DNA of 64,000 bases, from contig NC_013889.1 in NCBI RefSeq assembly GCF_000025545.1, positions 2,535,501 through 2,599,500 of the forward strand, given 5' to 3'. The notes beneath the pieces are model-generated. The model was not told the origin of the DNA. It searched no databases and saw only the letters and a program-made list of their open reading frames with translations. This DNA is from Thioalkalivibrio sp. K90mix (GTDB taxonomy: Bacteria > Pseudomonadota > Gammaproteobacteria > Ectothiorhodospirales > Ectothiorhodospiraceae). The translations under genes were made by a program, and so were the position numbers. Shown here piece by piece: positions 1 through 64,000 of the stretch (positions are counted from its first letter, which is position 1; each line of letters begins with the position of its first letter).

Positions 1-636
1 CTCGCGGGAACGCACCTCCCCGATCATGATCACGTCCGGGGCCTCGCGCATCCCCTCCTGCAGGGCGTGATCATAGCTCGGGGTGTCGATCCCGACCTCG
101 CGCTGGCCGACGATCGAGCGCTTGTGCGTAAAGAGAAACTCGATCGGGTCCTCGACCGTAAGAATATGACCGCTGGAATGCGTATTACGGTGATCAATCA
201 TCGAGGCGAGCGTGGTGGACTTCCCGGTCCCGGTCGCGCCGACGATCAGCACCAGCCCGTCATGGTGCGAGACGAATTCCTCCAGCACCGGGGGCAGCCC
301 AAGCTGCTCGATGGTCGGGATGGACATGCGAATGAAGCGAATGACCATCGCGACCTCGCCGCGCTGGCGATAGACATTCACGCGGAAGCGTCCCAGACCC
401 TCGCGCGAGACGCCAAAGTTGACCGCGGTCTCGCGCTCGAAGATCTCGGCCTGATGCTCGTTCATCATCTCGCGCGCGATGGCCTCCGCCTGACCGGGTG
501 CGAGTGCCTTGCGCGAGATCGGCTGCAGGACCCCGTCGACCTTGATGCTCGCGGGCGCGCCGGTCAGGAAGAACAGGTCCGAGGCGGCCTTCTGCGCCAT
601 CAGGCTCAGGTACGGTTCGATCTGCATCTGGCTCAT
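1..636 (-). CDS. PilT/PilU-family type IV pilus ATPase, partial (C-terminus off the window)
   Basis: The reverse strand is open from an ATG at 636 through the window edge (212 codons). The translation starts MSQMQIEPYLSLMAQKAASD and carries a PilT-type N-terminal domain, a Walker A motif (GATGTGKST) near residue 137, the HILTVEDPIEF Asp box and the Walker B region APDVIMIGEVRSRE at the edge. It would power pilus retraction at the inner-membrane platform. It is a third paralogue, 27 bp downstream of pilU in the same direction, so probably one operon pilT-pilU-this gene. It is neither of the two canonical copies beside it. The family is certain; the exact role (PilU-like accessory motor) is inferred. 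Confidence 0.9.
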   Translation of the reverse strand, partial: MSQMQIEPYLSLMAQKAASDLFFLTGAPASIKVDGVLQPISRKALAPGQAEAIAREMMNEHQAEIFERETAVNFGVSREGLGRFRVNVYRQRGEVAMVIRFIRMSIPTIEQLGLPPVLEEFVSHHDGLVLIVGATGTGKSTTLASMIDHRNTHSSGHILTVEDPIEFLFTHKRSIVGQREVGIDTPSYDHALQEGMREAPDVIMIGEVRSRE

Positions 637-663
637 CGCTGATCTCCCGAAGGGTGCGGACCG

Positions 664-1836
664 TTAGCGGACACTGTAGTCCTCGGGACGGTCGTCCACG
701 GACAGGCCCTCGCCCGTGTCGGCCACTGCCGGTGCACCGTCATCCTGTGCACGCTGCGAGTCGAGCTTGATGCGCAGCCGCAGGTCATTCACCGAATCGG
801 CGTTGCGCAGGGCCTCCTCGTAGCTGATCTTGCGGGTCTCGTAGAGGTCGAACAGGGCCTGGTCGAAGGTCTGCATGCCCTGCTCGCGGGAGCGCGAAAT
901 CAGCTCCTTCATCTCGTGCACGGCACCCTTCAGCATCAGGTCGGCCATCAACGGGGTGTTGATCAGGATTTCTACCGCCGGCACACGGCCCTCGCCATTC
1001 TCCTGCCGCACCAGGCGCTGCGAGATCACCGCCTTGAGGTTCAGCGACAGGTCCATCAGCAACTGCTCGCGCCGGTCTTCGGGGAAGAAGTTGATGATGC
1101 GGTCCAGCGCCTGGTTGGTGCTGTTGGCGTGCAGGGTGGACAGGCACAGGTGACCGGTCTCGGCAAAGGCGATCGCGTAGTCCATCGTCTCCCGATCCCG
1201 GATCTCGCCGATCAGGATCACGTCCGGCGCCTGACGCAGGGTGTTCTTCAGCGCGATCTCGTAGCCCTCGGTGTCCACGCCCACCTCGCGCTGGGTGATG
1301 ATGCTCTTTTCGTGTTCGTGGACGAACTCGATCGGGTCCTCGATGGTGACGATGTGATCGGGGGCATTGCGGTTGCGATGGCCGATCATCGCGGCGAGCG
1401 AGGTCGACTTGCCCGAGCCGGTCCCCCCGACGAAGATCACCAGCCCGCGGCGCTCCATGGTGATCTTCTCCAGCTGCGGCGGCATCTGGATGTCCTCGAA
1501 CTTCGGGATCACCGAGTTGATCGTGCGCAGCACCATTCCGGGGCTGCCGCGCTGAGTAAACACGTTCACGCGAAAGCGCGACACGCCCTGCAGGCCGATC
1601 GCGAAATTGCACTCCTGATGGCGCTCGTACTCCGCGGACTGCTTGTCGTTCATCAGTGCGCGCACCAGCGCCTGGGTATGCGAAGGCGTGAGCTTCTGCT
1701 CGGTCATCGGCACCACGCGGCCGTCAATCTTGGCCGCTGGCGGCATGCCGACCGTGATGAACAGGTCCGAGCCACCCCGGTCCACCAGGGCGCGGAGCAG
1801 GTCGTGCATGTACTTGATCGCCTTGTCACGATCCAT
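664..1836 (-). CDS. pilU: PilU, type IV pilus retraction ATPase
   Basis: This 390-residue hexameric ATPase works with PilT to retract type IV pili (twitching). Visible: N-terminal MHDLLRALVDRGGSDLF, Walker A GGTGSGKST, VTIEDPIEFVHEHE, LRQAPDVILIGEIRDRET, and the PilU-type tail ending NDLRLRIKLDSQ plus a short acidic C-terminus. Length matches PilU (about 380). The ATG at 1836 has a purine-rich upstream (GGGGAGAAGCACC on the coding strand). It lies 43 bp downstream of pilT and upstream of a third paralogue, all on the same strand. Confidence 0.95.
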   Translation of the reverse strand: MDRDKAIKYMHDLLRALVDRGGSDLFITVGMPPAAKIDGRVVPMTEQKLTPSHTQALVRALMNDKQSAEYERHQECNFAIGLQGVSRFRVNVFTQRGSPGMVLRTINSVIPKFEDIQMPPQLEKITMERRGLVIFVGGTGSGKSTSLAAMIGHRNRNAPDHIVTIEDPIEFVHEHEKSIITQREVGVDTEGYEIALKNTLRQAPDVILIGEIRDRETMDYAIAFAETGHLCLSTLHANSTNQALDRIINFFPEDRREQLLMDLSLNLKAVISQRLVRQENGEGRVPAVEILINTPLMADLMLKGAVHEMKELISRSREQGMQTFDQALFDLYETRKISYEEALRNADSVNDLRLRIKLDSQRAQDDGAPAVADTGEGLSVDDRPEDYSVR

Positions 1837-1879
1837 GGTGCTTCTCCCCTTGCCGAATCCCCCGGGCGGGGGCGCGGGC

Positions 1880-2914
1880 TCAGAACGAATCCGGGTTGGC
1901 GGCCTTGCGCTTGGCGTCCTCGCGGCTGATCACGCCCTGCGCCAGCATGTCTTTCAGGCACTGGTCCAGCGTCTGCATGCCAGTGCCGGCACTGGTCTGG
2001 ATGGTCGAGTACATCTGCGCGATCTTGTTTTCGCGGATCAGGTTGCGGATGGCCGGCGTGCCCAGCATGATCTCGTGCGCGGCGATACGCCCGCCGCCGA
2101 TCTTCTTCATCAGGGTCTGCGCGATAACCGCCCGCAGCGACTCGGACAACATCGCCCGCACCATGTCCTTCTCGGCCGCCGGAAACACATCGACGATACG
2201 GTCGATCGTCTTGGCCGCGGAACTGGTATGCAGGGTGCCGAAGACGAGGTGCCCCGTCTCCGCCGCGGTCAGCGCCAGGCGGATCGTCTCGAGATCGCGC
2301 AGCTCGCCGACCAGAATGGTGTCCGGATCCTCGCGCAGCGCGGAACGCAGCGCCTCGGAAAAGCCGTGGGTGTCGCGGTGTACCTCGCGCTGGTTGACCA
2401 GCGACTTCTTCGACTCGTGCACGAACTCGATCGGGTCTTCGATCGTCAGGATGTGGCCGTAGTCATTCTCGTTGCGGTGGTTGACCATGCCCGCCAGCGT
2501 GGTCGACTTGCCCGAGCCGGTCGGGCCCGTGACCAGCACGATCCCGCGCGGATAGTTGGAGATATCCTCGAAGATGCGCGGTGCCGCCAGCTCTTCCAGC
2601 GTGAGCACCTTGGAGGGGATGGTACGAAAGACCGCCGCCGCGCCCCGGTCCTGATTGAACGCATTGACACGAAAACGCGCCAGCCCGGTGACCTCGAACG
2701 AGAAGTCCGTCTCCAGGAACTCCTCGTAGTCCTTGCGCTGGCGGTCGTTCATGATGTCGTAGATCAGGCCCTGGACCTCCTTGTGGTCCATGACCGGCAC
2801 ATTCACGCGGCGCATATCGCCGTCGATGCGCACCATCGGCGGCATGCCCGCCGAGATGTGCAGATCCGAGGCCCCGTTCTTGACCGCAAAGGCCAGCAGC
2901 TGCGTGATATCCAT
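1880..2914 (-). CDS. pilT: PilT, type IV pilus twitching motility ATPase
   Basis: This 344-residue retraction motor has all PilT signatures: MDITQLLAFAVKNGASDLH start, Walker A GPTGSGKST near residue 130, HILTIEDPIEFVHESK, the Walker B region DPDTILVGELRDLET, the His box TGHLVFGTLHT and the C-terminal RNLIRENK/GMQTLDQ helices (AIRNLIRE motif). It is the first gene of a leftward run pilT-pilU-(third ATPase). It is divergent from yggS across about 140 bp, the gammaproteobacterial order pilU-pilT / yggS-proC. Confidence 0.96.
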   Translation of the reverse strand: MDITQLLAFAVKNGASDLHISAGMPPMVRIDGDMRRVNVPVMDHKEVQGLIYDIMNDRQRKDYEEFLETDFSFEVTGLARFRVNAFNQDRGAAAVFRTIPSKVLTLEELAAPRIFEDISNYPRGIVLVTGPTGSGKSTTLAGMVNHRNENDYGHILTIEDPIEFVHESKKSLVNQREVHRDTHGFSEALRSALREDPDTILVGELRDLETIRLALTAAETGHLVFGTLHTSSAAKTIDRIVDVFPAAEKDMVRAMLSESLRAVIAQTLMKKIGGGRIAAHEIMLGTPAIRNLIRENKIAQMYSTIQTSAGTGMQTLDQCLKDMLAQGVISREDAKRKAANPDSF

Positions 2915-3057
2915 GCATCCCCCTGTACAACCGGAAACGAGCCGCCAGCCCCAGCGCCCCGCCCCGGGCGACGCCCTGCCGGGCCCCGCAGCGTGTGACG
3001 GACACCGCCCGCCTGGCGGCGGTGCCCTTACGTTTCACCGGACTATATCATAGGGCC

Positions 3058-3771
3058 ATGAGCGCACCAGACCACGCATTCAGGGCCGTTCGCGAACGTA
3101 TCGTTCACGCCTGCGAACAGGCCGGGCGCGACCCCGGCAGCGTGCGTCTTCTGGCCGTATCCAAGACACGTACGGCCGACGACATCCGCGCGCTGCATGC
3201 CCTCGGGCAGACGGCGTTCGGCGAGAACTACGTGCAGGAGCTCATCGACAAGTTCGACGCCCTCGAGACCGGCCCGAACCCCCTGGGCCTCGAGTGGCAC
3301 TATATCGGCGCACTGCAGAGCAACAAGACGCGCCCCGTGGCCGAACGCGCTCACTGGGTACACACCATCGACCGCGAGCGCATTGCCCGCCGCCTTTCGG
3401 AACAGCGCCCGGAACACCTGCCGCCCTTGCAGGTCTGCCTGCAGATCAATGTCTCGGGCGAGAGCCAGAAGGCAGGCGTCCCGCCGGAGGCTGCCGCCGC
3501 GCTGGCCGACACCGTCGCGAACCTGCCCGGGCTGACGTTACGGGGCCTGATGACCCTGCCGGCCGCCGAGAGCAATCGCGAGCGCCAGCGCCGGCCATTT
3601 GCCCGGCTGCGGCAGTTGAAGGACGAACTCAATGCGCGGGGACATGGCCTGGATACCCTGTCCATGGGCATGTCCGGCGATCTCGAGGCCGCGATCCTCG
3701 AGGGTGCCAGCCTGGTACGCATCGGCACCGCGCTGTTCGGGCCCCGCATCACACCCGAGAGAAACCAGTAA
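3058..3771 (+). CDS. yggS: YggS/PLPBP family pyridoxal-phosphate homeostasis protein
   Basis: This 237-residue, single-domain PLP-binding protein with an alanine-racemase-like TIM barrel keeps free PLP and amino-acid pools in balance. The PLP lysine sits in RLLAVSKTR. Also visible are FGENYVQEL, WHYIGALQSNK, the central LQINVSGESQKAG and the C-terminal LSMGMSGDLEAAI plus RIGTALFGPR phosphate-binding loop, all family hallmarks. An upstream extension to 2995 is open, but the ATG at 3058 gives the usual N-terminus. It is followed 13 bp later by proC, with which it is commonly co-transcribed. Confidence 0.95.
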   Translation: MSAPDHAFRAVRERIVHACEQAGRDPGSVRLLAVSKTRTADDIRALHALGQTAFGENYVQELIDKFDALETGPNPLGLEWHYIGALQSNKTRPVAERAHWVHTIDRERIARRLSEQRPEHLPPLQVCLQINVSGESQKAGVPPEAAAALADTVANLPGLTLRGLMTLPAAESNRERQRRPFARLRQLKDELNARGHGLDTLSMGMSGDLEAAILEGASLVRIGTALFGPRITPERNQ

Positions 3772-3784
3772 AAGAGGAGTCCGC

Positions 3785-4603
3785 ATGACGGAACACCGCT
3801 TCGAAGTCGGCTTTATCGGCGCCGGCAACATGGGCGAAGCCCTGTTGCAGGGCCTGATCCAGTCCGGCCATGACGCCGAGCGCATCGCGATCGCCGACAA
3901 GAGCGCCGAACGCGTGCGCGATCTCCAGGCCCGCTACCCCGGACTGCAGGCCGCAAGTGCCGAGGCGCTCGCCGAGGACAGCGCCGCGCTGGTGCTCGCG
4001 GTCAAGCCGCAGACCCTGCCGGACCTGGCCCCCACGCTGCGCGAGGGCGTCACCCGCGGGCAGCCCCTGGTCATCTCGGTGGCCGCGGGCATCACCACGG
4101 CCCAGCTGGCCAGTTGGCTGGGTGACGGCACCCGCCTCGTCCGCGCAATGCCCAACACGCCGGCCCTGGTCGGCGCCGGCGTGACCGGCCTGTTCGCCGC
4201 CCCCACTGCCACCGCCGAAGACCGCGACACCGCCACCCGCCTGCTGGAGTCGGTGGGGCGGGCGATCCCGGTGGCGGACGAGGAGCTGATGCACGCGGTC
4301 ACGGCGACCTCGGGCAGTGGCCCGGCCTATGTCTTTCTGATGATCGAGGCGATGCAGGACGCCGCGCAGTCGCTCGGGCTGCCGCCCGACACCGCGCTGG
4401 AGCTGACCCTTGGCACGCTGGCGGGTGCGACCCGACTGGCCGCCGAGAGCGACGAGCCGCCCGCCGAACTGCGCCACCGCGTGACGTCGCCGGGCGGCAC
4501 CACCGAGCGGGCCTTGCAGGTGCTGGAGGATGGCGACCTGCGCGGACTCATGCGCCGCGCAATGGCGGCGGCGGCCGAACGCTCGCGCGAACTCGGACAG
4601 TAG
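3785..4603 (+). CDS. proC: Pyrroline-5-carboxylate reductase
   Basis: This enzyme catalyses the last step of proline synthesis, NAD(P)H reduction of 1-pyrroline-5-carboxylate. The 272-residue product begins MTEHRFEVGFIGAGNMGEAL, where GFIGAGNMGEA is the Rossmann dinucleotide loop. VLAVKPQ, RAMPNTPALVGAG and the dimerisation-domain signature (ATSGSGPAYVF ... VTSPGGTTERAL) follow in order. The start at 3785 has a strong ribosome site (AGAGGAG, 7 nt upstream). An upstream in-frame extension to 3632 overlaps yggS and is not used. It sits directly after yggS. Confidence 0.97.
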   Translation: MTEHRFEVGFIGAGNMGEALLQGLIQSGHDAERIAIADKSAERVRDLQARYPGLQAASAEALAEDSAALVLAVKPQTLPDLAPTLREGVTRGQPLVISVAAGITTAQLASWLGDGTRLVRAMPNTPALVGAGVTGLFAAPTATAEDRDTATRLLESVGRAIPVADEELMHAVTATSGSGPAYVFLMIEAMQDAAQSLGLPPDTALELTLGTLAGATRLAAESDEPPAELRHRVTSPGGTTERALQVLEDGDLRGLMRRAMAAAAERSRELGQ

Positions 4604-5487
4604 GGGCTTCGTCCGCCGCGTTTCAGGCTGGGCCTGGTTCGTCATCCGGAGTTTACGGTGCCTTCGGCCCGCCACCTGCCATGCGCTCACTCGCGAGCGC
4701 GCCGCGAGGTACTTTCTTGCTTGCCCAAGAAAGTACCCAAAGAAGGGCACCCGGATTCCGCCCGGGAACCTTGCTCCAGGGCCCTCGGGCCGGCGGCGCT
4801 GAAACTCGCTACGCCTTTGGCTTCGCTCAGACAGTCAGCGCCTCTTTTCCGTCCCGAGGACCCTTCCGCAAGGGGCTTCATACGGGGGGATAAGGTCAAG
4901 ACAACGGCTGGCCTGACGTTCCTGCCAGTGGATAGAGGCTAGGCATTCGGACATCTTGGCACGCTCGGCCTTCGGCCTTGGCGTGCCGCGCCCGCCAGCG
5001 GGCGCCAGACCCCCTCGTAGGATGCGGATGAGCGCAGCGAATCGCATCAGGGTTGCCCCGACGCCGGACCGGTGCGTTTCGCTGCGCTCAACCGCACCCT
5101 ACAGCTCGGGGCTACCGCCTGTTTTGACCTTCCCTCCCGATATGAGCCCCTTGTGGAGGGCGTGACAGGCCGGACGATTCAAAATAGACACGGGGCGCTG
5201 ACTGTCTGAGCGAAGCCAAAGGCGCAGCGAGTTTCAGCGCCTCCGGCCTGGCGCGTCCGAAGCAAGGTCCCCGGGCGAATCCCGGGCGTGTTTCTTGGTT
5301 ACTTCTTTGCACGAGCAAAGAAGTCCGTTTTTGATCAACAACTGGCAGGGTGCGCTGCCGAAACAGCGCATGGCAGGCAGCGGACCGAAAGCAAGTAAAC
5401 ACCAGATGACGAACCCGGCCCAGCCCCAACGACGCTGAGGGCCAACCAGGGCACATCAAGACCCACCGGCCGGTGGGCGGGAGAAGG
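4604..5487. repeat. Gene-free repeat cluster with nested inverted repeats
   Basis: There is no credible gene between proC and cysQ. Two imperfect inverted copies of a roughly 200-bp unit occupy about 4709-4912 and 5115-5324. Both contain the core AAACTCGCT(A/G)CGCCTTTGG followed by CTTCGCTCAGACAGTCAGCG, in opposite orientation. Each copy ends outward in a hairpin: 4709-4736 (11-bp stem GTACTTTCTTG, loop CTTGCC) and 5301-5324 (10-bp stem ACTTCTTTGC, loop ACGA). Nested between them is a second inverted pair (5017-5048 and 5071-5102, 28 of 32 positions matching). At 5462-5477 lies a 16-nt palindrome (CCCACCGGCCGGTGGG). It is probably non-coding mobile or REP-like DNA. Confidence 0.85.
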
Positions 5488-6321
5488 CTAGGCGTCGGGG
5501 AGGCCGAGGCGGCGCAGCCAGCGCGCCGGATCGCCGGCGCAGACCAGAAACTCGGGATTGAGCATGCTCTCCTTGGTGTTGTAGCGAAGCTCCTGCCCGT
5601 GGAGGTCCGTCACATGCCCCCCCGCGGCCCGCACGACCGCATGCGCCGCCGCGGTATCCCACTCGCTGGTCGGCCCCAGGCGCGGATAAATATCCGCGGC
5701 TCCCTCGGCCACCATGCAGAGCTTCATCGAGCTGCCCAGACTCACCAACTCGTGCGGCCCAAGGCGTTCCAGCACCGCTTTGAGCCGCTCGGCTCCGTGC
5801 GAACGGCTGCCCGCCACGAGCGGGTGCTCGGTATCAATACGGTCGCGTGCCACCTCGATGGAGCGCGGGACCTCGGAACCATCGCGGCGGATGGCGCCGC
5901 CTCCAGCGTGGCCCGCATACAGACGCTGAAGCACCGGACTCCAGACCACGCCCATCAGCGGCTCGTGGTCATGGATCAGGGCAATGTTGACCGTGAATTC
6001 ACCCGTACGCTTGACGAACTCGCGGGTCCCGTCGAGAGGATCGATCAGCCAGTAGGTCCGCCACTGCTTGCGGCGCTCGAATGGTACGTCCTGCCCCTCC
6101 TCGGAGAGGACGGGCCACTCCGGCGCGATCTCGCGCAGCCCCTGGGCGATCACACGATGCGCGGCCAGGTCGGCCTCGGTCAGTGGGGAGCGATCGTCCT
6201 TTTCGGTGACCGCGAAGCGGGTCTCGTAGACCTCGAGAATGGCATGGCCGGCATCCTCGGCCAGACCACCCACTTCCTGCATCAGGGCGGTCAGGGCCGC
6301 GTCCTTGGGCGGTTCGTTCAT
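5488..6321 (-). CDS. cysQ: 3'(2'),5'-bisphosphate nucleotidase CysQ
   Basis: This enzyme hydrolyses PAP (and PAPS) from sulfate assimilation to AMP. The 277-residue product is an inositol-monophosphatase-fold protein with metal-binding motifs in order: DDRSPLTEADLAAH, VLSEEGQ, WLIDPLDGTREF and the C-terminal SEWDTAAAHAVV. I chose ATG 6321, preceded by AAAGGA about 8 nt away; the open frame extends upstream to 6513 but that part overlaps nudE and has no family character. It lies downstream of nudE on the same strand with a 58-bp gap. Confidence 0.93.
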   Translation of the reverse strand: MNEPPKDAALTALMQEVGGLAEDAGHAILEVYETRFAVTEKDDRSPLTEADLAAHRVIAQGLREIAPEWPVLSEEGQDVPFERRKQWRTYWLIDPLDGTREFVKRTGEFTVNIALIHDHEPLMGVVWSPVLQRLYAGHAGGGAIRRDGSEVPRSIEVARDRIDTEHPLVAGSRSHGAERLKAVLERLGPHELVSLGSSMKLCMVAEGAADIYPRLGPTSEWDTAAAHAVVRAAGGHVTDLHGQELRYNTKESMLNPEFLVCAGDPARWLRRLGLPDA

Positions 6322-6379
6322 CGGGGCATCCTTTCTGATTCGAACGGTACGGAATGCGCGTACCTTGGCAGAACCCGGG

Positions 6380-6925
6380 TCAGGCGTCGAGAAAATCGCG
6401 CACCATGTAGAGCGCCGCGATGGAACGGGCCTCGGTGCAATCCTCGCGGGTGACCAGTTCGCCCAGCCGGTCCAGCGACCAGGGTACGACCTCGATGGCC
6501 TCCGGCTCGTCACCCTCCTCGCGCTGGGGGTAGAGATCCTCCGCCACGATCAGATGGGTCTCGTGCGACATGTAGCCGGGCGCGACCGTCAGCGCGCCCA
6601 GGTGGGTCAGGCGGTGACCGCCATACCCGACCTCCTCCATGATCTCGCGGTTTGCCGCCACCAGGATGTCCTCGCGCGCCTCGATGCGGCCCTTGGGCAG
6701 GCCAAGCTCGTAGCGGTGGGTGCCGGCCGCGTATTCGCGGATCAGCAGCACGGTGCGATCCGGCTGCACCGGGGCGACGATGACTGCGCCGTTGCCCCGG
6801 CTGATCAGGCGCTCGTAACAGGTGCGCGCCCCATTGCTGAACTCGAGATCCAGCTCCTCGACCTCGAACAGCCGACTTCGGGCTACGGTCCGGCGGCCCT
6901 GGACATCCGGTTTGTCTCGACTCAT
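6380..6925 (-). CDS. nudE: NudE-type ADP-compounds Nudix hydrolase
   Basis: This 181-residue Nudix enzyme hydrolyses ADP-ribose, NADH and similar dinucleotides. The Nudix box is intact: G-x5-E-x7-REIMEEVGY (GRIEAREDILVAANREI onward, about residues 78-100), preceded by the NudE-like YELGLPKG. A typical FEVEELDLEFSNG N-terminal segment is present. It sits between an exported hypothetical gene (7 bp upstream on the same strand) and cysQ. The nudE-cysQ neighbourhood is common in gammaproteobacteria. Confidence 0.93.
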   Translation of the reverse strand: MSRDKPDVQGRRTVARSRLFEVEELDLEFSNGARTCYERLISRGNGAVIVAPVQPDRTVLLIREYAAGTHRYELGLPKGRIEAREDILVAANREIMEEVGYGGHRLTHLGALTVAPGYMSHETHLIVAEDLYPQREEGDEPEAIEVVPWSLDRLGELVTREDCTEARSIAALYMVRDFLDA

Positions 6926-6932
6926 AGACGTT

Positions 6933-7655
6933 TTATTCGGCGTTGCGCAGCCGTACCTGGGTTCTCAGTTCGCCCTCGAACAGGGTGTCGAGGATGATGC
7001 CATGGTCGGACTCGACGACGTCGAAGCCTTCCTGTGCCTCGGGGTGGGTCTCCTCCAGACGCAGGTCCAGATCCCCCCAGTTTACGGCCATGGTGACCCG
7101 CATGGGGAAGTAGCCATCCAGGAAACGCCGCACGAAGGGCCCGTTCTCCATCGTGTAGACGCCATCACCTTCGTGTTCGATCACACGCATGCGTGCGGTG
7201 ACACAGACCTCGGAATCCTTGTGGACACCGCGCAGGTCGACCCGGTCGCCCCGTGCCTCGGCCAGGTCGATGTTGGTAGTGGATTCGACCTGAAGGTCCT
7301 CGATTCGCTCTTCGTTGTAGGCAATGACCATGCGCCGGATCGGCGCAATATCGCTGTGGCACTGGCGCAGATCCACCCAGCCGTCCTCCAGCGAAGACGA
7401 GCTCAGCGTGATCTGGTTCTGGTGGTGATGAGGGACCTGCTCCGGCTCCTCGGTCAGAAACTTGATCTCCGGGCTGGTGGTCTGGGTCTGGTCCGGCGAT
7501 ACAGTCTCGCCCCACAGGCTGTCGTCCTCGAACGGGTCGTAATCGGGGTCGCTCGGGTCCATCGCCTGCGCGGAAAATGGCAGCAGCGCCAGGGAAACCA
7601 GCGCCAGAAAGAGCGGGCCAGGGGCCAGACGGGATTCAGGTACCATGGGAGCCAT
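6933..7655 (-). CDS. Hypothetical exported protein
   Basis: This product of about 240 residues was not recognised. It has an N-terminal signal peptide (hydrophobic LFLALVSLALLPFSAQA with an AxA cleavage site), then an acidic linker rich in D/P/S, then a mixed alpha/beta domain containing three cysteines (RQCHSD, SEVCVTARM). It is probably periplasmic. ATG 7655 has an upstream GAGG; ATG 7646 is an alternative that still gives a signal peptide. The longer open frame to 7919 overlaps the divergent yrfG and is rejected. It may be co-transcribed with nudE (7-bp gap). Confidence 0.75.
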   Translation of the reverse strand: MAPMVPESRLAPGPLFLALVSLALLPFSAQAMDPSDPDYDPFEDDSLWGETVSPDQTQTTSPEIKFLTEEPEQVPHHHQNQITLSSSSLEDGWVDLRQCHSDIAPIRRMVIAYNEERIEDLQVESTTNIDLAEARGDRVDLRGVHKDSEVCVTARMRVIEHEGDGVYTMENGPFVRRFLDGYFPMRVTMAVNWGDLDLRLEETHPEAQEGFDVVESDHGIILDTLFEGELRTQVRLRNAE

Positions 7656-7734
7656 CGCAATCACCCTCTTTGAGGTTCCGTTCGCTGTGGACCCCAAAAA
7701 CCCCGAAAAAAATCCGAATCCGCAGGAATCATCG

Positions 7735-8418
7735 GTGCATGTCGACTGGTCGAGCATCGACACCGTGCTGTTCGACATGGACGGTACACTGCTGGATCTG
7801 CACTTTGACAACCGCTTCTGGCGCGAGCTGATCCCCGCCGAGTACATCCGCTGCCAGCCGGACGACCCGGAATGCGCCCGCCGGCGCCTGGAAGACGAGA
7901 TGCAACGCGTGCGCGGCAAGCTCGAATGGTACTGCGTGGATCACTGGACCCGGTTCACCGGTCTCGACGTGCTCGGGCTGAAGCGCGAACTGGCCCACCA
8001 CGTCGCAATCAAGCCGCACGCCGAGGCCCTGCTGGGCGCCCTGCATCGCTCCGGCCGCCGACGCGTGCTGGTAACCAACGCCCATCCGAAGGTCTACAAC
8101 TTCAAGCACCAGATCACGCGGATCGGGGATCACCTGGACACGATCGTCTCCGCCCACGACCTGGAGTGCGCCAAGGAAGACACCGACTTCTGGGAACGGC
8201 TGCAACGCATCACCCCCTACGATCCGGCACGTACGCTGCTGGTCGACGACAACCTGCTGGCCCTGGCCAGCGCAGCCCGGCAGGGCCTGACCGAGCTGCG
8301 CGGCATGCGCTACCCGGACGAGCGCGGGGAGCCGATGGACTCGCGGGAGTTTCTGCTGCTGGAATCGCTGGCCGACCTGCTGCCCGGACTTCCGGGCCGG
8401 GAACGGCCCGTTACTTGA
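7735..8418 (+). CDS. yrfG: GMP/IMP nucleotidase YrfG-like HAD hydrolase
   Basis: This 227-residue HAD-superfamily phosphatase has motif I DTVLFDMDGTLLDL, where the two Asp are nucleophile and acid/base, motif II VLVTNAHP, the motif III lysine in AKEDTDFW and motif IV LLVDDN. FRWELIP-like and KLEWYCVDHW segments match YrfG, which dephosphorylates purine nucleoside monophosphates. A GTG at 7735 preceded by AGGA (7 nt) gives an N-terminus (VHVDWSSIDTV) like that of E. coli YrfG; earlier ATGs (7645) overlap the divergent gene's start. Its 3' end overlaps the convergent gene by 8 bp. Confidence 0.88.
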   Translation: MHVDWSSIDTVLFDMDGTLLDLHFDNRFWRELIPAEYIRCQPDDPECARRRLEDEMQRVRGKLEWYCVDHWTRFTGLDVLGLKRELAHHVAIKPHAEALLGALHRSGRRRVLVTNAHPKVYNFKHQITRIGDHLDTIVSAHDLECAKEDTDFWERLQRITPYDPARTLLVDDNLLALASAARQGLTELRGMRYPDERGEPMDSREFLLLESLADLLPGLPGRERPVT

Positions 8419-8650
8419 CCGGAGTCGGCAGGTTGCGGATCAGGTCCAGCCGGATCTGAACGTCACGCCCCTCGCACTCGCCGTCCAGCCAGTGATATCC
8501 GTCCGCCTCGCGGACCTCGCGCGGGGTCACCTTGCCCCACCAGGCCTGGCTGGAGTCGGGCTCGGCCCAGTTCAGCTGCAGGGTCTCACCTGTGAGAATG
8601 GCGATCTCCAGGCGTTCGATCACATGTTTGGGAAGGACGGATTCGGTCAT
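8411..8650 (-). CDS. Small conserved protein, possible Rof-like (Rho antiterminator fold)
   Basis: This 79-residue product starts MTESVLPKHVIERLEIAILT. Its pattern LEIAILxGxxLxLxW, V(T)PREVRE, YHWLDGE, then IRLDLIRNLPTP resembles the Rof protein at 60626-60874 in this window (LELAILRGQHLRTHW ... YLIL ... WRLDRLVSFEP). It lacks the Y-x-PI-x-C start of true Rof. The ATG overlaps the stop of the upstream queC-like gene as ATGA, indicating translational coupling. Function is unknown; the Rof resemblance is my inference from aligned positions. Confidence 0.7.
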   Translation of the reverse strand: MTESVLPKHVIERLEIAILTGETLQLNWAEPDSSQAWWGKVTPREVREADGYHWLDGECEGRDVQIRLDLIRNLPTPVK

Positions 8651-9300
8651 CGGGGTGGTTCGCGGTAGTCGGTGGGATCCGGCACGCCCGCCGAGGCGAA
8701 AGCCGCGCGGCGCGCCTGGCACTGCGGGCAGCGCCCGCAGTGGAGCGATTGTGCCAGAAGGCAGCTCCAGGTGCGGGACCAGTCGATCCCCAGCGGATCG
8801 GTGGTGTAGATGATATCGGCCTTGGACTGCGCGATCAGCGGGGCCTCGATCGCCAGCCCCGGTACCAGCTCGTCCGCCAGCGCCGCGAGGCGCCCGATAA
8901 AGGACGGGCGCGAACCCGGGCCATGCCCTTGGTCCTCGCGATTGAGCGCCAGCAGGATACGCCCCGCCCCCTGGTGCTCGGCGAGATTGATCGCCAGCGC
9001 CAGCACCAGCAAGTTGCGCTGTGGCAACGGCACATGCGCGACCCACTCCGAACGTTTGGCAAACGCCTGGCGCAGCGCGCGCAGGTCCATCTCGACGGGG
9101 TCGACCCCATAGTCGGCGCCCAGGGCACGGATCGCAGCCCGCTCACGCTCGGCATTGCGCTGGCCATAGTCCACCCACAGGGCGCGCAGCGGGCGGCCCT
9201 GCGCATGCCGCTGCGCCAGCAGGGCACTGCTCTCGATACCCCCGGACAGCAGGAGCAGATCGGGGGGCGATTCACCCGTGTACTTGTCCGTGGCGTGCAT
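8647..9300 (-). CDS. queC: QueC-like 7-cyano-7-deazaguanine synthase family protein
   Basis: This 217-residue PP-loop ATPase has an N-terminal PPDLLLLSGGIESSALLA, where the ATP-pyrophosphatase loop reads SGGIES, one residue off the usual SGGxDS. ALWVDYGQRNAERE follows, then a C-terminal Cys cluster (SCLLAQSLHCGRCPQCQARR) that binds zinc in QueC. QueC makes preQ0 for queuosine. The asparagine/arginine-rich middle (RNLLVLALAINLAEHQGA) also fits. The usual gammaproteobacterial length is about 225. GTG 9324 is an alternative start. It could be a paralogue with a different substrate because of the IES substitution. Confidence 0.8.
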   Translation of the reverse strand: MHATDKYTGESPPDLLLLSGGIESSALLAQRHAQGRPLRALWVDYGQRNAERERAAIRALGADYGVDPVEMDLRALRQAFAKRSEWVAHVPLPQRNLLVLALAINLAEHQGAGRILLALNREDQGHGPGSRPSFIGRLAALADELVPGLAIEAPLIAQSKADIIYTTDPLGIDWSRTWSCLLAQSLHCGRCPQCQARRAAFASAGVPDPTDYREPPR

Positions 9301-9344
9301 TCGGGCACCATACGCAAAGCACACGCCCGCAGAAAGGAACCCTG

Positions 9345-9818
9345 ATGATCGACGAGCTGCGCCGCCACTGGCAGCGCCTGATGCGCACGGATCTGAGCGA
9401 TACCGAATCCGGCGACGACGAACACCGACTGCAGCGTGCGGCCGCCGCGCTGATCATGGAGGTCTGCCGCGCCGATTTCGAACTGCACGAGGCCGAACTC
9501 GACTCCGTGCGCGCCAGCCTGATCGAGTTGTTCGAACTGGATGCGGACACCGCCGACGGCCTGCTCGAAATCGCCCGGGAAAAGAGCGACGAACTCGTAT
9601 CCGTCCACCCGTTGGTGCGCGAGGTCAACGCGGCCTTCGATGCCGACCAGAAGGCCGACATCATGCGCGCACTGTGGCGCGCCGCCTGGGCCAACCAGAA
9701 CCTGCACAAGCGCCAGGAAGCCGTGATCCGGCACCTGGCCGATCTGTTGTATGTCCCGCACTCGACATTCATCCGCACCAAGCACGAGGTCCTGGGCGAT
9801 GCCGCCGATCCGAACTGA
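9345..9818 (+). CDS. TerB-like (tellurite-resistance-fold) protein
   Basis: This 157-residue, wholly helical, acidic protein matches the stand-alone TerB-like family common in gammaproteobacteria: AAAALIMEVCRADFELHEAE, then LFELDADTADGLL, then a second half FDADQKADIMRALWRAAWA and the C-terminal LLYVPHSTFIRTKH. Conserved acidic residues could bind metal. The family's cellular role is not established; being related to TerB does not imply tellurite resistance. A good ribosome site (AGAAAGGAA) precedes ATG 9345. Followed 15 bp later by a membrane protein gene. Confidence 0.85.
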   Translation: MIDELRRHWQRLMRTDLSDTESGDDEHRLQRAAAALIMEVCRADFELHEAELDSVRASLIELFELDADTADGLLEIAREKSDELVSVHPLVREVNAAFDADQKADIMRALWRAAWANQNLHKRQEAVIRHLADLLYVPHSTFIRTKHEVLGDAADPN

Positions 9819-9833
9819 CAGGGAGTGGCGCTG

Positions 9834-10496
9834 ATGGGCGACCCGGGCACGCTGCTTGCCGCCCTTGCAGTGGGCATCCTCGGGGGCGTTCACTGCCTCG
9901 GGATGTGCGGCGGCATCGTGGGCGCGATCTCGCTCGGACATGGCCGCCGGGGCCCGGGGTTCGACCTGCTCCTGGCCTACAACCTCGGACGCATGGGCAG
10001 CTATGTGATCGCCGGGGCCCTTGCGGGCTGGCTGGGCGCCACCCTGCTGGGCGGGCTGCCGGCCGGGCAGGTGATCCTGCAGGGGATTGCCGCGGTATTC
10101 CTGGTCCTGCTGGGGCTGTACATCGGCGGCTGGTGGCCGGTACTCGCGCGTCTGGAGCAGGCCGGTGGCGTGGTGTGGCGTCGTATCGAGCCTCTGGGTC
10201 GGCGGTTTCTGCCAGTGCGCAATGCCGGCCAGGCCCTGCTGGTGGGCGGGCTTTGGGGCTGGCTGCCCTGCGGGCTGGTCTACAGCGTGCTGGCCTGGTC
10301 GCTCAGCGCCGGCGGGGCCACCGAGGGCGCGCTGCTGATGGCGGCCTTTGCCCTGGGCACGCTGCCGAATCTGCTACTGATGGGGGTCTTCGCGGCGCGT
10401 ATGGCTGCGTTTGTGCAACAACGCTGGGTTCGCGCCCTGGCGGGAGCCGCGATCCTGCTCTACGGCGGCTGGATGCTACTGCGGCTGACAATGTAA
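9834..10496 (+). CDS. Sulfite exporter TauE/DsbD-like membrane protein
   Basis: This inner-membrane protein of about 220 residues has six predicted hydrophobic segments. It has the two half-site motifs of the DsbD_2/UreH-like family: GGVHCLGMCGG near the N-terminus and WLPCGLVY in the middle, each with a conserved Cys. Members are linked to copper handling or cytochrome oxidase assembly, or to thiol/sulfur transport; the substrate cannot be told here. ATG 9834 has GGGAG 9 nt upstream; GTG 9825 is an alternative. Confidence 0.85.
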   Translation: MGDPGTLLAALAVGILGGVHCLGMCGGIVGAISLGHGRRGPGFDLLLAYNLGRMGSYVIAGALAGWLGATLLGGLPAGQVILQGIAAVFLVLLGLYIGGWWPVLARLEQAGGVVWRRIEPLGRRFLPVRNAGQALLVGGLWGWLPCGLVYSVLAWSLSAGGATEGALLMAAFALGTLPNLLLMGVFAARMAAFVQQRWVRALAGAAILLYGGWMLLRLTM

Positions 10497-10516
10497 CCCC
10501 CGCCTCCCGGCGGGGG
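10497..10516 (+). terminator. GC hairpin between convergent genes
   Basis: A perfect 8-bp stem (CCCCCGCC / GGCGGGGG) with a TCCC loop starts at the stop codon of the upstream membrane protein gene and lies before the convergent DUF4426 gene. There is no U-tract, so it is either a weak bidirectional terminator or an mRNA 3'-end stabiliser. Confidence 0.5.
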
Positions 10517-10526
10517 TACCAATGGT

Positions 10527-10979
10527 TCAGTCAGCGAAAAACTCGCGGCTGAAGCTGATGGGCAGGGCCCGCTCGCTGCCTTCCGGCGTTACCTCGAGTG
10601 CGAACTCGAGGGTCTCGCCGCGGCGAACAGTCACCTCGGAAAGCTGATAGATGGCGTCGCCATCCTGGATCTCCCGAAAGCGCAGGTTGCGCATCTGGTC
10701 GTTCATATTGGTCGCGGTACCGCTGAGATTCGCGGAGACGGCCTTGAGCCCGTCGTCGGTGCGTTCCATCACGGTGACGTTGAGCATTGCGCGGTTGGAA
10801 CTGCGGCGCACGTCGTAGGCCTGGGCGACCTCGGGGGAGAGGAAGGTGGTGTTGATGACGTTGTAGTACACCACGTAGTTATCGAATTCCGCCTCGTTGG
10901 CGGACGCGATCGAGCTGCCGAGGACAACCGCCGCCAGGGCGACGATGAAGCCGGTGATGACCCGATGCACTCTTACCAT
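10527..10979 (-). CDS. DUF4426 exported protein
   Basis: This 150-residue periplasmic protein has a cleavable signal peptide (VITGFIVALAAVVLGSSIASA) followed by the DUF4426 pattern: FDNYVVYYNVINTTFLSPEVA, RAMLNVTV, and the C-terminal ISFSREFFAD. The family has no known function. In many gammaproteobacteria it sits in the pilT-proC-yggT-met-rdgB neighbourhood; here it is just downstream of yggT on the same strand. Confidence 0.88.
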   Translation of the reverse strand: MVRVHRVITGFIVALAAVVLGSSIASANEAEFDNYVVYYNVINTTFLSPEVAQAYDVRRSSNRAMLNVTVMERTDDGLKAVSANLSGTATNMNDQMRNLRFREIQDGDAIYQLSEVTVRRGETLEFALEVTPEGSERALPISFSREFFAD

Positions 10980-11120
10980 GGCTGACTCCTCTGCCGTTGC
11001 GGGAATGCAGAGGCGGCGCCGCCGGCATGGCTGACACCATCCCCTGTCTTCGAGTCTAGCGCCTTTTCGTCTGGATGAAACCGCCAAAAAAGGAGGGTTT
11101 CAGGGTCCGGATGATCTCGA

Positions 11121-11684
11121 TCAAAAAGAGCGCACCAGAATCAGCAAGATGTACAAGCCGACCAGTGCAACCATCGGGGAAAAATCTATCGCGCCGGCCT
11201 GCGGCAGGGTCCGGCGAAGGGGACCGAGGATCGGTCGGTTGACGTCACCGACCAGTCGCAGGATGGGGTTGTGGCCCCCACCGCCGCCGCCAGCCTGTAT
11301 CCAGCTCATCACGACCTCGACGATCAGGGCGATGATGAAGACCCAGATCACGGTGGTCAGGACCTCTCGGATGGCGACGTAGAAGATCACACCAAGACCC
11401 ACATCCGCCCCGAGGATCGCCGCACGCAACCACAATTCGACGCACTTGAGCGCAACAATCAGCACGATCGCAGCCAGATCGACCCGGCCAACCGAGGGGA
11501 TCACCCGCCGCAGGATGCGCAACGGCGGGTCGGTCAGCATCACGATCGTCTGCGAGATCGGGTTGTGGTAGTCCGCCCGCACCAGCCCGAAGATCGTGCG
11601 CAGGATCAACAGGATGATGTAGATCCCGAAGACGACACTGATCAGGAAGATGGCGATCTCTTGTCCGGGTCCGGCGGCGCTCAT
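11121..11684 (-). CDS. yggT: YggT family inner-membrane protein
   Basis: This 187-residue protein consists of two YggT repeats, each a pair of transmembrane helices followed by the conserved NPI-x(n)-PP/PL-RRxIP motif: HNPISQTIVMLTDPPLRIL then HNPILRLVGDVNRPILGPLR. A glycine-rich linker (GGGGGG) lies before the second repeat. The family is implicated in membrane integrity and osmotic tolerance but not mechanistically understood. It usually follows proC; here it is displaced by about 7 kb. Confidence 0.92.
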   Translation of the reverse strand: MSAAGPGQEIAIFLISVVFGIYIILLILRTIFGLVRADYHNPISQTIVMLTDPPLRILRRVIPSVGRVDLAAIVLIVALKCVELWLRAAILGADVGLGVIFYVAIREVLTTVIWVFIIALIVEVVMSWIQAGGGGGGHNPILRLVGDVNRPILGPLRRTLPQAGAIDFSPMVALVGLYILLILVRSF

Positions 11685-11792
11685 GCGGGCTCCTTGCTGC
11701 AGTTCGGCGGAAAGTCCGCGACATTCTCCGGCATGCCCGGCGGGATGCCAAGGGAGACGCTGGCTGAATCCAGCGTTCTTCCGGGGATTCGC

Positions 11793-12617
11793 TCAGTTAC
11801 CCTGAATCCGGTCCAGGGTATCGCGCACCTGGGTCGCGATCTCCTCGATGGACAGCTCGGTGACATCCAGGTGGGGGATGTTCCAGGTCTCGAGAAACTC
11901 CTGGATCGCGGCGCATTCCGCCCGACACTGGTTAAGGCTGGCGTACTGACTCCCTGGCCGGCGGCCCTCGCGGATCTGGGACAGGCGTTGAGGGGTAATG
12001 GTCAGCCCGACCATGCGCTGGCCAAGGCCGCGCAGGCTACGCGGCATGTGCGGCGTGTCGTCCTGACCCAGATCTTCGGGCACCAGCGGATAGTTCGCCG
12101 CGAACAGACCGTAGTTCATCGCAAGATAAAGACTGGTGGGCGTCTTGCCCGAACGCGAAGCACCCAGCAGCACCACATCGGCCACGGACAAATCCTGAGT
12201 AGACAGGCCATCGTCGTGCGACAATGTGTAGTTCAGGGCCTCGATCCGTCGATCATAGCGCGTCACATCCCCCATGCCGTGCGCGCGCCCGGACACCGAC
12301 TGGGCCGAAACACCGAGCACCTCCTCCAGCCGCCCAACCTGCTCCCCGAACACATCGATGACCGGGACGGGGCTGTGGCGCAGCTCCTGGCGCAGGTCCA
12401 CATTGGCCAGGGTGGCCACGGCCACCGCGGGCTGCGGCCCGGCCTCGATCCGCGCGAACACGCTGGACAGCCGGCCCGGGGTCTGCACGAAAGGCAGCCG
12501 GTGCCAGGCCGGGTCCAGATCCGGGAACTGGGTGAACAGCGAACGCGCCAGCGTCTCCGCGGTGATCCCGGTCCCGTCGGAGATCAGATATACCTGCGGG
12601 CACCGCGGATCCGCCAT
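11793..12617 (-). CDS. ppsR: PEP synthase regulatory protein (kinase/pyrophosphorylase, DUF299)
   Basis: This 274-residue bifunctional enzyme inactivates PEP synthase by ADP-dependent phosphorylation and reactivates it with phosphate. Visible: the N-terminal VYLISDGTGITAETLARSL, the P-loop LGASRSGKTPTSLYLA around residue 150, and the C-terminal SIEEIA. The length matches the family (about 275). It lies 3 bp downstream of its substrate gene ppsA on the same strand, which supports the assignment strongly. Confidence 0.96.
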   Translation of the reverse strand: MADPRCPQVYLISDGTGITAETLARSLFTQFPDLDPAWHRLPFVQTPGRLSSVFARIEAGPQPAVAVATLANVDLRQELRHSPVPVIDVFGEQVGRLEEVLGVSAQSVSGRAHGMGDVTRYDRRIEALNYTLSHDDGLSTQDLSVADVVLLGASRSGKTPTSLYLAMNYGLFAANYPLVPEDLGQDDTPHMPRSLRGLGQRMVGLTITPQRLSQIREGRRPGSQYASLNQCRAECAAIQEFLETWNIPHLDVTELSIEEIATQVRDTLDRIQGN

Positions 12618-12620
12618 GAA

Positions 12621-14981
12621 TTACCCCTTCACCTTTGCCAGCTGTTCCCAAGTGGAGAGTAGTGCATCCGGGTTCAACGACAAGGAATCGATGCCCTCGT
12701 CCATCAGCCAGGCGGCCATCTCGGGGTAGTCGGAGGGCGCCTGACCGCAGATGCCCACATACTTGCCGGCCTCCTTCGAGGCGCGGATCGCCATGGTCAG
12801 CAACGCCTTGACCGCGTCGTCCCGCTCGTCGAAGGAATCCGCCACCAGACCGGAATCGCGGTCCACCCCGAGCGTGAGCTGGGTCAGGTCGTTGGAGCCG
12901 ATGGAAAAGCCGTCGAAGTGCTCCAGAAAACGTGCGGCCAGCAGGGCGTTCGACGGGATCTCGCACATCATCACGACCTTCAGGCCGTTCTCGCCCCGGC
13001 GCAGGCCCTCCTCGCCGAGCACGCGGATCACGTCCTCGGCCTCGGTCAGCGTGCGCACGAACGGGACCATGATCTGCACGTTGTCCAGCCCCATCTCCTC
13101 GCGTACGCGGCGAAGGGCCTCGCACTCCATCGCAAAGGCGGGACGGAAGGTATCGGAGCGATAGCGCGAGGCGCCGCGGAACCCGAGCATCGGATTCTCC
13201 TCCTCCGGCTCGTAACCCTTACCCCCGATGAGATGGGCGTATTCGTTGGACTTGAAGTCCGACAGGCGCACGATCACCGGCTCCGGGGCGAAGGCTGCCG
13301 CCAGTGTGGCAATGCCCTCGGACAGCTTGCGCACGAAGAACTCGCGCGGGCCGTCGTCAAACCCGCGCAGGCGCTCGGCGATGCGTTCCTGCACATCGGC
13401 ATCCAGCCGCCCCGGGTCCTCGGCATAGTCCAGCAACGCCAGGGGGTGCACGCCGATGGTGCCGTTGATGATGAACTCCAGCCGTGCGAGCCCGATCCCG
13501 GCATGCGGCAGCTGCGCGAAGGCATAGGCGCGCCCCGGATTGGCCACGTTCAGCATCAGCTTGACGGGCAGCTCCGGCAGCTCGCCGACATCGGCCTTCT
13601 TAACCGAATAGTCGAGCCGCCCGGCGTAGACATGACCATCGTCACCCTCGGCACAGGAGACGGTGGCCTCCATGCCATCGGACAGGGCCTCGGTCGCATC
13701 GGCGCAGCCGACCACCGCCGGGATGCCCATCTCGCGGGCAATGATCGCCGCGTGGCAGGTGCGCCCGCCGCGATTGGTCACGATCGCGGCGGCGCGCTTC
13801 ATCACCGGTTCCCAGTCCGGGTCGGTCATGTCCGCCACCAGGATGTCGCCCTCCTCCATGGTGTGCATGGAATCCGGGGAGTCCAGCACACGGACGACCC
13901 CGGCACCGACCTTCGAGCCGATCGCCCTGCCGGTGACCAGCGGCGTCTCGCTGTGCGGGGCCAGCTCGTAGCGCTCGCCCGCACCGAGCTCGACGCGGCT
14001 CTCCACCGTCTCCGGGCGCGCCTGCACGATAAACAGCTCGCCAGTCTCGCCGTCCTGGGCCCATTCGATATCCATGGGCCGGCCATAGTGCTGCTCGATC
14101 GCGACCGCAAAGCGACCCAGCTGCTCGGCATCGGCGTCGCTGAGGCAGAAGCGCTCGCGCAGGTCCCGCGGCGTGTCTTCGGTGCGCGTGCCACCCTCGT
14201 CCAGGACCATGCGGACAGCCTTGGTGCCTAGGGTGCGACCGATGATCGCGCGCTTGCCCGCCGCCAGTGCCGGCTTGTAGACCTGATACTCGTCCGGGTT
14301 CACCGCGCCCTGCACGACGGTCTCGCCAAGACCCCAGGCGCCGGTGATGAACACCGCGTCGCGAAACCCGCTCTCGGTGTCGAGGGTAAAGATCACCCCG
14401 CTCGCCCCGACATCGGAACGCACCATGCGCTGCACGCCGGCGCTGAGGGCCACCTCGTCGTGGGCAAAGTTGTTGTGCACCCGGTAGGCAATCGCGCGGT
14501 CGTTGTAGAGGCTGGCGAAGCACTCGCGCAAGCGCGCGAGCAGCGCATCGATACCGCGCACATTCAGAAACGTCTCCTGCTGTCCGGCAAACGAGGCCTC
14601 GGGGAGATCCTCGGCGGTGGCCGATGAGCGCACGGCGACGGGCACGTCATCGCCCAGCTTGGCGTAGTGCTCGCGCACCGCCTGTTCCAGTTCGTCCGGC
14701 AGTGGCGCCGCCTCGATCCAGCCGCGCACCTCGCGCCCCGCCTCGCGCAGGGCCTCGATGTCGTTGATGTCGAGATCGGCCAGGCGCGCCTTGATCCGGG
14801 CAGCGAGGTTCTCGTGCTCCAGATGCGCGCGGAAGGCGTCGGCCGTGGTCGCGAACCCGCCGGGCACGCGCACACCCGCCCGCCCCAGCTCGCGCAGAAG
14901 CTCGCCCAGGGAGGCGTTCTTGCCGCCCACCCTGGCCACATCGTCCATATTCAGATCGTCGAGATCGACTACCCAGCGCAT
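12621..14981 (-). CDS. ppsA: Phosphoenolpyruvate synthase
   Basis: This 786-residue enzyme converts pyruvate, ATP and water to PEP, AMP and phosphate in gluconeogenesis. Domains in order: N-terminal nucleotide-binding domain ([15 protein letters not shown] ... [19 protein letters not shown]), the phosphohistidine domain ([18 protein letters not shown] near residue 415) and the C-terminal PEP/pyruvate barrel ([30 protein letters not shown]). ATG 14981 with GGGAGG just upstream is preferred over the further-upstream 15017. Followed by ppsR in an operon. Confidence 0.97.
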
Positions 14982-15079
14982 CGCGCCTCCCAAGAAGGTT
15001 TGTGAACTGTCTAACATGGGCCGTGACGCCTCTGGGATACACTAGGATCCATTTTGTCCCCCATACCCGAGGAGGCCCC

Positions 15080-15628
15080 GTGTCCATACGCCCAACCCTT
15101 CCGTCCAGCTTAACGAAAACCGCTTTCGGGGGAATGCTGCTGGGCCTGGCCCTTGCCCTGGCCCCAGTACACGCGAAGGAAGATCCGTCATCCCTGGCCA
15201 TTCTGGGCACCGTCGAAGATGTCGAGATCGTGGGCGAGGGGATTGTGCTGGAGGCGCGCCTGGACACGGGGGCGACATCATCGTCCCTGAACGCACTCAA
15301 CAAGGAAAAGTTCGAGCGCGACGGCGAGGACTGGATCCGCTTCGATGTCATCGACCCCGATGACGACGACGCCTATATCACCCTGGAACGCCCGGTCGAG
15401 CGCATCGTCCGTATCCGCCGTCACAGCGGCGAGAGCCAGGAGCGCCCGGTAATCGCGATGGAGTTCTGCATCGGCGACCAGCGCATCAAGGGCGACACGA
15501 CCCTCATCGACCGCACTAACCTCACCTATCAGGCCCTCATTGGTCGCACGCACCTGGCCGGGCATATTCTGGTCGACTCCGGGGCCGAACATACCTACGC
15601 GCCCGACTGCGGAGACGACGATTCGTGA
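15080..15628 (+). CDS. Secreted retropepsin-like protease (RimB / putative ATP-dependent zinc protease family)
   Basis: This 182-residue product has a signal peptide (GMLLGLALALAPVHA) and a pepsin-like single domain with the catalytic motif EARLDTGATSSSLNA, followed later by LIGRTHLAGHILVDSG. GTG 15080 is chosen because GGAGG lies 4 nt upstream; the frame is open back to 15002 without a ribosome site. It overlaps the next gene by 4 bp (GTGA). In RimABK-type systems this family processes glutamate tails added by RimK-like ligases; a glutamate-ligase-like gene is two genes downstream. Export and substrate are inferred. Confidence 0.82.
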   Translation: MSIRPTLPSSLTKTAFGGMLLGLALALAPVHAKEDPSSLAILGTVEDVEIVGEGIVLEARLDTGATSSSLNALNKEKFERDGEDWIRFDVIDPDDDDAYITLERPVERIVRIRRHSGESQERPVIAMEFCIGDQRIKGDTTLIDRTNLTYQALIGRTHLAGHILVDSGAEHTYAPDCGDDDS

Positions 15629-17175
15629 GACGTTTTCATCTCCCGATCCTGATCGTGCTGTTGAGCACGATCGGGCTCGGGATCTTTGCGTACAAGGTCA
15701 TCGCCCTGGACATGCCCGTCATGCCCGGGGCATCGGCCGAGACCTGGCAGGTTGAAGCACGCGTTCGCTATCAGCCCACCGGCGGTGCGGCCAACGTGCA
15801 GCTGCGCATCCCGGATCGCCTGCCCAATTTCGCCATCCTGGATGAAGGCTTCGTCTCGCGCGGCTATGGCCTGAATACGCTGCGCGGCCAGGACGACCGC
15901 ATTGCCCAATGGACCACACGGCAGCCGCGCGGAGAACAGGTGCTGTACTACCGGGCGACCCTCTACCGCGACAGCGATGACCGCTCGGACGCTGACTACC
16001 CAGGCCCCGTCGGGGCCCCTGAATGGACCGAGCCCTACCGCTCCGCAGCGGATGCGCTGATCGAGGACGTCCGCAGCCGATCTTCGGATATTCAGACCTT
16101 CGCCTCGGTGCTGGTCAATGACCTTGCCCACGCCGCGCCCGCATCGAATGCCGCGGTATTCGCCGATGACGGCAGCGACCGCGTGCAACGCAGCCAGACC
16201 CTGATCGAACTCCTGGCCACGGCCCGGATTCCCGCGCGCATGGTCACCACGTTGCACCTGCGCGACGGGCGCCGCGACATACGCCCGGAAACCTGGATCG
16301 AGGTCCACAACACGCGGCGCTGGGTGCCCATTCACCCGCTGTCGGGCGAGATCGAATACCCGGACGATGTGGTCGTCTGGGCCCATGGGTCCGCGCCCCT
16401 GCTGGAGGTCTCCAACGGACGCGACGCCGAGGTCCGCTTTGCCGTCTCGCGGGGCGTACAGGACGCCCTGACCACTGCCCAGCGATTCGGCGAGACCGTC
16501 AACGCCCAGTTGATGGAGTTCTCCACCCTGAATCTCCCGCTGGGGACCCAGAACACCTACCGCGTGCTGCTCATGGTCCCCCTGGGGGCCATGATCATCG
16601 TGTTCCTGCGCAACGTGATCGGCGTCCAGACATTCGGCACGTTCATGCCGGTGCTGATCGCGCTGTCCTTTCGCGAGACGCAGCTGCTGGCCGGGATCAT
16701 CCTGTTCACCCTGATCGTGTCGCTCGGCCTGGCCGTGCGCTTCTATCTCGAACACCTGCGATTACTGCTCGTGCCACGACTGGCGGCAGTGGTCAGCGTG
16801 GTCATCATGCTGATGCTCGGGATCAGCATCCTTTCGCACCAGTTGGGGTTCGAGCGGGCGCTCGCGCTGTCGCTGTTCCCGATGGTCATCCTGGCCATGA
16901 CGATCGAGCGCATGTCCGTGGTCTGGGAAGAACACGGTCCATCGGACGCGATCACCCAGGGCATCGGCAGCCTGGCCGTGGCCGCCGCCGCCTATGGGCT
17001 GATGGCCAATCGCCACCTGGAACACCTGTTGTTCGTATTCCCCGAACTGCTGCTGGTACTGCTGGCGATGACCCTGCTGCTCGGGCGCTACACGGGCTAT
17101 CGCCTGAGCGAGCTGTTCCGTTTCGGCCGCATGCAGGAGGCCATGCAGCCCTCCAGACGCTCGGAGGATCGCTAG
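15625..17175 (+). CDS. Inactive transglutaminase fused to a 7TM domain
   Basis: This 516-residue membrane protein has an N-terminal anchor (LPILIVLLSTIGLGIFAY), then a periplasmic transglutaminase-like domain of about 280 residues. In it the usual catalytic Cys is not evident (QTLIELLATARIPARMVT in its place), while the His/Asp region is recognisable (WIEVHNTRRWVPIHPLSG). The C-terminal half (about 310-500) holds seven hydrophobic helices. This matches the Transglut_i_TM plus 7TM_transglut architecture. GTG start overlaps the upstream protease gene by 4 bp and it ends 1 bp before the ligase gene. Its role is probably as sensor or scaffold for periplasmic peptide modification (inference). Confidence 0.85.
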   Translation: MRRFHLPILIVLLSTIGLGIFAYKVIALDMPVMPGASAETWQVEARVRYQPTGGAANVQLRIPDRLPNFAILDEGFVSRGYGLNTLRGQDDRIAQWTTRQPRGEQVLYYRATLYRDSDDRSDADYPGPVGAPEWTEPYRSAADALIEDVRSRSSDIQTFASVLVNDLAHAAPASNAAVFADDGSDRVQRSQTLIELLATARIPARMVTTLHLRDGRRDIRPETWIEVHNTRRWVPIHPLSGEIEYPDDVVVWAHGSAPLLEVSNGRDAEVRFAVSRGVQDALTTAQRFGETVNAQLMEFSTLNLPLGTQNTYRVLLMVPLGAMIIVFLRNVIGVQTFGTFMPVLIALSFRETQLLAGIILFTLIVSLGLAVRFYLEHLRLLLVPRLAAVVSVVIMLMLGISILSHQLGFERALALSLFPMVILAMTIERMSVVWEEHGPSDAITQGIGSLAVAAAAYGLMANRHLEHLLFVFPELLLVLLAMTLLLGRYTGYRLSELFRFGRMQEAMQPSRRSEDR

Positions 17176-17176
17176 C

Positions 17177-18232
17177 ATGGGCTGGCTGCCACGCTTCGTG
17201 CTCCCACGGACCCTGCGCGAGCAGGGCATTGTGGGGATGAACGCGCGCAACGCCCGCTTCATCGCCCAGTACAACCACCGACGGTTCTACCCGCGGGTGG
17301 ACGACAAGCTGGAGACCAAGCGCCTCGCCCTGGATGCCGGCCTTTCGGTGCCCGAACTCTACGGGGTCGTCCGTTCGCATCACGAGATTCGCAAACTCGA
17401 GCGGCTGCTGCGCGCCTATCCCGACGGCTTCGTGATCAAGCCGGCGCACGGGGCCGCCGGCGACGGCATCCTGGTCATTACCGGCTGGCGCGGGGATCGG
17501 CTGCGGCGCGCCAGCGGTCGCACGATGGAGATGAACGAGCTGCACGACCACTGTTCCAACATCCTCTCCGGGATGTACAGCCTGGGCGGACGTCCCGACG
17601 TCGCGATGGTCGAGCAGCGGGTCCGGTTCTCCTCGGCCTTCGACCAGATCACCTATCGTGGCGTGCCCGACATCCGGACCGTTGTCTACCGGGGGTACCC
17701 GGTCATGGCCATGATGCGCCTGCCCACCCAGGACTCCGACGGCAAGGCCAACCTGCACCAGGGTGCGGTCGGCACCGGGATCGACCTGGCTTCCGGCAGG
17801 ACCATCGGCGGCGTGCAGCACAACCGGCCCATCTGGGAACACCCCGACACCGAACACTCGATTGTCGGGCTGGAAATCCCCGGCTGGAATGAACTGATGC
17901 AGCTGGCGTCAGGCTGTTACGAACTGAGCAAACTGGGCTATCTGGGCGTGGACGTCGTGATCGATCAGGACCGCGGCCCCCTGATTCTCGAACTCAATGC
18001 CCGCCCCGGGCTTGCGATCCAGATCGCCAATGGCGAGGGACTGGAGAGCCGGCTGCTCGCGGTGGACGCGCACCTGGTCGGGCGCGACGGCACCGAACCG
18101 CCCGAGCAGCGCGCGCGCTGGGCAGCCGGGGTCTTTGCGCGTCACGAAGCGACGCAAGCGGCGCCTGCGGATGCCGCCTCGGCCACCCCCGCGGCGCAAG
18201 ACGCAGATTCAACAGAGATCGAGCGGCGCTAG
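17177..18232 (+). CDS. Alpha-L-glutamate ligase-like ATP-grasp protein (RimK-related)
   Basis: This 351-residue ATP-grasp enzyme has an N-terminal MNARNARFIAQYNHRRFYPR, DDKLETKRLA, the ATP-binding FVIKPAHGAAGDGILVI, and the metal-binding C-terminal YLGVDVVIDQ ... LILELNARPGLAIQIAN. This pattern is the RimK-related glutamate-ligase-like family that co-occurs with the two preceding genes. It likely adds glutamate or another amino acid to a peptide or protein; the substrate is unknown. The last 40 residues are low-complexity Ala/Thr. Confidence 0.87.
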   Translation: MGWLPRFVLPRTLREQGIVGMNARNARFIAQYNHRRFYPRVDDKLETKRLALDAGLSVPELYGVVRSHHEIRKLERLLRAYPDGFVIKPAHGAAGDGILVITGWRGDRLRRASGRTMEMNELHDHCSNILSGMYSLGGRPDVAMVEQRVRFSSAFDQITYRGVPDIRTVVYRGYPVMAMMRLPTQDSDGKANLHQGAVGTGIDLASGRTIGGVQHNRPIWEHPDTEHSIVGLEIPGWNELMQLASGCYELSKLGYLGVDVVIDQDRGPLILELNARPGLAIQIANGEGLESRLLAVDAHLVGRDGTEPPEQRARWAAGVFARHEATQAAPADAASATPAAQDADSTEIERR

Positions 18233-18294
18233 CGAGGCAGGGGCCCTCGACCAACGCCGAGAGGCCCGAGCCACTTTCCGCTATCCTAGGCCCC

Positions 18295-18765
18295 ATGACC
18301 TCGACAGCGCATTCCCACAGTCCGGCAGATATCGACCAGGCACTGGCGGACGCCGAGCGTGTCTGCACCCGACGCGGTGCGCGGCTGACCGAGCAGCGCC
18401 GCCGCATCCTCGAACAGATCCTGCGCACCGACGGCGTGATCAAGGCCTACGACCTGATCCATGCGCTGTCCTCGGATGACCACAGCATCAAGCCACCAAC
18501 GGTCTACCGGACCCTGGCCTTCCTGCTGGAGCAGGGCCTGATCCACCGCATCGAGAGCCTGAACGGCTTCGTCGCCTGTTCCCACCCGGGTGAGCGCCAT
18601 GAATCCGCGCTGATGATCTGTGACGGCTGCGGCCAGATCACCGAGTTCCATACCCCGGAGCCAGCCACCCAGGCACTCGAAGCCCAGGCCACCGCCCAGG
18701 GCTTTGCGATCGACTCGCGCATGGTCGAGCTGCACGGGCACTGCGCGGACTGCCGTAACGCCTGA
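18295..18765 (+). CDS. zur: Zur, zinc-responsive Fur-family repressor
   Basis: This 156-residue product has an N-terminal winged helix (RGARLTEQRRRILEQIL ... KPPTVYRTLAFLLEQGL), then a dimerisation domain with the structural zinc site Cys pairs MICDGCGQ and HCADCRNA. A His-rich sensory stretch is FVACSHPGERHES. The short N-terminal tail and the lack of Fur's HHDH motif point to Zur. Context supports it: the following genes are a zinc-binding outer-membrane protein, znuABC, folE2 and dksA2, with Zur-type operators. Confidence 0.9.
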   Translation: MTSTAHSHSPADIDQALADAERVCTRRGARLTEQRRRILEQILRTDGVIKAYDLIHALSSDDHSIKPPTVYRTLAFLLEQGLIHRIESLNGFVACSHPGERHESALMICDGCGQITEFHTPEPATQALEAQATAQGFAIDSRMVELHGHCADCRNA

Positions 18766-18770
18766 CTGCC

Positions 18771-19277
18771 GTGCCCGCCACCCTCCAGGCATTTCCCCCG
18801 GTCCTGGACACCCGCACCCGCGCCGTCGTGCTGGGCAGCTTCCCCGGCGTAGCTTCCCTCCAGGCACAGGCGTACTACGCGAATCCGCGCAACCAGTTCT
18901 GGCCGATCATGGCCGCCATCCTCGGCGAGCCCTTCCCCGATCTTGAATACCCCGAACGCATCCAGCGCCTGCTCACGCACCGCATCGGCCTCTGGGATGT
19001 CTACGGCACCTGTCGGCGCGAGGGCAGCCTGGACAGCGCCATCCGTGCCGCCGTACCCAACGACCTCACGCGGCTGACACGGGAAGCGCCGGAACTGCGC
19101 CTCGCCCTGCACAACGGCGCGGAAAGCGCACGCCGTCTGCACGAAACCCGGGCACTCGGCGTCGAGGCCCTGCGCCTGCCATCGACCAGTCCGGCCAACG
19201 CCCGCTGGAGCTTCGAGGCCAAGCTCGAGGTCTGGGCCAAAGCCCTGACAAGCGTCGGGATTCCCAGGCACCTGTAG
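18771..19277 (+). CDS. Hypoxanthine-DNA glycosylase family (uracil-DNA-glycosylase superfamily)
   Basis: This 168-residue product has a superfamily motif near the N-terminus, VVLGSFPGVASLQAQAYYANPRNQFWPIM, which is typical of the family 6 DNA-deoxyinosine glycosylase. LWDVYGTCRREGSLDSAIR and the C-terminal LPSTSPANARWSF complete the pattern. It would remove deaminated bases, mainly hypoxanthine, in base excision repair. GTG start, 5 bp after zur, so probably co-transcribed with it. Confidence 0.85.
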   Translation: MPATLQAFPPVLDTRTRAVVLGSFPGVASLQAQAYYANPRNQFWPIMAAILGEPFPDLEYPERIQRLLTHRIGLWDVYGTCRREGSLDSAIRAAVPNDLTRLTREAPELRLALHNGAESARRLHETRALGVEALRLPSTSPANARWSFEAKLEVWAKALTSVGIPRHL

Positions 19278-19312
19278 TCCCTCCGGCCGCCGTCGGGGTT
19301 GCGCCCCAGAAC

Positions 19313-19325
19313 GTTATCTTATAAC
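19313..19325. promoter_or_regulatory. Putative Zur operator 1
   Basis: GTTATCTTATAAC matches 11 of 13 positions of the gammaproteobacterial Zur core GTTATAATATAAC. It sits in the wider inverted repeat ACGTTAT-CTT-ATAACGT (19311-19327). It lies about 80 bp upstream of the zinc outer-membrane gene, in the only sizeable gap of the zur-znu segment. Confidence 0.75.
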
Positions 19326-19338
19326 GTGACATCGTCGT

Positions 19339-19351
19339 GTAACGATATAAC
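19339..19351. promoter_or_regulatory. Putative Zur operator 2
   Basis: GTAACGATATAAC matches 10 of 13 positions of the Zur core and lies 26 bp (about 2.5 helical turns) after the first site. Tandem sites would allow cooperative binding; the match is weaker than site 1. Confidence 0.5.
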
Positions 19352-19404
19352 AATTTATTCACGCCGAGGCCTTCGGCGTGTCTATACATGTTTGGGAGTC
19401 CGTC

Positions 19405-20733
19405 ATGCCGCACAACACACACCTGCTCCGTCCCGCCCTGGGCGGACTGACCGCCCTGGCACTCGCCGTGCCGACCGCCGCCACCGCCCAGCAGTGGGAG
19501 ACGCGCGCGGGAGACCGCAACTGGGGGCTGGATATCTCATTGATCCTGGAAGGGGTCTACTACAACGAGATGTCCCGCGGGATCAGCGACCCAGCCGGCT
19601 TCGATGACGGCCATGACCATGGGCACGACCACGGAAACGGGCATGACCACGGGTTCGACGACGGCTTCAACCTCGGGCACAGCGAGCTGGTGTTCGAGGC
19701 CAACCTCGGCGATCTGTTCGATGGCGTGCTGATGATCGGTTTCGACGAGGACCATGTTGAAGTCGAAGAGGCCTACCTGACCACCCGAGCCCTGCCCGGC
19801 GGCTTCCAGGTCAAGGCAGGTAAATTCCTGTCGGACATCGGCTACATCAACAGCCGCCACGTCCATGACTGGGACTTCGTCGACCGCCCGCTGGTCAACG
19901 AATATCTGTTCGGCGACCACGGACTGCAGGAAACTGGCGTTCAGGCCACCTGGCTCGCTCCGACCGAGACCTACATCCAGCTCGGGGTGGAACTGCTTCA
20001 GGGCGACAACAGCTTTATCCCCTATCAGGGCGGCGGCGGCACGCATACCACCAACGCCGGGGACGACATTCGATCCTCGTTCTCGGATGTCTCGGGACCC
20101 CGGCTCGTTACCGCATTCGCCAAGTTCGGCCCGGATCTGGGACCGGATCACGCCATGCAGTTTGGCGTCTCCGGCGGCTACGCAAACACCTGGCAGGAAG
20201 AGACCGAGCATGGCTCCGGCCTGGAGGAATGGGATGGCGATGCCTGGTTCGCCGGGCTGGACGCCGTCTACAAGTACAGCTCGGGCCGCGCCTACGGGCA
20301 CGGCGACTGGCGGCTGCAGGGCGAGTACTTCTATCGCGAGATCGACGTCGACTACCAGCGTCGCGAAGACCAGACCACCATCGCCGGCAACGCCCAGGGT
20401 AGCGGCAAGGCGCGCCAGGATGGTCTCTATATCCAGGGGGTGTACGGCTTCGCCCCACGCTGGGAGGCCGGCCTGCGTTCCGAGGCCCTGGGCCTGACCA
20501 ATCGCGGGCTGCCCACCAACGAAGGCAGCGAGCGCAACTTTGCGGAGCCCTCTTTTGGCACGAGCTACCGCCACTCCGCCCAGGTCACCTTCCGCCCCGT
20601 GGAGCCGGTATTCCTGCGCGCGCAGCTGTCGCAGAACGACTTCGTCGACGAGGACGGTGATCGCGACCGCGGGCTGGAATTCATGCTGCAGCTGAACGTG
20701 GCCCTCGGCGCGCACGGCGCCCACCGCTTCTGA
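19405..20733 (+). CDS. Zinc-regulated outer-membrane porin-like protein with His-rich loop
   Basis: The 442-residue product has a signal peptide ending AQA-like at about residue 28 (TAATAQQ). It continues as a predicted beta-barrel: alternating aromatic/hydrophobic strands ending with the aromatic terminal residue F (GAHGAHRF). Residues about 70-82 are a His/Asp/Gly run (HDHGHDHGNGHDHG), a likely zinc-capture loop. No TonB box or plug is evident, so it is probably a zinc-selective porin rather than a TonB receptor. ATG 19405 has GGGAG upstream. It is the first gene of a presumed Zur-repressed operon with znuA, znuC and znuB. Confidence 0.85.
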   Translation: MPHNTHLLRPALGGLTALALAVPTAATAQQWETRAGDRNWGLDISLILEGVYYNEMSRGISDPAGFDDGHDHGHDHGNGHDHGFDDGFNLGHSELVFEANLGDLFDGVLMIGFDEDHVEVEEAYLTTRALPGGFQVKAGKFLSDIGYINSRHVHDWDFVDRPLVNEYLFGDHGLQETGVQATWLAPTETYIQLGVELLQGDNSFIPYQGGGGTHTTNAGDDIRSSFSDVSGPRLVTAFAKFGPDLGPDHAMQFGVSGGYANTWQEETEHGSGLEEWDGDAWFAGLDAVYKYSSGRAYGHGDWRLQGEYFYREIDVDYQRREDQTTIAGNAQGSGKARQDGLYIQGVYGFAPRWEAGLRSEALGLTNRGLPTNEGSERNFAEPSFGTSYRHSAQVTFRPVEPVFLRAQLSQNDFVDEDGDRDRGLEFMLQLNVALGAHGAHRF

Positions 20734-20816
20734 TCAGTATCGCGTCGTTCAGGGTCGGCAGGACCGTTGATGCCCTGTCGGCCCCATCCGTATCCCGAAA
20801 TGACCAGGAGTCCCGC

Positions 20817-21743
20817 ATGTCCTTTAGCAAGACTCGCACCCGTATCACCCGGACCCTCGCCGCCGTGGCCTCGGTGGCGGCACTCACCTTCATCCTGCTA
20901 CCCGCGCAGGCAGCCGCCGGACTGAACATCGTGGCCACTACATCCAGCCTCGGTGCCCTGGCCCGCGAGATCGGAGGCGACGAGGCCGAGGTCCGCGTGC
21001 TCGCGCCGCCGGACCGCGACGCACATTACCTGGATGCCCGCCCCAGCTTCATGGCCGCCCTGCGCCGGGCCGACATGCTGCTGGAATTGGGCGCCGGTCT
21101 GGAAGAAGGCTGGCTGCCCGCCGCCCAGCGCGGCGCCAATAACCGTGCAATCAACTCGGGGCAGCCGGGCCACTTCCGCGCGGCCGACAAGGTCGAACTG
21201 CGCCGTTCCATCACCATGGACGGGCCGAACATGGGCCACGTGCACGAGGAGGGCAATCCGCATTTCAATGCCGACCCGTTGCGTATGGCCGAACTCGCCC
21301 TGGCACTGGGACAGCGCATGGGAGAACTGCGGCCGGATCACGCCGAGGCCTTCGTGCAGCGTGCAGAGGCAGCCGCCGAAAGCCTGCGCGAACACGCCGA
21401 GAAGCTGGCCGAGCGCGTGGAGCCTGACCAGCGCATCGTGGTCTACCACGAGGACCTCGACTATCTGGAAGAGTGGCTGCCAGTCGAGATCGTCGGCTAT
21501 CTGGAAGCGGCGCCGGGGATCCCGCCCACCGCGCGCCATCTGCGCAGCCTCGTGGACGATCTCGAAGGCACCGAGGGCACTGTCCTGTACGCCGAGTTCC
21601 AGCCGCCTCGCGGCGCGGAATTCCTGGAACGGAACCTGGGCTGGCCGACGCACGCCGTACCGCTGGATCCGCCGGCGGACTCCGGCCTCGATGGCTACCT
21701 CGAACTGATGAGCACCTGGGCGCAGGCCCTGCCCCAGCGCTGA
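20817..21743 (+). CDS. znuA: Zinc ABC transporter substrate-binding protein ZnuA
   Basis: This 308-residue periplasmic protein has a signal peptide ending PAQAAAG, then the cluster A-I fold: LNIVATTSSLGALAREIGGD, metal-site His in RDAHYLDARPSF, His in EEGNPHFNADPLRM, VVYHEDLDYLEEWL and the C-terminal acidic ligand region (LYAEFQPPRG). A short His pair (GHVHEEGNPH) replaces the longer His loop of E. coli ZnuA. It delivers Zn2+ to ZnuBC. It lies 83 bp after the porin gene in the same orientation. Confidence 0.9.
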   Translation: MSFSKTRTRITRTLAAVASVAALTFILLPAQAAAGLNIVATTSSLGALAREIGGDEAEVRVLAPPDRDAHYLDARPSFMAALRRADMLLELGAGLEEGWLPAAQRGANNRAINSGQPGHFRAADKVELRRSITMDGPNMGHVHEEGNPHFNADPLRMAELALALGQRMGELRPDHAEAFVQRAEAAAESLREHAEKLAERVEPDQRIVVYHEDLDYLEEWLPVEIVGYLEAAPGIPPTARHLRSLVDDLEGTEGTVLYAEFQPPRGAEFLERNLGWPTHAVPLDPPADSGLDGYLELMSTWAQALPQR

Positions 21744-21766
21744 AGAAAGCAGAAGCCGCTGTCACG

Positions 21767-21797
21767 ACGGACCCGGAAAGCCACTTTCCGGGTCCGT
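21767..21797 (+). terminator. Perfect 14-bp hairpin between znuA and znuC
   Basis: ACGGACCCGGAAAG and its reverse complement flank a CCA loop. It is followed by TATCATT, not a clean U-tract. It may act as a partial terminator or an mRNA stabiliser that lets znuA be expressed above znuCB, as binding proteins usually are; this function is inferred. Confidence 0.6.
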
Positions 21798-21832
21798 TAT
21801 CATTGGCCACCGCCCCATTCTTTCGAACCTGC

Positions 21833-22441
21833 ATGCCACCCGAGCCTGTCCCGCCCATCCTGCACTCCCAGTCGGCCCTCCTCGGGTTCGACCGTCCGGT
21901 GATCGGGCCTTTGTCCCTGGAGATCCCGGCAGGTGCCCGCTGGGCCCTGACCGGACCCAATGGGGTGGGCAAATCGCTACTGCTGAAAGCCATCACCGGA
22001 CAGGCCCGCGTTCACGGCGGGCGTTTTGAACTCGCCCCCCGTACGCGACCCAGCCTGCTGGCTCAGGACCACGCCCGCCCGCAGCCCTGGCCCCTGTCTG
22101 GAGACGACTGGCTGCGCGCGATGGGGGCCAGCGTGCCCGAACATGAAGGAGTTCGGGCCCTGCTGAATCGGCGGCTGGACTGCTTGAGCGGCGGTCAGTG
22201 GCAACTTCTGCGTCTGGCCGCCGTGCTGACCAGCCGAGGTGAAGACTCGTCGGCGCAGCGGTTGATCCTGCTGGATGAACCCGCCAACCATCTGGATGCC
22301 GAGGTCCGTGCCGACGCGGTGGAACTGATCAGGGCGGTCCCGGCCGAGACGAGCATGCTGATCACCAGCCACGACGATGAATTCCTGCAGGCGCTCGGCC
22401 TGGAGAACCATCCACTTGCGGAGTACCTGGATGCCGGGTGA
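21833..22441 (+). CDS. znuC: Zinc ABC transporter ATPase ZnuC
   Basis: This 202-residue ABC ATPase has Walker A GPNGVGKSLLLKA, ABC signature LSGGQWQLLRLAAVL, Walker B RLILLDEPANHLDA and the switch His in LITSHDDEFL. It is short compared with E. coli ZnuC (about 250), missing a C-terminal extension. ATG 21833 is in frame and gives a normal N-terminus; the long upstream open frame overlaps znuA and is not used. Its last 11 bp overlap znuB. Confidence 0.9.
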   Translation: MPPEPVPPILHSQSALLGFDRPVIGPLSLEIPAGARWALTGPNGVGKSLLLKAITGQARVHGGRFELAPRTRPSLLAQDHARPQPWPLSGDDWLRAMGASVPEHEGVRALLNRRLDCLSGGQWQLLRLAAVLTSRGEDSSAQRLILLDEPANHLDAEVRADAVELIRAVPAETSMLITSHDDEFLQALGLENHPLAEYLDAG

Positions 22442-23201
22442 CCTGCTGCTGACACCCTTCATTGCCGGCGTGCTCGTCACCATGGTGCTGGCGCTCGCCG
22501 GGGCCGGTCTGTTCCTGCGCGGATCGGTCTGGCAGGCGCTGGCCCTGGGGCAATGGGCAGCCGTGGGCGGGGTTCTCGCCTCGGTCCTGCACTGGCCGGT
22601 GCTGCCCGTGGCGCTGCTGCTGGGTGGCGGGATCATGGTGCTGCTGCAGCGCAGCCGGGATCGGGAACGCCTGCCCCTGGCCGTTTTCCTCGCCGGCCTG
22701 GCGGCGGTCACGCTACTGGCCGCCAACTTTGCTCAGGCCAGCCTGGCGGCCGCTGCCTGGGCCGAAGGCCAGCTCTACTTTGCCGGCCCCAATGAGCTCT
22801 GGGCGGCGACCGGTCTGAGCCTGCTGACCCTCCTGATGGTCCCGGTGCTCCTCCGCGTATGGCTGCATGCGCAGATCGCACCGGATGTGTCGGCGGCAAG
22901 CAGGCCGGCTGTCTGGCAGCATCTCGGCGAAATCGTCTGGCTGGTCGCCGCTATCGTTCTGGGGAGCATGGTCCTGGGACTTCCGGCTGCACTGGCCACC
23001 CTGCTACTGCCGGCCTGGGGTGCAGCCTGGCTCGCACGCAACCTCACCGGGCTGGTGCTCTGGACGCAGGGCATCGCCCTGTTCGGGTTCCTTGTCGCCT
23101 GGACCATCAGCCTGCCGCTGGATCAGCCCTTCGCACCGGTGCTGGTCCTGGTCAACGTCATGCTCGCGCTCGGCGCCCGCCTCGCCGCCATGCTGCGCTG
23201 A
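22431..23201 (+). CDS. znuB: Zinc ABC transporter permease ZnuB
   Basis: This 256-residue integral membrane protein of the ABC-3 permease family has eight to nine hydrophobic segments beginning LLLTPFIAGVLVTMVLALAG. The coupling-region pattern GLFLRGSVWQALALGQWAAVGG is typical. ATG 22431 overlaps the znuC stop by 11 bp, indicating translational coupling. It forms the inner-membrane zinc channel with ZnuC and ZnuA. Confidence 0.88.
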   Translation: MPGDLLLTPFIAGVLVTMVLALAGAGLFLRGSVWQALALGQWAAVGGVLASVLHWPVLPVALLLGGGIMVLLQRSRDRERLPLAVFLAGLAAVTLLAANFAQASLAAAAWAEGQLYFAGPNELWAATGLSLLTLLMVPVLLRVWLHAQIAPDVSAASRPAVWQHLGEIVWLVAAIVLGSMVLGLPAALATLLLPAWGAAWLARNLTGLVLWTQGIALFGFLVAWTISLPLDQPFAPVLVLVNVMLALGARLAAMLR

Positions 23202-23241
23202 CCCGACGCGTTCCACCCCACCGCAAGCAACGACTGACGCC

Positions 23242-24102
23242 ATGACATCCAACACCGCCCACTCGTCATCCACCAGTGCGAATGGCACTTCGCCGATTTT
23301 CCAGGCCATCGAGAAGGCGCAGGGCGACCAGCCCTGGGGCAGCTTTCTTGATGCCGGGACGGGTCGCAAGTCCATCGAGTGGATTAGCCGCCTGGATACC
23401 GAGCGCTGGACGGCGGTGACGGCCTCCCAGGAGATGGCGCGCACGACCCGCAAGGCGGCGGGCACGGCGCGGCGCCGGCAAGACCGCATCCTGGTCGGCA
23501 ACTGGATGTCGGATCAGCTTCTGTTCGGTGAACGCTTTGACACGGTGCTGCTGGACTACTTTATCGGGGCCATCGAAGGTTTCGCGCCCTACTGGCAGGA
23601 CCGCGCCCTGCACCGATTGCGGCCGCACGTGGGCGACCGGCTGTATCTGGTGGGCGTCGAACCCTACGTGCTGGTGGAACCGAAAGATGAAGCCGGCGCG
23701 CTCGTGAGGGAGATCGGACGCCTGCGTGACGCCTGCCTGCTGATTGCCGGCAATCGGCCCTATCGCGAATATCCATCATCCTGGGTCATGCGCCAGCTTG
23801 GAATCGCGGGATTCCGGGTTCTGGATGTCCGCTATTTTCCCATCCACTATCGCGAACGGTTCGTCAACGGCCAGCTCGACCTGTGCCTGCGGCAGCTGCC
23901 GCATTTCAGCGACGAGGGTCTGGCCAAGGCCATGCACCACCAGATCGAGGTCCTGCGTGAACGCGCCCTGCCTTTGGCCCGCAGCCAGGAGGGGCTGAAA
24001 CACGGCGCAGACTACCTGATCGTGGCCGAACCGATGGCCGACCGGCATCGCGGCCTGCACGACCCGCTGCAGCCTCATCAGACCCTCCCGAACCCGGAGT
24101 AG
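23242..24102 (+). CDS. Class I SAM-dependent methyltransferase-like protein
   Basis: The 286-residue product has a glycine-rich motif I-like GSFLDAGTGRKSIEWI, followed by TASQEMARTTR, an acidic motif DRILVGNWMSDQLLFG and FDTVLLDYFIGAIEGFAPYW. This order fits a Rossmann methyltransferase, though the substrate is unknown. It follows znuB by 40 bp in the same direction and may be the last gene of the Zur operon, which would tie it to zinc limitation (inference only). Confidence 0.75.
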   Translation: MTSNTAHSSSTSANGTSPIFQAIEKAQGDQPWGSFLDAGTGRKSIEWISRLDTERWTAVTASQEMARTTRKAAGTARRRQDRILVGNWMSDQLLFGERFDTVLLDYFIGAIEGFAPYWQDRALHRLRPHVGDRLYLVGVEPYVLVEPKDEAGALVREIGRLRDACLLIAGNRPYREYPSSWVMRQLGIAGFRVLDVRYFPIHYRERFVNGQLDLCLRQLPHFSDEGLAKAMHHQIEVLRERALPLARSQEGLKHGADYLIVAEPMADRHRGLHDPLQPHQTLPNPE

Positions 24103-24156
24103 CCTCAAGCCGATACCGGCTCACCAAACGGCACACAGCATTACTGACCGAGCATG

Positions 24157-24184
24157 TTGACACCAATACACAGTTGCGTATGAT
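24157..24184 (+). promoter_or_regulatory. Sigma-70 promoter with overlapping Fur-box-like site
   Basis: A perfect -35 TTGACA (24157-24162), a 16-bp spacer and -10 TATGAT (24179-24184). Overlapping the -10 and start is ATGATTCTCATTT (24180-24192), whose reverse complement AAATGAGAATCAT matches the core of the Fur box (AATGAGAATCAT). Iron-bound Fur would occlude RNA polymerase. No protein gene starts downstream on this strand. Confidence 0.65.
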
Positions 24185-24190
24185 TCTCAT

Positions 24191-24306
24191 TTAGATGCGC
24201 AGCCCGGACAGCTGTGTGTCGCCAGGACGAAAGGCGGCTTTCTGCCTTTGGTCTCTCCAACCTCCGTAAGCGTTGCCGCCGGATATGCAATCCGGCGGCT
24301 TTTTTA
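24191..24306 (+). ncRNA. Candidate Fur-regulated small RNA (about 115 nt)
   Basis: The segment runs from the predicted start (7-9 nt after TATGAT) to an intrinsic terminator and contains no convincing ORF with a ribosome site. Length, a strong promoter, an overlapping Fur box and a U-rich terminator are the features of RyhB/PrrF-type iron-sparing RNAs. The internal hairpin AAAGGCGGCTTTCTGCCTTT (24230-24249) offers an unpaired region for pairing. It is antisense to nothing annotated and ends 50 bp before the convergent folE2. It is a prediction from sequence only. Confidence 0.55.
24275..24306 (+). terminator. Strong Rho-independent terminator
   Basis: A 10-bp perfect stem GCCGCCGGAT / ATCCGGCGGC with loop ATGCA is followed by six T residues (24300-24305). 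The U-tract polarity is for the plus strand, so it ends transcription from the 24157 promoter (and any read-through from the methyltransferase gene), not folE2. Confidence 0.88.
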
Positions 24307-24355
24307 TGCATCGTCGTCACCGCCAGGCATGCCGGTCCGCAACGGGCCGACGGCT

Positions 24356-25300
24356 TCAGCGACGGTCGGTCACCCTTCGTTCAACACGGGCGACCGCGTC
24401 ATGCGCATGCAGACTCTCGCGATGGCGAACGTGGATGCGATAGCCGCGGGCGGAGTACTCCGGGCGCAGGGTGCTGTCCAGGCGCCGTACGGCGTCTTCG
24501 CAGAACATCAGGTTACGGCCGTTGGCGAGCGCGAAGGCCTTCTCGTCGACACGCTTCACCGCCGTTTGCAGGGCTGTGCCCAGCGTCTGTTCCACACCAT
24601 CGATCAGATCGGGCAGGGGCAGCGTCGATATCAGCGGATCCAGACCGACCGTAACGGTTGCCTCGCTGCGCTGGCTATGGGGCGTCGCGACAATCCCCTC
24701 GGCCCGGCCCAGCCATTCGCGCACGGTTGCCGCATCCACGGCCGAGCGTGTGAAGTCGCGGTCGAACTGCTCCTGGATCGCCTGCCGCGCCAGGGCGGCG
24801 GAGCAGGGACAGGTGGAGGAATAGCCCACCTGAACCTCCAGTTCCAGGGACACAGCCCCGGACTCGCTGCGTGCAGCGATCCGGAACGGGTAGCGCTTCC
24901 AGCCCGCGGCCGCACTGACCAGGGCCGGCCGTTCCAGCGGCAGCTCCCCGGCAAGACGGACCTCCGCCACGCTGGACAGGCCACCGTGCGAAGCCAGAAA
25001 CGCCTCGAGCACGTTACACAGCCGCGCAACGTCCAGCTCGCGGGACTCCAGCTGCCGCAGGGCCCTGTAGAGCCGTGACATATGGATACCGCGCGCGCCC
25101 GCGTCATCGAGGCTCACCCCCGCGCTGGCCCGGGCGACCACTGGCTGGCCGGTCAGATACAGCGGAAGGGTGATGTCTTCCATACCCACCCAGTCGAGTG
25201 CGGAGGCGTGCGTAGCAGCCGACGCGGCAATATCCGGTAGCGGATCGGTCGCGGAGGTTTCCGTATCCGGTGAGACCGGAGACACACAGGTAGAGGACAT
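24356..25300 (-). CDS. folE2: GTP cyclohydrolase FolE2 (type IB)
   Basis: This 314-residue enzyme makes 7,8-dihydroneopterin triphosphate for folate, replacing zinc-dependent FolE when zinc is scarce; FolE2 can use Mn2+ or Fe2+. Visible: the catalytic Cys region VQVGYSSTCPCSAALARQ, the metal/Glu region, and the C-terminal NLMFCEDAVRRLDSTLR and IHVRHRESLHAHDAVA. ATG 25300 lies about 75 bp from a putative Zur operator shared divergently with dksA2. The location within the zinc island agrees with zinc-sparing use. Confidence 0.94.
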   Translation of the reverse strand: MSSTCVSPVSPDTETSATDPLPDIAASAATHASALDWVGMEDITLPLYLTGQPVVARASAGVSLDDAGARGIHMSRLYRALRQLESRELDVARLCNVLEAFLASHGGLSSVAEVRLAGELPLERPALVSAAAGWKRYPFRIAARSESGAVSLELEVQVGYSSTCPCSAALARQAIQEQFDRDFTRSAVDAATVREWLGRAEGIVATPHSQRSEATVTVGLDPLISTLPLPDLIDGVEQTLGTALQTAVKRVDEKAFALANGRNLMFCEDAVRRLDSTLRPEYSARGYRIHVRHRESLHAHDAVARVERRVTDRR

Positions 25301-25376
25301 AAGACACCTTGTTGCAGGCGGGTCGACCCCATCACAGGACGGTGGCCGATCCGTGTTGTCGGGGCTCAATCGAAAC

Positions 25377-25389
25377 GTTATGGTATAAC
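25377..25389. promoter_or_regulatory. Putative Zur operator 3 (divergent folE2 / dksA2)
   Basis: GTTATGGTATAAC matches 11 of 13 positions of the Zur core GTTATAATATAAC and sits in the wider repeat ACGTTAT-GGT-ATAACAT. It lies 27 bp upstream of the dksA2 ATG and 77 bp upstream of folE2, so one site could repress both. Confidence 0.75.
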
Positions 25390-25415
25390 ATCCTTAGCGC
25401 AACCGACGGAACCCC

Positions 25416-25817
25416 ATGACCCGCGACGAACTGCTGGCCATGCCTGCCGAGGCCTACATGAGCGAGGCCCAACTCGCGTACTTCCGCGAGCGCCTGCTCG
25501 AAATGCGCGACGAGATCCTGGCCGACATCGAGGGTGCCCGAGATGGGCTGCTCGACAACGAGCGCACCCCGGACGAACTGGACCGCGCGGCAATGGAGGA
25601 GCCCCGGCTCCTCTCCATGCGTGTACAGGAACGCGAGGGACGCCTGCTGCGAAAGATCGACCAGGCCCTGGATCGTATTCAGACCGGCGAATACGGCTAC
25701 TGCGAAGTGAGCGGTGAACCCATCGGCCTGCCACGCCTGCTGGCGCGTCCCACGGCGACCCTCTGCATCGAAGTCAAGGAACGCCAGGAAAAGACCGAGC
25801 ACGTAATCGTTCGCTGA
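25416..25817 (+). CDS. dksA2: DksA2-type, zinc-independent DksA paralogue
   Basis: This 133-residue product is a DksA/TraR protein: coiled-coil domain (AYFRERLLEMRDEILADIEG with an acidic tip DELDRAAMEE) and the C-terminal globular domain. In canonical DksA the globular domain has four zinc Cys (CxxC ... CxxC). Here only the first of each pair remains: GYCEVSGEP and LCIEVKER. This two-Cys form matches zinc-independent DksA2, used under zinc starvation to keep ppGpp control of RNA polymerase. It lies downstream of a Zur operator and divergent from folE2. Confidence 0.93.
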   Translation: MTRDELLAMPAEAYMSEAQLAYFRERLLEMRDEILADIEGARDGLLDNERTPDELDRAAMEEPRLLSMRVQEREGRLLRKIDQALDRIQTGEYGYCEVSGEPIGLPRLLARPTATLCIEVKERQEKTEHVIVR

Positions 25818-25880
25818 GGCCGCATCCCCATTCGACTCGGGCGCGCTCCAGCGGCCCGAGCATTTCCCCTGGAGGTAGCA

Positions 25881-27127
<1,247 letters not shown>

Positions 27128-27131
<4 letters not shown>

Positions 27132-27775
27132 GTCCGAAAAACCAATCCGCACATCGCCCCGGGCCCTCCAGTCGTCATCGCTTCGTCGACCAGTCCAGGG
27201 AGCTCCTGGGCATCCACCGTGAAGAGGTCAATGCACTGATCTGGAGACGACCACTGGACCTGGCCCTGTCGACTCAGTCGGAAGCCCTGGCCAGTACCGA
27301 GCCGGGTATGCTGCTGGATATCCGCTGCCGTCCCGACCAGGTACGGCTCCGGCTCCTGGAAGCCACCGGACAGCCCCCGTTCCAGGTCCATCTGCTGGGC
27401 CGGGACATTGAGCATCTCGCCCGCGCATTCGCCATCGTTGCGAGCGCGGTCAGCATCAGCATTCAGCTTGAAGTCCTCGATCATCAGCCCTGCCGCCTGT
27501 TCCATGTGGACAACAATGTCCTTCGCATGTTATGCACCTATTTCGGGCCCGGGACCGAGTACGCGGACGAGCGACATCTGAACCGCGAACGACTGCAACA
27601 GAACGACAACGAGGGCGTGCTAGGCGGGCGCCCCCCGTTAATCACCGAAGCCGGACAGGCCATCCTGATGAAGGGCAAACGCTACGCGTCGGAAAATGGG
27701 CGCGGCGCGGTGCATCGATCGCCACCCGTTCCCGCGGGCCAGCGCCGCCTCGCGCTCCGTCTGGACTATCCATAG
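27128..27775 (+). CDS. DUF1826 family protein
   Basis: This 215-residue product resembles DUF1826 proteins that follow Zur-regulated CobW genes: RFVDQSRELLGIHREEVNALIWRR, then CRLFHVDNNVLRMLCTYFGPGTEY, which is the most conserved block, and AILMKGKRYASENGRGAVHRSPP at the C-terminus. Conserved His and Cys in the middle could bind metal. Function is unknown. ATG overlaps the cobW stop (ATGA), showing translational coupling within the dksA2-cobW operon. Confidence 0.82.
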
Positions 27776-27989
27776 CGTTTGTCTCCGGTATCGCGCGGGA
27801 CCTGCCCCACTGAAAGCTGCAAGCAGCAACCTCCCGGGCGCGAGGGGCCGGAGTCGCCGCTCTCCCCCATGGCAGCCCCAGAGGCGGACCTGTGTTGTTC
27901 ACAAAAAGCCGGAAAGCCACTTGACCCGTGCGTCGTCTTTCGTCAACCTTCAATTGCGAACGCTTCTCATTTCCTTTAGGAGGTCTCGA

Positions 27990-28442
27990 ATGTTCACCCT
28001 GGATGCCTGGCTGGAACGCACCCACCCTTCGCTGCGGATCGTCGACAGCGCCTCACGCCGCGTCATCGCCCAGTGGCAGGGAGACGATCTGCACCACCTG
28101 TTCGAATCCGGCACGATCGCGCCGGACGAATGCTGCGGACCACGCTCCCGGAAATCCGAACATGAAACGATTCGCGAGCTCATACTGGAAGCATGTCTGG
28201 AAGGGCTTACCGTGTGCCGGCGCAATCGGCCGCGCGTCTCACAGTGCGCAGCTTCGGCGCCGTCTCAGTGCCCGCTCGAACAGCTCGCGACCAGTGAAGC
28301 ACCACACCAACCCGACGGCCGGTCCCGAAACCTCCAGCTCATTGGCTCGACCCGAAGCGTTCCGGTCCGCCACAAGGCCCATGATATTGCGCAACGACCA
28401 TCGTTGCGCTTAGCGTTCCGAAAATGCCCTTCCCCCTACTGA
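27990..28442 (+). CDS. Hypothetical protein with strong ribosome site
   Basis: This product was not recognised. ATG 27990 is preceded by AGGAGG at 27978-27983, the best Shine-Dalgarno nearby, and the first 80 codons (MFTLDAWLERTHPSLRIVDS onward) have ordinary composition. Beyond about residue 80 the sequence looks less protein-like and its 3' part overlaps a palindrome and the promoter region of the next gene, so the real end could be earlier through a frameshift. A Fur-box-like AACGCTTCTCATTTCC lies just upstream (about 27959-27974). Function unknown. Confidence 0.45.
   Translation: MFTLDAWLERTHPSLRIVDSASRRVIAQWQGDDLHHLFESGTIAPDECCGPRSRKSEHETIRELILEACLEGLTVCRRNRPRVSQCAASAPSQCPLEQLATSEAPHQPDGRSRNLQLIGSTRSVPVRHKAHDIAQRPSLRLAFRKCPSPY
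28389..28409. promoter_or_regulatory. Perfect palindrome, candidate WYL-regulator operator
   Basis: GCGCAACGA and its reverse complement TCGTTGCGC flank a CCA centre (9-bp arms, perfect). It ends 37 bp before the GTG start of the WYL-domain regulator. Location and dyad symmetry suggest an autoregulatory operator. Confidence 0.6.
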
Positions 28443-28446
28443 CCCG

Positions 28447-29406
28447 GTGAACCGCGCCGAACGCATCTTTCATCTGCACCGCCTGCTGCAGGCGCGGCGC
28501 CCGCCGTCGCTGGCGGACCTGATGGAACGGCTCGAGGTCTCGCGCGCAACCATCAAGCGCGACATCGAGTACATGCGCGATTTCATGCAGGCGCCGATCG
28601 AATACGACCCGCAGGCCAACGGCTACCGCTATGCCCATGACGCCCCGGCCTTCGAACTGCCCGGGCTGTGGTTCAACGAGTCTGAATTGCTGGCACTGCT
28701 GACCATGGAGCAGCTGCTGGAAGATGTGCAGCCGGGTTTGCTGGCACCCACGCTGGGCCCGCTGAAGGAACGCATCCGCGAGCTCCTCGCCAGTGGGGGG
28801 CACCAGCCGGACGCCGTGCGCCGTCGCATCCGCATCCAGCCGCTGGCGCAGCGGGGCGGGCGCAGCGAGGGTTTTCAGGCCGTGGCCGCCGCGACCCTGG
28901 ACGAACAGCCGATCGCGATCGAGTACCACGGCCGCGCCCGCGACACAGCGACCCAGCGCGTGGTACATCCACAGCGCCTGCTCTATTACCGCGACAACTG
29001 GTATCTGATCGCCTGGTGCGAGCAGGCGCAGGATCTGCGCACCTTTGCCCTGGAACGCATCCGTTCGACAACCCCGACCGAGGGCCCCTACCGCGATATC
29101 GACGAGCCCACGCTGGAGGCCCACACCGGATCGGCCTTCGGCATCTTCACCGGCCCGGCGCAGGAATGGGCCGAGCTGCGCTTCACCCCGGAGCACGCCC
29201 GCTGGGTGGCCGACGAGACCTGGCACCCGGACCAGATCGGCGAATACGAGGGCAAGGCCTACCGCCTGCGTATCCCCTACGCAGACCCCACCGAGCTGAT
29301 CCAGGAAATCCTGCGCCACGGACCCGGCGTCGAGGTGCTTGCGCCCGATAGCCTGCGTACGCGTGTCGCCAAAGCCCTCAGGGAAGCGGCCCGCCAGTAC
29401 CCGTAA
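28447..29406 (+). CDS. WYL-domain transcriptional regulator (YafY-like)
   Basis: The 319-residue product starts with a DeoR-type winged helix (HLHRLLQARRPPSLADLMERLEVSRATIKRDIEYMRDF). A WYL domain follows around residues 140-215 (IAIEYHGRARDTATQRVVHPQRLLYYRDNWYLIAWC ... LRTFALERI), with NWYLIAWC as the WYL motif, and a C-terminal WCX domain. GTG start. WYL regulators bind nucleic acid or nucleotide ligands and often control defence genes. It lies 3 kb upstream of a CRISPR-cas operon in the same orientation, but a direct link is not shown. Confidence 0.9.
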   Translation: MNRAERIFHLHRLLQARRPPSLADLMERLEVSRATIKRDIEYMRDFMQAPIEYDPQANGYRYAHDAPAFELPGLWFNESELLALLTMEQLLEDVQPGLLAPTLGPLKERIRELLASGGHQPDAVRRRIRIQPLAQRGGRSEGFQAVAAATLDEQPIAIEYHGRARDTATQRVVHPQRLLYYRDNWYLIAWCEQAQDLRTFALERIRSTTPTEGPYRDIDEPTLEAHTGSAFGIFTGPAQEWAELRFTPEHARWVADETWHPDQIGEYEGKAYRLRIPYADPTELIQEILRHGPGVEVLAPDSLRTRVAKALREAARQYP

Positions 29407-29582
29407 CGCTCTGCGTTTGGCGATCCGCGAGCCCGACGCGTTCCCTCGGGATCACAAAATCCGCATACACCGCTGATCCACACAGGCGTTCTGTGAACTT
29501 TGATCGAGACGGCAACGTCTCGCGCCTCCTAGCATTCGCCATGTACGTGGACAGCGTCTAAAAACGACCAAGGGATTCAGGA

Positions 29583-30767
29583 GTGTGGCGCGCATATCAT
29601 TCATGGAAAAGGCGTTATGGCCGCTACCGGCTTTACCGGGTGCACCGCAGGGAGGCGACGAAGCTGCTGCGGCCAATCGAGCGACAAAAGGGGCGCCTGC
29701 CCCGCTCCATCCGCCGCCAGACGCGAGAATACGCAACCGAAGTGCTCGGCTGGAACGGCTATGCCGACTGGCTTCAGGTGTACGCGGCCGTGGCCGGAGA
29801 ATTTCGCGAGGGCTGGATTCCCGGCAACTACTACAGTCAGGTGGTATTGCCGACCATCAACCGCAAGGCGGGCCAGATCTCCAGCATCCGCTCGCTCTCG
29901 CGGCATCTCTTTCGCAGCCCGCACTTTCCCGATCGCGCCCACGTGATGAACGGTCGGCTGATGTCTCCGTCTTTTCGCCCGATCCCGGACGACGCCTGGG
30001 AGCACACGCTGTTCCGCCATTCCAGTCGTGTCGTGTTCAAACCGGACGGCGGCCGCGAGAGCAGCGGGGTGATGTTGCTGGACGCCCGGACACTGGACCG
30101 GGAACGCCTGCGCAAGCTACCCGACGGCACCCTGCAGGAATTCGTGGTCCAGCATGAACTGTTCGACCGCATTGCCCCCGGGTTTGTAACCACGCTGCGC
30201 ATCACCACCGTCCTGCATTCCGATGGCCGGGCGCGCGCCCGTGCCGCATTCCTGCGCACGGGTATCGACCCCAACCAGCACGCTCCGCAGGCGGCCGATT
30301 TCTGTATTCCGCTGAATCGTGCCACGGGGGAACTGGAAGAACTGTACATCCCCGTCTCGGTCGAGAGCGGACGCCTGGGCGCCTTCGGCTATCTCCCTGA
30401 CTGGACCGAGACAGAACGTCACCCCGTATCCGACATCATGTTCGCGGGTCTCGAGACCCCCGCCTTCCGTGAGGCCGTCTCGGTCGTGGAGAAACTCCAC
30501 AACCGGATCCCCCATGTCGGCTGCATCGGCTGGGATGTCGCCATCAGCCGTCAGGGCGAGGTTCGCCTGCTCGAGTGGAATGCACGATTGCCGGCCATCA
30601 CCTTCGCCGAAGCCGCCATGGGTCCCTGTTTCACCGGCCTCGGCTGGGAACACCTCTGGCGCCCGCCGGAACAACGCCCCGTCCCCGCAACTCCTCCCCT
30701 GCAAGACCCTCCCGGCAACAAGGTCAAGGCCCCCATGACTGCCAAGGCCCGGCCCAAACCCGCCTGA
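29583..30767 (+). CDS. Sugar-transfer-associated ATP-grasp family protein
   Basis: This 394-residue product fits the ATPgrasp_ST family (enzymes near exopolysaccharide loci, function uncertain): basic N-terminus, then VVFKPDGGRESSGVMLL as the ATP-binding region, LRITTVLHSDGRARARAAFLR, and the metal-binding C-terminal HVGCIGWDVAISRQGEVRLLEWNA, where the E and N are the typical Mg ligands. The tail (about 40 residues) is Pro/Lys-rich and disordered. GTG 29583 overlaps its own AGGAG, so the start is uncertain; no better one was seen. Confidence 0.8.
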   Translation: MWRAYHSWKRRYGRYRLYRVHRREATKLLRPIERQKGRLPRSIRRQTREYATEVLGWNGYADWLQVYAAVAGEFREGWIPGNYYSQVVLPTINRKAGQISSIRSLSRHLFRSPHFPDRAHVMNGRLMSPSFRPIPDDAWEHTLFRHSSRVVFKPDGGRESSGVMLLDARTLDRERLRKLPDGTLQEFVVQHELFDRIAPGFVTTLRITTVLHSDGRARARAAFLRTGIDPNQHAPQAADFCIPLNRATGELEELYIPVSVESGRLGAFGYLPDWTETERHPVSDIMFAGLETPAFREAVSVVEKLHNRIPHVGCIGWDVAISRQGEVRLLEWNARLPAITFAEAAMGPCFTGLGWEHLWRPPEQRPVPATPPLQDPPGNKVKAPMTAKARPKPA

Positions 30768-30857
30768 GCGAAAACGCCCTCAGGTCCGGTGGCTCATCCT
30801 GTGAGCCACCCCCGGTGCTACAACGGACCCCAGACCCAGACAAGAACGGAGTCCGAG

Positions 30858-31265
30858 ATGCCCAACAAGACCCAGCAGGCCCGCCCGATCCCCGCCCTGC
30901 GCGGCTACTACGCCAAGCGCGGGCGCTACAGCGCGACCGCGACCACCGAAGAACTGCTGCAGACGATCCCCCTGGCCGGCTTCCGCCACCACGACGCCCC
31001 GAAGCTGTGGAACGCCCTGAAGCGCGGCCAAGCCCTGACCCTGCGCCGGGAACGGCTGAACCCGCATGACGCCAAGGCCGTCGCCATCGACTGGGTCGAC
31101 CACCACCTCGGCTACCTGCCGCGCGACCGCAACGGCCTGGCCGCCGAACTGCTGGACCGCGACGAGCCCCTGGTCGCCCGCATCCTCGAAAAACGCGATC
31201 ACGCCGACCGCCACAAGCAGCTGGAACTGGGTCTGTATCGGATGCGCCGCGCCTGCGGCGTGTGA
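30858..31265 (+). CDS. Stand-alone HIRAN-domain protein
   Basis: This 135-residue product has a HIRAN domain in its centre: GFRHHDAPKLWNALKRGQALTLRRERLNPHDAKAVAIDWVDHHLGYLPRD in pieces (GQALTLRRERLNPHDAKAVA then HHLGYLPRDRNGLAAELL). HIRAN folds bind free DNA ends in repair helicases such as HLTF. Here it is a single small protein of basic character, located immediately before cas1 (116 bp) and co-oriented. ATG 30858 has GGAG upstream. A link to CRISPR adaptation or DNA repair is inference. Confidence 0.85.
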   Translation: MPNKTQQARPIPALRGYYAKRGRYSATATTEELLQTIPLAGFRHHDAPKLWNALKRGQALTLRRERLNPHDAKAVAIDWVDHHLGYLPRDRNGLAAELLDRDEPLVARILEKRDHADRHKQLELGLYRMRRACGV

Positions 31266-31381
31266 CACCCACAAGCAATGAGGACCCTTCAGACCCATAC
31301 AACAGGACAATACCTTTCAGAACGAATGGAAAAAATGGGGCCCTAGTGGCACGGTAGTCGCTGTGGGCAACAGGGGTAATC

Positions 31382-32359
31382 ATGGACGACTTATCGCCGA
31401 GCGACCTGAAGACCATCCTTCACTCGAAACGGGCCAACATCTACTACCTGCAGTACTGCCGGGTGCTGGTGAACGGTGGCCGTGTCGAGTACGTCACCGA
31501 CGAGGGGAAGCAGTCCCTCTACTGGAACATCCCGATTGCCAACACCACAACACTGCTACTGGGAACGGGAACCTCCATCACCCAGGCCGCGATGCGGGAG
31601 CTGGCCAAGGCCGGGGTGCTCGTCGGCTTCTGTGGCGGAGGGGGAACTCCGCTGTTCAGCGCAAACGAAGTGGATGTAGAGGTTGCGTGGTTCAGCCCGC
31701 AAAGCGAATACCGGCCGACCGAATACCTCCAGCAATGGGTTCAGTTCTGGTTCGACGACACCCGCAGGCTGGCCGCCGCCCGTCGCTTCCAGCTCGCTCG
31801 CCTGGAGCGGATCGAAGCCATCTGGCTGCGCGCCAGGACGCTGCCGAACGAAGGCTTCGATGTCCCCGAGGATCAGCTACGCACGCTCCTTGAGCCCATG
31901 GAGAGCGCCATCCGCGCGGCCGCGACCAACACCGACCTGCTGACCCTGGAGGCACGACTGACCAAACAGCTGTTCGGCCTGGCCTCGCGGACGGTGGGCT
32001 ATGGCGAATTCACCCGTGCCAAACGCGGCTCCGGGACCGACCCCGCGAACCGGTTCCTCGATCACGGCAACTATCTTGCCTACGGGCTCGGCGCGACGGC
32101 GACCTGGGTGCTCGGCATTCCGCACGGCCTGGCGGTACTTCACGGGAAGACGCGCCGCGGCGGGCTGGTGTTCGATGTGGCCGACCTCGTGAAGGACGCC
32201 GTGATCCTGCCTCAGGCCTTCATCTCCGCCATGCGCGGCGACGAGGAACAGGACTTCCGCCAGGCCTGTGTGGATCGGCTGACCCAGGTCGAGGCACTGG
32301 ACTTCATGATCGACACCCTGAAGTCGGTCGCCCAGGAGGGCGGGATGGGCACCGCATGA
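31382..32359 (+). CDS. cas1: Cas1, type I-F adaptation integrase
   Basis: This 325-residue metal-dependent integrase joins spacers to the array with the Cas2-3 fusion. I-F hallmarks: MDDLSPSDLKTILHSKRANI start, LLLGTGTSITQAAMRELAKA, VLVGFCGGGGTPLF, the catalytic Glu region (LEARLTKQLFGLASR), His in LGIPHGLAVLHGKTRRG and Asp in FDVADLVKDAVILP. It is the first cas gene; its stop overlaps the cas2-3 start by 4 bp. Confidence 0.97.
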   Translation: MDDLSPSDLKTILHSKRANIYYLQYCRVLVNGGRVEYVTDEGKQSLYWNIPIANTTTLLLGTGTSITQAAMRELAKAGVLVGFCGGGGTPLFSANEVDVEVAWFSPQSEYRPTEYLQQWVQFWFDDTRRLAAARRFQLARLERIEAIWLRARTLPNEGFDVPEDQLRTLLEPMESAIRAAATNTDLLTLEARLTKQLFGLASRTVGYGEFTRAKRGSGTDPANRFLDHGNYLAYGLGATATWVLGIPHGLAVLHGKTRRGGLVFDVADLVKDAVILPQAFISAMRGDEEQDFRQACVDRLTQVEALDFMIDTLKSVAQEGGMGTA

Positions 32360-35300
32360 ACGTCCTGTTCATTTCCCAGTGCAGCAAGAACGCCCTGCGT
32401 GAAACCCGGCGCATTCTCGATCAGTTCGCGGAACGCCGCGGCGAACGGACCTGGCAGACCCCCATCACCCGGGAAGGGCTCGACACCGTCCGGCGCATGC
32501 TTCGCAAGAGCGCGCGGCGCAACACGGCCGTTGCCTGCCACTGGATCCGTGGACGCAACCAGAGCGAGGTTCTGTGGATTGTCGGCAATGCGAGCCGGTT
32601 CAACCTCCGCGGCGCGGTTCCGACCAATTCGACGACCCGCGATGTGCTGCGCAGGCACGACGAAAACGACTGGCACACCGGAGAGGACATCAAGCTGCTG
32701 GCCGCCATGGCCGCACTGCTGCATGACCTTGGCAAGGCGTGCGCGGCTTTTCAGAACCGGCTTACCGCGCGGGGCAACCCCGGACGCAACGACTACCGCC
32801 ACGAATGGATCAGCCTGCGAATGTTTCAGGCATTCGTGGGCGACGACGATGACCGGGGCTGGCTCGAACGCCTGAAGGACACGGCCCCGACCAGTGATCA
32901 AGACTGGATAGACGGTCTTCTGCGCGACGGGCTGGATCAAAAGGGCGGCTCCCCCTTTCGGACACTTCCACCGCTGGCAGCGGCGATCGGCTGGCTGGTG
33001 GTTAGCCATCACCGTCTTCCGCTGCTTCCGGACGACGACGGTCGCCCGGGCGGAAAGATCAGCGGATTTCGGACCGAAACCCTGCGAGGGCTTCCGGACA
33101 TCATCGAGGCCAACTGGAACGAACAGCCCGGCGAAACCCGTCAGGCAGCCATAAGGCCCTATTGGGAATTCCGCCATTCGCTCCCCACGAGCAGCGAGAA
33201 ATGGCATCTGCGGGCCCGGCACATCGCCGAACGGCTACTGGACCGACGGGCACACGCCGGAGATAACTGGCTCGACAGGCCCTATGTCATGCACGTGGCC
33301 CGCATGAGCCTCATGCTTGCCGACCATCACTATTCCAGCGTTACCGACCCGAGAAAGCGACTCAGGGGTGATCCGGACCACCGGCTGTACGCCAACACCA
33401 ACCGCGAAACCGGACGGCTCAACCAGCCACTGGATGAACACCTGATCGGGGTGGAGGCCCATGCGCGTGCCATTACCGGCGCCCTCCCCGGGGCCGAGCA
33501 GCACCTGCCCCGCATCGCCCGGCACAGGGGCTTTCGCAAGCGTGCGTCCGACCCCCGATTCCAATGGCAGAACCGGGCATTCGATCTCGCCACCTCGCTG
33601 CGGGAACGCGCATCCGCCCAGGGTTTTTTCGGCATCAACATGGCTTCCACCGGGAGGGGCAAGACCCTGGCGAACGGCCGCATCCTGTATGGACTGGCCG
33701 ATCCCGAGCGAGGAACACGCTTCTCCATCGCCCTGGGCCTGAGGACCCTGACGCTGCAGACCGGACAGGCCTATCGCCAACTGCTCAACCTGGGTGAGGA
33801 TGAGCTGGCCATCCGCGTCGGTGGAGCCGCCAGCCGCACCCTGTTCGAACACTTCGAGGAACAGGCCGAACACCACGGATCGGCCTCGGCCCAGGAATTG
33901 ATGGACGAGGACGGCCATGTCTACTTCGACGGCGACTTCACGAACCATCCGGTCCTCCGTCGCCTGAGCCGCGACCCGGCCACACGTTCCCTGATCGCCG
34001 CACCCATCCTGGCCTGCACCGTGGACCACCTGACGCCCGCGACCGAGAGCCTGCGTGGCGGCCGTCAGATTGCGCCCATGCTGCGGCTGATGAGCAGCGA
34101 CCTGGTGCTCGATGAAATCGACGACTTCGGGCTGGAAGACCTGCCGGCTCTCACACGCCTGGTCCACTGGGCAGGACTCCTGGGCTCCCGGGTGCTGCTG
34201 TCGTCCGCAACGCTTTCACCCAGCCTGGTGGAAGGGCTGTTCGAGGCCTATCGCGAGGGACGGCGGGAGTTTCAGCGCAACCGCGGTGAACCCGGGCGTC
34301 CCGTCAACATCGCCTGTGCATGGTTCGACGAATATTCCGCCCAGCACCAGGATTGCGCGGACCAGCCGCAGATCGCGGCCGCCCATCGCCAGTTTGCGCA
34401 GGCCCGCAAGGCCCGGCTGGCCCGCGAACCGGTTCGCCGCAGTGCCACACTGGCCCCGGTTGCCATTACGAGCACCGAATCGCGCGAGGAGACCCGACAC
34501 CAGTATGCGGACGATCTTCGTGAGCATGCACTGGAACTGCATCGGCAACACCACGCCACGGACCCCGAAAGCGGAAAGCGAATCAGCTTCGGACTGATCC
34601 GGCTGGCCAACATCGAACCCCTTGTCGATATTGCGCGCCATATCTTCCGGGAAGGCGCCCCGGAAGGACACCGCCTCCACCTGTGTGTCTATCACTCGCG
34701 TTTTCCGCTGGTGACCCGGTCGGAAATCGAAAGAAACCTCGACACGCTGCTGAACCGGAAAGCCCCCGATGCGGTATTCCAGGCACCGGCGGTGCGCCGG
34801 CTTATCGACTCCAGCCCCGAACCGGACCAGCTGTTTGTCGTGATCGGGTCGCCCGTGACGGAGGTGGGGCGCGATCACGACTACGACTGGGCCGTCGTGG
34901 AGCCATCCTCGATGCGTTCGATCATCCAGCTTGCCGGGCGTGTCCGGCGTCACCGGGAGCCGGCCAACAGTTGCCCCAACATCATTCTGCCGCGGAAAAA
35001 CCTGAAGGCGCTGGAAACCCCGAACAAACCGGCCTTCTGCCGTCCCGGCTTCGAGAGCGAGACGCACCGGCTGCGCAGCCATGATCTTCAGGAGCTTCTA
35101 CGCCAGGAAGAATACGCCCGGGTGGACTCCATCCCCAGAATTCTCGAGCCCGAACCACTGCAGCCGACGGGTTACCTGGTGGACCTCGAACATGCACGCC
35201 TTCGCGACACGGTCGCACCCCGAGACACCGGACCGTCACCCGAGACCCTGTCTCCCAGAGAACGCCGGGCATGCAAGTCCGACAGCCCCCCGCCGCTGAA

Positions 35301-35724
35301 CGCCGCATCCTGGTATCAGGTTTCCCGCGCCAGCCTGACCGGCACGCTCCAGCGCATCCAGCCATTCCGCGAGGCGTCCGCGCTGGAGGAGATCGAACTG
35401 GTCCTGATGCCGGATGACAGCGGCGAAGACTGGCAGCTGCAGCAGATCTGGAGCGCCCCGGGGAAACGGGGAAAGTCGGTCTATATCGATGTCGAGAAGA
35501 GCCTTCTCCTGCGCGAAGACCTGGAGGACAACATCGGCCCCCGAACCGACGTCTGGATCACGAGCCCCTACATGGATGCCCTCACGAGCCTCGCCGACGA
35601 GCTGGAGATGCCTCTCGAGGAATGCGCCCGGCGCTTCGGGACCGTCTCGGTGCCGAAGCACGAAAGCGGCTGGCGTGTTCACGACACCCTTGGTTTCACC
35701 GTGCGGCATCCGGCCAGGCAATAA
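32356..35724 (+). CDS. cas3: Cas2-3 fusion (Cas3f helicase-nuclease)
   Basis: This 1122-residue protein is characteristic of type I-F. Residues 1 to about 95 are Cas2 (MNVLFISQCSKNALRETRRI ... SKARRNTAVACHWIRG-like). The HD nuclease follows (ALLHDLGKACAAFQNRL, about residue 120). Then comes the helicase: Walker A-like NMASTGRGKTLANG, DEAD-box-like VLDEIDDFG, SAT motif LLSSATLSPS, and motif VI QLAGRVRRHR (about residue 855). It degrades DNA marked by the Csy complex and, with Cas1, supports spacer acquisition. All catalytic motifs look intact. Confidence 0.97.
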   Translation: MNVLFISQCSKNALRETRRILDQFAERRGERTWQTPITREGLDTVRRMLRKSARRNTAVACHWIRGRNQSEVLWIVGNASRFNLRGAVPTNSTTRDVLRRHDENDWHTGEDIKLLAAMAALLHDLGKACAAFQNRLTARGNPGRNDYRHEWISLRMFQAFVGDDDDRGWLERLKDTAPTSDQDWIDGLLRDGLDQKGGSPFRTLPPLAAAIGWLVVSHHRLPLLPDDDGRPGGKISGFRTETLRGLPDIIEANWNEQPGETRQAAIRPYWEFRHSLPTSSEKWHLRARHIAERLLDRRAHAGDNWLDRPYVMHVARMSLMLADHHYSSVTDPRKRLRGDPDHRLYANTNRETGRLNQPLDEHLIGVEAHARAITGALPGAEQHLPRIARHRGFRKRASDPRFQWQNRAFDLATSLRERASAQGFFGINMASTGRGKTLANGRILYGLADPERGTRFSIALGLRTLTLQTGQAYRQLLNLGEDELAIRVGGAASRTLFEHFEEQAEHHGSASAQELMDEDGHVYFDGDFTNHPVLRRLSRDPATRSLIAAPILACTVDHLTPATESLRGGRQIAPMLRLMSSDLVLDEIDDFGLEDLPALTRLVHWAGLLGSRVLLSSATLSPSLVEGLFEAYREGRREFQRNRGEPGRPVNIACAWFDEYSAQHQDCADQPQIAAAHRQFAQARKARLAREPVRRSATLAPVAITSTESREETRHQYADDLREHALELHRQHHATDPESGKRISFGLIRLANIEPLVDIARHIFREGAPEGHRLHLCVYHSRFPLVTRSEIERNLDTLLNRKAPDAVFQAPAVRRLIDSSPEPDQLFVVIGSPVTEVGRDHDYDWAVVEPSSMRSIIQLAGRVRRHREPANSCPNIILPRKNLKALETPNKPAFCRPGFESETHRLRSHDLQELLRQEEYARVDSIPRILEPEPLQPTGYLVDLEHARLRDTVAPRDTGPSPETLSPRERRACKSDSPPPLNAASWYQVSRASLTGTLQRIQPFREASALEEIELVLMPDDSGEDWQLQQIWSAPGKRGKSVYIDVEKSLLLREDLEDNIGPRTDVWITSPYMDALTSLADELEMPLEECARRFGTVSVPKHESGWRVHDTLGFTVRHPARQ

Positions 35725-35810
35725 GACGGAGACGACGAAACACTTCACCCATCACAAGATTCAACCCCGGAACCCCAATATGCATTCAACCGGCACAGGA
35801 GCAGCCTGAC

Positions 35811-37085
35811 ATGGAAAACGTGGAGGTCAAAGCGCTCCGAACTCTGATCGAGAGATTCCTGAATGAGCGTCTGCAGACCAAGATCGAGAAACTACAACCG
35901 GACGACCCGAAACGGGACGAGCTACAGCAACACCACCTGCGCGAGAACTGGGTGGCTGATGCCGCACGCCGGGTCGGCCAGTTGCAGATCGTCACGCACA
36001 GCCTCAAGCCGGTTCATCCGGACGCCAAAGGCACCAACCTCTACCGGCCACCGCACAAGATTCCGGATCATCCCGAGATCGGCAGCCATCTGCTGGGAAA
36101 CGATTTCGACGAAGACGTCGTCGGTAATGCCGCCGCCCTCGACGTGTACAAGTTCCTCAAGCTCGAGCACGAAGGCAGAACGCTGCTAAGCCGCGCATTG
36201 GAGGGGAATGAGGAGCTGGCTGTCGCCTTCAGCGACGACCAGGACCAGGGCCGCGAATGGATGCGGGCCTTCGCTGCCATCGCCCGGCCCCGTGACACGG
36301 AGGCCTCCCACACCCTCGCCAAACAGGTTTTCTGGCTGGTCGGAGAGGACCCCACCAGAAACCAGGACTACCACCTTCTGGCCCCCCTGTACGCGACATC
36401 CCTCGCCCATCGGGTGTACCAGACCATCAATGAGCACCGGTTCTCGGACGAAGCCAAAGCCGCGCGCAAGGCTCGGCGCGAACGCGCATACAGCGACAGG
36501 GGCTACCATGAATACCCGCGCCTGGCCGTACAGAAACTCGGTGGCACCAAACCGCAGAACATCTCCCAGCTCAACAGCGAGCGTCGCGGGCAGAACTATC
36601 TGCTCGCCTCCCTGCCGCCCAACTGGATCAGCCGCGATGTGCGCCCGCCACTGCATGTCGAGTCCGTGTTCCCCCGACTGTTCGGCAGACGGCGCGGAGC
36701 CCGCGACACCTCCAGAGAACTCCAGCGCTTTCTGGCCACGGACCCACCGGCCAATGCCGACACGCGCCACAAACGCGACCAATACCTCGAGACGCTGATC
36801 GACGAACTGCTGCTGTTCGCCTCCGAGCTGCACTCCCTGGACCCCGGGTGGAGCGCGTCACCGGAGTGCCGGCTGAACCGTGCCGAGACGCTATGGCTGG
36901 ACCCGTGGCGCGGCGAAATCGACGAAGACTTCGCGCAGTGGCGCGCAAGCGATGAATGGGTCGAGGAAGTCAGCCACCGCTTCGGTAACTGGGTAAACGC
37001 ACAACTGGACCGGCAGTTGCCCGTGGGCGACCCCGAACACCGCCACTGGATGGACTCCCTGCGCGAGGTACTTTCCCATGCTTGA
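35811..37085 (+). CDS. csy1: Csy1 (Cas8f), type I-F Cascade large subunit
   Basis: This 424-residue subunit recognises the PAM (GG/CC) with Csy2 at the crRNA 5' end. ATG 35811 is preceded by AGGAGCAG; upstream in-frame residues to 35622 overlap cas3 and are excluded. Visible Csy1 features: ERFLNERLQTKIEKL, PHKIPDHPEIGSHLLG, AVQKLGGTKPQNISQLN, which is the conserved Csy1 motif, and LLASLPPNW. It lies 86 bp after cas3 and overlaps csy2 by 8 bp. Confidence 0.95.
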   Translation: MENVEVKALRTLIERFLNERLQTKIEKLQPDDPKRDELQQHHLRENWVADAARRVGQLQIVTHSLKPVHPDAKGTNLYRPPHKIPDHPEIGSHLLGNDFDEDVVGNAAALDVYKFLKLEHEGRTLLSRALEGNEELAVAFSDDQDQGREWMRAFAAIARPRDTEASHTLAKQVFWLVGEDPTRNQDYHLLAPLYATSLAHRVYQTINEHRFSDEAKAARKARRERAYSDRGYHEYPRLAVQKLGGTKPQNISQLNSERRGQNYLLASLPPNWISRDVRPPLHVESVFPRLFGRRRGARDTSRELQRFLATDPPANADTRHKRDQYLETLIDELLLFASELHSLDPGWSASPECRLNRAETLWLDPWRGEIDEDFAQWRASDEWVEEVSHRFGNWVNAQLDRQLPVGDPEHRHWMDSLREVLSHA

Positions 37086-38046
37086 CGAACCCCAGCACCT
37101 GCTGGAAATCCCCCGATTGCGGGTGCAGAACGCGAACGCCATCTCCAGCCCCATGACCTGGGGCTTCCCGGCCATGAGCGCTTTCGTCGGGCTGATGCAC
37201 ACCCTCGAGCGCTCACTGGTCGATCGCGGCGTGGACATCGTTTTTGATGCCGTCGGTGTCATCTGTCACCGGATCGAGCCCCAGATCACCGAAGACACGT
37301 TCCCCATCACCTTCCGGCTGACCCGCAACCCCGTTGGCAAGGATGGAGCGACCGCGGCCATTGTGGAAGAAGGGCGAACCCACCTGGAGATCACCCTCGT
37401 ATTCGCCGTGCGTGGCGATGCCGGGCCCGATGTGGCGCAAACCGCAGAGCATCTCGTCCATCAGCTGCGTATCGCCGGCGGAACCGTACAGCCCCCCCTG
37501 CACGACAAACAGCGCCGCTGGCCGTCCCGGATCATCCCGATGTCAGACGATCCAGCGAAGAGGCCGAACGAATACCGGCGGCTGCTCCGGCGCTGGTTGC
37601 CCGGCTTCACCCTGGTCGCTCGCGATGACCTCCTGCAAGGCCATCTGCAGAATCTGCGGCAGGAAGATCCTGAATGTTCCCTGCTGGACGCCTGGCTCGA
37701 TCTTGCGCGCCTGAATATGGAGTGCCGAACCCAGCCGCCGGAAAACGACGAGGAGGAACCCCGTGCCCAGTGGGAGGCTCGCCTCCCGCGGGAGACAGGC
37801 TGGTTCGTACCTATCCCCGTCGGCTACGGGGCTCTCGGTCCGCTGCTAGACCCCGGCACCGTAAAGGCAGCAAGAGACCTCGAAACCCCATTCCGTTTTG
37901 TGGAAAGCCTGTACTCGATCGGGCAGTGGCTAAGCCCCCACCGCCTGACTACGCCGACACAGCTCCTGTGGTACCCGGACAGCGACCCGGACCAGGGGCG
38001 TTATCGCCTGCAAAACGACTTCACCCGACACAACACCCCCGCCTGA
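37078..38046 (+). CDS. csy2: Csy2 (Cas5f), type I-F Cascade subunit
   Basis: This 322-residue RAMP-fold protein binds the crRNA 5' handle and forms the foot of the Csy complex with Csy1. Family patterns: [34 protein letters not shown] at the N-terminus (in pieces: [28 protein letters not shown]), then LEITLVFAV. Starts within csy1 (8-bp overlap), so translation is coupled. Confidence 0.95.
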
Positions 38047-38062
38047 TTCGAGAGGAAACGAC

Positions 38063-39103
38063 ATGGCCAAAAACGCTGAACTCCACACCGCTTCCGTCCT
38101 CGCCTTTGAACGCAAGCTCGACCCGTCCGATGCCCTGCTCTTCTCCGGGCAGTGGGATCACAGGGACAACCCCCAGCAATGGGCACCCGTGCCGGTACGG
38201 GAAAAATCCGTTCGGGGCACCATCTCCAACCGCCTGAAGGCGAACAAGCAGGATCCGGCAAAACTGGATGCGCAGATCCAGAACCCGAACCTGCAGACCG
38301 TGGACGTGGCAGCCCTGCCCGCTGACCAGGACACCCTCATGTGCCGCTTCACACTCAAGGTCCTGGGTGGTACCGGAAAGCCCTCGGCCTGCAACAGCGC
38401 CCCCTACCAGGAAAAGCTCCAGACCATCGTCCGCGGGTACGTTGAAAACCACGGCTTTTCGACCCTGGCCCGCCGGTATGCCCAGAACATCGCCAACGCG
38501 CGGTTCCTGTGGCGCAACCGCATGGCGGCGGAGGCCGTGGAGATCCGGGTGAATCGAAAGGAAGAAGGCGAAACCAACAGCAGCTGGACGTTCGATGCAC
38601 TGCAGATCCCCCTGCGCGGCTTCACGGCGGAAGGCGACGCCGAACGCGCCCTGGGCGAGCTGGCCGAGGTAATCCGGCAGGGTCTTTCCGGCGAAAGTTT
38701 TGTCCTCCTGGAAGTCACCGCATTCGCCCGCATGGGCGCCGGCCAGGAGGTGTTCCCCTCGCAGGAGTTGATTCTCGACCGCGACCAGCACAAAAAGAGC
38801 AAGACCCTCTACACCGTTGATGGCGTCGCCGGCATCCATTCCCAGAAACTGGGTAACGCACTCCGGACCATTGATACCTGGTACCCACGTGCGGCAGAAC
38901 ACGATATGGGGCCGATCGCGGTGGAGCCCTACGGCTCGGTCACGACACAGGGGACCGCCTTCCGTCAGCCCAAAGAAAAGGCGGACTTCTACACACTGCT
39001 GGACAACTGGATCCTCAAGGACCAGGAGCCGCCGGAAGAGCAGCAGCACTTCGTGCTGGCTACCATCGTTCGCGGCGGCGTGTTCGGCGAGAAGGCGGAC
39101 TGA
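38063..39103 (+). CDS. csy3: Csy3 (Cas7f), type I-F backbone subunit
   Basis: This 346-residue protein polymerises (six copies) along the crRNA spacer. Csy3 signatures: [63 protein letters not shown], and the C-terminal [14 protein letters not shown]. It follows csy2 by 16 bp with GAGAGGAAACGAC as its ribosome site, strong and appropriate for the most abundant subunit. Confidence 0.96.
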
Positions 39104-39106
39104 ACC

Positions 39107-39667
39107 ATGGATCATTACCTCGACCTTCGAGTCATGCCGGACCCCGAATTCAAGGAGACGACCTTGCTCGGGGCATTGGTGAGCAAACTGCATCGCCGAC
39201 TCGTCAGCATGTCAGCCGACGACATCGGCATCAGTCTCCCCGACCACGAGCAGGAGCCTCCGCTCGGCCGTCGACTGCGTGTTCATGGTACTCAGGGGCG
39301 CCTGAACCTGCTCATGCAGGATGAATGGCTGGGCGGCATGCAAAGCTTGGTGGATGCCACCCCGGTACAACCTGTCCCCGACCAGGTCACCTATCGTCCC
39401 GTGCGGCGCCGTCAGTACAAAACCAATGCGGAGCGCCTGCGCCGACGGCGAATGCGCCGGCATGGAGAAAGTTACGAAGAAGCTCGGCAGCATATACCCG
39501 ACACGGTCGAGCGGCGGGTCAACACCCCGTTCCTGAGCGTGCAAAGCGCCAGTACCGGACAACGCTTCAGCCTGTTCATCGAACACGGGCCGCCCCAGCA
39601 ACACGCCTCGCCCGGCCGCTTCAACACTTACGGGCTAAGCCAGGACGCCACCGTTCCGTGGTTTTGA
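39107..39667 (+). CDS. cas6f: Cas6f (Csy4), crRNA endoribonuclease
   Basis: This 186-residue enzyme cuts pre-crRNA after the repeat hairpin and stays bound to the 3' stem-loop. The catalytic His is at residue 29 (VSKLHRR), as in Pseudomonas Csy4. An Arg-rich helix (NAERLRRRRMRRHGESYEEA, about residues 108-127) contacts the stem major groove. The C-terminus RFNTYGLS holds the usual aromatic residue. It starts 3 bp after csy3 and is the last gene before the array. Confidence 0.96.
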   Translation: MDHYLDLRVMPDPEFKETTLLGALVSKLHRRLVSMSADDIGISLPDHEQEPPLGRRLRVHGTQGRLNLLMQDEWLGGMQSLVDATPVQPVPDQVTYRPVRRRQYKTNAERLRRRRMRRHGESYEEARQHIPDTVERRVNTPFLSVQSASTGQRFSLFIEHGPPQQHASPGRFNTYGLSQDATVPWF

Positions 39668-39797
39668 CCCTTTTTCCGGGCGCACCCATGTTGCGCTCGG
39701 AAATCAGTGAGATACGCCATCCCTCCGGCAAAGGGTGAAAGCCGATCACTACGCAATAGTTCTTTAACAATCAGCGATATAGAATCAACATGCTCAA
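39668..39797 (+). promoter_or_regulatory. CRISPR leader
   Basis: These 130 bp separate cas6f from the first repeat. The distal half is A/T-rich compared with its surroundings, with TTCTTTAACAATCAGCGA and TATAGAAT next to the array, a typical type I-F leader end that carries the array promoter and directs integration to the first repeat. The exact promoter and any IHF site cannot be fixed by eye. Confidence 0.7.
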
Positions 39798-42700
39798 GTT
39801 AGCTGCCGCACAGGCAGCTCAGAAATCTATAACTTTTGTGTGGAACTCCCTAACTGTGTTAGCTGCCGCACAGGCAGCTCAGAAACTGAGATCAGCGTCC
39901 CTGAGATTAGCGCCCCCGTTAGCTGCCGCACAGGCAGCTCAGAAATATACTTGGAGTTTTTCAACGATTACTCAACCGTTAGCTGCCGCACAGGCAGCTC
40001 AGAAAAGTACCAGCCAAAGTATTTTCTGCTGGAAAATGTTAGCTGCCGCACAGGCAGCTCAGAAAATGACTGACGAAGCTACTGAGATGCTCATTAAGTT
40101 AGCTGCCGCACAGGCAGCTCAGAAACGATCGGCCGACCGTCGATTCGGGCGAGGAACGTTAGCTGCCGCACAGGCAGCTCAGAAATAATGGCTGGGCGAC
40201 CGACAAAGTACAACGAAGTTAGCTGCCGCACAGGCAGCTCAGAAAATCCGCGCGCGCAGCGCCAACCTGCGTGAGGGGTTAGCTGCCGCACAGGCAGCTC
40301 AGAAATTGAAGATGGCCACCACGAACATGCCAATCGAGTTAGCTGCCGCACAGGCAGCTCAGAAATGGATCAAATCAGGTTCCGTGAAGAGCTGACCGTT
40401 AGCTGCCGCACAGGCAGCTCAGAAACCGTCTCCCCACGGGGCTTTTTTTCGTCTAGAGTTAGCTGCCGCACAGGCAGCTCAGAAATGACCCGTACCGATG
40501 CGCAGATATTCGCGGGAGTTAGCTGCCGCACAGGCAGCTCAGAAATCAGACGAGCGCTGCGGTCAGTGCGACCATGGGTTAGCTGCCGCACAGGCAGCTC
40601 AGAAACCAGAGATTAGCGCCCCTGAGATTAGCGTCCCGTTAGCTGCCGCACAGGCAGCTCAGAAAAAACAGAGCCCCGGCAATCAACAGCACCACACGTT
40701 AGCTGCCGCACAGGCAGCTCAGAAAACACCGTCAGGCTGCTCCACTTGCATCTCCAGGTTAGCTGCCGCACAGGCAGCTCAGAAATCACGGAGCTGGCGG
40801 ACGCTCGCGCCGGTATCGTTAGCTGCCGCACAGGCAGCTCAGAAATCAGGGGCAGCCGGTGCGGCAGGAGCCTCAGGGTTAGCTGCCGCACAGGCAGCTC
40901 AGAAAACGAACAGACAAGCACCGTCCTGCGTGACCTCGTTAGCTGCCGCACAGGCAGCTCAGAAAATGGGGGAGCCACTGTTGGCGCTGATAGCCTTGTT
41001 AGCTGCCGCACAGGCAGCTCAGAAAAATCGTCACGACCGAACATGCCACCGGGGTCAGTTAGCTGCCGCACAGGCAGCTCAGAAAGCACACCGTGGACAT
41101 GCAGATGAACCCGGTGAGTTAGCTGCCGCACAGGCAGCTCAGAAAACGGATGTCCGGGCCCTGGTCGACGTGCATGAGTTAGCTGCCGCACAGGCAGCTC
41201 AGAAATACACGGCGCAGGAGCTCCTGGAGGACTGGGCGTTAGCTGCCGCACAGGCAGCTCAGAAAAGCTCCAGCTCAAAGCGATCCGCGATCTGCTCGTT
41301 AGCTGCCGCACAGGCAGCTCAGAAATTGAGCCGTCTGCGCGAGCGGCTGCTGGAGCGGTTAGCTGCCGCACAGGCAGCTCAGAAAACCCGCCCCGGTGAC
41401 TACTGGTACCACATGGTGTTAGCTGCCGCACAGGCAGCTCAGAAAACCATCACCGACAGCGACACCCGCGCCATCCCGTTAGCTGCCGCACAGGCAGCTC
41501 AGAAAACCAGATCCGCCGTCTTCGAACGCCCGGACACGTTAGCTGCCGCACAGGCAGCTCAGAAATCATCCAGGCGCACCGCCTGGCCCGCCGTGGCGTT
41601 AGCTGCCGCACAGGCAGCTCAGAAAACATCACCGGGCTCGACCTGGTGGGCGAGACGGTTAGCTGCCGCACAGGCAGCTCAGAAAGACCGCGACCGCTAC
41701 ACCGGCGTGATCGCCCAGTTAGCTGCCGCACAGGCAGCTCAGAAACGAGGTGCGGGCAGACTGCGACACCGCCGAGGGTTAGCTGCCGCACAGGCAGCTC
41801 AGAAAACCCAGGGGTCGCGGATGGGCACCGTATCCCCGTTAGCTGCCGCACAGGCAGCTCAGAAAGTCCGAGGCCGCCAGCTCCGGCGGCTCGCTGCGTT
41901 AGCTGCCGCACAGGCAGCTCAGAAAGATCCACCAGGTCCAGTACAACGCTCGCTTGCGTTAGCTGCCGCACAGGCAGCTCAGAAAACCCCGCGACCGTGT
42001 ACGTCACCCCGCGAGAGGTTAGCTGCCGCACAGGCAGCTCAGAAAAGCTCGTTCGGCAGCATCCCCGCCATGCGCTGGTTAGCTGCCGCACAGGCAGCTC
42101 AGAAAAGCATGGACATCATGCGCGAGGTGTCCGACTCGTTAGCTGCCGCACAGGCAGCTCAGAAAACCTGATCCAGCCCGGAGCGCCGGCGCAGCTCGTT
42201 AGCTGCCGCACAGGCAGCTCAGAAACCCTCGATTGCGGGCCGTTGGCGAGGCTGGCGGTTAGCTGCCGCACAGGCAGCTCAGAAAAGCCCTCGCACCACC
42301 TCGCCTCGCCTCCTCGCGTTAGCTGCCGCACAGGCAGCTCAGAAATCTCCCAGTGGTGCAACGAGGCGCGCCGCGTTGTTAGCTGCCGCACAGGCAGCTC
42401 AGAAAACCACATCGTTGCGCAACCCCAGGATGGTCCCGTTAGCTGCCGCACAGGCAGCTCAGAAAACCCTGCGCCGGAGCGACGGCGACCAGCACCGGTT
42501 AGCTGCCGCACAGGCAGCTCAGAAAGATGCGCAGGGCGAAGGTGCCGCGCGGGCCTTGTTAGCTGCCGCACAGGCAGCTCAGAAAACCGGAACAGACCCC
42601 GCGCGATCGTCCGATCCGTTAGCTGCCGCACAGGCAGCTCAGAAACATCGCCCGACGAATCAGACCGAACACGACCAGTTAGCTGCCGCACAGGCAGCTC

Positions 42701-44446
42701 AGAAATCGGGAAAGGTACAGCCGAAAACGTTATCCAGGTTAGCTGCCGCACAGGCAGCTCAGAAAGAATCCGCCAACGATTTCGGCGTCGGCGAAGCGTT
42801 AGCTGCCGCACAGGCAGCTCAGAAAATCTCGAAGGCGACCACGGCGACGTTGCCCTGGTTAGCTGCCGCACAGGCAGCTCAGAAAGTTTTTTTCGGCGAT
42901 CCGCTCATACCCCAAAACGTTAGCTGCCGCACAGGCAGCTCAGAAATTGAGCTCGACGGCCAGGCGGCCGTTGGTGGCGTTAGCTGCCGCACAGGCAGCT
43001 CAGAAACACGTGAAAGCCGCCGATGCGGCGGGTAGTTTGTTAGCTGCCGCACAGGCAGCTCAGAAAAACCTGATCGGCACGGTCGAGAATGGCCAGAAGT
43101 TAGCTGCCGCACAGGCAGCTCAGAAACTTCAGCTCAGCGGCAAGGCCCGACAAGACGAGTTAGCTGCCGCCCAGGCAGCTCAGAAATGGGCGCCTCCCCT
43201 GTGCTTGCGCCCCCGACCGTTAGCTGCCGCACAGGCAGCTCAGAAAAATGGTGCAACGCGGCAGAACGACAGCAAGCGGTTAGCTGCCGCACAGGCAGCT
43301 CAGAAATGCCACTGGTCGGGATCTAAACGCGACGCGAGGTTAGCTGCCGCACAGGCAGCTCAGAAAATTGGCTCAGGACAGGCAGTGGGACACCTATCGT
43401 TAGCTGCCGCACAGGCAGCTCAGAAAAGGGTGCGCCGGCGCAGCATGGCCTTCAGGTGGTTAGCTGCCGCACAGGCAGCTCAGAAACCCTCGATTGCGGG
43501 CCGCTGGCGCGGCTGGCGGTTAGCTGCCGCACAGGCAGCTCAGAAATTCCGGCGTACCAGGACTACACCGCCCGCGCCGTTAGCTGCCGCACAGGCAGCT
43601 CAGAAAATGATCGCGCGGGCCGACTCCGGTGATACCGAGTTAGCTGCCGCACAGGCAGCTCAGAAATCGTCGCTGCGCTTGATCGCTTGATCGCTTCGGT
43701 TAGCTGCCGCACAGGCAGCTCAGAAAGAGGGGGATACGCTCACTGCGATCGCTCGCACGTTAGCTGCCGCACAGGCAGCTCAGAAAAAGATTCATCGCGA
43801 TCCGCGCTTTCCTACCGGGTTAGCTGCCGCACAGGCAGCTCAGAAACGAGTTTGTGCGCTGGCTGTCGGAACAGATGCGTTAGCTGCCGCACAGGCAGCT
43901 CAGAAAAAGACCATGCTGGATTCCTGCAATGGACTGATGTTAGCTGCCGCACAGGCAGCTCAGAAAAAGCCAGATCTGCGTGGCGCTGCTGCACGGGTGT
44001 TAGCTGCCGCACAGGCAGCTCAGAAAACCTCGGTCACCACCTCGATGCCGAACGGATCGTTAGCTGCCGCACAGGCAGCTCAGAAACGGATGCGCTCGCG
44101 CAGCTCCGGCAGTGAAGCGTTAGCTGCCGCACAGGCAGCTCAGAAAATGTACGTCGACGCCAAGGGCGTGAGCTTCTTGTTAGCTGCCGCACAGGCAGCT
44201 CAGAAAACCGACGCCCACCGCTCCGAAAGCAGCCTGTCGTTAGCTGCCGCACAGGCAGCTCAGAAAACCAACGGGAACCCGCTGTTTCATTACGCCTTGT
44301 TAGCTGCCGCACAGGCAGCTCAGAAATACGGTCGGCGGTTCGGTCCGGACCTGAAGCCGTTAGCTGCCGCACAGGCAGCTCAGAAAGCCCAGGCCGCCCT
44401 TGGCCCCTACCTGCCGGAGTTAGCTGCCTGTGCGGCAGCTAACTGA
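39798..44446 (+). CRISPR. Type I-F CRISPR array, 78 repeats / 77 spacers
   Basis: The repeat is 28 nt: GTTAGCTGCC, loop GCACA, then GGCAGCTCAGAAA. The stem is 7 bp (AGCTGCC/GGCAGCT), longer than the usual 5 bp of I-F repeats. Repeats start every 60 nt from 39798 to 42858 (52 repeats), then one 61-nt step, then every 60 nt from 42919 to 44359 (25 repeats) and a degenerate terminal repeat at 44419-44446. Spacers are 32 nt except spacer 52 (42886-42918, 33 nt). All repeats are identical except the one at 43159 (A to C in the loop, 43171) and the last. The leader is at the cas6f side. Open frames across it are by-products of the 60-nt period. Confidence 0.99.
44419..44446 (+). repeat. Degenerate terminal repeat with inverted loop
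   Basis: It begins as the canonical repeat (GTTAGCTGCC) but the loop is TGTGC, the reverse complement of the normal GCACA, and the right arm is GGCAGCTAAC instead of GGCAGCTCAG. The result is a perfect 10-bp hairpin. Its last 22 nt of palindrome are the exact reverse complement of the first 22 nt of a normal repeat. Confidence 0.9.
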
Positions 44447-44547
44447 GTGATGAATTATTGGGAAGGCCGCCTCGAGCTCGGCCTGTACCGCGCCAGACCC
44501 CGGAGCGCTCCCGCACACTAGAGAGCACTCCTGGCCAGGAGCTGGCT
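44447..44547. other. Short array trailer, nothing coding
   Basis: The 100 bp between the array end and the convergent aldehyde dehydrogenase stop contain a 14-nt palindrome (CTCCTGGCCAGGAG, about 44527-44540). No gene or terminator U-tract was seen. Confidence 0.5.
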
Positions 44548-45915
44548 CTATCCCACCCAGATGGTCTTGGCGTTCTGGAATTCGCGGATGCCGAGTTCGG
44601 AGAGCTCGCGGCCGTAGCCCGAGTCCTTGACCCCGCCGAAGGGCAGACGCGGGTCGCTCTTGACGATGCCGTTGACGAAGGCGCAGCCGCACTCCAGGCG
44701 ACGGGCCAGGGCCTCGCCGCGTACCGGATCGGCGGTCCAGACGCTGCCGCCCAGGCCGAAGCGCGAACGGTTGGCGAGGGTGATTGCGTGATCGGCGTTG
44801 CGCGCCCGGGTCACCGCGGCGACCGGACCGAAGGTCTCCTCGTCGAAGGCCGGCATGCCCGGCTCGACCGCATCCAGCAGTGTGGGCGGGTAGAAATAGC
44901 CCGCCCGCTCCAGCGGCTTGCCGCCGGTGACGAGCCGCGCGCCGGCGGCAACACTGCGCCGGACCTGGTCGTGCAGTTCGTCGCGCAGGTCATCGCGCGC
45001 CAGCGGCCCGATATTCGTGTCGTCGTTCATCGGGTCGCCGATCACCAGCGCCTCGATGGCCGCCCGGAATCGCTCGACAAAGGCGTCCGCAATCGATTCC
45101 TCGACGATGAAGCGCTTGGCGGCGATGCAGGTCTCGCCGTTGTTCTGAAAACGTCCGCGCACCGCCTGCTCGACGGTGTGGTCGAGATCGGCGTCCGCCA
45201 GCACGACGAAGGCATCCGAGCCGCCCAGCTCCAGCACCGAGGTCTTGAGCGCCTTGCCGGCCGCCGCGCCCACCGCGCGCCCGGCCCTTTCCGATCCCGT
45301 CAGGCTCACGCCCTGCACGCGGGCATCGGCAATAATGCCCTCTACCGCGTCCGACCCCACCGGCAAGTTCTGGAACACGCCCTCGGGCAGGCCCGCCTCG
45401 GTGAACACACGTTCCAGGTGTTCGGCACAGCCCGGGACATTGGAGGCGTGCTTGAGCAGCACGGTGTTCCCGGCAAGGGTCGCCGGGAGCGCCTGGCGAA
45501 AGGCCTGCCAGTAGGGGAAGTTCCAGGGCATGACCAGCAGAACGGTACCCAGTGGCTGCCAGGCGATGAACGAACGGCTCGCGTCGGAGGCGATCATCGT
45601 GTCCTGGAGAAAGTCCGGACCGCGGTCGGCGTAGTAGTCGCAGGCATTCGCACACTTGTCGACCTCGGCACGCGCCTCGACCAGGCGCTTGCCCATCTCC
45701 TGCGTGGCAGTGCGCGCCAGCGCCTCGCGCTGATCACGCAGCACGGCAGCCAGATCGCGCAGGCACTGGGCGCGTACCGAAGCCGGATGCCCCGCCCAGT
45801 CCTGCTGGGCGCTGGCCGCCCGCGCCAGCGCGGCCTCCAGGGCCTCCGGGCCCATGCGCGGGTACCGGGCCAGGGTTTCGCCGGTGGCGGGATTGATCGC
45901 GGTCAGGTCGTTCAT
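44548..45915 (-). CDS. NAD(P)-dependent succinate-semialdehyde dehydrogenase-type ALDH
   Basis: This 455-residue aldehyde dehydrogenase has the cofactor-site PWNFPYWQAFR and LKHASNVPGCA, the general-base Glu in SVLELGGSDAFVV, and catalytic Cys in QNNGETCIAAKRF. Overall it resembles short SSADH (GabD1/Sad) enzymes: MNDLTAINPATGETL start, KDSGYGRELSELGIREFQNAKT end. It would oxidise succinate semialdehyde or a similar aldehyde; the exact substrate is uncertain. It converges on the CRISPR array and is divergent from the NDUFA9-like gene. Confidence 0.88.
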   Translation of the reverse strand: MNDLTAINPATGETLARYPRMGPEALEAALARAASAQQDWAGHPASVRAQCLRDLAAVLRDQREALARTATQEMGKRLVEARAEVDKCANACDYYADRGPDFLQDTMIASDASRSFIAWQPLGTVLLVMPWNFPYWQAFRQALPATLAGNTVLLKHASNVPGCAEHLERVFTEAGLPEGVFQNLPVGSDAVEGIIADARVQGVSLTGSERAGRAVGAAAGKALKTSVLELGGSDAFVVLADADLDHTVEQAVRGRFQNNGETCIAAKRFIVEESIADAFVERFRAAIEALVIGDPMNDDTNIGPLARDDLRDELHDQVRRSVAAGARLVTGGKPLERAGYFYPPTLLDAVEPGMPAFDEETFGPVAAVTRARNADHAITLANRSRFGLGGSVWTADPVRGEALARRLECGCAFVNGIVKSDPRLPFGGVKDSGYGRELSELGIREFQNAKTIWVG

Positions 45916-46020
45916 GTCGAAACCTCGGTGGCGGGGAACGGTTGCGGAACCCGGTTTGAAGATTGACAGTCACCCGAGTATAAGACCACCCCCACTGGCT
46001 TTCGGAAGGACCTTGGGACC

Positions 46021-46983
46021 ATGTCGATTGATTCGATTCGCTCTGTCTGCCTGCTCGGCGGCACCGGCTTTGTCGGCCACCAGATCATCCGCCGCCTGAT
46101 CGATCGCGGTATCCGCGTGCGCGTGCTGTCGCGCCGCCCGCATCGACACCGGGACCTGCTGGTGAATCCCGAGGTGGATCTGATCGAGGGCAGCGCCCAT
46201 GATCCGGCCACTCTGGAGCGGGCCTTTGCGGGCCAGGATGCGGTGATCAATCTGGTCGGCATCCTGAATGAACGCGGCCGCGACGGCTCGGGTTTTCGCG
46301 CCGCGCATGTGGAGCTGACGCAAAAGGCCCTGGCCGCCGCCGAGAGCTGCGGGGTACGCCGCTTCCTGCAGATGAGCGCGCTGAAGGCCGACATGGAGAA
46401 CCCGCCGAGCCACTACCTGCGCACCAAAGGAGAGGCGGAACAGCTGGTATTCGCCTGCGACGCATTCGCGGTCACCGTATTCCGGCCATCGGTCATCTTC
46501 GGGCGCGACGACTCCCTCCTCAACCGTTTCGCCACCCTGCTGAAGATCTCGCCATTCATGCCACTGGCGCGCGCCGACGCGAAGTTCGCGCCCGTGTACG
46601 TGGGGGATGTTGCCGAACACTTCGTAGACTCCCTGGAGGCCCCCGAGACCTTCGGCGAGGGCTATGAACTGTGCGGCCCGAAGGCCTACACGCTGGAGGA
46701 ACTGGTGCGCTATGTCGGTCGTCTCATTGGCCGGCGCCGCCCGGTGATCAAGCTGCCCGACTGGGCCGGCAAACTGCAGGCCAGCGTGTTCGAGTTCGTG
46801 CCCGGCAAGCCGCTGTCCCGCGACAACTTCGCCTCGCTGACCATCGACAGCATCTGCGAGGGCGACAACCGCCTGCCCTGCCCGACCCGGCTCGAGTCGA
46901 TCGCGCCGGAATACCTCGGGGGCGGCCTCGAGGCCCGCAAGCAGGCCCTGCGCACCCATACGCGCGAGGTCGACCGCGGCTAG
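46021..46983 (+). CDS. Complex I NDUFA9-like NAD(P)-binding protein
   Basis: This 320-residue atypical short-chain dehydrogenase has the Rossmann motif [17 protein letters not shown] at the N-terminus, then [11 protein letters not shown], the NDUFA9-like [27 protein letters not shown] (YxxxK), and [11 protein letters not shown]. Bacterial members are encoded away from complex I and their role, perhaps in quinone synthesis or membrane redox, is unclear. It is followed by cca 16 bp downstream. Confidence 0.88.
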
Positions 46984-46999
46984 CGGCCGCGCGGACGCC

Positions 47000-48232
47000 A
47001 TGCAGACCTATCTCGTCGGGGGCGCGGTGCGCGACCGGCTGCTGGGGCGCCCGGTGCACGAACGCGACTACGTGGTGGTCGGCGCCACGCCGGAGGCGAT
47101 GGAGGCCGCCGGGTACCGCCCGGTGGGACGCGATTTCCCGGTCTTTCTGCACCCCACGACGCATGAGGAATACGCGCTGGCGCGCACCGAGCGCAAGACC
47201 GCGCGCGGCTACCACGGCTTCCAGTTCAACGCCGCGCCCGACGTCACGCTGGAAGACGACCTCGAACGCCGCGACCTCACCATCAACGCGATGGCCGAGG
47301 ACGCCGACGGGCATCTGTTCGATCCCTACAACGGGCAGGCCGACCTCGAGGCGCGTCTGCTGCGTCATGTCTCGCCCGCCTTCTCCGAAGACCCGGTACG
47401 CCTGCTGCGCGTGGCCCGCTTTGCCGCGCAGCTGGAGCCCTGGGGCTTTCGCGTGGCCGACGACACGCGGGAGCTGATGCGCGAGCTGGTCACCTCCGGC
47501 GAGGTCGATGCGCTGGTTCCGGAGCGCGTCTGGGCCGAGTGCGAGAAGGCGCTGAAAAGCCCCGCCCCGCGCCGTTTTATCGAGGTCCTGCGCGACGCCG
47601 GGGCACTGGCCCGCCTGTTCCCCGAGATCGAATGCCTGTTCGGCGTCCCGCAGCCCGCGCGCTATCACCCCGAGATCGATACCGGCGTGCATACCCTGAT
47701 GGTGCTGGACCAGGCGACCCGCCTCTCCGAATCCCCCGAGGTCCGCTTCGCCGCGCTGGTGCATGACCTGGGCAAGGGCAATACCGATCCCGACATCCTG
47801 CCCAGCCACCATGGGCACGAGGAGCGGGGAGTCCTGTTGATCCGCGCCCTGGCCGAACGCCTGCGTATCCCCAACCGCTATCGTGATCTGGCCGTGCGAG
47901 TCTCGCGCTACCACGGACTGGTACACCGGGTCTTCGAACTCAGGCCGAAGACGGTGATGAAACTGGTAGACGGGCTGGACGCCCTGCGTCGACCCGAGAA
48001 TGTCGAGCCCTTCCTGCTCGCGGTGGAGGCGGATTTCCGCGGCCGCACCGGCTGGGAGGACAAACCCTACCCCCAGGCCGATGCGGTACGCCGCGCCGTC
48101 GCGGCGGCACAGGGGGTGCAACCGCAGGCCCTGATGGCCGAGGGATACAAGGGCAAGGCACTGGGCGAAGCGCTGGATCGCGAGCGCATCCGGGCAATCG
48201 CCGAGGCCCTCGACGAGCACCCCGCCCCGTAG
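47000..48232 (+). CDS. cca: Multifunctional CCA-adding enzyme
   Basis: This 410-residue class II tRNA nucleotidyltransferase has [16 protein letters not shown] (nucleotidyltransferase motif GGxVRD), [29 protein letters not shown] and [19 protein letters not shown]-terminal HD domain ([24 protein letters not shown]) gives phosphatase/phosphodiesterase activity in the long gammaproteobacterial form. It adds or repairs the 3' CCA of tRNA. Its stop codon lies inside a 28-bp perfect inverted repeat. Confidence 0.96.
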
Positions 48233-48304
48233 GAGCCTGCTCGCAGGCGAAGCCCCTACCAAGGTCGGACGCGGGCAGGGGCTTCGCCTGCGAGCAGGCT
48301 CCTA
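48230..48304. repeat. Perfect 28-bp inverted repeat, REP-like
   Basis: The left arm runs 48230-48257 (TAGGAGCCTGCTCGCAGG then CGAAGCCCCT), the loop is 19 nt and the right arm runs 48277-48304. All 28 positions pair. The motif resembles REP sequences of Pseudomonas (GTAGGAGC...GCTTCGCC type) mobilised by RAYT transposases. It contains the cca stop codon and may serve as terminator or mRNA stabiliser. Confidence 0.85.
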
Positions 48305-48367
48305 CTTGCCTGTTTCGGTGCGCCAACGTACTCTTTCGCCGCTATTGACGTACTCGAGGATTCCGCG

Positions 48368-49024
48368 ATGGATTTCGCCCTGGCCCGGATGAACATGGTC
48401 GAACAGCAGGTCCGCCCCTGGGACGTGCTGGACATGCGCGTGCTGGACGTGATGGAAACGCTCCCGCGCGAACGCTTCATGCCGGACGCCTACAAGGCCC
48501 TGGCCTACGCGGACTCCGAGATCCCGCTGGGCCATGGTGCCCACACACTGCCACCGGTAGTGATCGGTCGCCTGCTCCAGGCCGCGGCCCCGCAACCGAC
48601 CGAGACCGTGCTGGAGATCGGTACCGGCTCCGGCTACGTCACCGCCTGTCTCGCGCGCCTCGCCGCCCACGTCGACTCCATTGAACGCATCGACGAACTG
48701 CGTCTGAAGGCCCGCAACACGCTGGTCGACATGGGCCTGGAGAACACCAGCCTGCGCACCGCCACCGTGACCCCCGAGTGGGCTCCGCCGCGCGAGCGCT
48801 ATGACGTGATCGTGCTGACCGGCGCGATGACCGAATACAACGACTTCCTCGAACGCTACCTGACCCTGGGTGGCCGGCTGTTCGTAATCACCGGTGACGG
48901 CCCGATCATGCAGGCCAACCTGATCACCCGCACCACCGAGGACAGCGTCCGCCACGATGTCCTGTTCGAAACCCGGGTGGAGCCGCTGGTCGGTTTCGAG
49001 CCGAAGCCCGCGTTCGAATTCTGA
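48368..49024 (+). CDS. Protein-L-isoaspartate O-methyltransferase family protein
   Basis: The 218-residue SAM-dependent methyltransferase has MVEQQVRPWDVLD and LPRERFMPDAYKALAYADSEIPLGHG at the N-terminus, the SAM loop VLEIGTGSGYVTACLA (about residue 80), and SIERIDELRLKARNTL. It resembles the PIMT subgroup encoded next to tolC in gammaproteobacteria, which repairs or recognises isoaspartyl groups. The C-terminal half lacks the full Pcm signature, so the substrate may differ. Confidence 0.87.
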   Translation: MDFALARMNMVEQQVRPWDVLDMRVLDVMETLPRERFMPDAYKALAYADSEIPLGHGAHTLPPVVIGRLLQAAAPQPTETVLEIGTGSGYVTACLARLAAHVDSIERIDELRLKARNTLVDMGLENTSLRTATVTPEWAPPRERYDVIVLTGAMTEYNDFLERYLTLGGRLFVITGDGPIMQANLITRTTEDSVRHDVLFETRVEPLVGFEPKPAFEF

Positions 49025-49143
49025 CACCCCGTCCCCGGCCACCGCATACCGGGGATCCCATCCAGGAAGCACCGATCCGCGTGCACATCGCGCGGTGTTT
49101 CCCTACGATGGAGCTTTCCCTGTCTGCTCAGGAATCCGCGCCC

Positions 49144-50493
49144 ATGAACCGGTCCGCCAAACGTATCTTCTCCACGCTGGCTACCGCCGGCATTGCCCTG
49201 CTGGTGGCAAGCCCTGCCCCCGCCGCCAGTCTGCTTGAGGTCTATGAGCGCGCTGCCACGGAAGACGCCGAGCTGCGCGCCGCCGAGGCCGAATACCGCA
49301 GTGTCCTGGAACGCCGTCCGATTGCCCGTTCCGCGTTCCTGCCGCAGATCACCGGCGAGGCCGAGGCCGGCGCGTTCTATAACGACTATCGCGACCAGGA
49401 CAGCTTCGACGGACGCCAGACCAGCTTTGGCGTATCCCTGGTGCAGAGCCTCTATGACCGGCGCAACTTCATCGAACTGACCCAGGCGGATCTCGAGATC
49501 GCGCGCGCCGAGGCGGAGCTGGACGCAGCCCGCCAGGACCTGATCCTGCGTGTATCCGAGGCCTACTTCGACGTGCTGATCGCGCAGGAGACGCTGGCCT
49601 TTCGCGAGTCGGAACTCGATGCCATCGGTCGCCAGCTGGAACAAACGGAGCGTCGCTTCGAGGTCGGCCTGATCGCCAGCACGGACGTCAAGGAAGCCCA
49701 GGCACAGCGCGACCTCGCCGAGGCCGAACGGATTGCCGCCGAGAATCAGCTGGACGTGGCCCGCGAGCAGCTCGCGGTGATCACCAACACCTACTGGGAC
49801 GAGCTCGACATCCTGCGCGAGGACGCCGAACTGACCCCGCCGGACCCGGCCGACCCACAGGCATGGGTGGATATCGCGCTGGAGAACAATCTGGAGCTGG
49901 CCGCCCAGCGCCTGACCACCGAGACCGCCCGCGAACAGATTCAGCGCCAGCGCGCCGAGGGGCACCCGCGACTGAACCTGAACGCCTCGGTCAGCGAAAA
50001 CCGTTTCCACGGCATCGATGACGGCGGCACCCAGCAGGGAGTGGGCCCCTTCTTCAACGAGGGGACCGAGGCCCAGGTGGGCGTGCGCCTGGAGGTTCCG
50101 TTCTACACCGGCGGGCGCGTGAGCGCGCTCACCCGGCAGGCGCGCGAGGACTTCCAGGCCGCGCAGGAAGGGCAGTCGCTCGTTGAACGCCGCACCACCC
50201 AGGACACCCGCAACGCCTACCTGTCGGTCATCGCGAACAGCTCGCGCGTGCGCGCCCTGGAGCAGGCGCTGATCTCCACCCAGGCCGCATTCGAGTCGGC
50301 CGAGGCCGGATTCGAAGTCGGCACGCGTACCCAGGTCGACGTCCTGCTGGCCTTGCGCGAGGTGTTCCGCGCCGAGCGCGACTACGCCGAGGCCCGCTAC
50401 GGCTTCCTGACCGACTCGCTGCGCCTGCAACGCGCCGCCGGCCGCCTGAGTGTCGCGGACCTGGAATCGATCGACCAGCTGCTGGAGCAATGA
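49144..50493 (+). CDS. tolC: TolC family outer-membrane efflux protein
   Basis: This 449-residue product has a signal peptide (ATAGIALLVASPAPAAS) and two homologous halves of coiled-coil and beta strands: LLEVYERAATEDAELRAAEAEYR, VSEAYFDVLIAQETLAFRE, then FEVGLIASTDVKEAQAQRDLAEAE, and in the second half TRNAYLSVIANSSRVRALEQAL, FEVGTRTQVDVLLALREVFRAERDYAEARY in pieces. It forms the trimeric exit duct for tripartite efflux or type I secretion. ATG 49144 gives the signal peptide; an upstream frame to 49081 lacks a ribosome site. Its stop overlaps the next gene by 4 bp. Confidence 0.93.
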   Translation: MNRSAKRIFSTLATAGIALLVASPAPAASLLEVYERAATEDAELRAAEAEYRSVLERRPIARSAFLPQITGEAEAGAFYNDYRDQDSFDGRQTSFGVSLVQSLYDRRNFIELTQADLEIARAEAELDAARQDLILRVSEAYFDVLIAQETLAFRESELDAIGRQLEQTERRFEVGLIASTDVKEAQAQRDLAEAERIAAENQLDVAREQLAVITNTYWDELDILREDAELTPPDPADPQAWVDIALENNLELAAQRLTTETAREQIQRQRAEGHPRLNLNASVSENRFHGIDDGGTQQGVGPFFNEGTEAQVGVRLEVPFYTGGRVSALTRQAREDFQAAQEGQSLVERRTTQDTRNAYLSVIANSSRVRALEQALISTQAAFESAEAGFEVGTRTQVDVLLALREVFRAERDYAEARYGFLTDSLRLQRAAGRLSVADLESIDQLLEQ

Positions 50494-51053
50494 CAGTCGA
50501 TCCACGCGCCCGCTGCGACCGTGCCCGTTCCCGCCTGGTCCTGATCGACCTGCAGGAGCGGCTGCTGGCCGCCATGCCGGACAGCGAACGCGAGGCGGTG
50601 GAACGCCACACTGCACGACTCGTCGAAGCCGCGCGCAAGCTGGACATCCCGATCGAGGTCTCGCGCCAGTACCCGAAGGGGCTGGGCGAGGTGGCGGCGA
50701 GCCTGCAGCAGGCACTGGACGGGCACGGCACGCTGACCGACAAGACGGCCTTCTCCTGCTGCGCGGAAGACGACCTCCACGCGCGCCTCACCGGTGGCGA
50801 CCAGATCATCCTGACCGGCGCCGAGACGCATATCTGCGTCACACAGACGGCCCTGGAACTGCTGGATGCAGGTGTTACCGTATTCGTGGTCGAGGATGCG
50901 GTCTGCTCGCGCGACACCACGCGCAAGCGCAACGGACTGGAGCGCCTGCGCGCGGCGGGCGCCGTCATCACGAACCACGAATCGGTGCTGTTCGAGTGGC
51001 TGCGCGACGCGGCCGACCCGCAGTTCCGCGAACTGAGCCAACTCATCCGCTAA
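50490..51053 (+). CDS. Isochorismatase-family hydrolase
   Basis: This 187-residue cysteine hydrolase has the catalytic Asp in LVLIDLQERLLAAM, Lys in LTDKTAFSCC and nucleophile Cys in LTGAETHICVTQTALELL. It is the YcaC/isochorismatase-like group without a carrier domain; natural substrates are unknown. It starts within the tolC stop (ATGA) and is followed by a tiny membrane-protein ORF. Confidence 0.87.
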   Translation: MTVDPRARCDRARSRLVLIDLQERLLAAMPDSEREAVERHTARLVEAARKLDIPIEVSRQYPKGLGEVAASLQQALDGHGTLTDKTAFSCCAEDDLHARLTGGDQIILTGAETHICVTQTALELLDAGVTVFVVEDAVCSRDTTRKRNGLERLRAAGAVITNHESVLFEWLRDAADPQFRELSQLIR

Positions 51054-51077
51054 TTAACGACAGGGAGATCCGCAGGG

Positions 51078-51224
51078 ATGCGCATACTCGGAAACATTCT
51101 ACTGGGCGCCTGGCTAATCCTGTTCGGCCTGCGCGGCCTGCTGGGGCTGCAGTTTCAGTATGACCACTATGTAATCAGCGGTCTGGCCGTGATCGCGGGT
51201 ATCCTGTTCATCCTGCGACGTTAA
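51078..51224 (+). CDS. Small membrane protein, 48 residues
   Basis: ATG 51078 has AGGGAGATCCGCAGGG upstream. The product begins MRILGNILLGAWLILFG, has a short QFQYDHY loop, then VISGLAVIAGILFILRR: two hydrophobic helices joined by a polar loop, basic at the C-terminus. It fits between the isochorismatase and P-loop genes with 24- and 21-bp gaps, as a real operon member would. No function known. Confidence 0.7.
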   Translation: MRILGNILLGAWLILFGLRGLLGLQFQYDHYVISGLAVIAGILFILRR

Positions 51225-51245
51225 GGAAACACTGATCGAGCCGCC

Positions 51246-52097
51246 ATGCGCCTTTCGCCCGAAGAATACCGCCAACTGGACCACCGCCGGATCACCCTGC
51301 TGGGGATGTCCGGTGTTGGCAAGACGCGCCTGTCGAACATGCTCCGGCGCGAGGAATGGTTCCACTACTCGGGTGATTACCGCATTGGCACGCGCTATCT
51401 GAGCGAACCGATCCTGGACAACATCAAGGCCCAGGCGATGGCCGTGCCGTTCCTGCGCGACCTGCTGCGCTCGGACTCGATCCAGATCATCAACAACATC
51501 ACGGTGGACAACCTGCACCCGGTGGCGAGCTTCCTCGGCAAGCTCGGCAACCCGGAGCTGGGCGGGCTGCCGCTGACCGAGTTCAAGCGCCGCCAGAACC
51601 TGCACCACGAGGCCGAGGTGCAGGCGATGCTCGACGTGCCGGACTTCATCCACAAGTCGCAGACGCTGTTTGGCTATCCGCACTTCGTCAACGATGCCGG
51701 CGGCTCGGTCTGCGAGCTGGACAGTCCCGGCGTGCTGGAGACCCTCGCCGAGCACACGCTGATCCTCTACATCAAGGCAACCGACGAAGACGAGCGCCAA
51801 CTGATCGAACGCGCGGAACACGACCCCAAGCCGCTGTATTACCGCGAGGCCTTTCTCGACCAGCAGTTGGCCGAGTACATGCGCGACGAGGGGCTGGACT
51901 ATGTCGCCCAGATCGATCCGGATGCGTTCGTGCGCTGGGTGTTCTCGCGCCTGTTCCGCGCGCGCCTGCCGCGCTACGAGGCGATCGCCGAGGCGCACGG
52001 CTACACCATCAGCACGACGGAGCTCGCGCAGGTCCGTAACGCACAGGACTTCGACGACCTGGTCTGCATGGCCCTCGAACGGGAGGCACGACTGTAA
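51246..52097 (+). CDS. P-loop ATPase of unknown function next to metA
   Basis: This 283-residue product has Walker A at the N-terminus (TLLGMSGVGKTRLSNML), a Walker B-like hydrophobic segment before ELDSPGVLETL, and HTLILYIKATDEDERQLIERA. It resembles a conserved proteobacterial family of small ATPases that precede metA-type genes. It ends at the first base of the metA start. Function not established; a guanylate-kinase-like fold is possible. Confidence 0.8.
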   Translation: MRLSPEEYRQLDHRRITLLGMSGVGKTRLSNMLRREEWFHYSGDYRIGTRYLSEPILDNIKAQAMAVPFLRDLLRSDSIQIINNITVDNLHPVASFLGKLGNPELGGLPLTEFKRRQNLHHEAEVQAMLDVPDFIHKSQTLFGYPHFVNDAGGSVCELDSPGVLETLAEHTLILYIKATDEDERQLIERAEHDPKPLYYREAFLDQQLAEYMRDEGLDYVAQIDPDAFVRWVFSRLFRARLPRYEAIAEAHGYTISTTELAQVRNAQDFDDLVCMALEREARL

Positions 52098-53167
52098 TGC
52101 CACTCGTTGCCCACTCCGACCTGCCCACCTTCGCCCGCCTGAAGAGCGAGGGCGAGACCGTACTGCCCAGCGACTTCGCTCAGCAGCAGGAGATCCGTGC
52201 GCTGCACATCGGGCTGTTGAACATGATGCCGGACGCCGCCCTGGCGGCCACCGAGCGCCAGTTCTTTCGCCTGATCGGCGAGAGCAACCAGATCGCGCAG
52301 TTCTACATCCACCCCTTTACCCTGCCGCAGCTCAAGCGCGGGCCGAAGGGGCGCGATCACATCAAGCAGTACTACGAGGACTTCGAGGACCTGAAGAAAG
52401 AGGGCCTCGACGCGCTGATCATCACCGGGGCCAACGTGACCCAGCCCGATCTGGCGCTGGAGCCGTTCTGGGAACCCCTGGCGGAGGTCGTCGACTGGGC
52501 CTGGGACAACGTGACCTCCACACTGTGCTCCTGCCTCGCCACCCACGCCGTTCTGCAGGCGCGCTACGGCGAACACCGCCGGCACATGGGCGAGAAGCTG
52601 TGGGGCGTGTTCCCGCACCGCGTGGTGGACCGCGGCCACCCGCTGGTCACCGGCGTGAACACGCGTTTCGACGTGCCGCACTCGCGCTACAACGACGTGT
52701 CGCGCGAACAGTTCGAGCGTCACGGCCTGCGCGTACTGGTCGAGAGCGAGCAGTCCGGCATCCACCTGGGCGCGTCGCCGGACGGCTTCCGCATGGTCTT
52801 TTTCCAGGGCCACCCGGAGTACGACTCGATCAGCCTGCTCAAGGAGTACAAGCGCGAGGTCGGGCGCTACATCCAGGGCGAGCGCGAGACCTATCCGCCA
52901 CTGCCAGAGAACTATCTGCTGCCCCAGGCAGCGGCGATCCTCGACGAGCACCGTGAGCACGTGCAGGTCGCAGTCGAGCACTGCACCGAGATCCCGGCAC
53001 TGCCGGAGGCACTGCTGCTCGACCGCCTGGACAACACCTGGCACGACACCGCGCTGGCGGTCATGAACAACTGGCTGGGCAACGTCTACCAGTTGACGAA
53101 CCTCGACCGGCGCAAGCCGTTTCGCGACAGCGTCGACCCGAACGACCCGCTTGCCGGCCGCAGGTAG
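52097..53167 (+). CDS. metA: Homoserine O-succinyl/acetyltransferase (MetA family)
   Basis: This 356-residue enzyme activates homoserine for methionine synthesis. MetA features: ALHIGLLNMMPDAALAATERQFFRLIG, LDALIITGANV, catalytic Cys in STLCSCLATHAVLQ, WGVFPHRVVD, and FFQGHPEYDSISLLKEYKRE, where His and Glu complete the triad. It starts by sharing the last base of the preceding stop codon. Whether it uses succinyl- or acetyl-CoA cannot be decided from these residues alone. Confidence 0.93.
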   Translation: MPLVAHSDLPTFARLKSEGETVLPSDFAQQQEIRALHIGLLNMMPDAALAATERQFFRLIGESNQIAQFYIHPFTLPQLKRGPKGRDHIKQYYEDFEDLKKEGLDALIITGANVTQPDLALEPFWEPLAEVVDWAWDNVTSTLCSCLATHAVLQARYGEHRRHMGEKLWGVFPHRVVDRGHPLVTGVNTRFDVPHSRYNDVSREQFERHGLRVLVESEQSGIHLGASPDGFRMVFFQGHPEYDSISLLKEYKREVGRYIQGERETYPPLPENYLLPQAAAILDEHREHVQVAVEHCTEIPALPEALLLDRLDNTWHDTALAVMNNWLGNVYQLTNLDRRKPFRDSVDPNDPLAGRR

Positions 53168-53178
53168 TCAGCCGCCTT

Positions 53179-53284
53179 CATTGCGAGGAGCGCAGCGACG
53201 CGGCAACCTCCTTCCGAAACCACCGAGTGCCGCCGCTCTGCCAGCGCCCGAAGGTTGCCACGTCGCCTTCGGCTCCTCGCAATG
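53179..53284. repeat. Palindromic repeat (bacterial interspersed element)
   Basis: The left arm (53179-53209) CATTGCGAGGAGCGCAGCG continuing to CAACCT is matched by an imperfect reverse complement at 53252-53284. Intergenic between metA and the MFS gene. It belongs to the widespread GTCATTGCGAGGAGC... family; no coding capacity. Confidence 0.8.
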
Positions 53285-53323
53285 ACGGGGGTGATACGAA
53301 GCGCACTCTGACAGAGGAAACCG

Positions 53324-54664
53324 ATGGCCGAGACCGGTTCGGAAAAACTGCCACGTCCGATCATCACGCTGTACGAGACCATCGCCGGGGAAGAGGATGC
53401 GCGCGTCTGCAAGGACATCCCGGAAGATGCCTGCCGGGCGCAGCCGGTCAATTTTTTCGTTCACCTGGTCTCCAATACGCTGAGCAAGATCGGCGACGAG
53501 CTGGCCTCGGCGCGGCTGGTACTGGCCTGGCTGCTGGGGGCCCTGGGCGCGCCGGCCGCGTTTGCCGGTTTCCTCGTCCCGATCCGCGAATCGGGCTCGC
53601 TGCTCCCGCAGCTGTTCGTCGCCGCCTCCATTCGCCGCCGCGCCATCCGCAAGGGGTTCTGGATCCTGGGCTCGGTCCTCTCCGGGCTGGCGGTCGCCGG
53701 GATGGCGATCGTCGCCCTGACCCTGGAGGGCGCGGCGGCGGGCTGGGCGATCCTCGGGCTGCTGACCGTGTTCGCGCTGGCGCGCGGGATCAATTCGGTG
53801 GCCGCGAAGGACGTGCTCGGCAAGACGATTGCCAAGCAGCGCCGCGGCACCGTGATGGGCTATGCCGCCTCGCTGGCCGGCTTCTTCACGCTGGGGCTGG
53901 GGGTCTATCTGACCCTGGCGAACCTCGAGGATGCCGGTATTGGCATATTCGTCGCCCTGTTGGCCGCCTCCGCCGGCGCCTGGTGGGTGGCGGCCGCGAC
54001 CTTTACGCGCCTGCACGAGGCCCCGGGCTCCACCGAGGGCGGCGGCAACGCGATCACCCAGGCGTTGTCCTCGGTACGCCTGCTGTGGACCGACCGCGCG
54101 TTCGGGCACTTCGTGTTCACCCGCGCGCTGCTGATGAGCACGGCCCTGGCGCTGCCGTTCTATGTGCTGCTGGCCGAAGATGCGACCTCGGGGGATCTGG
54201 GCACGCTTGGGCTGCTGATCCTGGCCAGCGGGCTGGCCTCGGCGGTCAGCGCCCCGGTCTGGGGACGCCTGTCCGATCGTTCCTCCCGCTGGGTACTGAT
54301 TCTCTCGGGCCTGCTGGCCGCAGGGCTCGGCATCCTGGTCGCCCTGGGTGTCTGGTTCGCGCCGGTGGATACCGACTCGGCGCTGGTGCCGGGCGGGGTC
54401 GTCTACGCGCTGCTGTTCTTCCTGCTGGGGGTCAGCCATGCCGGCGTGCGGCTGGGGCGCAAGACCTATCTGGTGGACATGGCCACCGAGAAGACCCGCG
54501 CCGCGTTCACCGCCGTCAGCAATACCGTGATCGGCGCGCTGCTGCTCGTGGGCGGGCTGTTCGGGCTGCTGGCCCAGCTCGCGGGCACCGAGGTCGCGAT
54601 TTTCGTGCTCGCCCTGATGAGCCTGGCCGGCGCGGTCAGCGCCTGGTGGATGGGCGAGGCCTGA
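53324..54664 (+). CDS. MFS transporter
   Basis: This 446-residue integral membrane protein has about twelve hydrophobic segments and an MFS-type cytoplasmic loop motif (VWGRLSDRSSRWVL in the second half). An N-terminal cytoplasmic segment of about 60 residues with several charged residues precedes the first helix. Substrate not evident. It ends 6 bp before the convergent trmB stop. Confidence 0.85.
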   Translation: MAETGSEKLPRPIITLYETIAGEEDARVCKDIPEDACRAQPVNFFVHLVSNTLSKIGDELASARLVLAWLLGALGAPAAFAGFLVPIRESGSLLPQLFVAASIRRRAIRKGFWILGSVLSGLAVAGMAIVALTLEGAAAGWAILGLLTVFALARGINSVAAKDVLGKTIAKQRRGTVMGYAASLAGFFTLGLGVYLTLANLEDAGIGIFVALLAASAGAWWVAAATFTRLHEAPGSTEGGGNAITQALSSVRLLWTDRAFGHFVFTRALLMSTALALPFYVLLAEDATSGDLGTLGLLILASGLASAVSAPVWGRLSDRSSRWVLILSGLLAAGLGILVALGVWFAPVDTDSALVPGGVVYALLFFLLGVSHAGVRLGRKTYLVDMATEKTRAAFTAVSNTVIGALLLVGGLFGLLAQLAGTEVAIFVLALMSLAGAVSAWWMGEA

Positions 54665-54670
54665 GGCCCG

Positions 54671-55399
54671 TCAGGCCTCGGCGTCGGTGCGCCTGTAGAG
54701 GAGATCGGCCACCGCGTGGCCGCGCCGCTCGCCGCGCCGCTCGAACTTGGTCACCGGGCGTTCCGGCGGCCGCCCCGGGGCCGGCACCGGGCCATCCGGC
54801 TCGAACCACGGCGCGCATTCTTCCAGTACCGCCATCATGTGCTCGGCGTATTCGGCCCAGTCGGTCGCCAGGTGCAGCCGCCCGCCCGGGCGCATACGCG
54901 AGGCCAGCAGGCGCACGAACGGTGGCTGGATCAGGCGGCGCTTGTGGTGGCGCTTCTTGTGCCAGGGGTCGGGGAAATACACCTGAACCCCGTCCAGGGC
55001 CGCCGGCGCGATGTAGTGCTCCAGCAGTTCCACGGCGTCGTGGTCGGAGACGCGCACGTTGGTCAGACCGCGCTGCTCCACCTCGCGCAGCAGGTGACCC
55101 ACGCCCGGGCGATGGACCTCGGTGCCGATGTAATCGCGCCCCGGGTTCTGCGCGGCCTGCTCGGCCAGGCTCTCGCCGTCGCCAAAGCCGATCTCCAGCG
55201 TGACCGGCGCTTCGCGGCCGAAGACGGCCGCCAGGTCCAGCGGTGCCGCGGGCTCCGGCAGCGCGAGCCCGAAGCGCGGCAACAGCTCGTCCAGCGCACG
55301 CTGCTGGCCCGGCGTCAGCCGCCCCTCGCGGCGCACGAAACTGCGGATACGCCGGTAAAAGGGCTTGTCCTCGGAGGCAGAATCAGCAGACTCACTCAT
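54671..55399 (-). CDS. trmB: tRNA (guanine-N7-)-methyltransferase
   Basis: This 242-residue enzyme methylates G46 in the tRNA variable loop. SAM motif LEIGFGDGESLAEQA, YIGTEVHRPGVGHLL, the TrmB-specific YFPDPWHKKRHHKRRLIQPPFV (in pieces YFPDPWHKKRHHKRR) and the final FERRGERRGHAVADLLY. It lies 2 bp downstream of thiG's stop in the same direction; the thiS-thiG-trmB order is common. Confidence 0.96.
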   Translation of the reverse strand: MSESADSASEDKPFYRRIRSFVRREGRLTPGQQRALDELLPRFGLALPEPAAPLDLAAVFGREAPVTLEIGFGDGESLAEQAAQNPGRDYIGTEVHRPGVGHLLREVEQRGLTNVRVSDHDAVELLEHYIAPAALDGVQVYFPDPWHKKRHHKRRLIQPPFVRLLASRMRPGGRLHLATDWAEYAEHMMAVLEECAPWFEPDGPVPAPGRPPERPVTKFERRGERRGHAVADLLYRRTDAEA

Positions 55400-55401
55400 G
55401 C

Positions 55402-56208
55402 TCAGCTGAAGAACAGGCCGGTCTGCGGCGAGGAGGCCGAGGCGTAGCGGCGCGGCGCCATGCGCCCGGCACGGTAGGCCTGACGCCCGGCGATGATCGC
55501 GTGACGCATGGCCGAGGCCATCATCACCGGGTCCTCGGCAGCCGCGATGGCGGTATTCATCAGCACCCCGTCGCAGCCCAGCTCCATCGCGATTGCGGCA
55601 TCCGAGGCCGTGCCGACACCGGCATCGACCAGCACCGGAACGTTGGCGTTTTCGACGATCTCGCGGATGTTGTAGCGGTTCTGGATACCCAGCCCGGAGC
55701 CGATCGGGGCGGCCAGCGGCATGATCGCCAGACAGCCGATCTCTTCCAGGCGCTTCGCCAGCAGCGGATCGTCGGTGGTGTAGACCATCACGTCGAAGCC
55801 CTCGGCGACCAGGGTCTCGGCGGCCTTCACGGTCTCGAAGACATCCGGGTACAAGGTCTTCTCGTCGCCCAGGACCTCCAGCTTCACCAGGTTGTGCCCG
55901 TCCAGCAGCTCGCGCGCCAGGCGGCAGGTACGGATCGCGTCATCGGCGGTAAAGCAGCCGGCCGTGTTCGGCAGCAGCGTGTAGCGCTCCGGCGAGATCA
56001 CGTCCAGCAGGTTGGGCTCGTCCGGGTTCTGGCCGATGTTGGTGCGGCGGATCGCGACCGTGACGATCTCCGCCCCGCTGGCCTCAATGGCATCACGGGT
56101 CTGATCGAGATCGCGGTACTTGCCTGTGCCCACCAGCAGACGGGAGGTGAACTCGCGTGAACCCACGCGGAAGAGGTCGTCGGCAGACGCGGCGGCCGAT
56201 TCGGTCAT
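55402..56208 (-). CDS. thiG: Thiazole synthase ThiG
   Basis: This 268-residue TIM-barrel enzyme forms the thiazole of thiamine from DXP, dehydroglycine and ThiS-thiocarboxylate. Visible: [25 protein letters not shown] with the Schiff-base Lys region later ([15 protein letters not shown]), [13 protein letters not shown] and [23 protein letters not shown] 56208 with AAGGAA upstream; the longer frame to 56379 overlaps thiS and is excluded. 43 bp after thiS, forming thiS-thiG-trmB. Confidence 0.97.
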
Positions 56209-56251
56209 GGTGATTCCTTCGTTGAAAGTAGTTACGGACGGCGACTCGGAC

Positions 56252-56458
56252 TCAACCGCCCCCAATCGCCTGCACGATCTCCACGCGATCGCCGGGATGC
56301 AACGGGTGCGCGGCGTGCTCGCTGCGCGGTACCAGCTCCTCGTTGACCTCCACTGCCAGGCGGCGACCGCCCAGGCCACGCGCCTCGATCAGCGCAGCCA
56401 GGGTGGCCTCGCCATCTTCGGGGAGTTCGAAGGGTTCGCCGTTCAGCTGAATCTGCAT
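56252..56458 (-). CDS. thiS: Sulfur carrier protein ThiS
   Basis: This 68-residue ubiquitin-fold carrier starts [16 protein letters not shown] and ends [10 protein letters not shown]. The C-terminal di-glycine is adenylated and thiocarboxylated, then used by ThiG as sulfur donor. Length matches the family (about 66). Directly upstream of thiG. Confidence 0.95.
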
Positions 56459-56523
56459 AGTTCTTCGACTGGTCAATTTGCCGTTGAGCCGGAGGCCAAC
56501 AAGACCTACAATCGCCGACTCAA

Positions 56524-56597
56524 GCGGGTGTAGTTCAATGGTAGAACGGGAGCTTCCCAAGCTCTTAATGTGGGTTCGATTCCCATCACCCGCTCCA
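56524..56597 (+). tRNA. tRNA-Gly (anticodon CCC)
   Basis: It folds as a cloverleaf of 74 nt including encoded CCA: acceptor GCGGGTG/CACCCGC, D-arm GTTCAATGGTAGAAC, anticodon stem GGAGC/GCTCT with loop TTCCCAA (CCC at positions 34-36), T-loop TTCGATT. It reads GGG codons. Confidence 0.96.
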
Positions 56598-56681
56598 TTC
56601 TATCAGAGGCTTGCGCCTCCGGACCCCCATCGGACTGACGTGATCTGGACGCGATCCAGCAGCTGTTATATTGTCCGGAAT

Positions 56682-57119
56682 ATGTCTGCTACATCTGACA
56701 ATCCGAATCTGCTGGACGTCGACGACGCCCGCGCGTTGCTGCGCGAACACACGATCTCTCCGACGGAGCAGCGCGTGGAGATTGCACGCGTAATGTTCGC
56801 GCGTCATCAGCACCTGAGCGCCGAACAAATCCTCGGCCGCCTGGTGCAGCATTCGTCGCGCGTCTCCAAGGCCACGGTCTACAACACGCTCAAGCTGTTC
56901 GCAGAGAAGGGCCTGGTGCGCGAGGTCGTGATCGACCCGACCAAGCTTTTCTACGACTCCAACCTGAATCCGCACCACCACCTGTTCCACACCGACACCG
57001 GCGAGCTGGAAGACGTCGATCCCGCACGGGTCGATATCTCGCACCTGCCCCCGCTGCCGGAAGGCAAAGAGCTGCTGGGTGTGGACGTGATTATTCGGGT
57101 CAGCGAGCGCACGGCCTGA
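56682..57119 (+). CDS. Fur-family regulator, Irr-like
   Basis: This 145-residue product has a winged helix (SPTEQRVEIARVMFARHQHLSAEQILGRL ... KATVYNTLKLFAEKGLVREV) and the dimerisation domain with LNPHHHLFHTDTGELEDVD. The His triplet followed by a D-x-G-E pattern is typical of Irr (heme-responsive, iron regulator). No CxxC zinc pairs, unlike Zur at 18.3 kb. Upstream ORF extension crosses the tRNA-Gly gene and is excluded; ATG 56682 is used. It sits between two tRNA genes. Confidence 0.82.
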   Translation: MSATSDNPNLLDVDDARALLREHTISPTEQRVEIARVMFARHQHLSAEQILGRLVQHSSRVSKATVYNTLKLFAEKGLVREVVIDPTKLFYDSNLNPHHHLFHTDTGELEDVDPARVDISHLPPLPEGKELLGVDVIIRVSERTA

Positions 57120-57188
57120 TCCGGAACCCGCGCCGCCGGTCGCGCGGGATTGTTGTCGAGCCCCACCCCCGCTATTATGGCGCGCTTC

Positions 57189-57264
57189 GCCGACGTAGCT
57201 CAGTTGGTAGAGCAATCGATTCGTAATCGATAGGTCGCAGGTTCGACTCCTGCCGTCGGCACCA
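57189..57264 (+). tRNA. tRNA-Thr (anticodon CGT)
   Basis: This 76-nt cloverleaf includes CCA: acceptor GCCGACG/CGTCGGC, D-arm GCTCAGTTGGTAGAGC, anticodon stem ATCGA/TCGAT with loop TTCGTAA (CGT at 34-36), T-loop TTCGACT. It reads ACG codons. Confidence 0.96.
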
Positions 57265-57306
57265 TTTCCCCTCCCTGTTCCCTCTTGCGCCTGTTCGCAG
57301 AACGGC

Positions 57307-58629
57307 TCAGGAGCCTTTTGGCTTGCCGCCCCCGCTGCGATGGCGGTGCCCGCCGCCGCCCGACGGTTTACCCGATCCGCGCGCACCGCCACGTCCACCG
57401 CCGCCGCGCCGGTCGTCGCGCGGCTTGCGCGGGCGCGGCTTGGGGCGCACCGGGTCGCTGAACAGGGCTGCGGGGTCCACGGTCTCCGTGGGGATCCGTT
57501 CGCCGAGATAGGACTCGATGTCCGGCAGGTAGAACGCGGAGTCCTCGCAACCGAAGCTGATGGCGTCGCCCTCGGCCCCGGCGCGCGCCGTGCGCCCGAT
57601 GCGGTGCACGTAGTCCTCGCCCGACTGCGGCAGATCGAAGTTGAACACGTGGGTCACGGCCGGGATGTGCAGTCCGCGCGCCGCGACATCAGTCGCCACC
57701 AGAAAGGCGTACTCGCCTGCGGTGAAGCGCTCCAGCAGGCTCGAGCGCTTGTTCTGCGGCACATCACCCGAGAGCAGCGCGGCCTTCTGCCCGTTCACGT
57801 TCAGCCAGTCGCAGACCTTCTCGGCCCCGTGCTTGGTGTTCACGAACACGATGGCCCGCTCCGGCTTGAGATCGCGCGCCAGCCCCAGCAGCAGCGGGAT
57901 TTTTTCCTCGTTCGCCGGGTAGTAGATCACCTGGCGCACGCGATCCGCGGTCAGGGTCTCGGCCTCGACCTGGACCTTTTCCGGGTTGCTCATGTGCTCG
58001 TAGGCCAGCTCCATCACACGCAGCGACAGCGTGGCCGAGAACAGCATGGACAGCCGCTCGCTGGCCGGCGCGCAGCGACGCATCAGGAAACGCACGTCCT
58101 TGATGAAACCGAGATCGAACATGCGATCGGCCTCGTCCAGCACCACCACCTCGGTGTGCCCGAGCCCGAACACCTTCTGCTTGAAGTAGTCGATGATCCG
58201 GCCCGGCGTACCAATCAGGATGTCGGCCCCGGCCTCCAGCTGCTCGCGCTGGCTGTCGTAACCGGTACCACCATAGGCCAGCGCCAGCTTGAGCCCGGTT
58301 TCGCGCCCCAGCATCTCGGCATCCTTGTGGATCTGGATGGCGAGTTCACGCGTCGGGGCGACGATCAGGGCGCGCACATCGGTCGCCCGGCGATCGGGCG
58401 CGGGCGCCTGGCGCAGCAGACGGTTGAAGGTGGCGATCAGAAAGGCCGCGGTCTTGCCCGTACCGGTCTGCGCCTGCCCGGCGACATCCCGCCCGGCCAG
58501 CGCAATGGGCAGGGTCAGCGCCTGGATCGGCGTGCAGGTCTCGAAACCGGTGGCGCGGATGCCCGCCTGTACGGCCTCGGGCAGATCGAGCTGGTCGAAG
58601 CGGGGCGTTTCCTGCGCGGGATCGGTCAT
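57307..58629 (-). CDS. rhlB: DEAD-box RNA helicase RhlB
   Basis: This 440-residue helicase has the Q motif (FDQLDLPEAVQAGIRATGFETCTPIQ), Walker A AQTGTGKT, PTRELA, GTPGR, DEAD (VVLDEADRMFD), SAT (LFSATLS), and the helicase C-terminal HRIGRTARAG. The tail is Arg/Gly-rich (GGGGRGGARGSGK), a nonspecific RNA-binding extension. In E. coli RhlB is the degradosome helicase; it lies divergently opposite trxA-rho here as in many gammaproteobacteria. Confidence 0.93.
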   Translation of the reverse strand: MTDPAQETPRFDQLDLPEAVQAGIRATGFETCTPIQALTLPIALAGRDVAGQAQTGTGKTAAFLIATFNRLLRQAPAPDRRATDVRALIVAPTRELAIQIHKDAEMLGRETGLKLALAYGGTGYDSQREQLEAGADILIGTPGRIIDYFKQKVFGLGHTEVVVLDEADRMFDLGFIKDVRFLMRRCAPASERLSMLFSATLSLRVMELAYEHMSNPEKVQVEAETLTADRVRQVIYYPANEEKIPLLLGLARDLKPERAIVFVNTKHGAEKVCDWLNVNGQKAALLSGDVPQNKRSSLLERFTAGEYAFLVATDVAARGLHIPAVTHVFNFDLPQSGEDYVHRIGRTARAGAEGDAISFGCEDSAFYLPDIESYLGERIPTETVDPAALFSDPVRPKPRPRKPRDDRRGGGGRGGARGSGKPSGGGGHRHRSGGGKPKGS

Positions 58630-58734
58630 GTGAATCCTCTATTACTTGAACTGTCTGGCGATCATCGTCGATAGTAAGAGCCGTGCAGCCGGCGTTGCGG
58701 GCTGTTCCCCCAACCCAAGTGATGAGGGCTCGGA

Positions 58735-59061
58735 GTGAGCGACAAAATTGTGTACACGTCAGACGCCGGTTTCGACGAAGACGTCCTGAAGGCGGATCAG
58801 CCAGTCCTGGTGGACTACTGGGCCGAGTGGTGCGGGCCCTGCAAGATGATCGCCCCCATTCTGGATGAAATCGCCGAAGAATACGCCGGCAAGGTCAAAG
58901 TCGCCAAGCTGAACATCGACGAGAACCCGTCCACGCCGCCGAAGTACGGCATTCGCGGGATCCCGACGCTGATGCTGTTCAAGAATGGCGATGTCGAAGC
59001 CACCAAGGTCGGCGCATTGTCCAAGTCGCAGCTGACCGCTTTCCTGGACCAGCACCTCTGA
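58735..59061 (+). CDS. trxA: Thioredoxin 1
   Basis: This 108-residue thioredoxin has active site [10 protein letters not shown] and the cis-Pro loop [14 protein letters not shown]. Start is GTG 58735 with GGAG upstream. Divergent from rhlB, followed by a GC hairpin and rho. Length and motifs match TrxA exactly. Confidence 0.97.
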
Positions 59062-59069
59062 TCCGGCAT

Positions 59070-59097
59070 ACCCCGGGGTCGCATGCGGCCCCGGGGT
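59070..59097 (+). terminator. Hairpin between trxA and rho
   Basis: A perfect 9-bp stem ACCCCGGGG / CCCCGGGGT with a 10-nt loop, followed by TGCAGTACCAAAAAAA. It is G/C-rich without a U-tract; it may terminate trxA partially, leaving rho to its own promoter and leader (59098-59271). Confidence 0.5.
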
Positions 59098-59271
59098 TGC
59101 AGTACCAAAAAAACGACGCCACCAGGCCTTGCCCCAAGCGGGCGCGTCGCTTACCATCGGTTCAGTTCAGGCGGTCGCCAGACCGCAACCTGCCCCCGAT
59201 ACTCAATCCAAGGCAAGCCGAGCGGCCATCCCCGGTCGCCGATCATCCACGTTGAACACAGCACCCCACGA

Positions 59272-60531
<1,260 letters not shown>

Positions 60532-60557
60532 CGCGAAGCGGGCACCGCCCGCCTCCC

Positions 60558-60587
60558 GTCATCGCGAGCGCCAGCGAAGCGATCTCC
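60558..60587. repeat. Short interspersed repeat after rho
   Basis: GTCATCGCGAGCG followed by CCAGCGAAGCGATCTCC is a copy of the widespread GTCATTGCGAGCG-type palindromic element (arms ATCGC/GCGAT). It lies in the rho-rof convergent gap, like the element after metA. No coding role. Confidence 0.65.
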
Positions 60588-60625
60588 AGGGGCGGGCCAT
60601 ACGCTCGCCGCGCAAGGCCGGCGTA

Positions 60626-60874
60626 TCAGCCGGGCACCGGCTCGAAGCTGACCAGGCGATCCAGCCGCCACCACTGCCGTCGACCCTCGGCGTCACGCAG
60701 GATCAGGTACTCGGCCCCGCGCCGCGTGCGCAGATCCAGCGGCCGCACCACCGCAATCCGATCCATTTCGCCCCGGCGCCAGTGGGTACGCAGGTGCTGC
60801 CCGCGCAGGATCGCCAGCTCCAGCTCGGAGTAGCGCTCGCAGGCGATCGGCGTATACGGCGGGGCCACACTCAT
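60626..60874 (-). CDS. rof: Rof, Rho-binding antiterminator
   Basis: This 82-residue protein aligns with E. coli Rof (YaeO): YTPIACERYSELELA matches YQPINCDDYDNLELA, then EYLILRDAEGRR against EYLVVEAAGETR, and RLDRLVSFEP against RLDKITSFSH. Rof binds Rho and blocks termination. It converges on rho with about 94 bp between the stops. ATG 60874 overlaps the upstream gene's stop (ATGA); a GTG two codons later is better spaced from GGAGG. Confidence 0.9.
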   Translation of the reverse strand: MSVAPPYTPIACERYSELELAILRGQHLRTHWRRGEMDRIAVVRPLDLRTRRGAEYLILRDAEGRRQWWRLDRLVSFEPVPG

Positions 60875-61065
60875 CCTCCCTCCCGAATGGCCTCCACCTG
60901 CGGGATCTCGGCATCCGGGGCCTCGACGCGCCGAAACACGATGGGCGCGCAGCACACGGCGCAGTCCTCGATCCATTCCCGGTCCGCGCTGACCATATCC
61001 ACCGTCGTCTCGCCCGGTTCGCCACACCAGGGGCAGGTAAAGCCGACAAACTCCACCGGTCGCAT
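60871..61065 (-). CDS. CPXCG-type Cys-rich zinc-ribbon protein
   Basis: This product of about 64 residues starts MRPVEFVGFTCPWCGEPGET and contains a second pair, CAVCC, giving a likely four-Cys zinc ribbon: CPWCG and CAVCC separated by about 23 residues. The acidic C-terminus is disordered. This matches the small CPXCG family of unknown function. ATG 61065 overlaps the hemW stop by 1 bp; GTG 61068 is an alternative. It is between hemW and rof with overlaps on both sides, so a single operon hemW-this-rof. Confidence 0.85.
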   Translation of the reverse strand: MRPVEFVGFTCPWCGEPGETTVDMVSADREWIEDCAVCCAPIVFRRVEAPDAEIPQVEAIREGG

Positions 61066-62267
61066 CACCGCACCTCCTCCGGACCCTTCATTACCTGGGC
61101 ACCGGCTGTCACACCCGCCGCATCCGGCAAAAAACGCTCCAGAATGTCATTGAGAAAGGCCAGGCCGCGTTCGGTCGGCTGCAGGCGCTGCGGATCGGAC
61201 ACCAGCAGACCCTCTGCCCGTAGCTCGCCCAGGGCCGGTTCCAGCGTAGTCAGGTCCAGACCGCAGCGCTCCTCGAAGCAATGCGCGGGCACTCCCTCCA
61301 CCAGACGCAACGCGTTGAGCATGAACTCGAACGGGAGCTCGGCCTCGGGGACCGCCTGGTCGCGGTGCTGGTCGGGCGTCTCCAGGTAGGCTGCGGGCTG
61401 GCGCGGCTTGGTCCGCCGCAGCACCCGCCCCTGGGACGGCAACGTCAGCTTGCCGTGGGCCCCGGCCCCGATGCCGAGGTAGTCGCCGAACGTCCAGTAG
61501 TTGCGGTTGTGCCGGCATTCCCGCCCCCTCGTGGCGTACGCGGAAACCTCGTATCGAGTATAGCCAGCCGCAGCCAGCGCACATTGTCCTTGTGTGAACA
61601 ATTCCTCGATCGTGGAATCCGGTGGCAATACCGGGGGCCGGGCTGCGAAATAGGTATTCGGCTCCAGGGTCAGCTGATACCAGGAGATGTGCTCGGGTTC
61701 CTGTTCGATCGCGGCCCGGAGATCCGCCAGCCCTGCCTCGACGGACTGCTGCGGCAGGCCGAACATGAGATCCAGATTGATGTTGTCAAACCCCGCGGCA
61801 CGGGCATGCTCGACCGCGGCATGGGCCTCGGCCCCGCCGTGGATGCGCCCCAGTCGCTCGAGCATGACGTCGTCGAAGCTCTGGATACCCAGCGACAGCC
61901 GGTTGACCCCGGCCTCGCGGTAGCCATGGAAGTATGCGCGATCTGCGGTGCCGGGGTTGGCCTCCAGCGTGATCTCGGCATCCGGGCGCAGGGGCAGCCG
62001 CGCACGCAGACCGGAGAGCAGGTCCGCCAGCGCCTCGGGCGGGAACAGGCTGGGGGTCCCGCCGCCGATGAACACGCTGTCCACACGCCGCCCCCAAACA
62101 TCCGGCAGCTGCGACTCGAGGTCGCGCATCAGCGCCTCGACATACGCGTCGAACGGGACCTCGCCCCGCGGCTCGTGGGAGTTGAAGTCGCAGTACGGGC
62201 ACTTGCGCACGCACCAGGGCAGGTGCACGTACAGGGCTAGGGGCAGCGGGGTCGGGAATGCGCTCAT
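61065..62267 (-). CDS. hemW: Radical SAM heme chaperone HemW
   Basis: This 400-residue radical SAM protein has the HemW cluster motif CVRKCPYCDF (CxxxCxxC), GGGTPSLFPP, SLGIQSFDD and a C-terminal HemN-like domain (AELPFEFMLNALRLVEGV). HemW inserts heme in client proteins and is not the coproporphyrinogen oxidase HemN, which has longer N-terminal features. 21 bp downstream of rdgB, as in E. coli yggS-rdgB-hemW order. Confidence 0.94.
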   Translation of the reverse strand: MSAFPTPLPLALYVHLPWCVRKCPYCDFNSHEPRGEVPFDAYVEALMRDLESQLPDVWGRRVDSVFIGGGTPSLFPPEALADLLSGLRARLPLRPDAEITLEANPGTADRAYFHGYREAGVNRLSLGIQSFDDVMLERLGRIHGGAEAHAAVEHARAAGFDNINLDLMFGLPQQSVEAGLADLRAAIEQEPEHISWYQLTLEPNTYFAARPPVLPPDSTIEELFTQGQCALAAAGYTRYEVSAYATRGRECRHNRNYWTFGDYLGIGAGAHGKLTLPSQGRVLRRTKPRQPAAYLETPDQHRDQAVPEAELPFEFMLNALRLVEGVPAHCFEERCGLDLTTLEPALGELRAEGLLVSDPQRLQPTERGLAFLNDILERFLPDAAGVTAGAQVMKGPEEVR

Positions 62268-62288
62268 GCCGCGAGCATAGGCGCCGGC

Positions 62289-62900
62289 TCAGTGATCGGC
62301 ACGTTCCCGCAGTTGTGCCACCAGTTTGGCCAGGGCCTGGCCGCGATGGCTCAGGCGATTCTTGGCCTCCGGACTCAGTTCGGCCGAGGTGCAGCCCTCC
62401 TCGGGCACAAAGAACAGCGGGTCGTAGCCGAAGCCGTTGGCACCGCTGGGCTGCTCGACGATACGACCCGGCCAGACCCCTTCGGCGATCAGCGGAGAAG
62501 GGTCCTCGGCATGTTCCAGAAACACGACGACTGCGCGAAACCGCGCGGCTCGCTGGGCCTCGGGGACACCCGCCAGCGCCTTCAGCAGCCTGGCGTTGTT
62601 CGCGGCATCGTCCGCCTCCGGCCCCGCATAACGCGCGGAGTAGATGCCCGGCTGGCCGCGCAGGGCATCGACCTCCAGGCCGGAATCATCGGCGATTGCG
62701 GGCAGGCCGGTATGCTGCGCGGCGTTGCGTGCCTTGAGGATCGCGTTCTCGACAAAGGTCAGCCCGGTCTCGTCGGCCTCGGGCACCGCGTGCTCCGACT
62801 GCGGCTCGATCGCCAGCCCCAGCGGCTCCAGCAGGGCCCGGATCTCACGCAGCTTGCCGGGGTTGCCGGTGGCGAGGACGACGCGACGGGACGGGTCCAT
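62289..62900 (-). CDS. rdgB: dITP/XTP pyrophosphatase RdgB
   Basis: This 203-residue enzyme removes non-canonical purine triphosphates. Visible: [45 protein letters not shown], and [31 protein letters not shown]. It is preceded by an element with terminal inverted repeats and followed by hemW. Confidence 0.96.
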
Positions 62901-62912
62901 GACTCAGCCCCA

Positions 62913-63194
62913 GGGAGACACTGACTGATGGACACGTTCGCGCTCGAGTCGATTTTGCGTGCTGACAAGGCGTGGTGAGCGACGTGTAGCCGAGCTACAT
63001 AAGCGAGCCGCAACGCAGTCAGCGGGCAAAATCGGCCGAGCCCCGTCCGTCAAGAATTTGTGGGGTTGGCACCCCATGTTCCCCGATCCTGCGTTGCGCC
63101 GCTTGCCGGTAGCACCACTACCGACTGCGCGCCGCGCCTGGTCTCGGGAAACATGGGGCGCCAACGCGAACGTGTCCATCAATCAGTGTCTCCC
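62913..63194. mobile_element. MITE-like element with 30-bp terminal inverted repeats
   Basis: The left terminus (62913-62942) GGGAGACACTGACTGATGG then ACACGTTCGCG is the reverse complement of 63165-63194 with one mismatch. Inside are two further inverted pairs: TCGATTTTGCGTGCTGAC (about 62949) with GTCAGCGGGCAAAATCGG (about 63019), and TTGGCACCCCATGTTCCCC (about 63065) with GGGAAACATGGGGCGCCAA (about 63146). It has no coding capacity. The right end overlaps the last codons of rph, and the left lies between rph and rdgB. Confidence 0.75.
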
Positions 63195-63907
63195 TTGGCC
63201 AGCGCCGCCCGCTGGGCCTCGACGATCTGCTGGATGCCCTTCTCGCCCAGATCCAGCATCTGGTTCAGCTCGTCGCGGCGGAAGGCATGGCCCTCGGCCG
63301 TCCCCTGGATCTCGATCACGCCGCCGGCCTCGTTCATCACCAGGTTCAGGTCGGTCTCGGCCTGGGAGTCCTCGTCGTAATCCAGGTCGAGGACCGGCGC
63401 ACCGTTGAAGATGCCCACCGAGATCGCCGCCAGGTGCCCGTGCAGCGGGTCCTTGCGGATCATGCCCTGCTCGCGCGCCTTGCGGATCGCGTCGCGCAGG
63501 GCGACATAGGCACCGCTGATCGAGGCGGTACGGGTCCCGCCGTCAGCCTGGATGACATCGCAGTCGACGATGATCTGGCGCTCGCCCAGGGCCTCCAGGT
63601 CAACCACGGCGCGCAGGGAGCGGCCGATCAGACGCTGGATCTCCATGGTGCGTCCGCCCAGCTTGCCGCGCGCGGCCTCGCGCGCCATGCGGTCGTGCGT
63701 CGAGCGTGGCAGCATGCTGTACTCCGCCGTCACCCAGCCGCGACCCTTGTTCTTCAGCCACGGCGGCACGCGCGACTCGATGGTCGCGTTGCACAGCACC
63801 CGGGTGTCGCCGAACTCCACCAGCACGGAACCCTCCGCGTGCCGGGTGAAATGGCGGGTAAAACGCACCGGGCGCATCTCGTCGGCTTGTCGGCCACTGG
63901 GTCGCAT
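63179..63907 (-). CDS. rph: Ribonuclease PH
   Basis: This 242-residue phosphorolytic 3'-exoribonuclease trims tRNA 3' ends. Typical: [69 protein letters not shown] and [23 protein letters not shown] in pieces. Ends at 63179 within the terminal inverted repeat. It is upstream of rdgB. Confidence 0.96.
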
Positions 63908-63967
63908 GCTTGATCCTTGCTAGATTGGAGTGGCGCGCAGTATACGGGAGACGGGAGAGGCTCTCAC

Positions 63968-64000
63968 ATGAGCGCGCCCGCGGCGGATCTGGGGCAAAGG
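63968..64000 (+). CDS. Possible start of a gene cut by the window edge
   Basis: ATG 63968 is preceded by GGGAGAGG at 63954-63961 and divergent from rph. Only 11 codons are visible (MSAPAADLGQR), so identity cannot be given. Confidence 0.3.
   Translation, partial: MSAPAADLGQR

Follow-up and report, generated by a model that had tools for sequence, protein, structure and literature searches.

Does the short intergenic segment between folE2 and the gene that follows znuB in Thioalkalivibrio sp. K90mix encode an iron-responsive small RNA, and is its position inside a zinc-starvation island of any consequence? The window, i.e., the whole 64,000-nucleotide stretch of DNA that was analyzed, is part of contig C1 of the 2.99-Mb genome (G000). 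The element is a conserved, free-standing predicted transcription unit of the genus Thioalkalivibrio (Table 1), and we consider it probable, with considerable room for doubt, that it encodes a genus-specific, Fur-repressed, trans-acting small RNA (sRNA).

Table 1. Predicted features of the sRNA locus and its surroundings (window coordinates).
Feature	Position	Strand	Basis or remark
Two Zur-type boxes before the outer-membrane-protein and znu genes	19312..19352		Motif search
znuA, znuC (assigned by eye), znuB	20817..23201	+	ZnuA and ABC-3 Pfam matches
sRNA promoter, TTGACA-16-TATGAT	24157..24184	+	Sequence match; -35 and -10 boxes kept
Fur-type palindrome TGCGTATGATTCTCA (reverse TGAGAATCATACGCA) over the -10 box	24175..24189		Pattern search in G000 and G005
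Predicted sRNA, ~115 nt	24191..24306	+	Fold and conserved copies; ends inferred
Hairpin 1	24194..24220	+	10 pairs, 4 changed on both sides
Hairpin 2	24225..24254	+	10 consensus pairs, 1 changed on both sides
Conserved GTCTCTCCAACCTCCG, mostly unpaired, anti-Shine-Dalgarno-like; proposed seed	24251..24266	+	Exact in 11/14 copies
Intrinsic terminator (helix 3)	24275..24305	+	10-pair stem (24275-24299), then T6
folE2, convergent neighbor	24356..25369	-	PF02649, NF010200
PA4570-family gene with its own Fur-type site (27955-27969)	27955..28442	+	NF050178, 5e-15, below cut-off

Promoter, terminator and extent of the unit

The original prediction had described a near-consensus promoter followed about 115 nt later by a strong terminator, and both descriptions hold. 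The promoter matches 11 of the 12 consensus bases and is the sole sigma-70-type site between positions 22000 and 27000 (mean of 0.4 in shuffled sequences), and the terminator is the strongest among the four found in the scan (mean of 2.0 in shuffled sequences). The ends of the RNA were placed from the sequence and from the point where conservation stops. Mean ungapped identity among nine representative copies is high in the -35 hexamer (89%) and in the region of the -10 box and palindrome (85%), lower in the spacer between them (43%), and lowest in the 60 bases ahead of the -35 box (33%) and past the terminator (28%). The likeness among copies is confined to the unit, from the -35 box to the terminator, and the flanks are unlike. 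A short noncoding unit with a promoter and an intrinsic terminator of its own, which is characteristic of the Fur-controlled sRNA class, is predicted here.

Distribution of the copies

Conservation of positions 24191-24306, which had been proposed as a check, was confirmed by 14 copies of the sRNA in 12 of the 30 genomes of the genus (11/23 among the good-quality genomes). Two copies each were found in G001, where they lie on different contigs, and in G025, where they are 3.7 kb apart. A DNA search of 58 genomes (E ≤ 0.1) produced matches in 16, and 11 genomes (13 places) were judged real after the removal of 11 of the 24 rows, namely antisense terminator arms and short or terminator-only matches. 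The covariance model built from 12 copies and run against the 30 genomes of the genus listed 13 at E ≤ 0.01, of which 12 were kept, including a new copy in G013 (52.8 bits); G011 and the second places of G004, G022, and G025 were left out as another 3'UTR element, described below. No kept copy was obtained by this search in 18 of the 30 genomes, and the sRNA was found in none of the 17 other genomes of the order (a single weak match in G060, confined to the terminator, was left out). The named sequence records with the same RNA comprise seven stretches with eight matches, all from Thioalkalivibrio, a set from which the genome of the window itself may have been omitted.

Secondary structure and the open C/U-rich stretch

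The predicted fold of the G000 copy has an energy of -52.2 kcal/mol (z -4.2). The three helices of the 12-copy alignment comprise 30 pairs that are paired in 96.1% of cells, and changes on both sides were observed at nine pairs, 4 of the 10 pairs of helix 3 being among them; the shuffled alignments had a mean of 1.7, with 0 of 500 as high, and slid versions gave 0-4. The three hairpins are backed by these paired changes. In the G000 fold the unpaired part of GTCTCTCCAACCTCCG begins at 24255, and minimum-energy folding leaves its 3' part open in 7 of the 8 relatives folded. The G019 copy has a different fold around the seed, and the centroid fold of the second G025 copy departs from the others. 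Two anti-Shine-Dalgarno motifs are resembled by UCUCUCC and ACCUCCGU.

Another hairpin/terminator element occurs in G004, G022, G025, and G011 (L043 and L044, 1501-1608; L045, 1501-1586; L040, 97-178). It shares the 11-mer GTCTCTCCAAC with the sRNA, continues with GACTGTACCCATTG, and lies downstream of a conserved gene that has no Pfam or NCBIfam match in the one copy tested. It may be a 3'UTR sRNA whose seed is related to that of the present one.

A Fur-type palindrome at the promoter

A Fur-box core had been claimed across the -10 box; the palindrome stood, whereas the likeness to the textbook site proved ordinary. The textbook Fur box is a 19-mer, of which the site matches 12 positions, and 45 windows in these 64 kb reach at least 11, so that scoring against this 19-mer is uninformative and lends the Fur box no support. 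The 15-base palindrome TGMGAATNATTCKCA was instead suggested by comparing the sRNA copies with the site before bfr. The sRNA site is the best match to TGMGAATNATTCKCA in both G000 and G005 (one mismatch, all others having two), a fit that is not independent, as the sRNA copies themselves contributed to the motif. The palindrome spans the -10 box in all 14 copies, 10 of which fit TGMGAATNATWCKCA exactly and 4 with one mismatch. More independent evidence is provided by the G013 copy, since it was found by the model of the RNA alone and has the promoter and a palindrome fitting TGMGAATNATWCKCA without mismatch. The palindrome arms change in balance, to TGAG..CTCA in G027 and to TGCG..CGCA in G025 and G013. 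A Fur box at the promoter, likewise characteristic of the Fur-controlled sRNA class, is thus present as a sequence motif.

Genome-wide, TGMGAATNATTCKCA was found at 11 places in G000 and 8 in G005, compared with 3 and 1, respectively, for the reversed-pattern control. The context was determined for 8 of the 10 other places in G000, two on contig C2 being left out. Four are at iron-linked genes, i.e., bfd, bfr (followed by a TonB receptor), erpA, and the PA4570-family gene; one lies between thioredoxin-like and argC-like genes and one between ABC-type and magnesium-transporter-like genes (names ending in "-like" assigned by eye), and two fall inside frames. Two of the seven other places in G005 are iron-linked (erpA and the PA4570-family gene), the rest having no iron link, and bfd and bfr are absent from the G005 matches at two mismatches. 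With two mismatches, the pattern TGATAATNATTATCA has a single match in G000, which falls inside a frame, no match in G005, and four matches in G025, where the three looked at include one at erpA and two inside frames. In G000, G005, and G025 the erpA palindrome stands right before the Shine-Dalgarno sequence (L087, L084, and L080, near 1501). Three FUR-family genes were found in G000: one, of the Zur type, belongs to the zinc island, another lies elsewhere in the genome, and the third is located at window positions 56763-57029 between two tRNA genes.

The zinc island and the placement of the copies

The claimed zinc-starvation island was recovered in substance. It begins with zur (the Zur-type FUR gene), a UDG-like gene, two Zur-type boxes, a gene for a His-rich outer-membrane-type protein with no family match, znuA, znuC, and the ABC-3 permease gene znuB, and continues with a gene without a family match, the sRNA, the reversed folE2, and a further Zur-type box, followed by a dksA homolog, zigA, DUF1826, and the PA4570-family gene. 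The name "methyltransferase", given earlier to the gene upstream of the sRNA, finds no backing in Pfam or NCBIfam, neither of which has a family that matches it. The three Zur-type boxes of the window lie at 19312, 19338, and 25376; none was found at the sRNA promoter (24100-24310), which does not place the sRNA in the Zur regulon.

The Fur-type site of the PA4570-family gene is present in G000, G005, and G025 and constitutes a second iron-type signal inside the zinc island. In Pseudomonas, PA4570 is lower in high iron, and control by Fur and PrrF has been proposed for it (PMC8534726, in excerpt). Elsewhere in the window, a long CRISPR array with CRISPR-DR4 repeats every 60 bases occupies positions 39798-44386.

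Eight copies of the sRNA lie before folE2, those of G000, G026, G005, G022, G004, and G019 and the first copies of G001 and G025, the last also being located after metE. The second G001 copy and those of G023 and G027 follow metE without folE2; that of G027 is still within the zinc island and has a TonB haemin-type receptor gene on its 3' side, with a weak palindrome (≤3 mismatches) between. The second G025 copy is located between DUF1826 and the PA4570-family gene, and the copies of G007 and G013 between the UDG-like and outer-membrane-type genes. Altogether, 12 of the 14 copies are next to zinc-island genes, in three different positions within the island, and the neighbors seen for the second G001 copy and G023 are metE and transposase-like genes only. 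A link between iron and zinc is suggested by this location, which is its whole basis, though one that recurs across species.

Candidate targets

The extended target complement CGGAGGTTGGAGAG was found at 19 places, including the sRNA itself, versus 46 for the control; the other 18 all fall inside frames according to an ORF heuristic, and none precedes a gene. The pattern CGGAGGTN{3,10}ATG occurs at 55 places in G000 versus 29 for the control. Filtering by length and GC3 left 32 rows, with many interior frames among them. Two iron-linked genes whose starts carry CGGAGGT, HiPIP (UACGGAGGU) and DUF3501 (ACGGAGGU, then GAGA), were picked from these rows by eye, so that the selection is no measure of enrichment.

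The DUF3501 gene lies downstream of a rubrerythrin gene and a Cys-rich-domain gene, and the 4 genomes in which it was found, of 7 tried at positions guessed from synteny, all retain its leader ACGGAGGT; in G025 the aligned start is preceded by an additional ATG CAG. A HiPIP gene is present in 20 of the 30 genomes of the genus, the leaders of G007 and G011 being unreadable. ACGGAGG precedes it in 10/10 readable sRNA-bearing genomes and in 3/8 sRNA-less genomes. The remaining five sRNA-less genomes carry a different HiPIP type, and relatedness therefore explains the co-occurrence of ACGGAGG with the sRNA. Both genes came out on top in a duplex ranking of 79 starts, which is biased, as both had been pre-selected. 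HiPIP and DUF3501 are weak, statistically unsupported candidate targets, whose predicted pairings cannot be told apart from the usual conservation of Shine-Dalgarno sequences.

Comparison with known iron-responsive sRNAs

No Rfam sRNA model matched the window at gathering scores, and the seven matches obtained in 24100-24360 at E up to 5 are all far below gathering scores and include none of RyhB, PrrF, or NrrF. Of the claimed RyhB/PrrF design, the promoter, the Fur-type palindrome, and the terminator were found, whereas membership in a known Rfam family was not. The predicted RNA resembles RyhB and PrrF in design and has no detectable descent from them.

The two PrrF copies of Pseudomonas sit side by side. 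PrrF1 and PrrF2 share with the Thioalkalivibrio element a Fur-type box at the sRNA promoter, a terminator of their own and, in some genomes (G001 and G025), the presence of two copies. In contrast, the two copies found here are widely separated in G001 and 3.7 kb from each other in G025, and the Thioalkalivibrio RNA is without an Rfam match and located in a zinc island. Enterobacterial RyhB is likewise a structured RNA of ~100 nt with a Fur box at its promoter, a terminator, and presumed use of Hfq, but the open stretch of the Thioalkalivibrio RNA, which also lacks an Rfam match to it, is anti-Shine-Dalgarno-like. In both RyhB and PrrF the Fur-type box stands directly at the sRNA promoter (PMC7377471, in excerpt). 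According to the same excerpt, BrrF of Burkholderia, an iron-linked sRNA that also lies directly 3' of a same-strand gene, is processed from the hemP mRNA and lacks a Fur box of its own, whereas the predicted promoter and Fur-type box in Thioalkalivibrio belong to the sRNA itself. RusT of Caulobacter, an iron-starvation sRNA of similar length (118 nt), differs in having no Fur box and being driven by NtrYX (PMC11005374, in excerpt). Intergenic regions of Thioalkalivibrio were screened in PMC11109978. Searches of the literature on Thioalkalivibrio small RNAs and Ectothiorhodospiraceae Fur sRNAs gave no description of the RNA in the available passages of PMC11109978 and PMC8092127; the supplementary lists of PMC11109978 may hold it. 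By likeness of design, the element would be a Fur-controlled sRNA in an unusual place.

Alternative explanations

The RNA could be mainly the 3' end of an upstream mRNA (of the zinc operon or metE), either a processed 3'UTR sRNA, in the way that BrrF derives from the hemP mRNA, or a mere operon terminator, with the internal promoter being secondary. The unit is on the same strand as, and just 3' of, a gene in 14/14 copies; the metE stop codon TGA falls within the -35 box in 4/4 metE-linked copies (L006, L017, L009, and L008); and the sole other plus-strand terminator-like site between 18300 and 24320 in G000 is a weak five-pair one at 23815, inside the preceding gene. However, the -35 box, the -10 box, and the palindrome are conserved although the upstream genes differ, and we regard this explanation as unlikely. 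We give just as little credence to a real sRNA that is constitutive or answers to another regulator, the palindrome merely extending the -10 box. Since the palindrome includes that box, its conservation is partly due to the promoter, and it is known from sequence alone, with an ordinary textbook Fur score; yet the conservation extends beyond the box, the arms change in balance between copies (G027; G025 and G013), the same motif occurs at iron genes, and Zur-type boxes are missing from the promoter.

A cis-antisense RNA to the 3' end of folE2 is very improbable: the gene is convergent and only 50 bases away in G000 and its relatives, but the copies of G023, G027, G007, and G013 and the second copies of G001 and G025 have no folE2 neighbor. 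Even less credible is a small-protein gene. The original statement that the segment holds no ORF was too strict, as a 24-codon frame starts with an ATG at 24195, four bases into the RNA, and stops directly after CCTCCG; it is open in G000, G026, G022, G004, and the first G001 copy. Nevertheless, the ATG is missing in 9 of the 14 copies and indels break the frame in other copies, so that no reading frame is conserved within the RNA. The conserved unit, its structure, and the palindrome across several settings, together with the motif at iron genes, make a candidate iron-regulated sRNA the best reading.

Proposed mechanism and biological meaning

In the proposed model of the Fur-repressed sRNA, Fur bound over the -10 box would keep the gene silent when iron is present, and as iron falls the ~115-nt RNA would be made from its own promoter and end at its own terminator. 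The two hairpins and the terminator would leave the C/U-rich UCUCCAACCUCCGU open for pairing with the Shine-Dalgarno regions of chosen mRNAs, blocking their translation, probably with the help of Hfq (an hfq gene is present in the genome). Blocking of ribosome binding is the likeliest mode, because UCUCUCC and ACCUCCGU look anti-Shine-Dalgarno. As with RyhB, PrrF, and NrrF, the most plausible targets would be mRNAs that encode dispensable iron proteins. The home of the RNA in the zinc island may point to coordination of the iron and zinc starvation responses.

More tentatively, and as a doubtful extension, the RNA might integrate signals from two metals: iron starvation would induce it from its own Fur-controlled promoter, and zinc starvation would yield it as the 3' end of the Zur-controlled zinc operon. 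If so, a shortage of zinc, under which zinc-free isozymes such as FolE2 come into use, would also trigger iron sparing, and the presence of the RNA at three points of the zinc island would be selected rather than accidental.

If the favored reading of a Fur-repressed sRNA is true, a soda-lake lineage gains an iron-starvation sRNA, and this kind of regulation may have originated independently, because no relation to known sRNAs is detectable. Its recurrent home in the zinc island would then offer a concrete, testable case of coupling between iron and zinc starvation via RNA.
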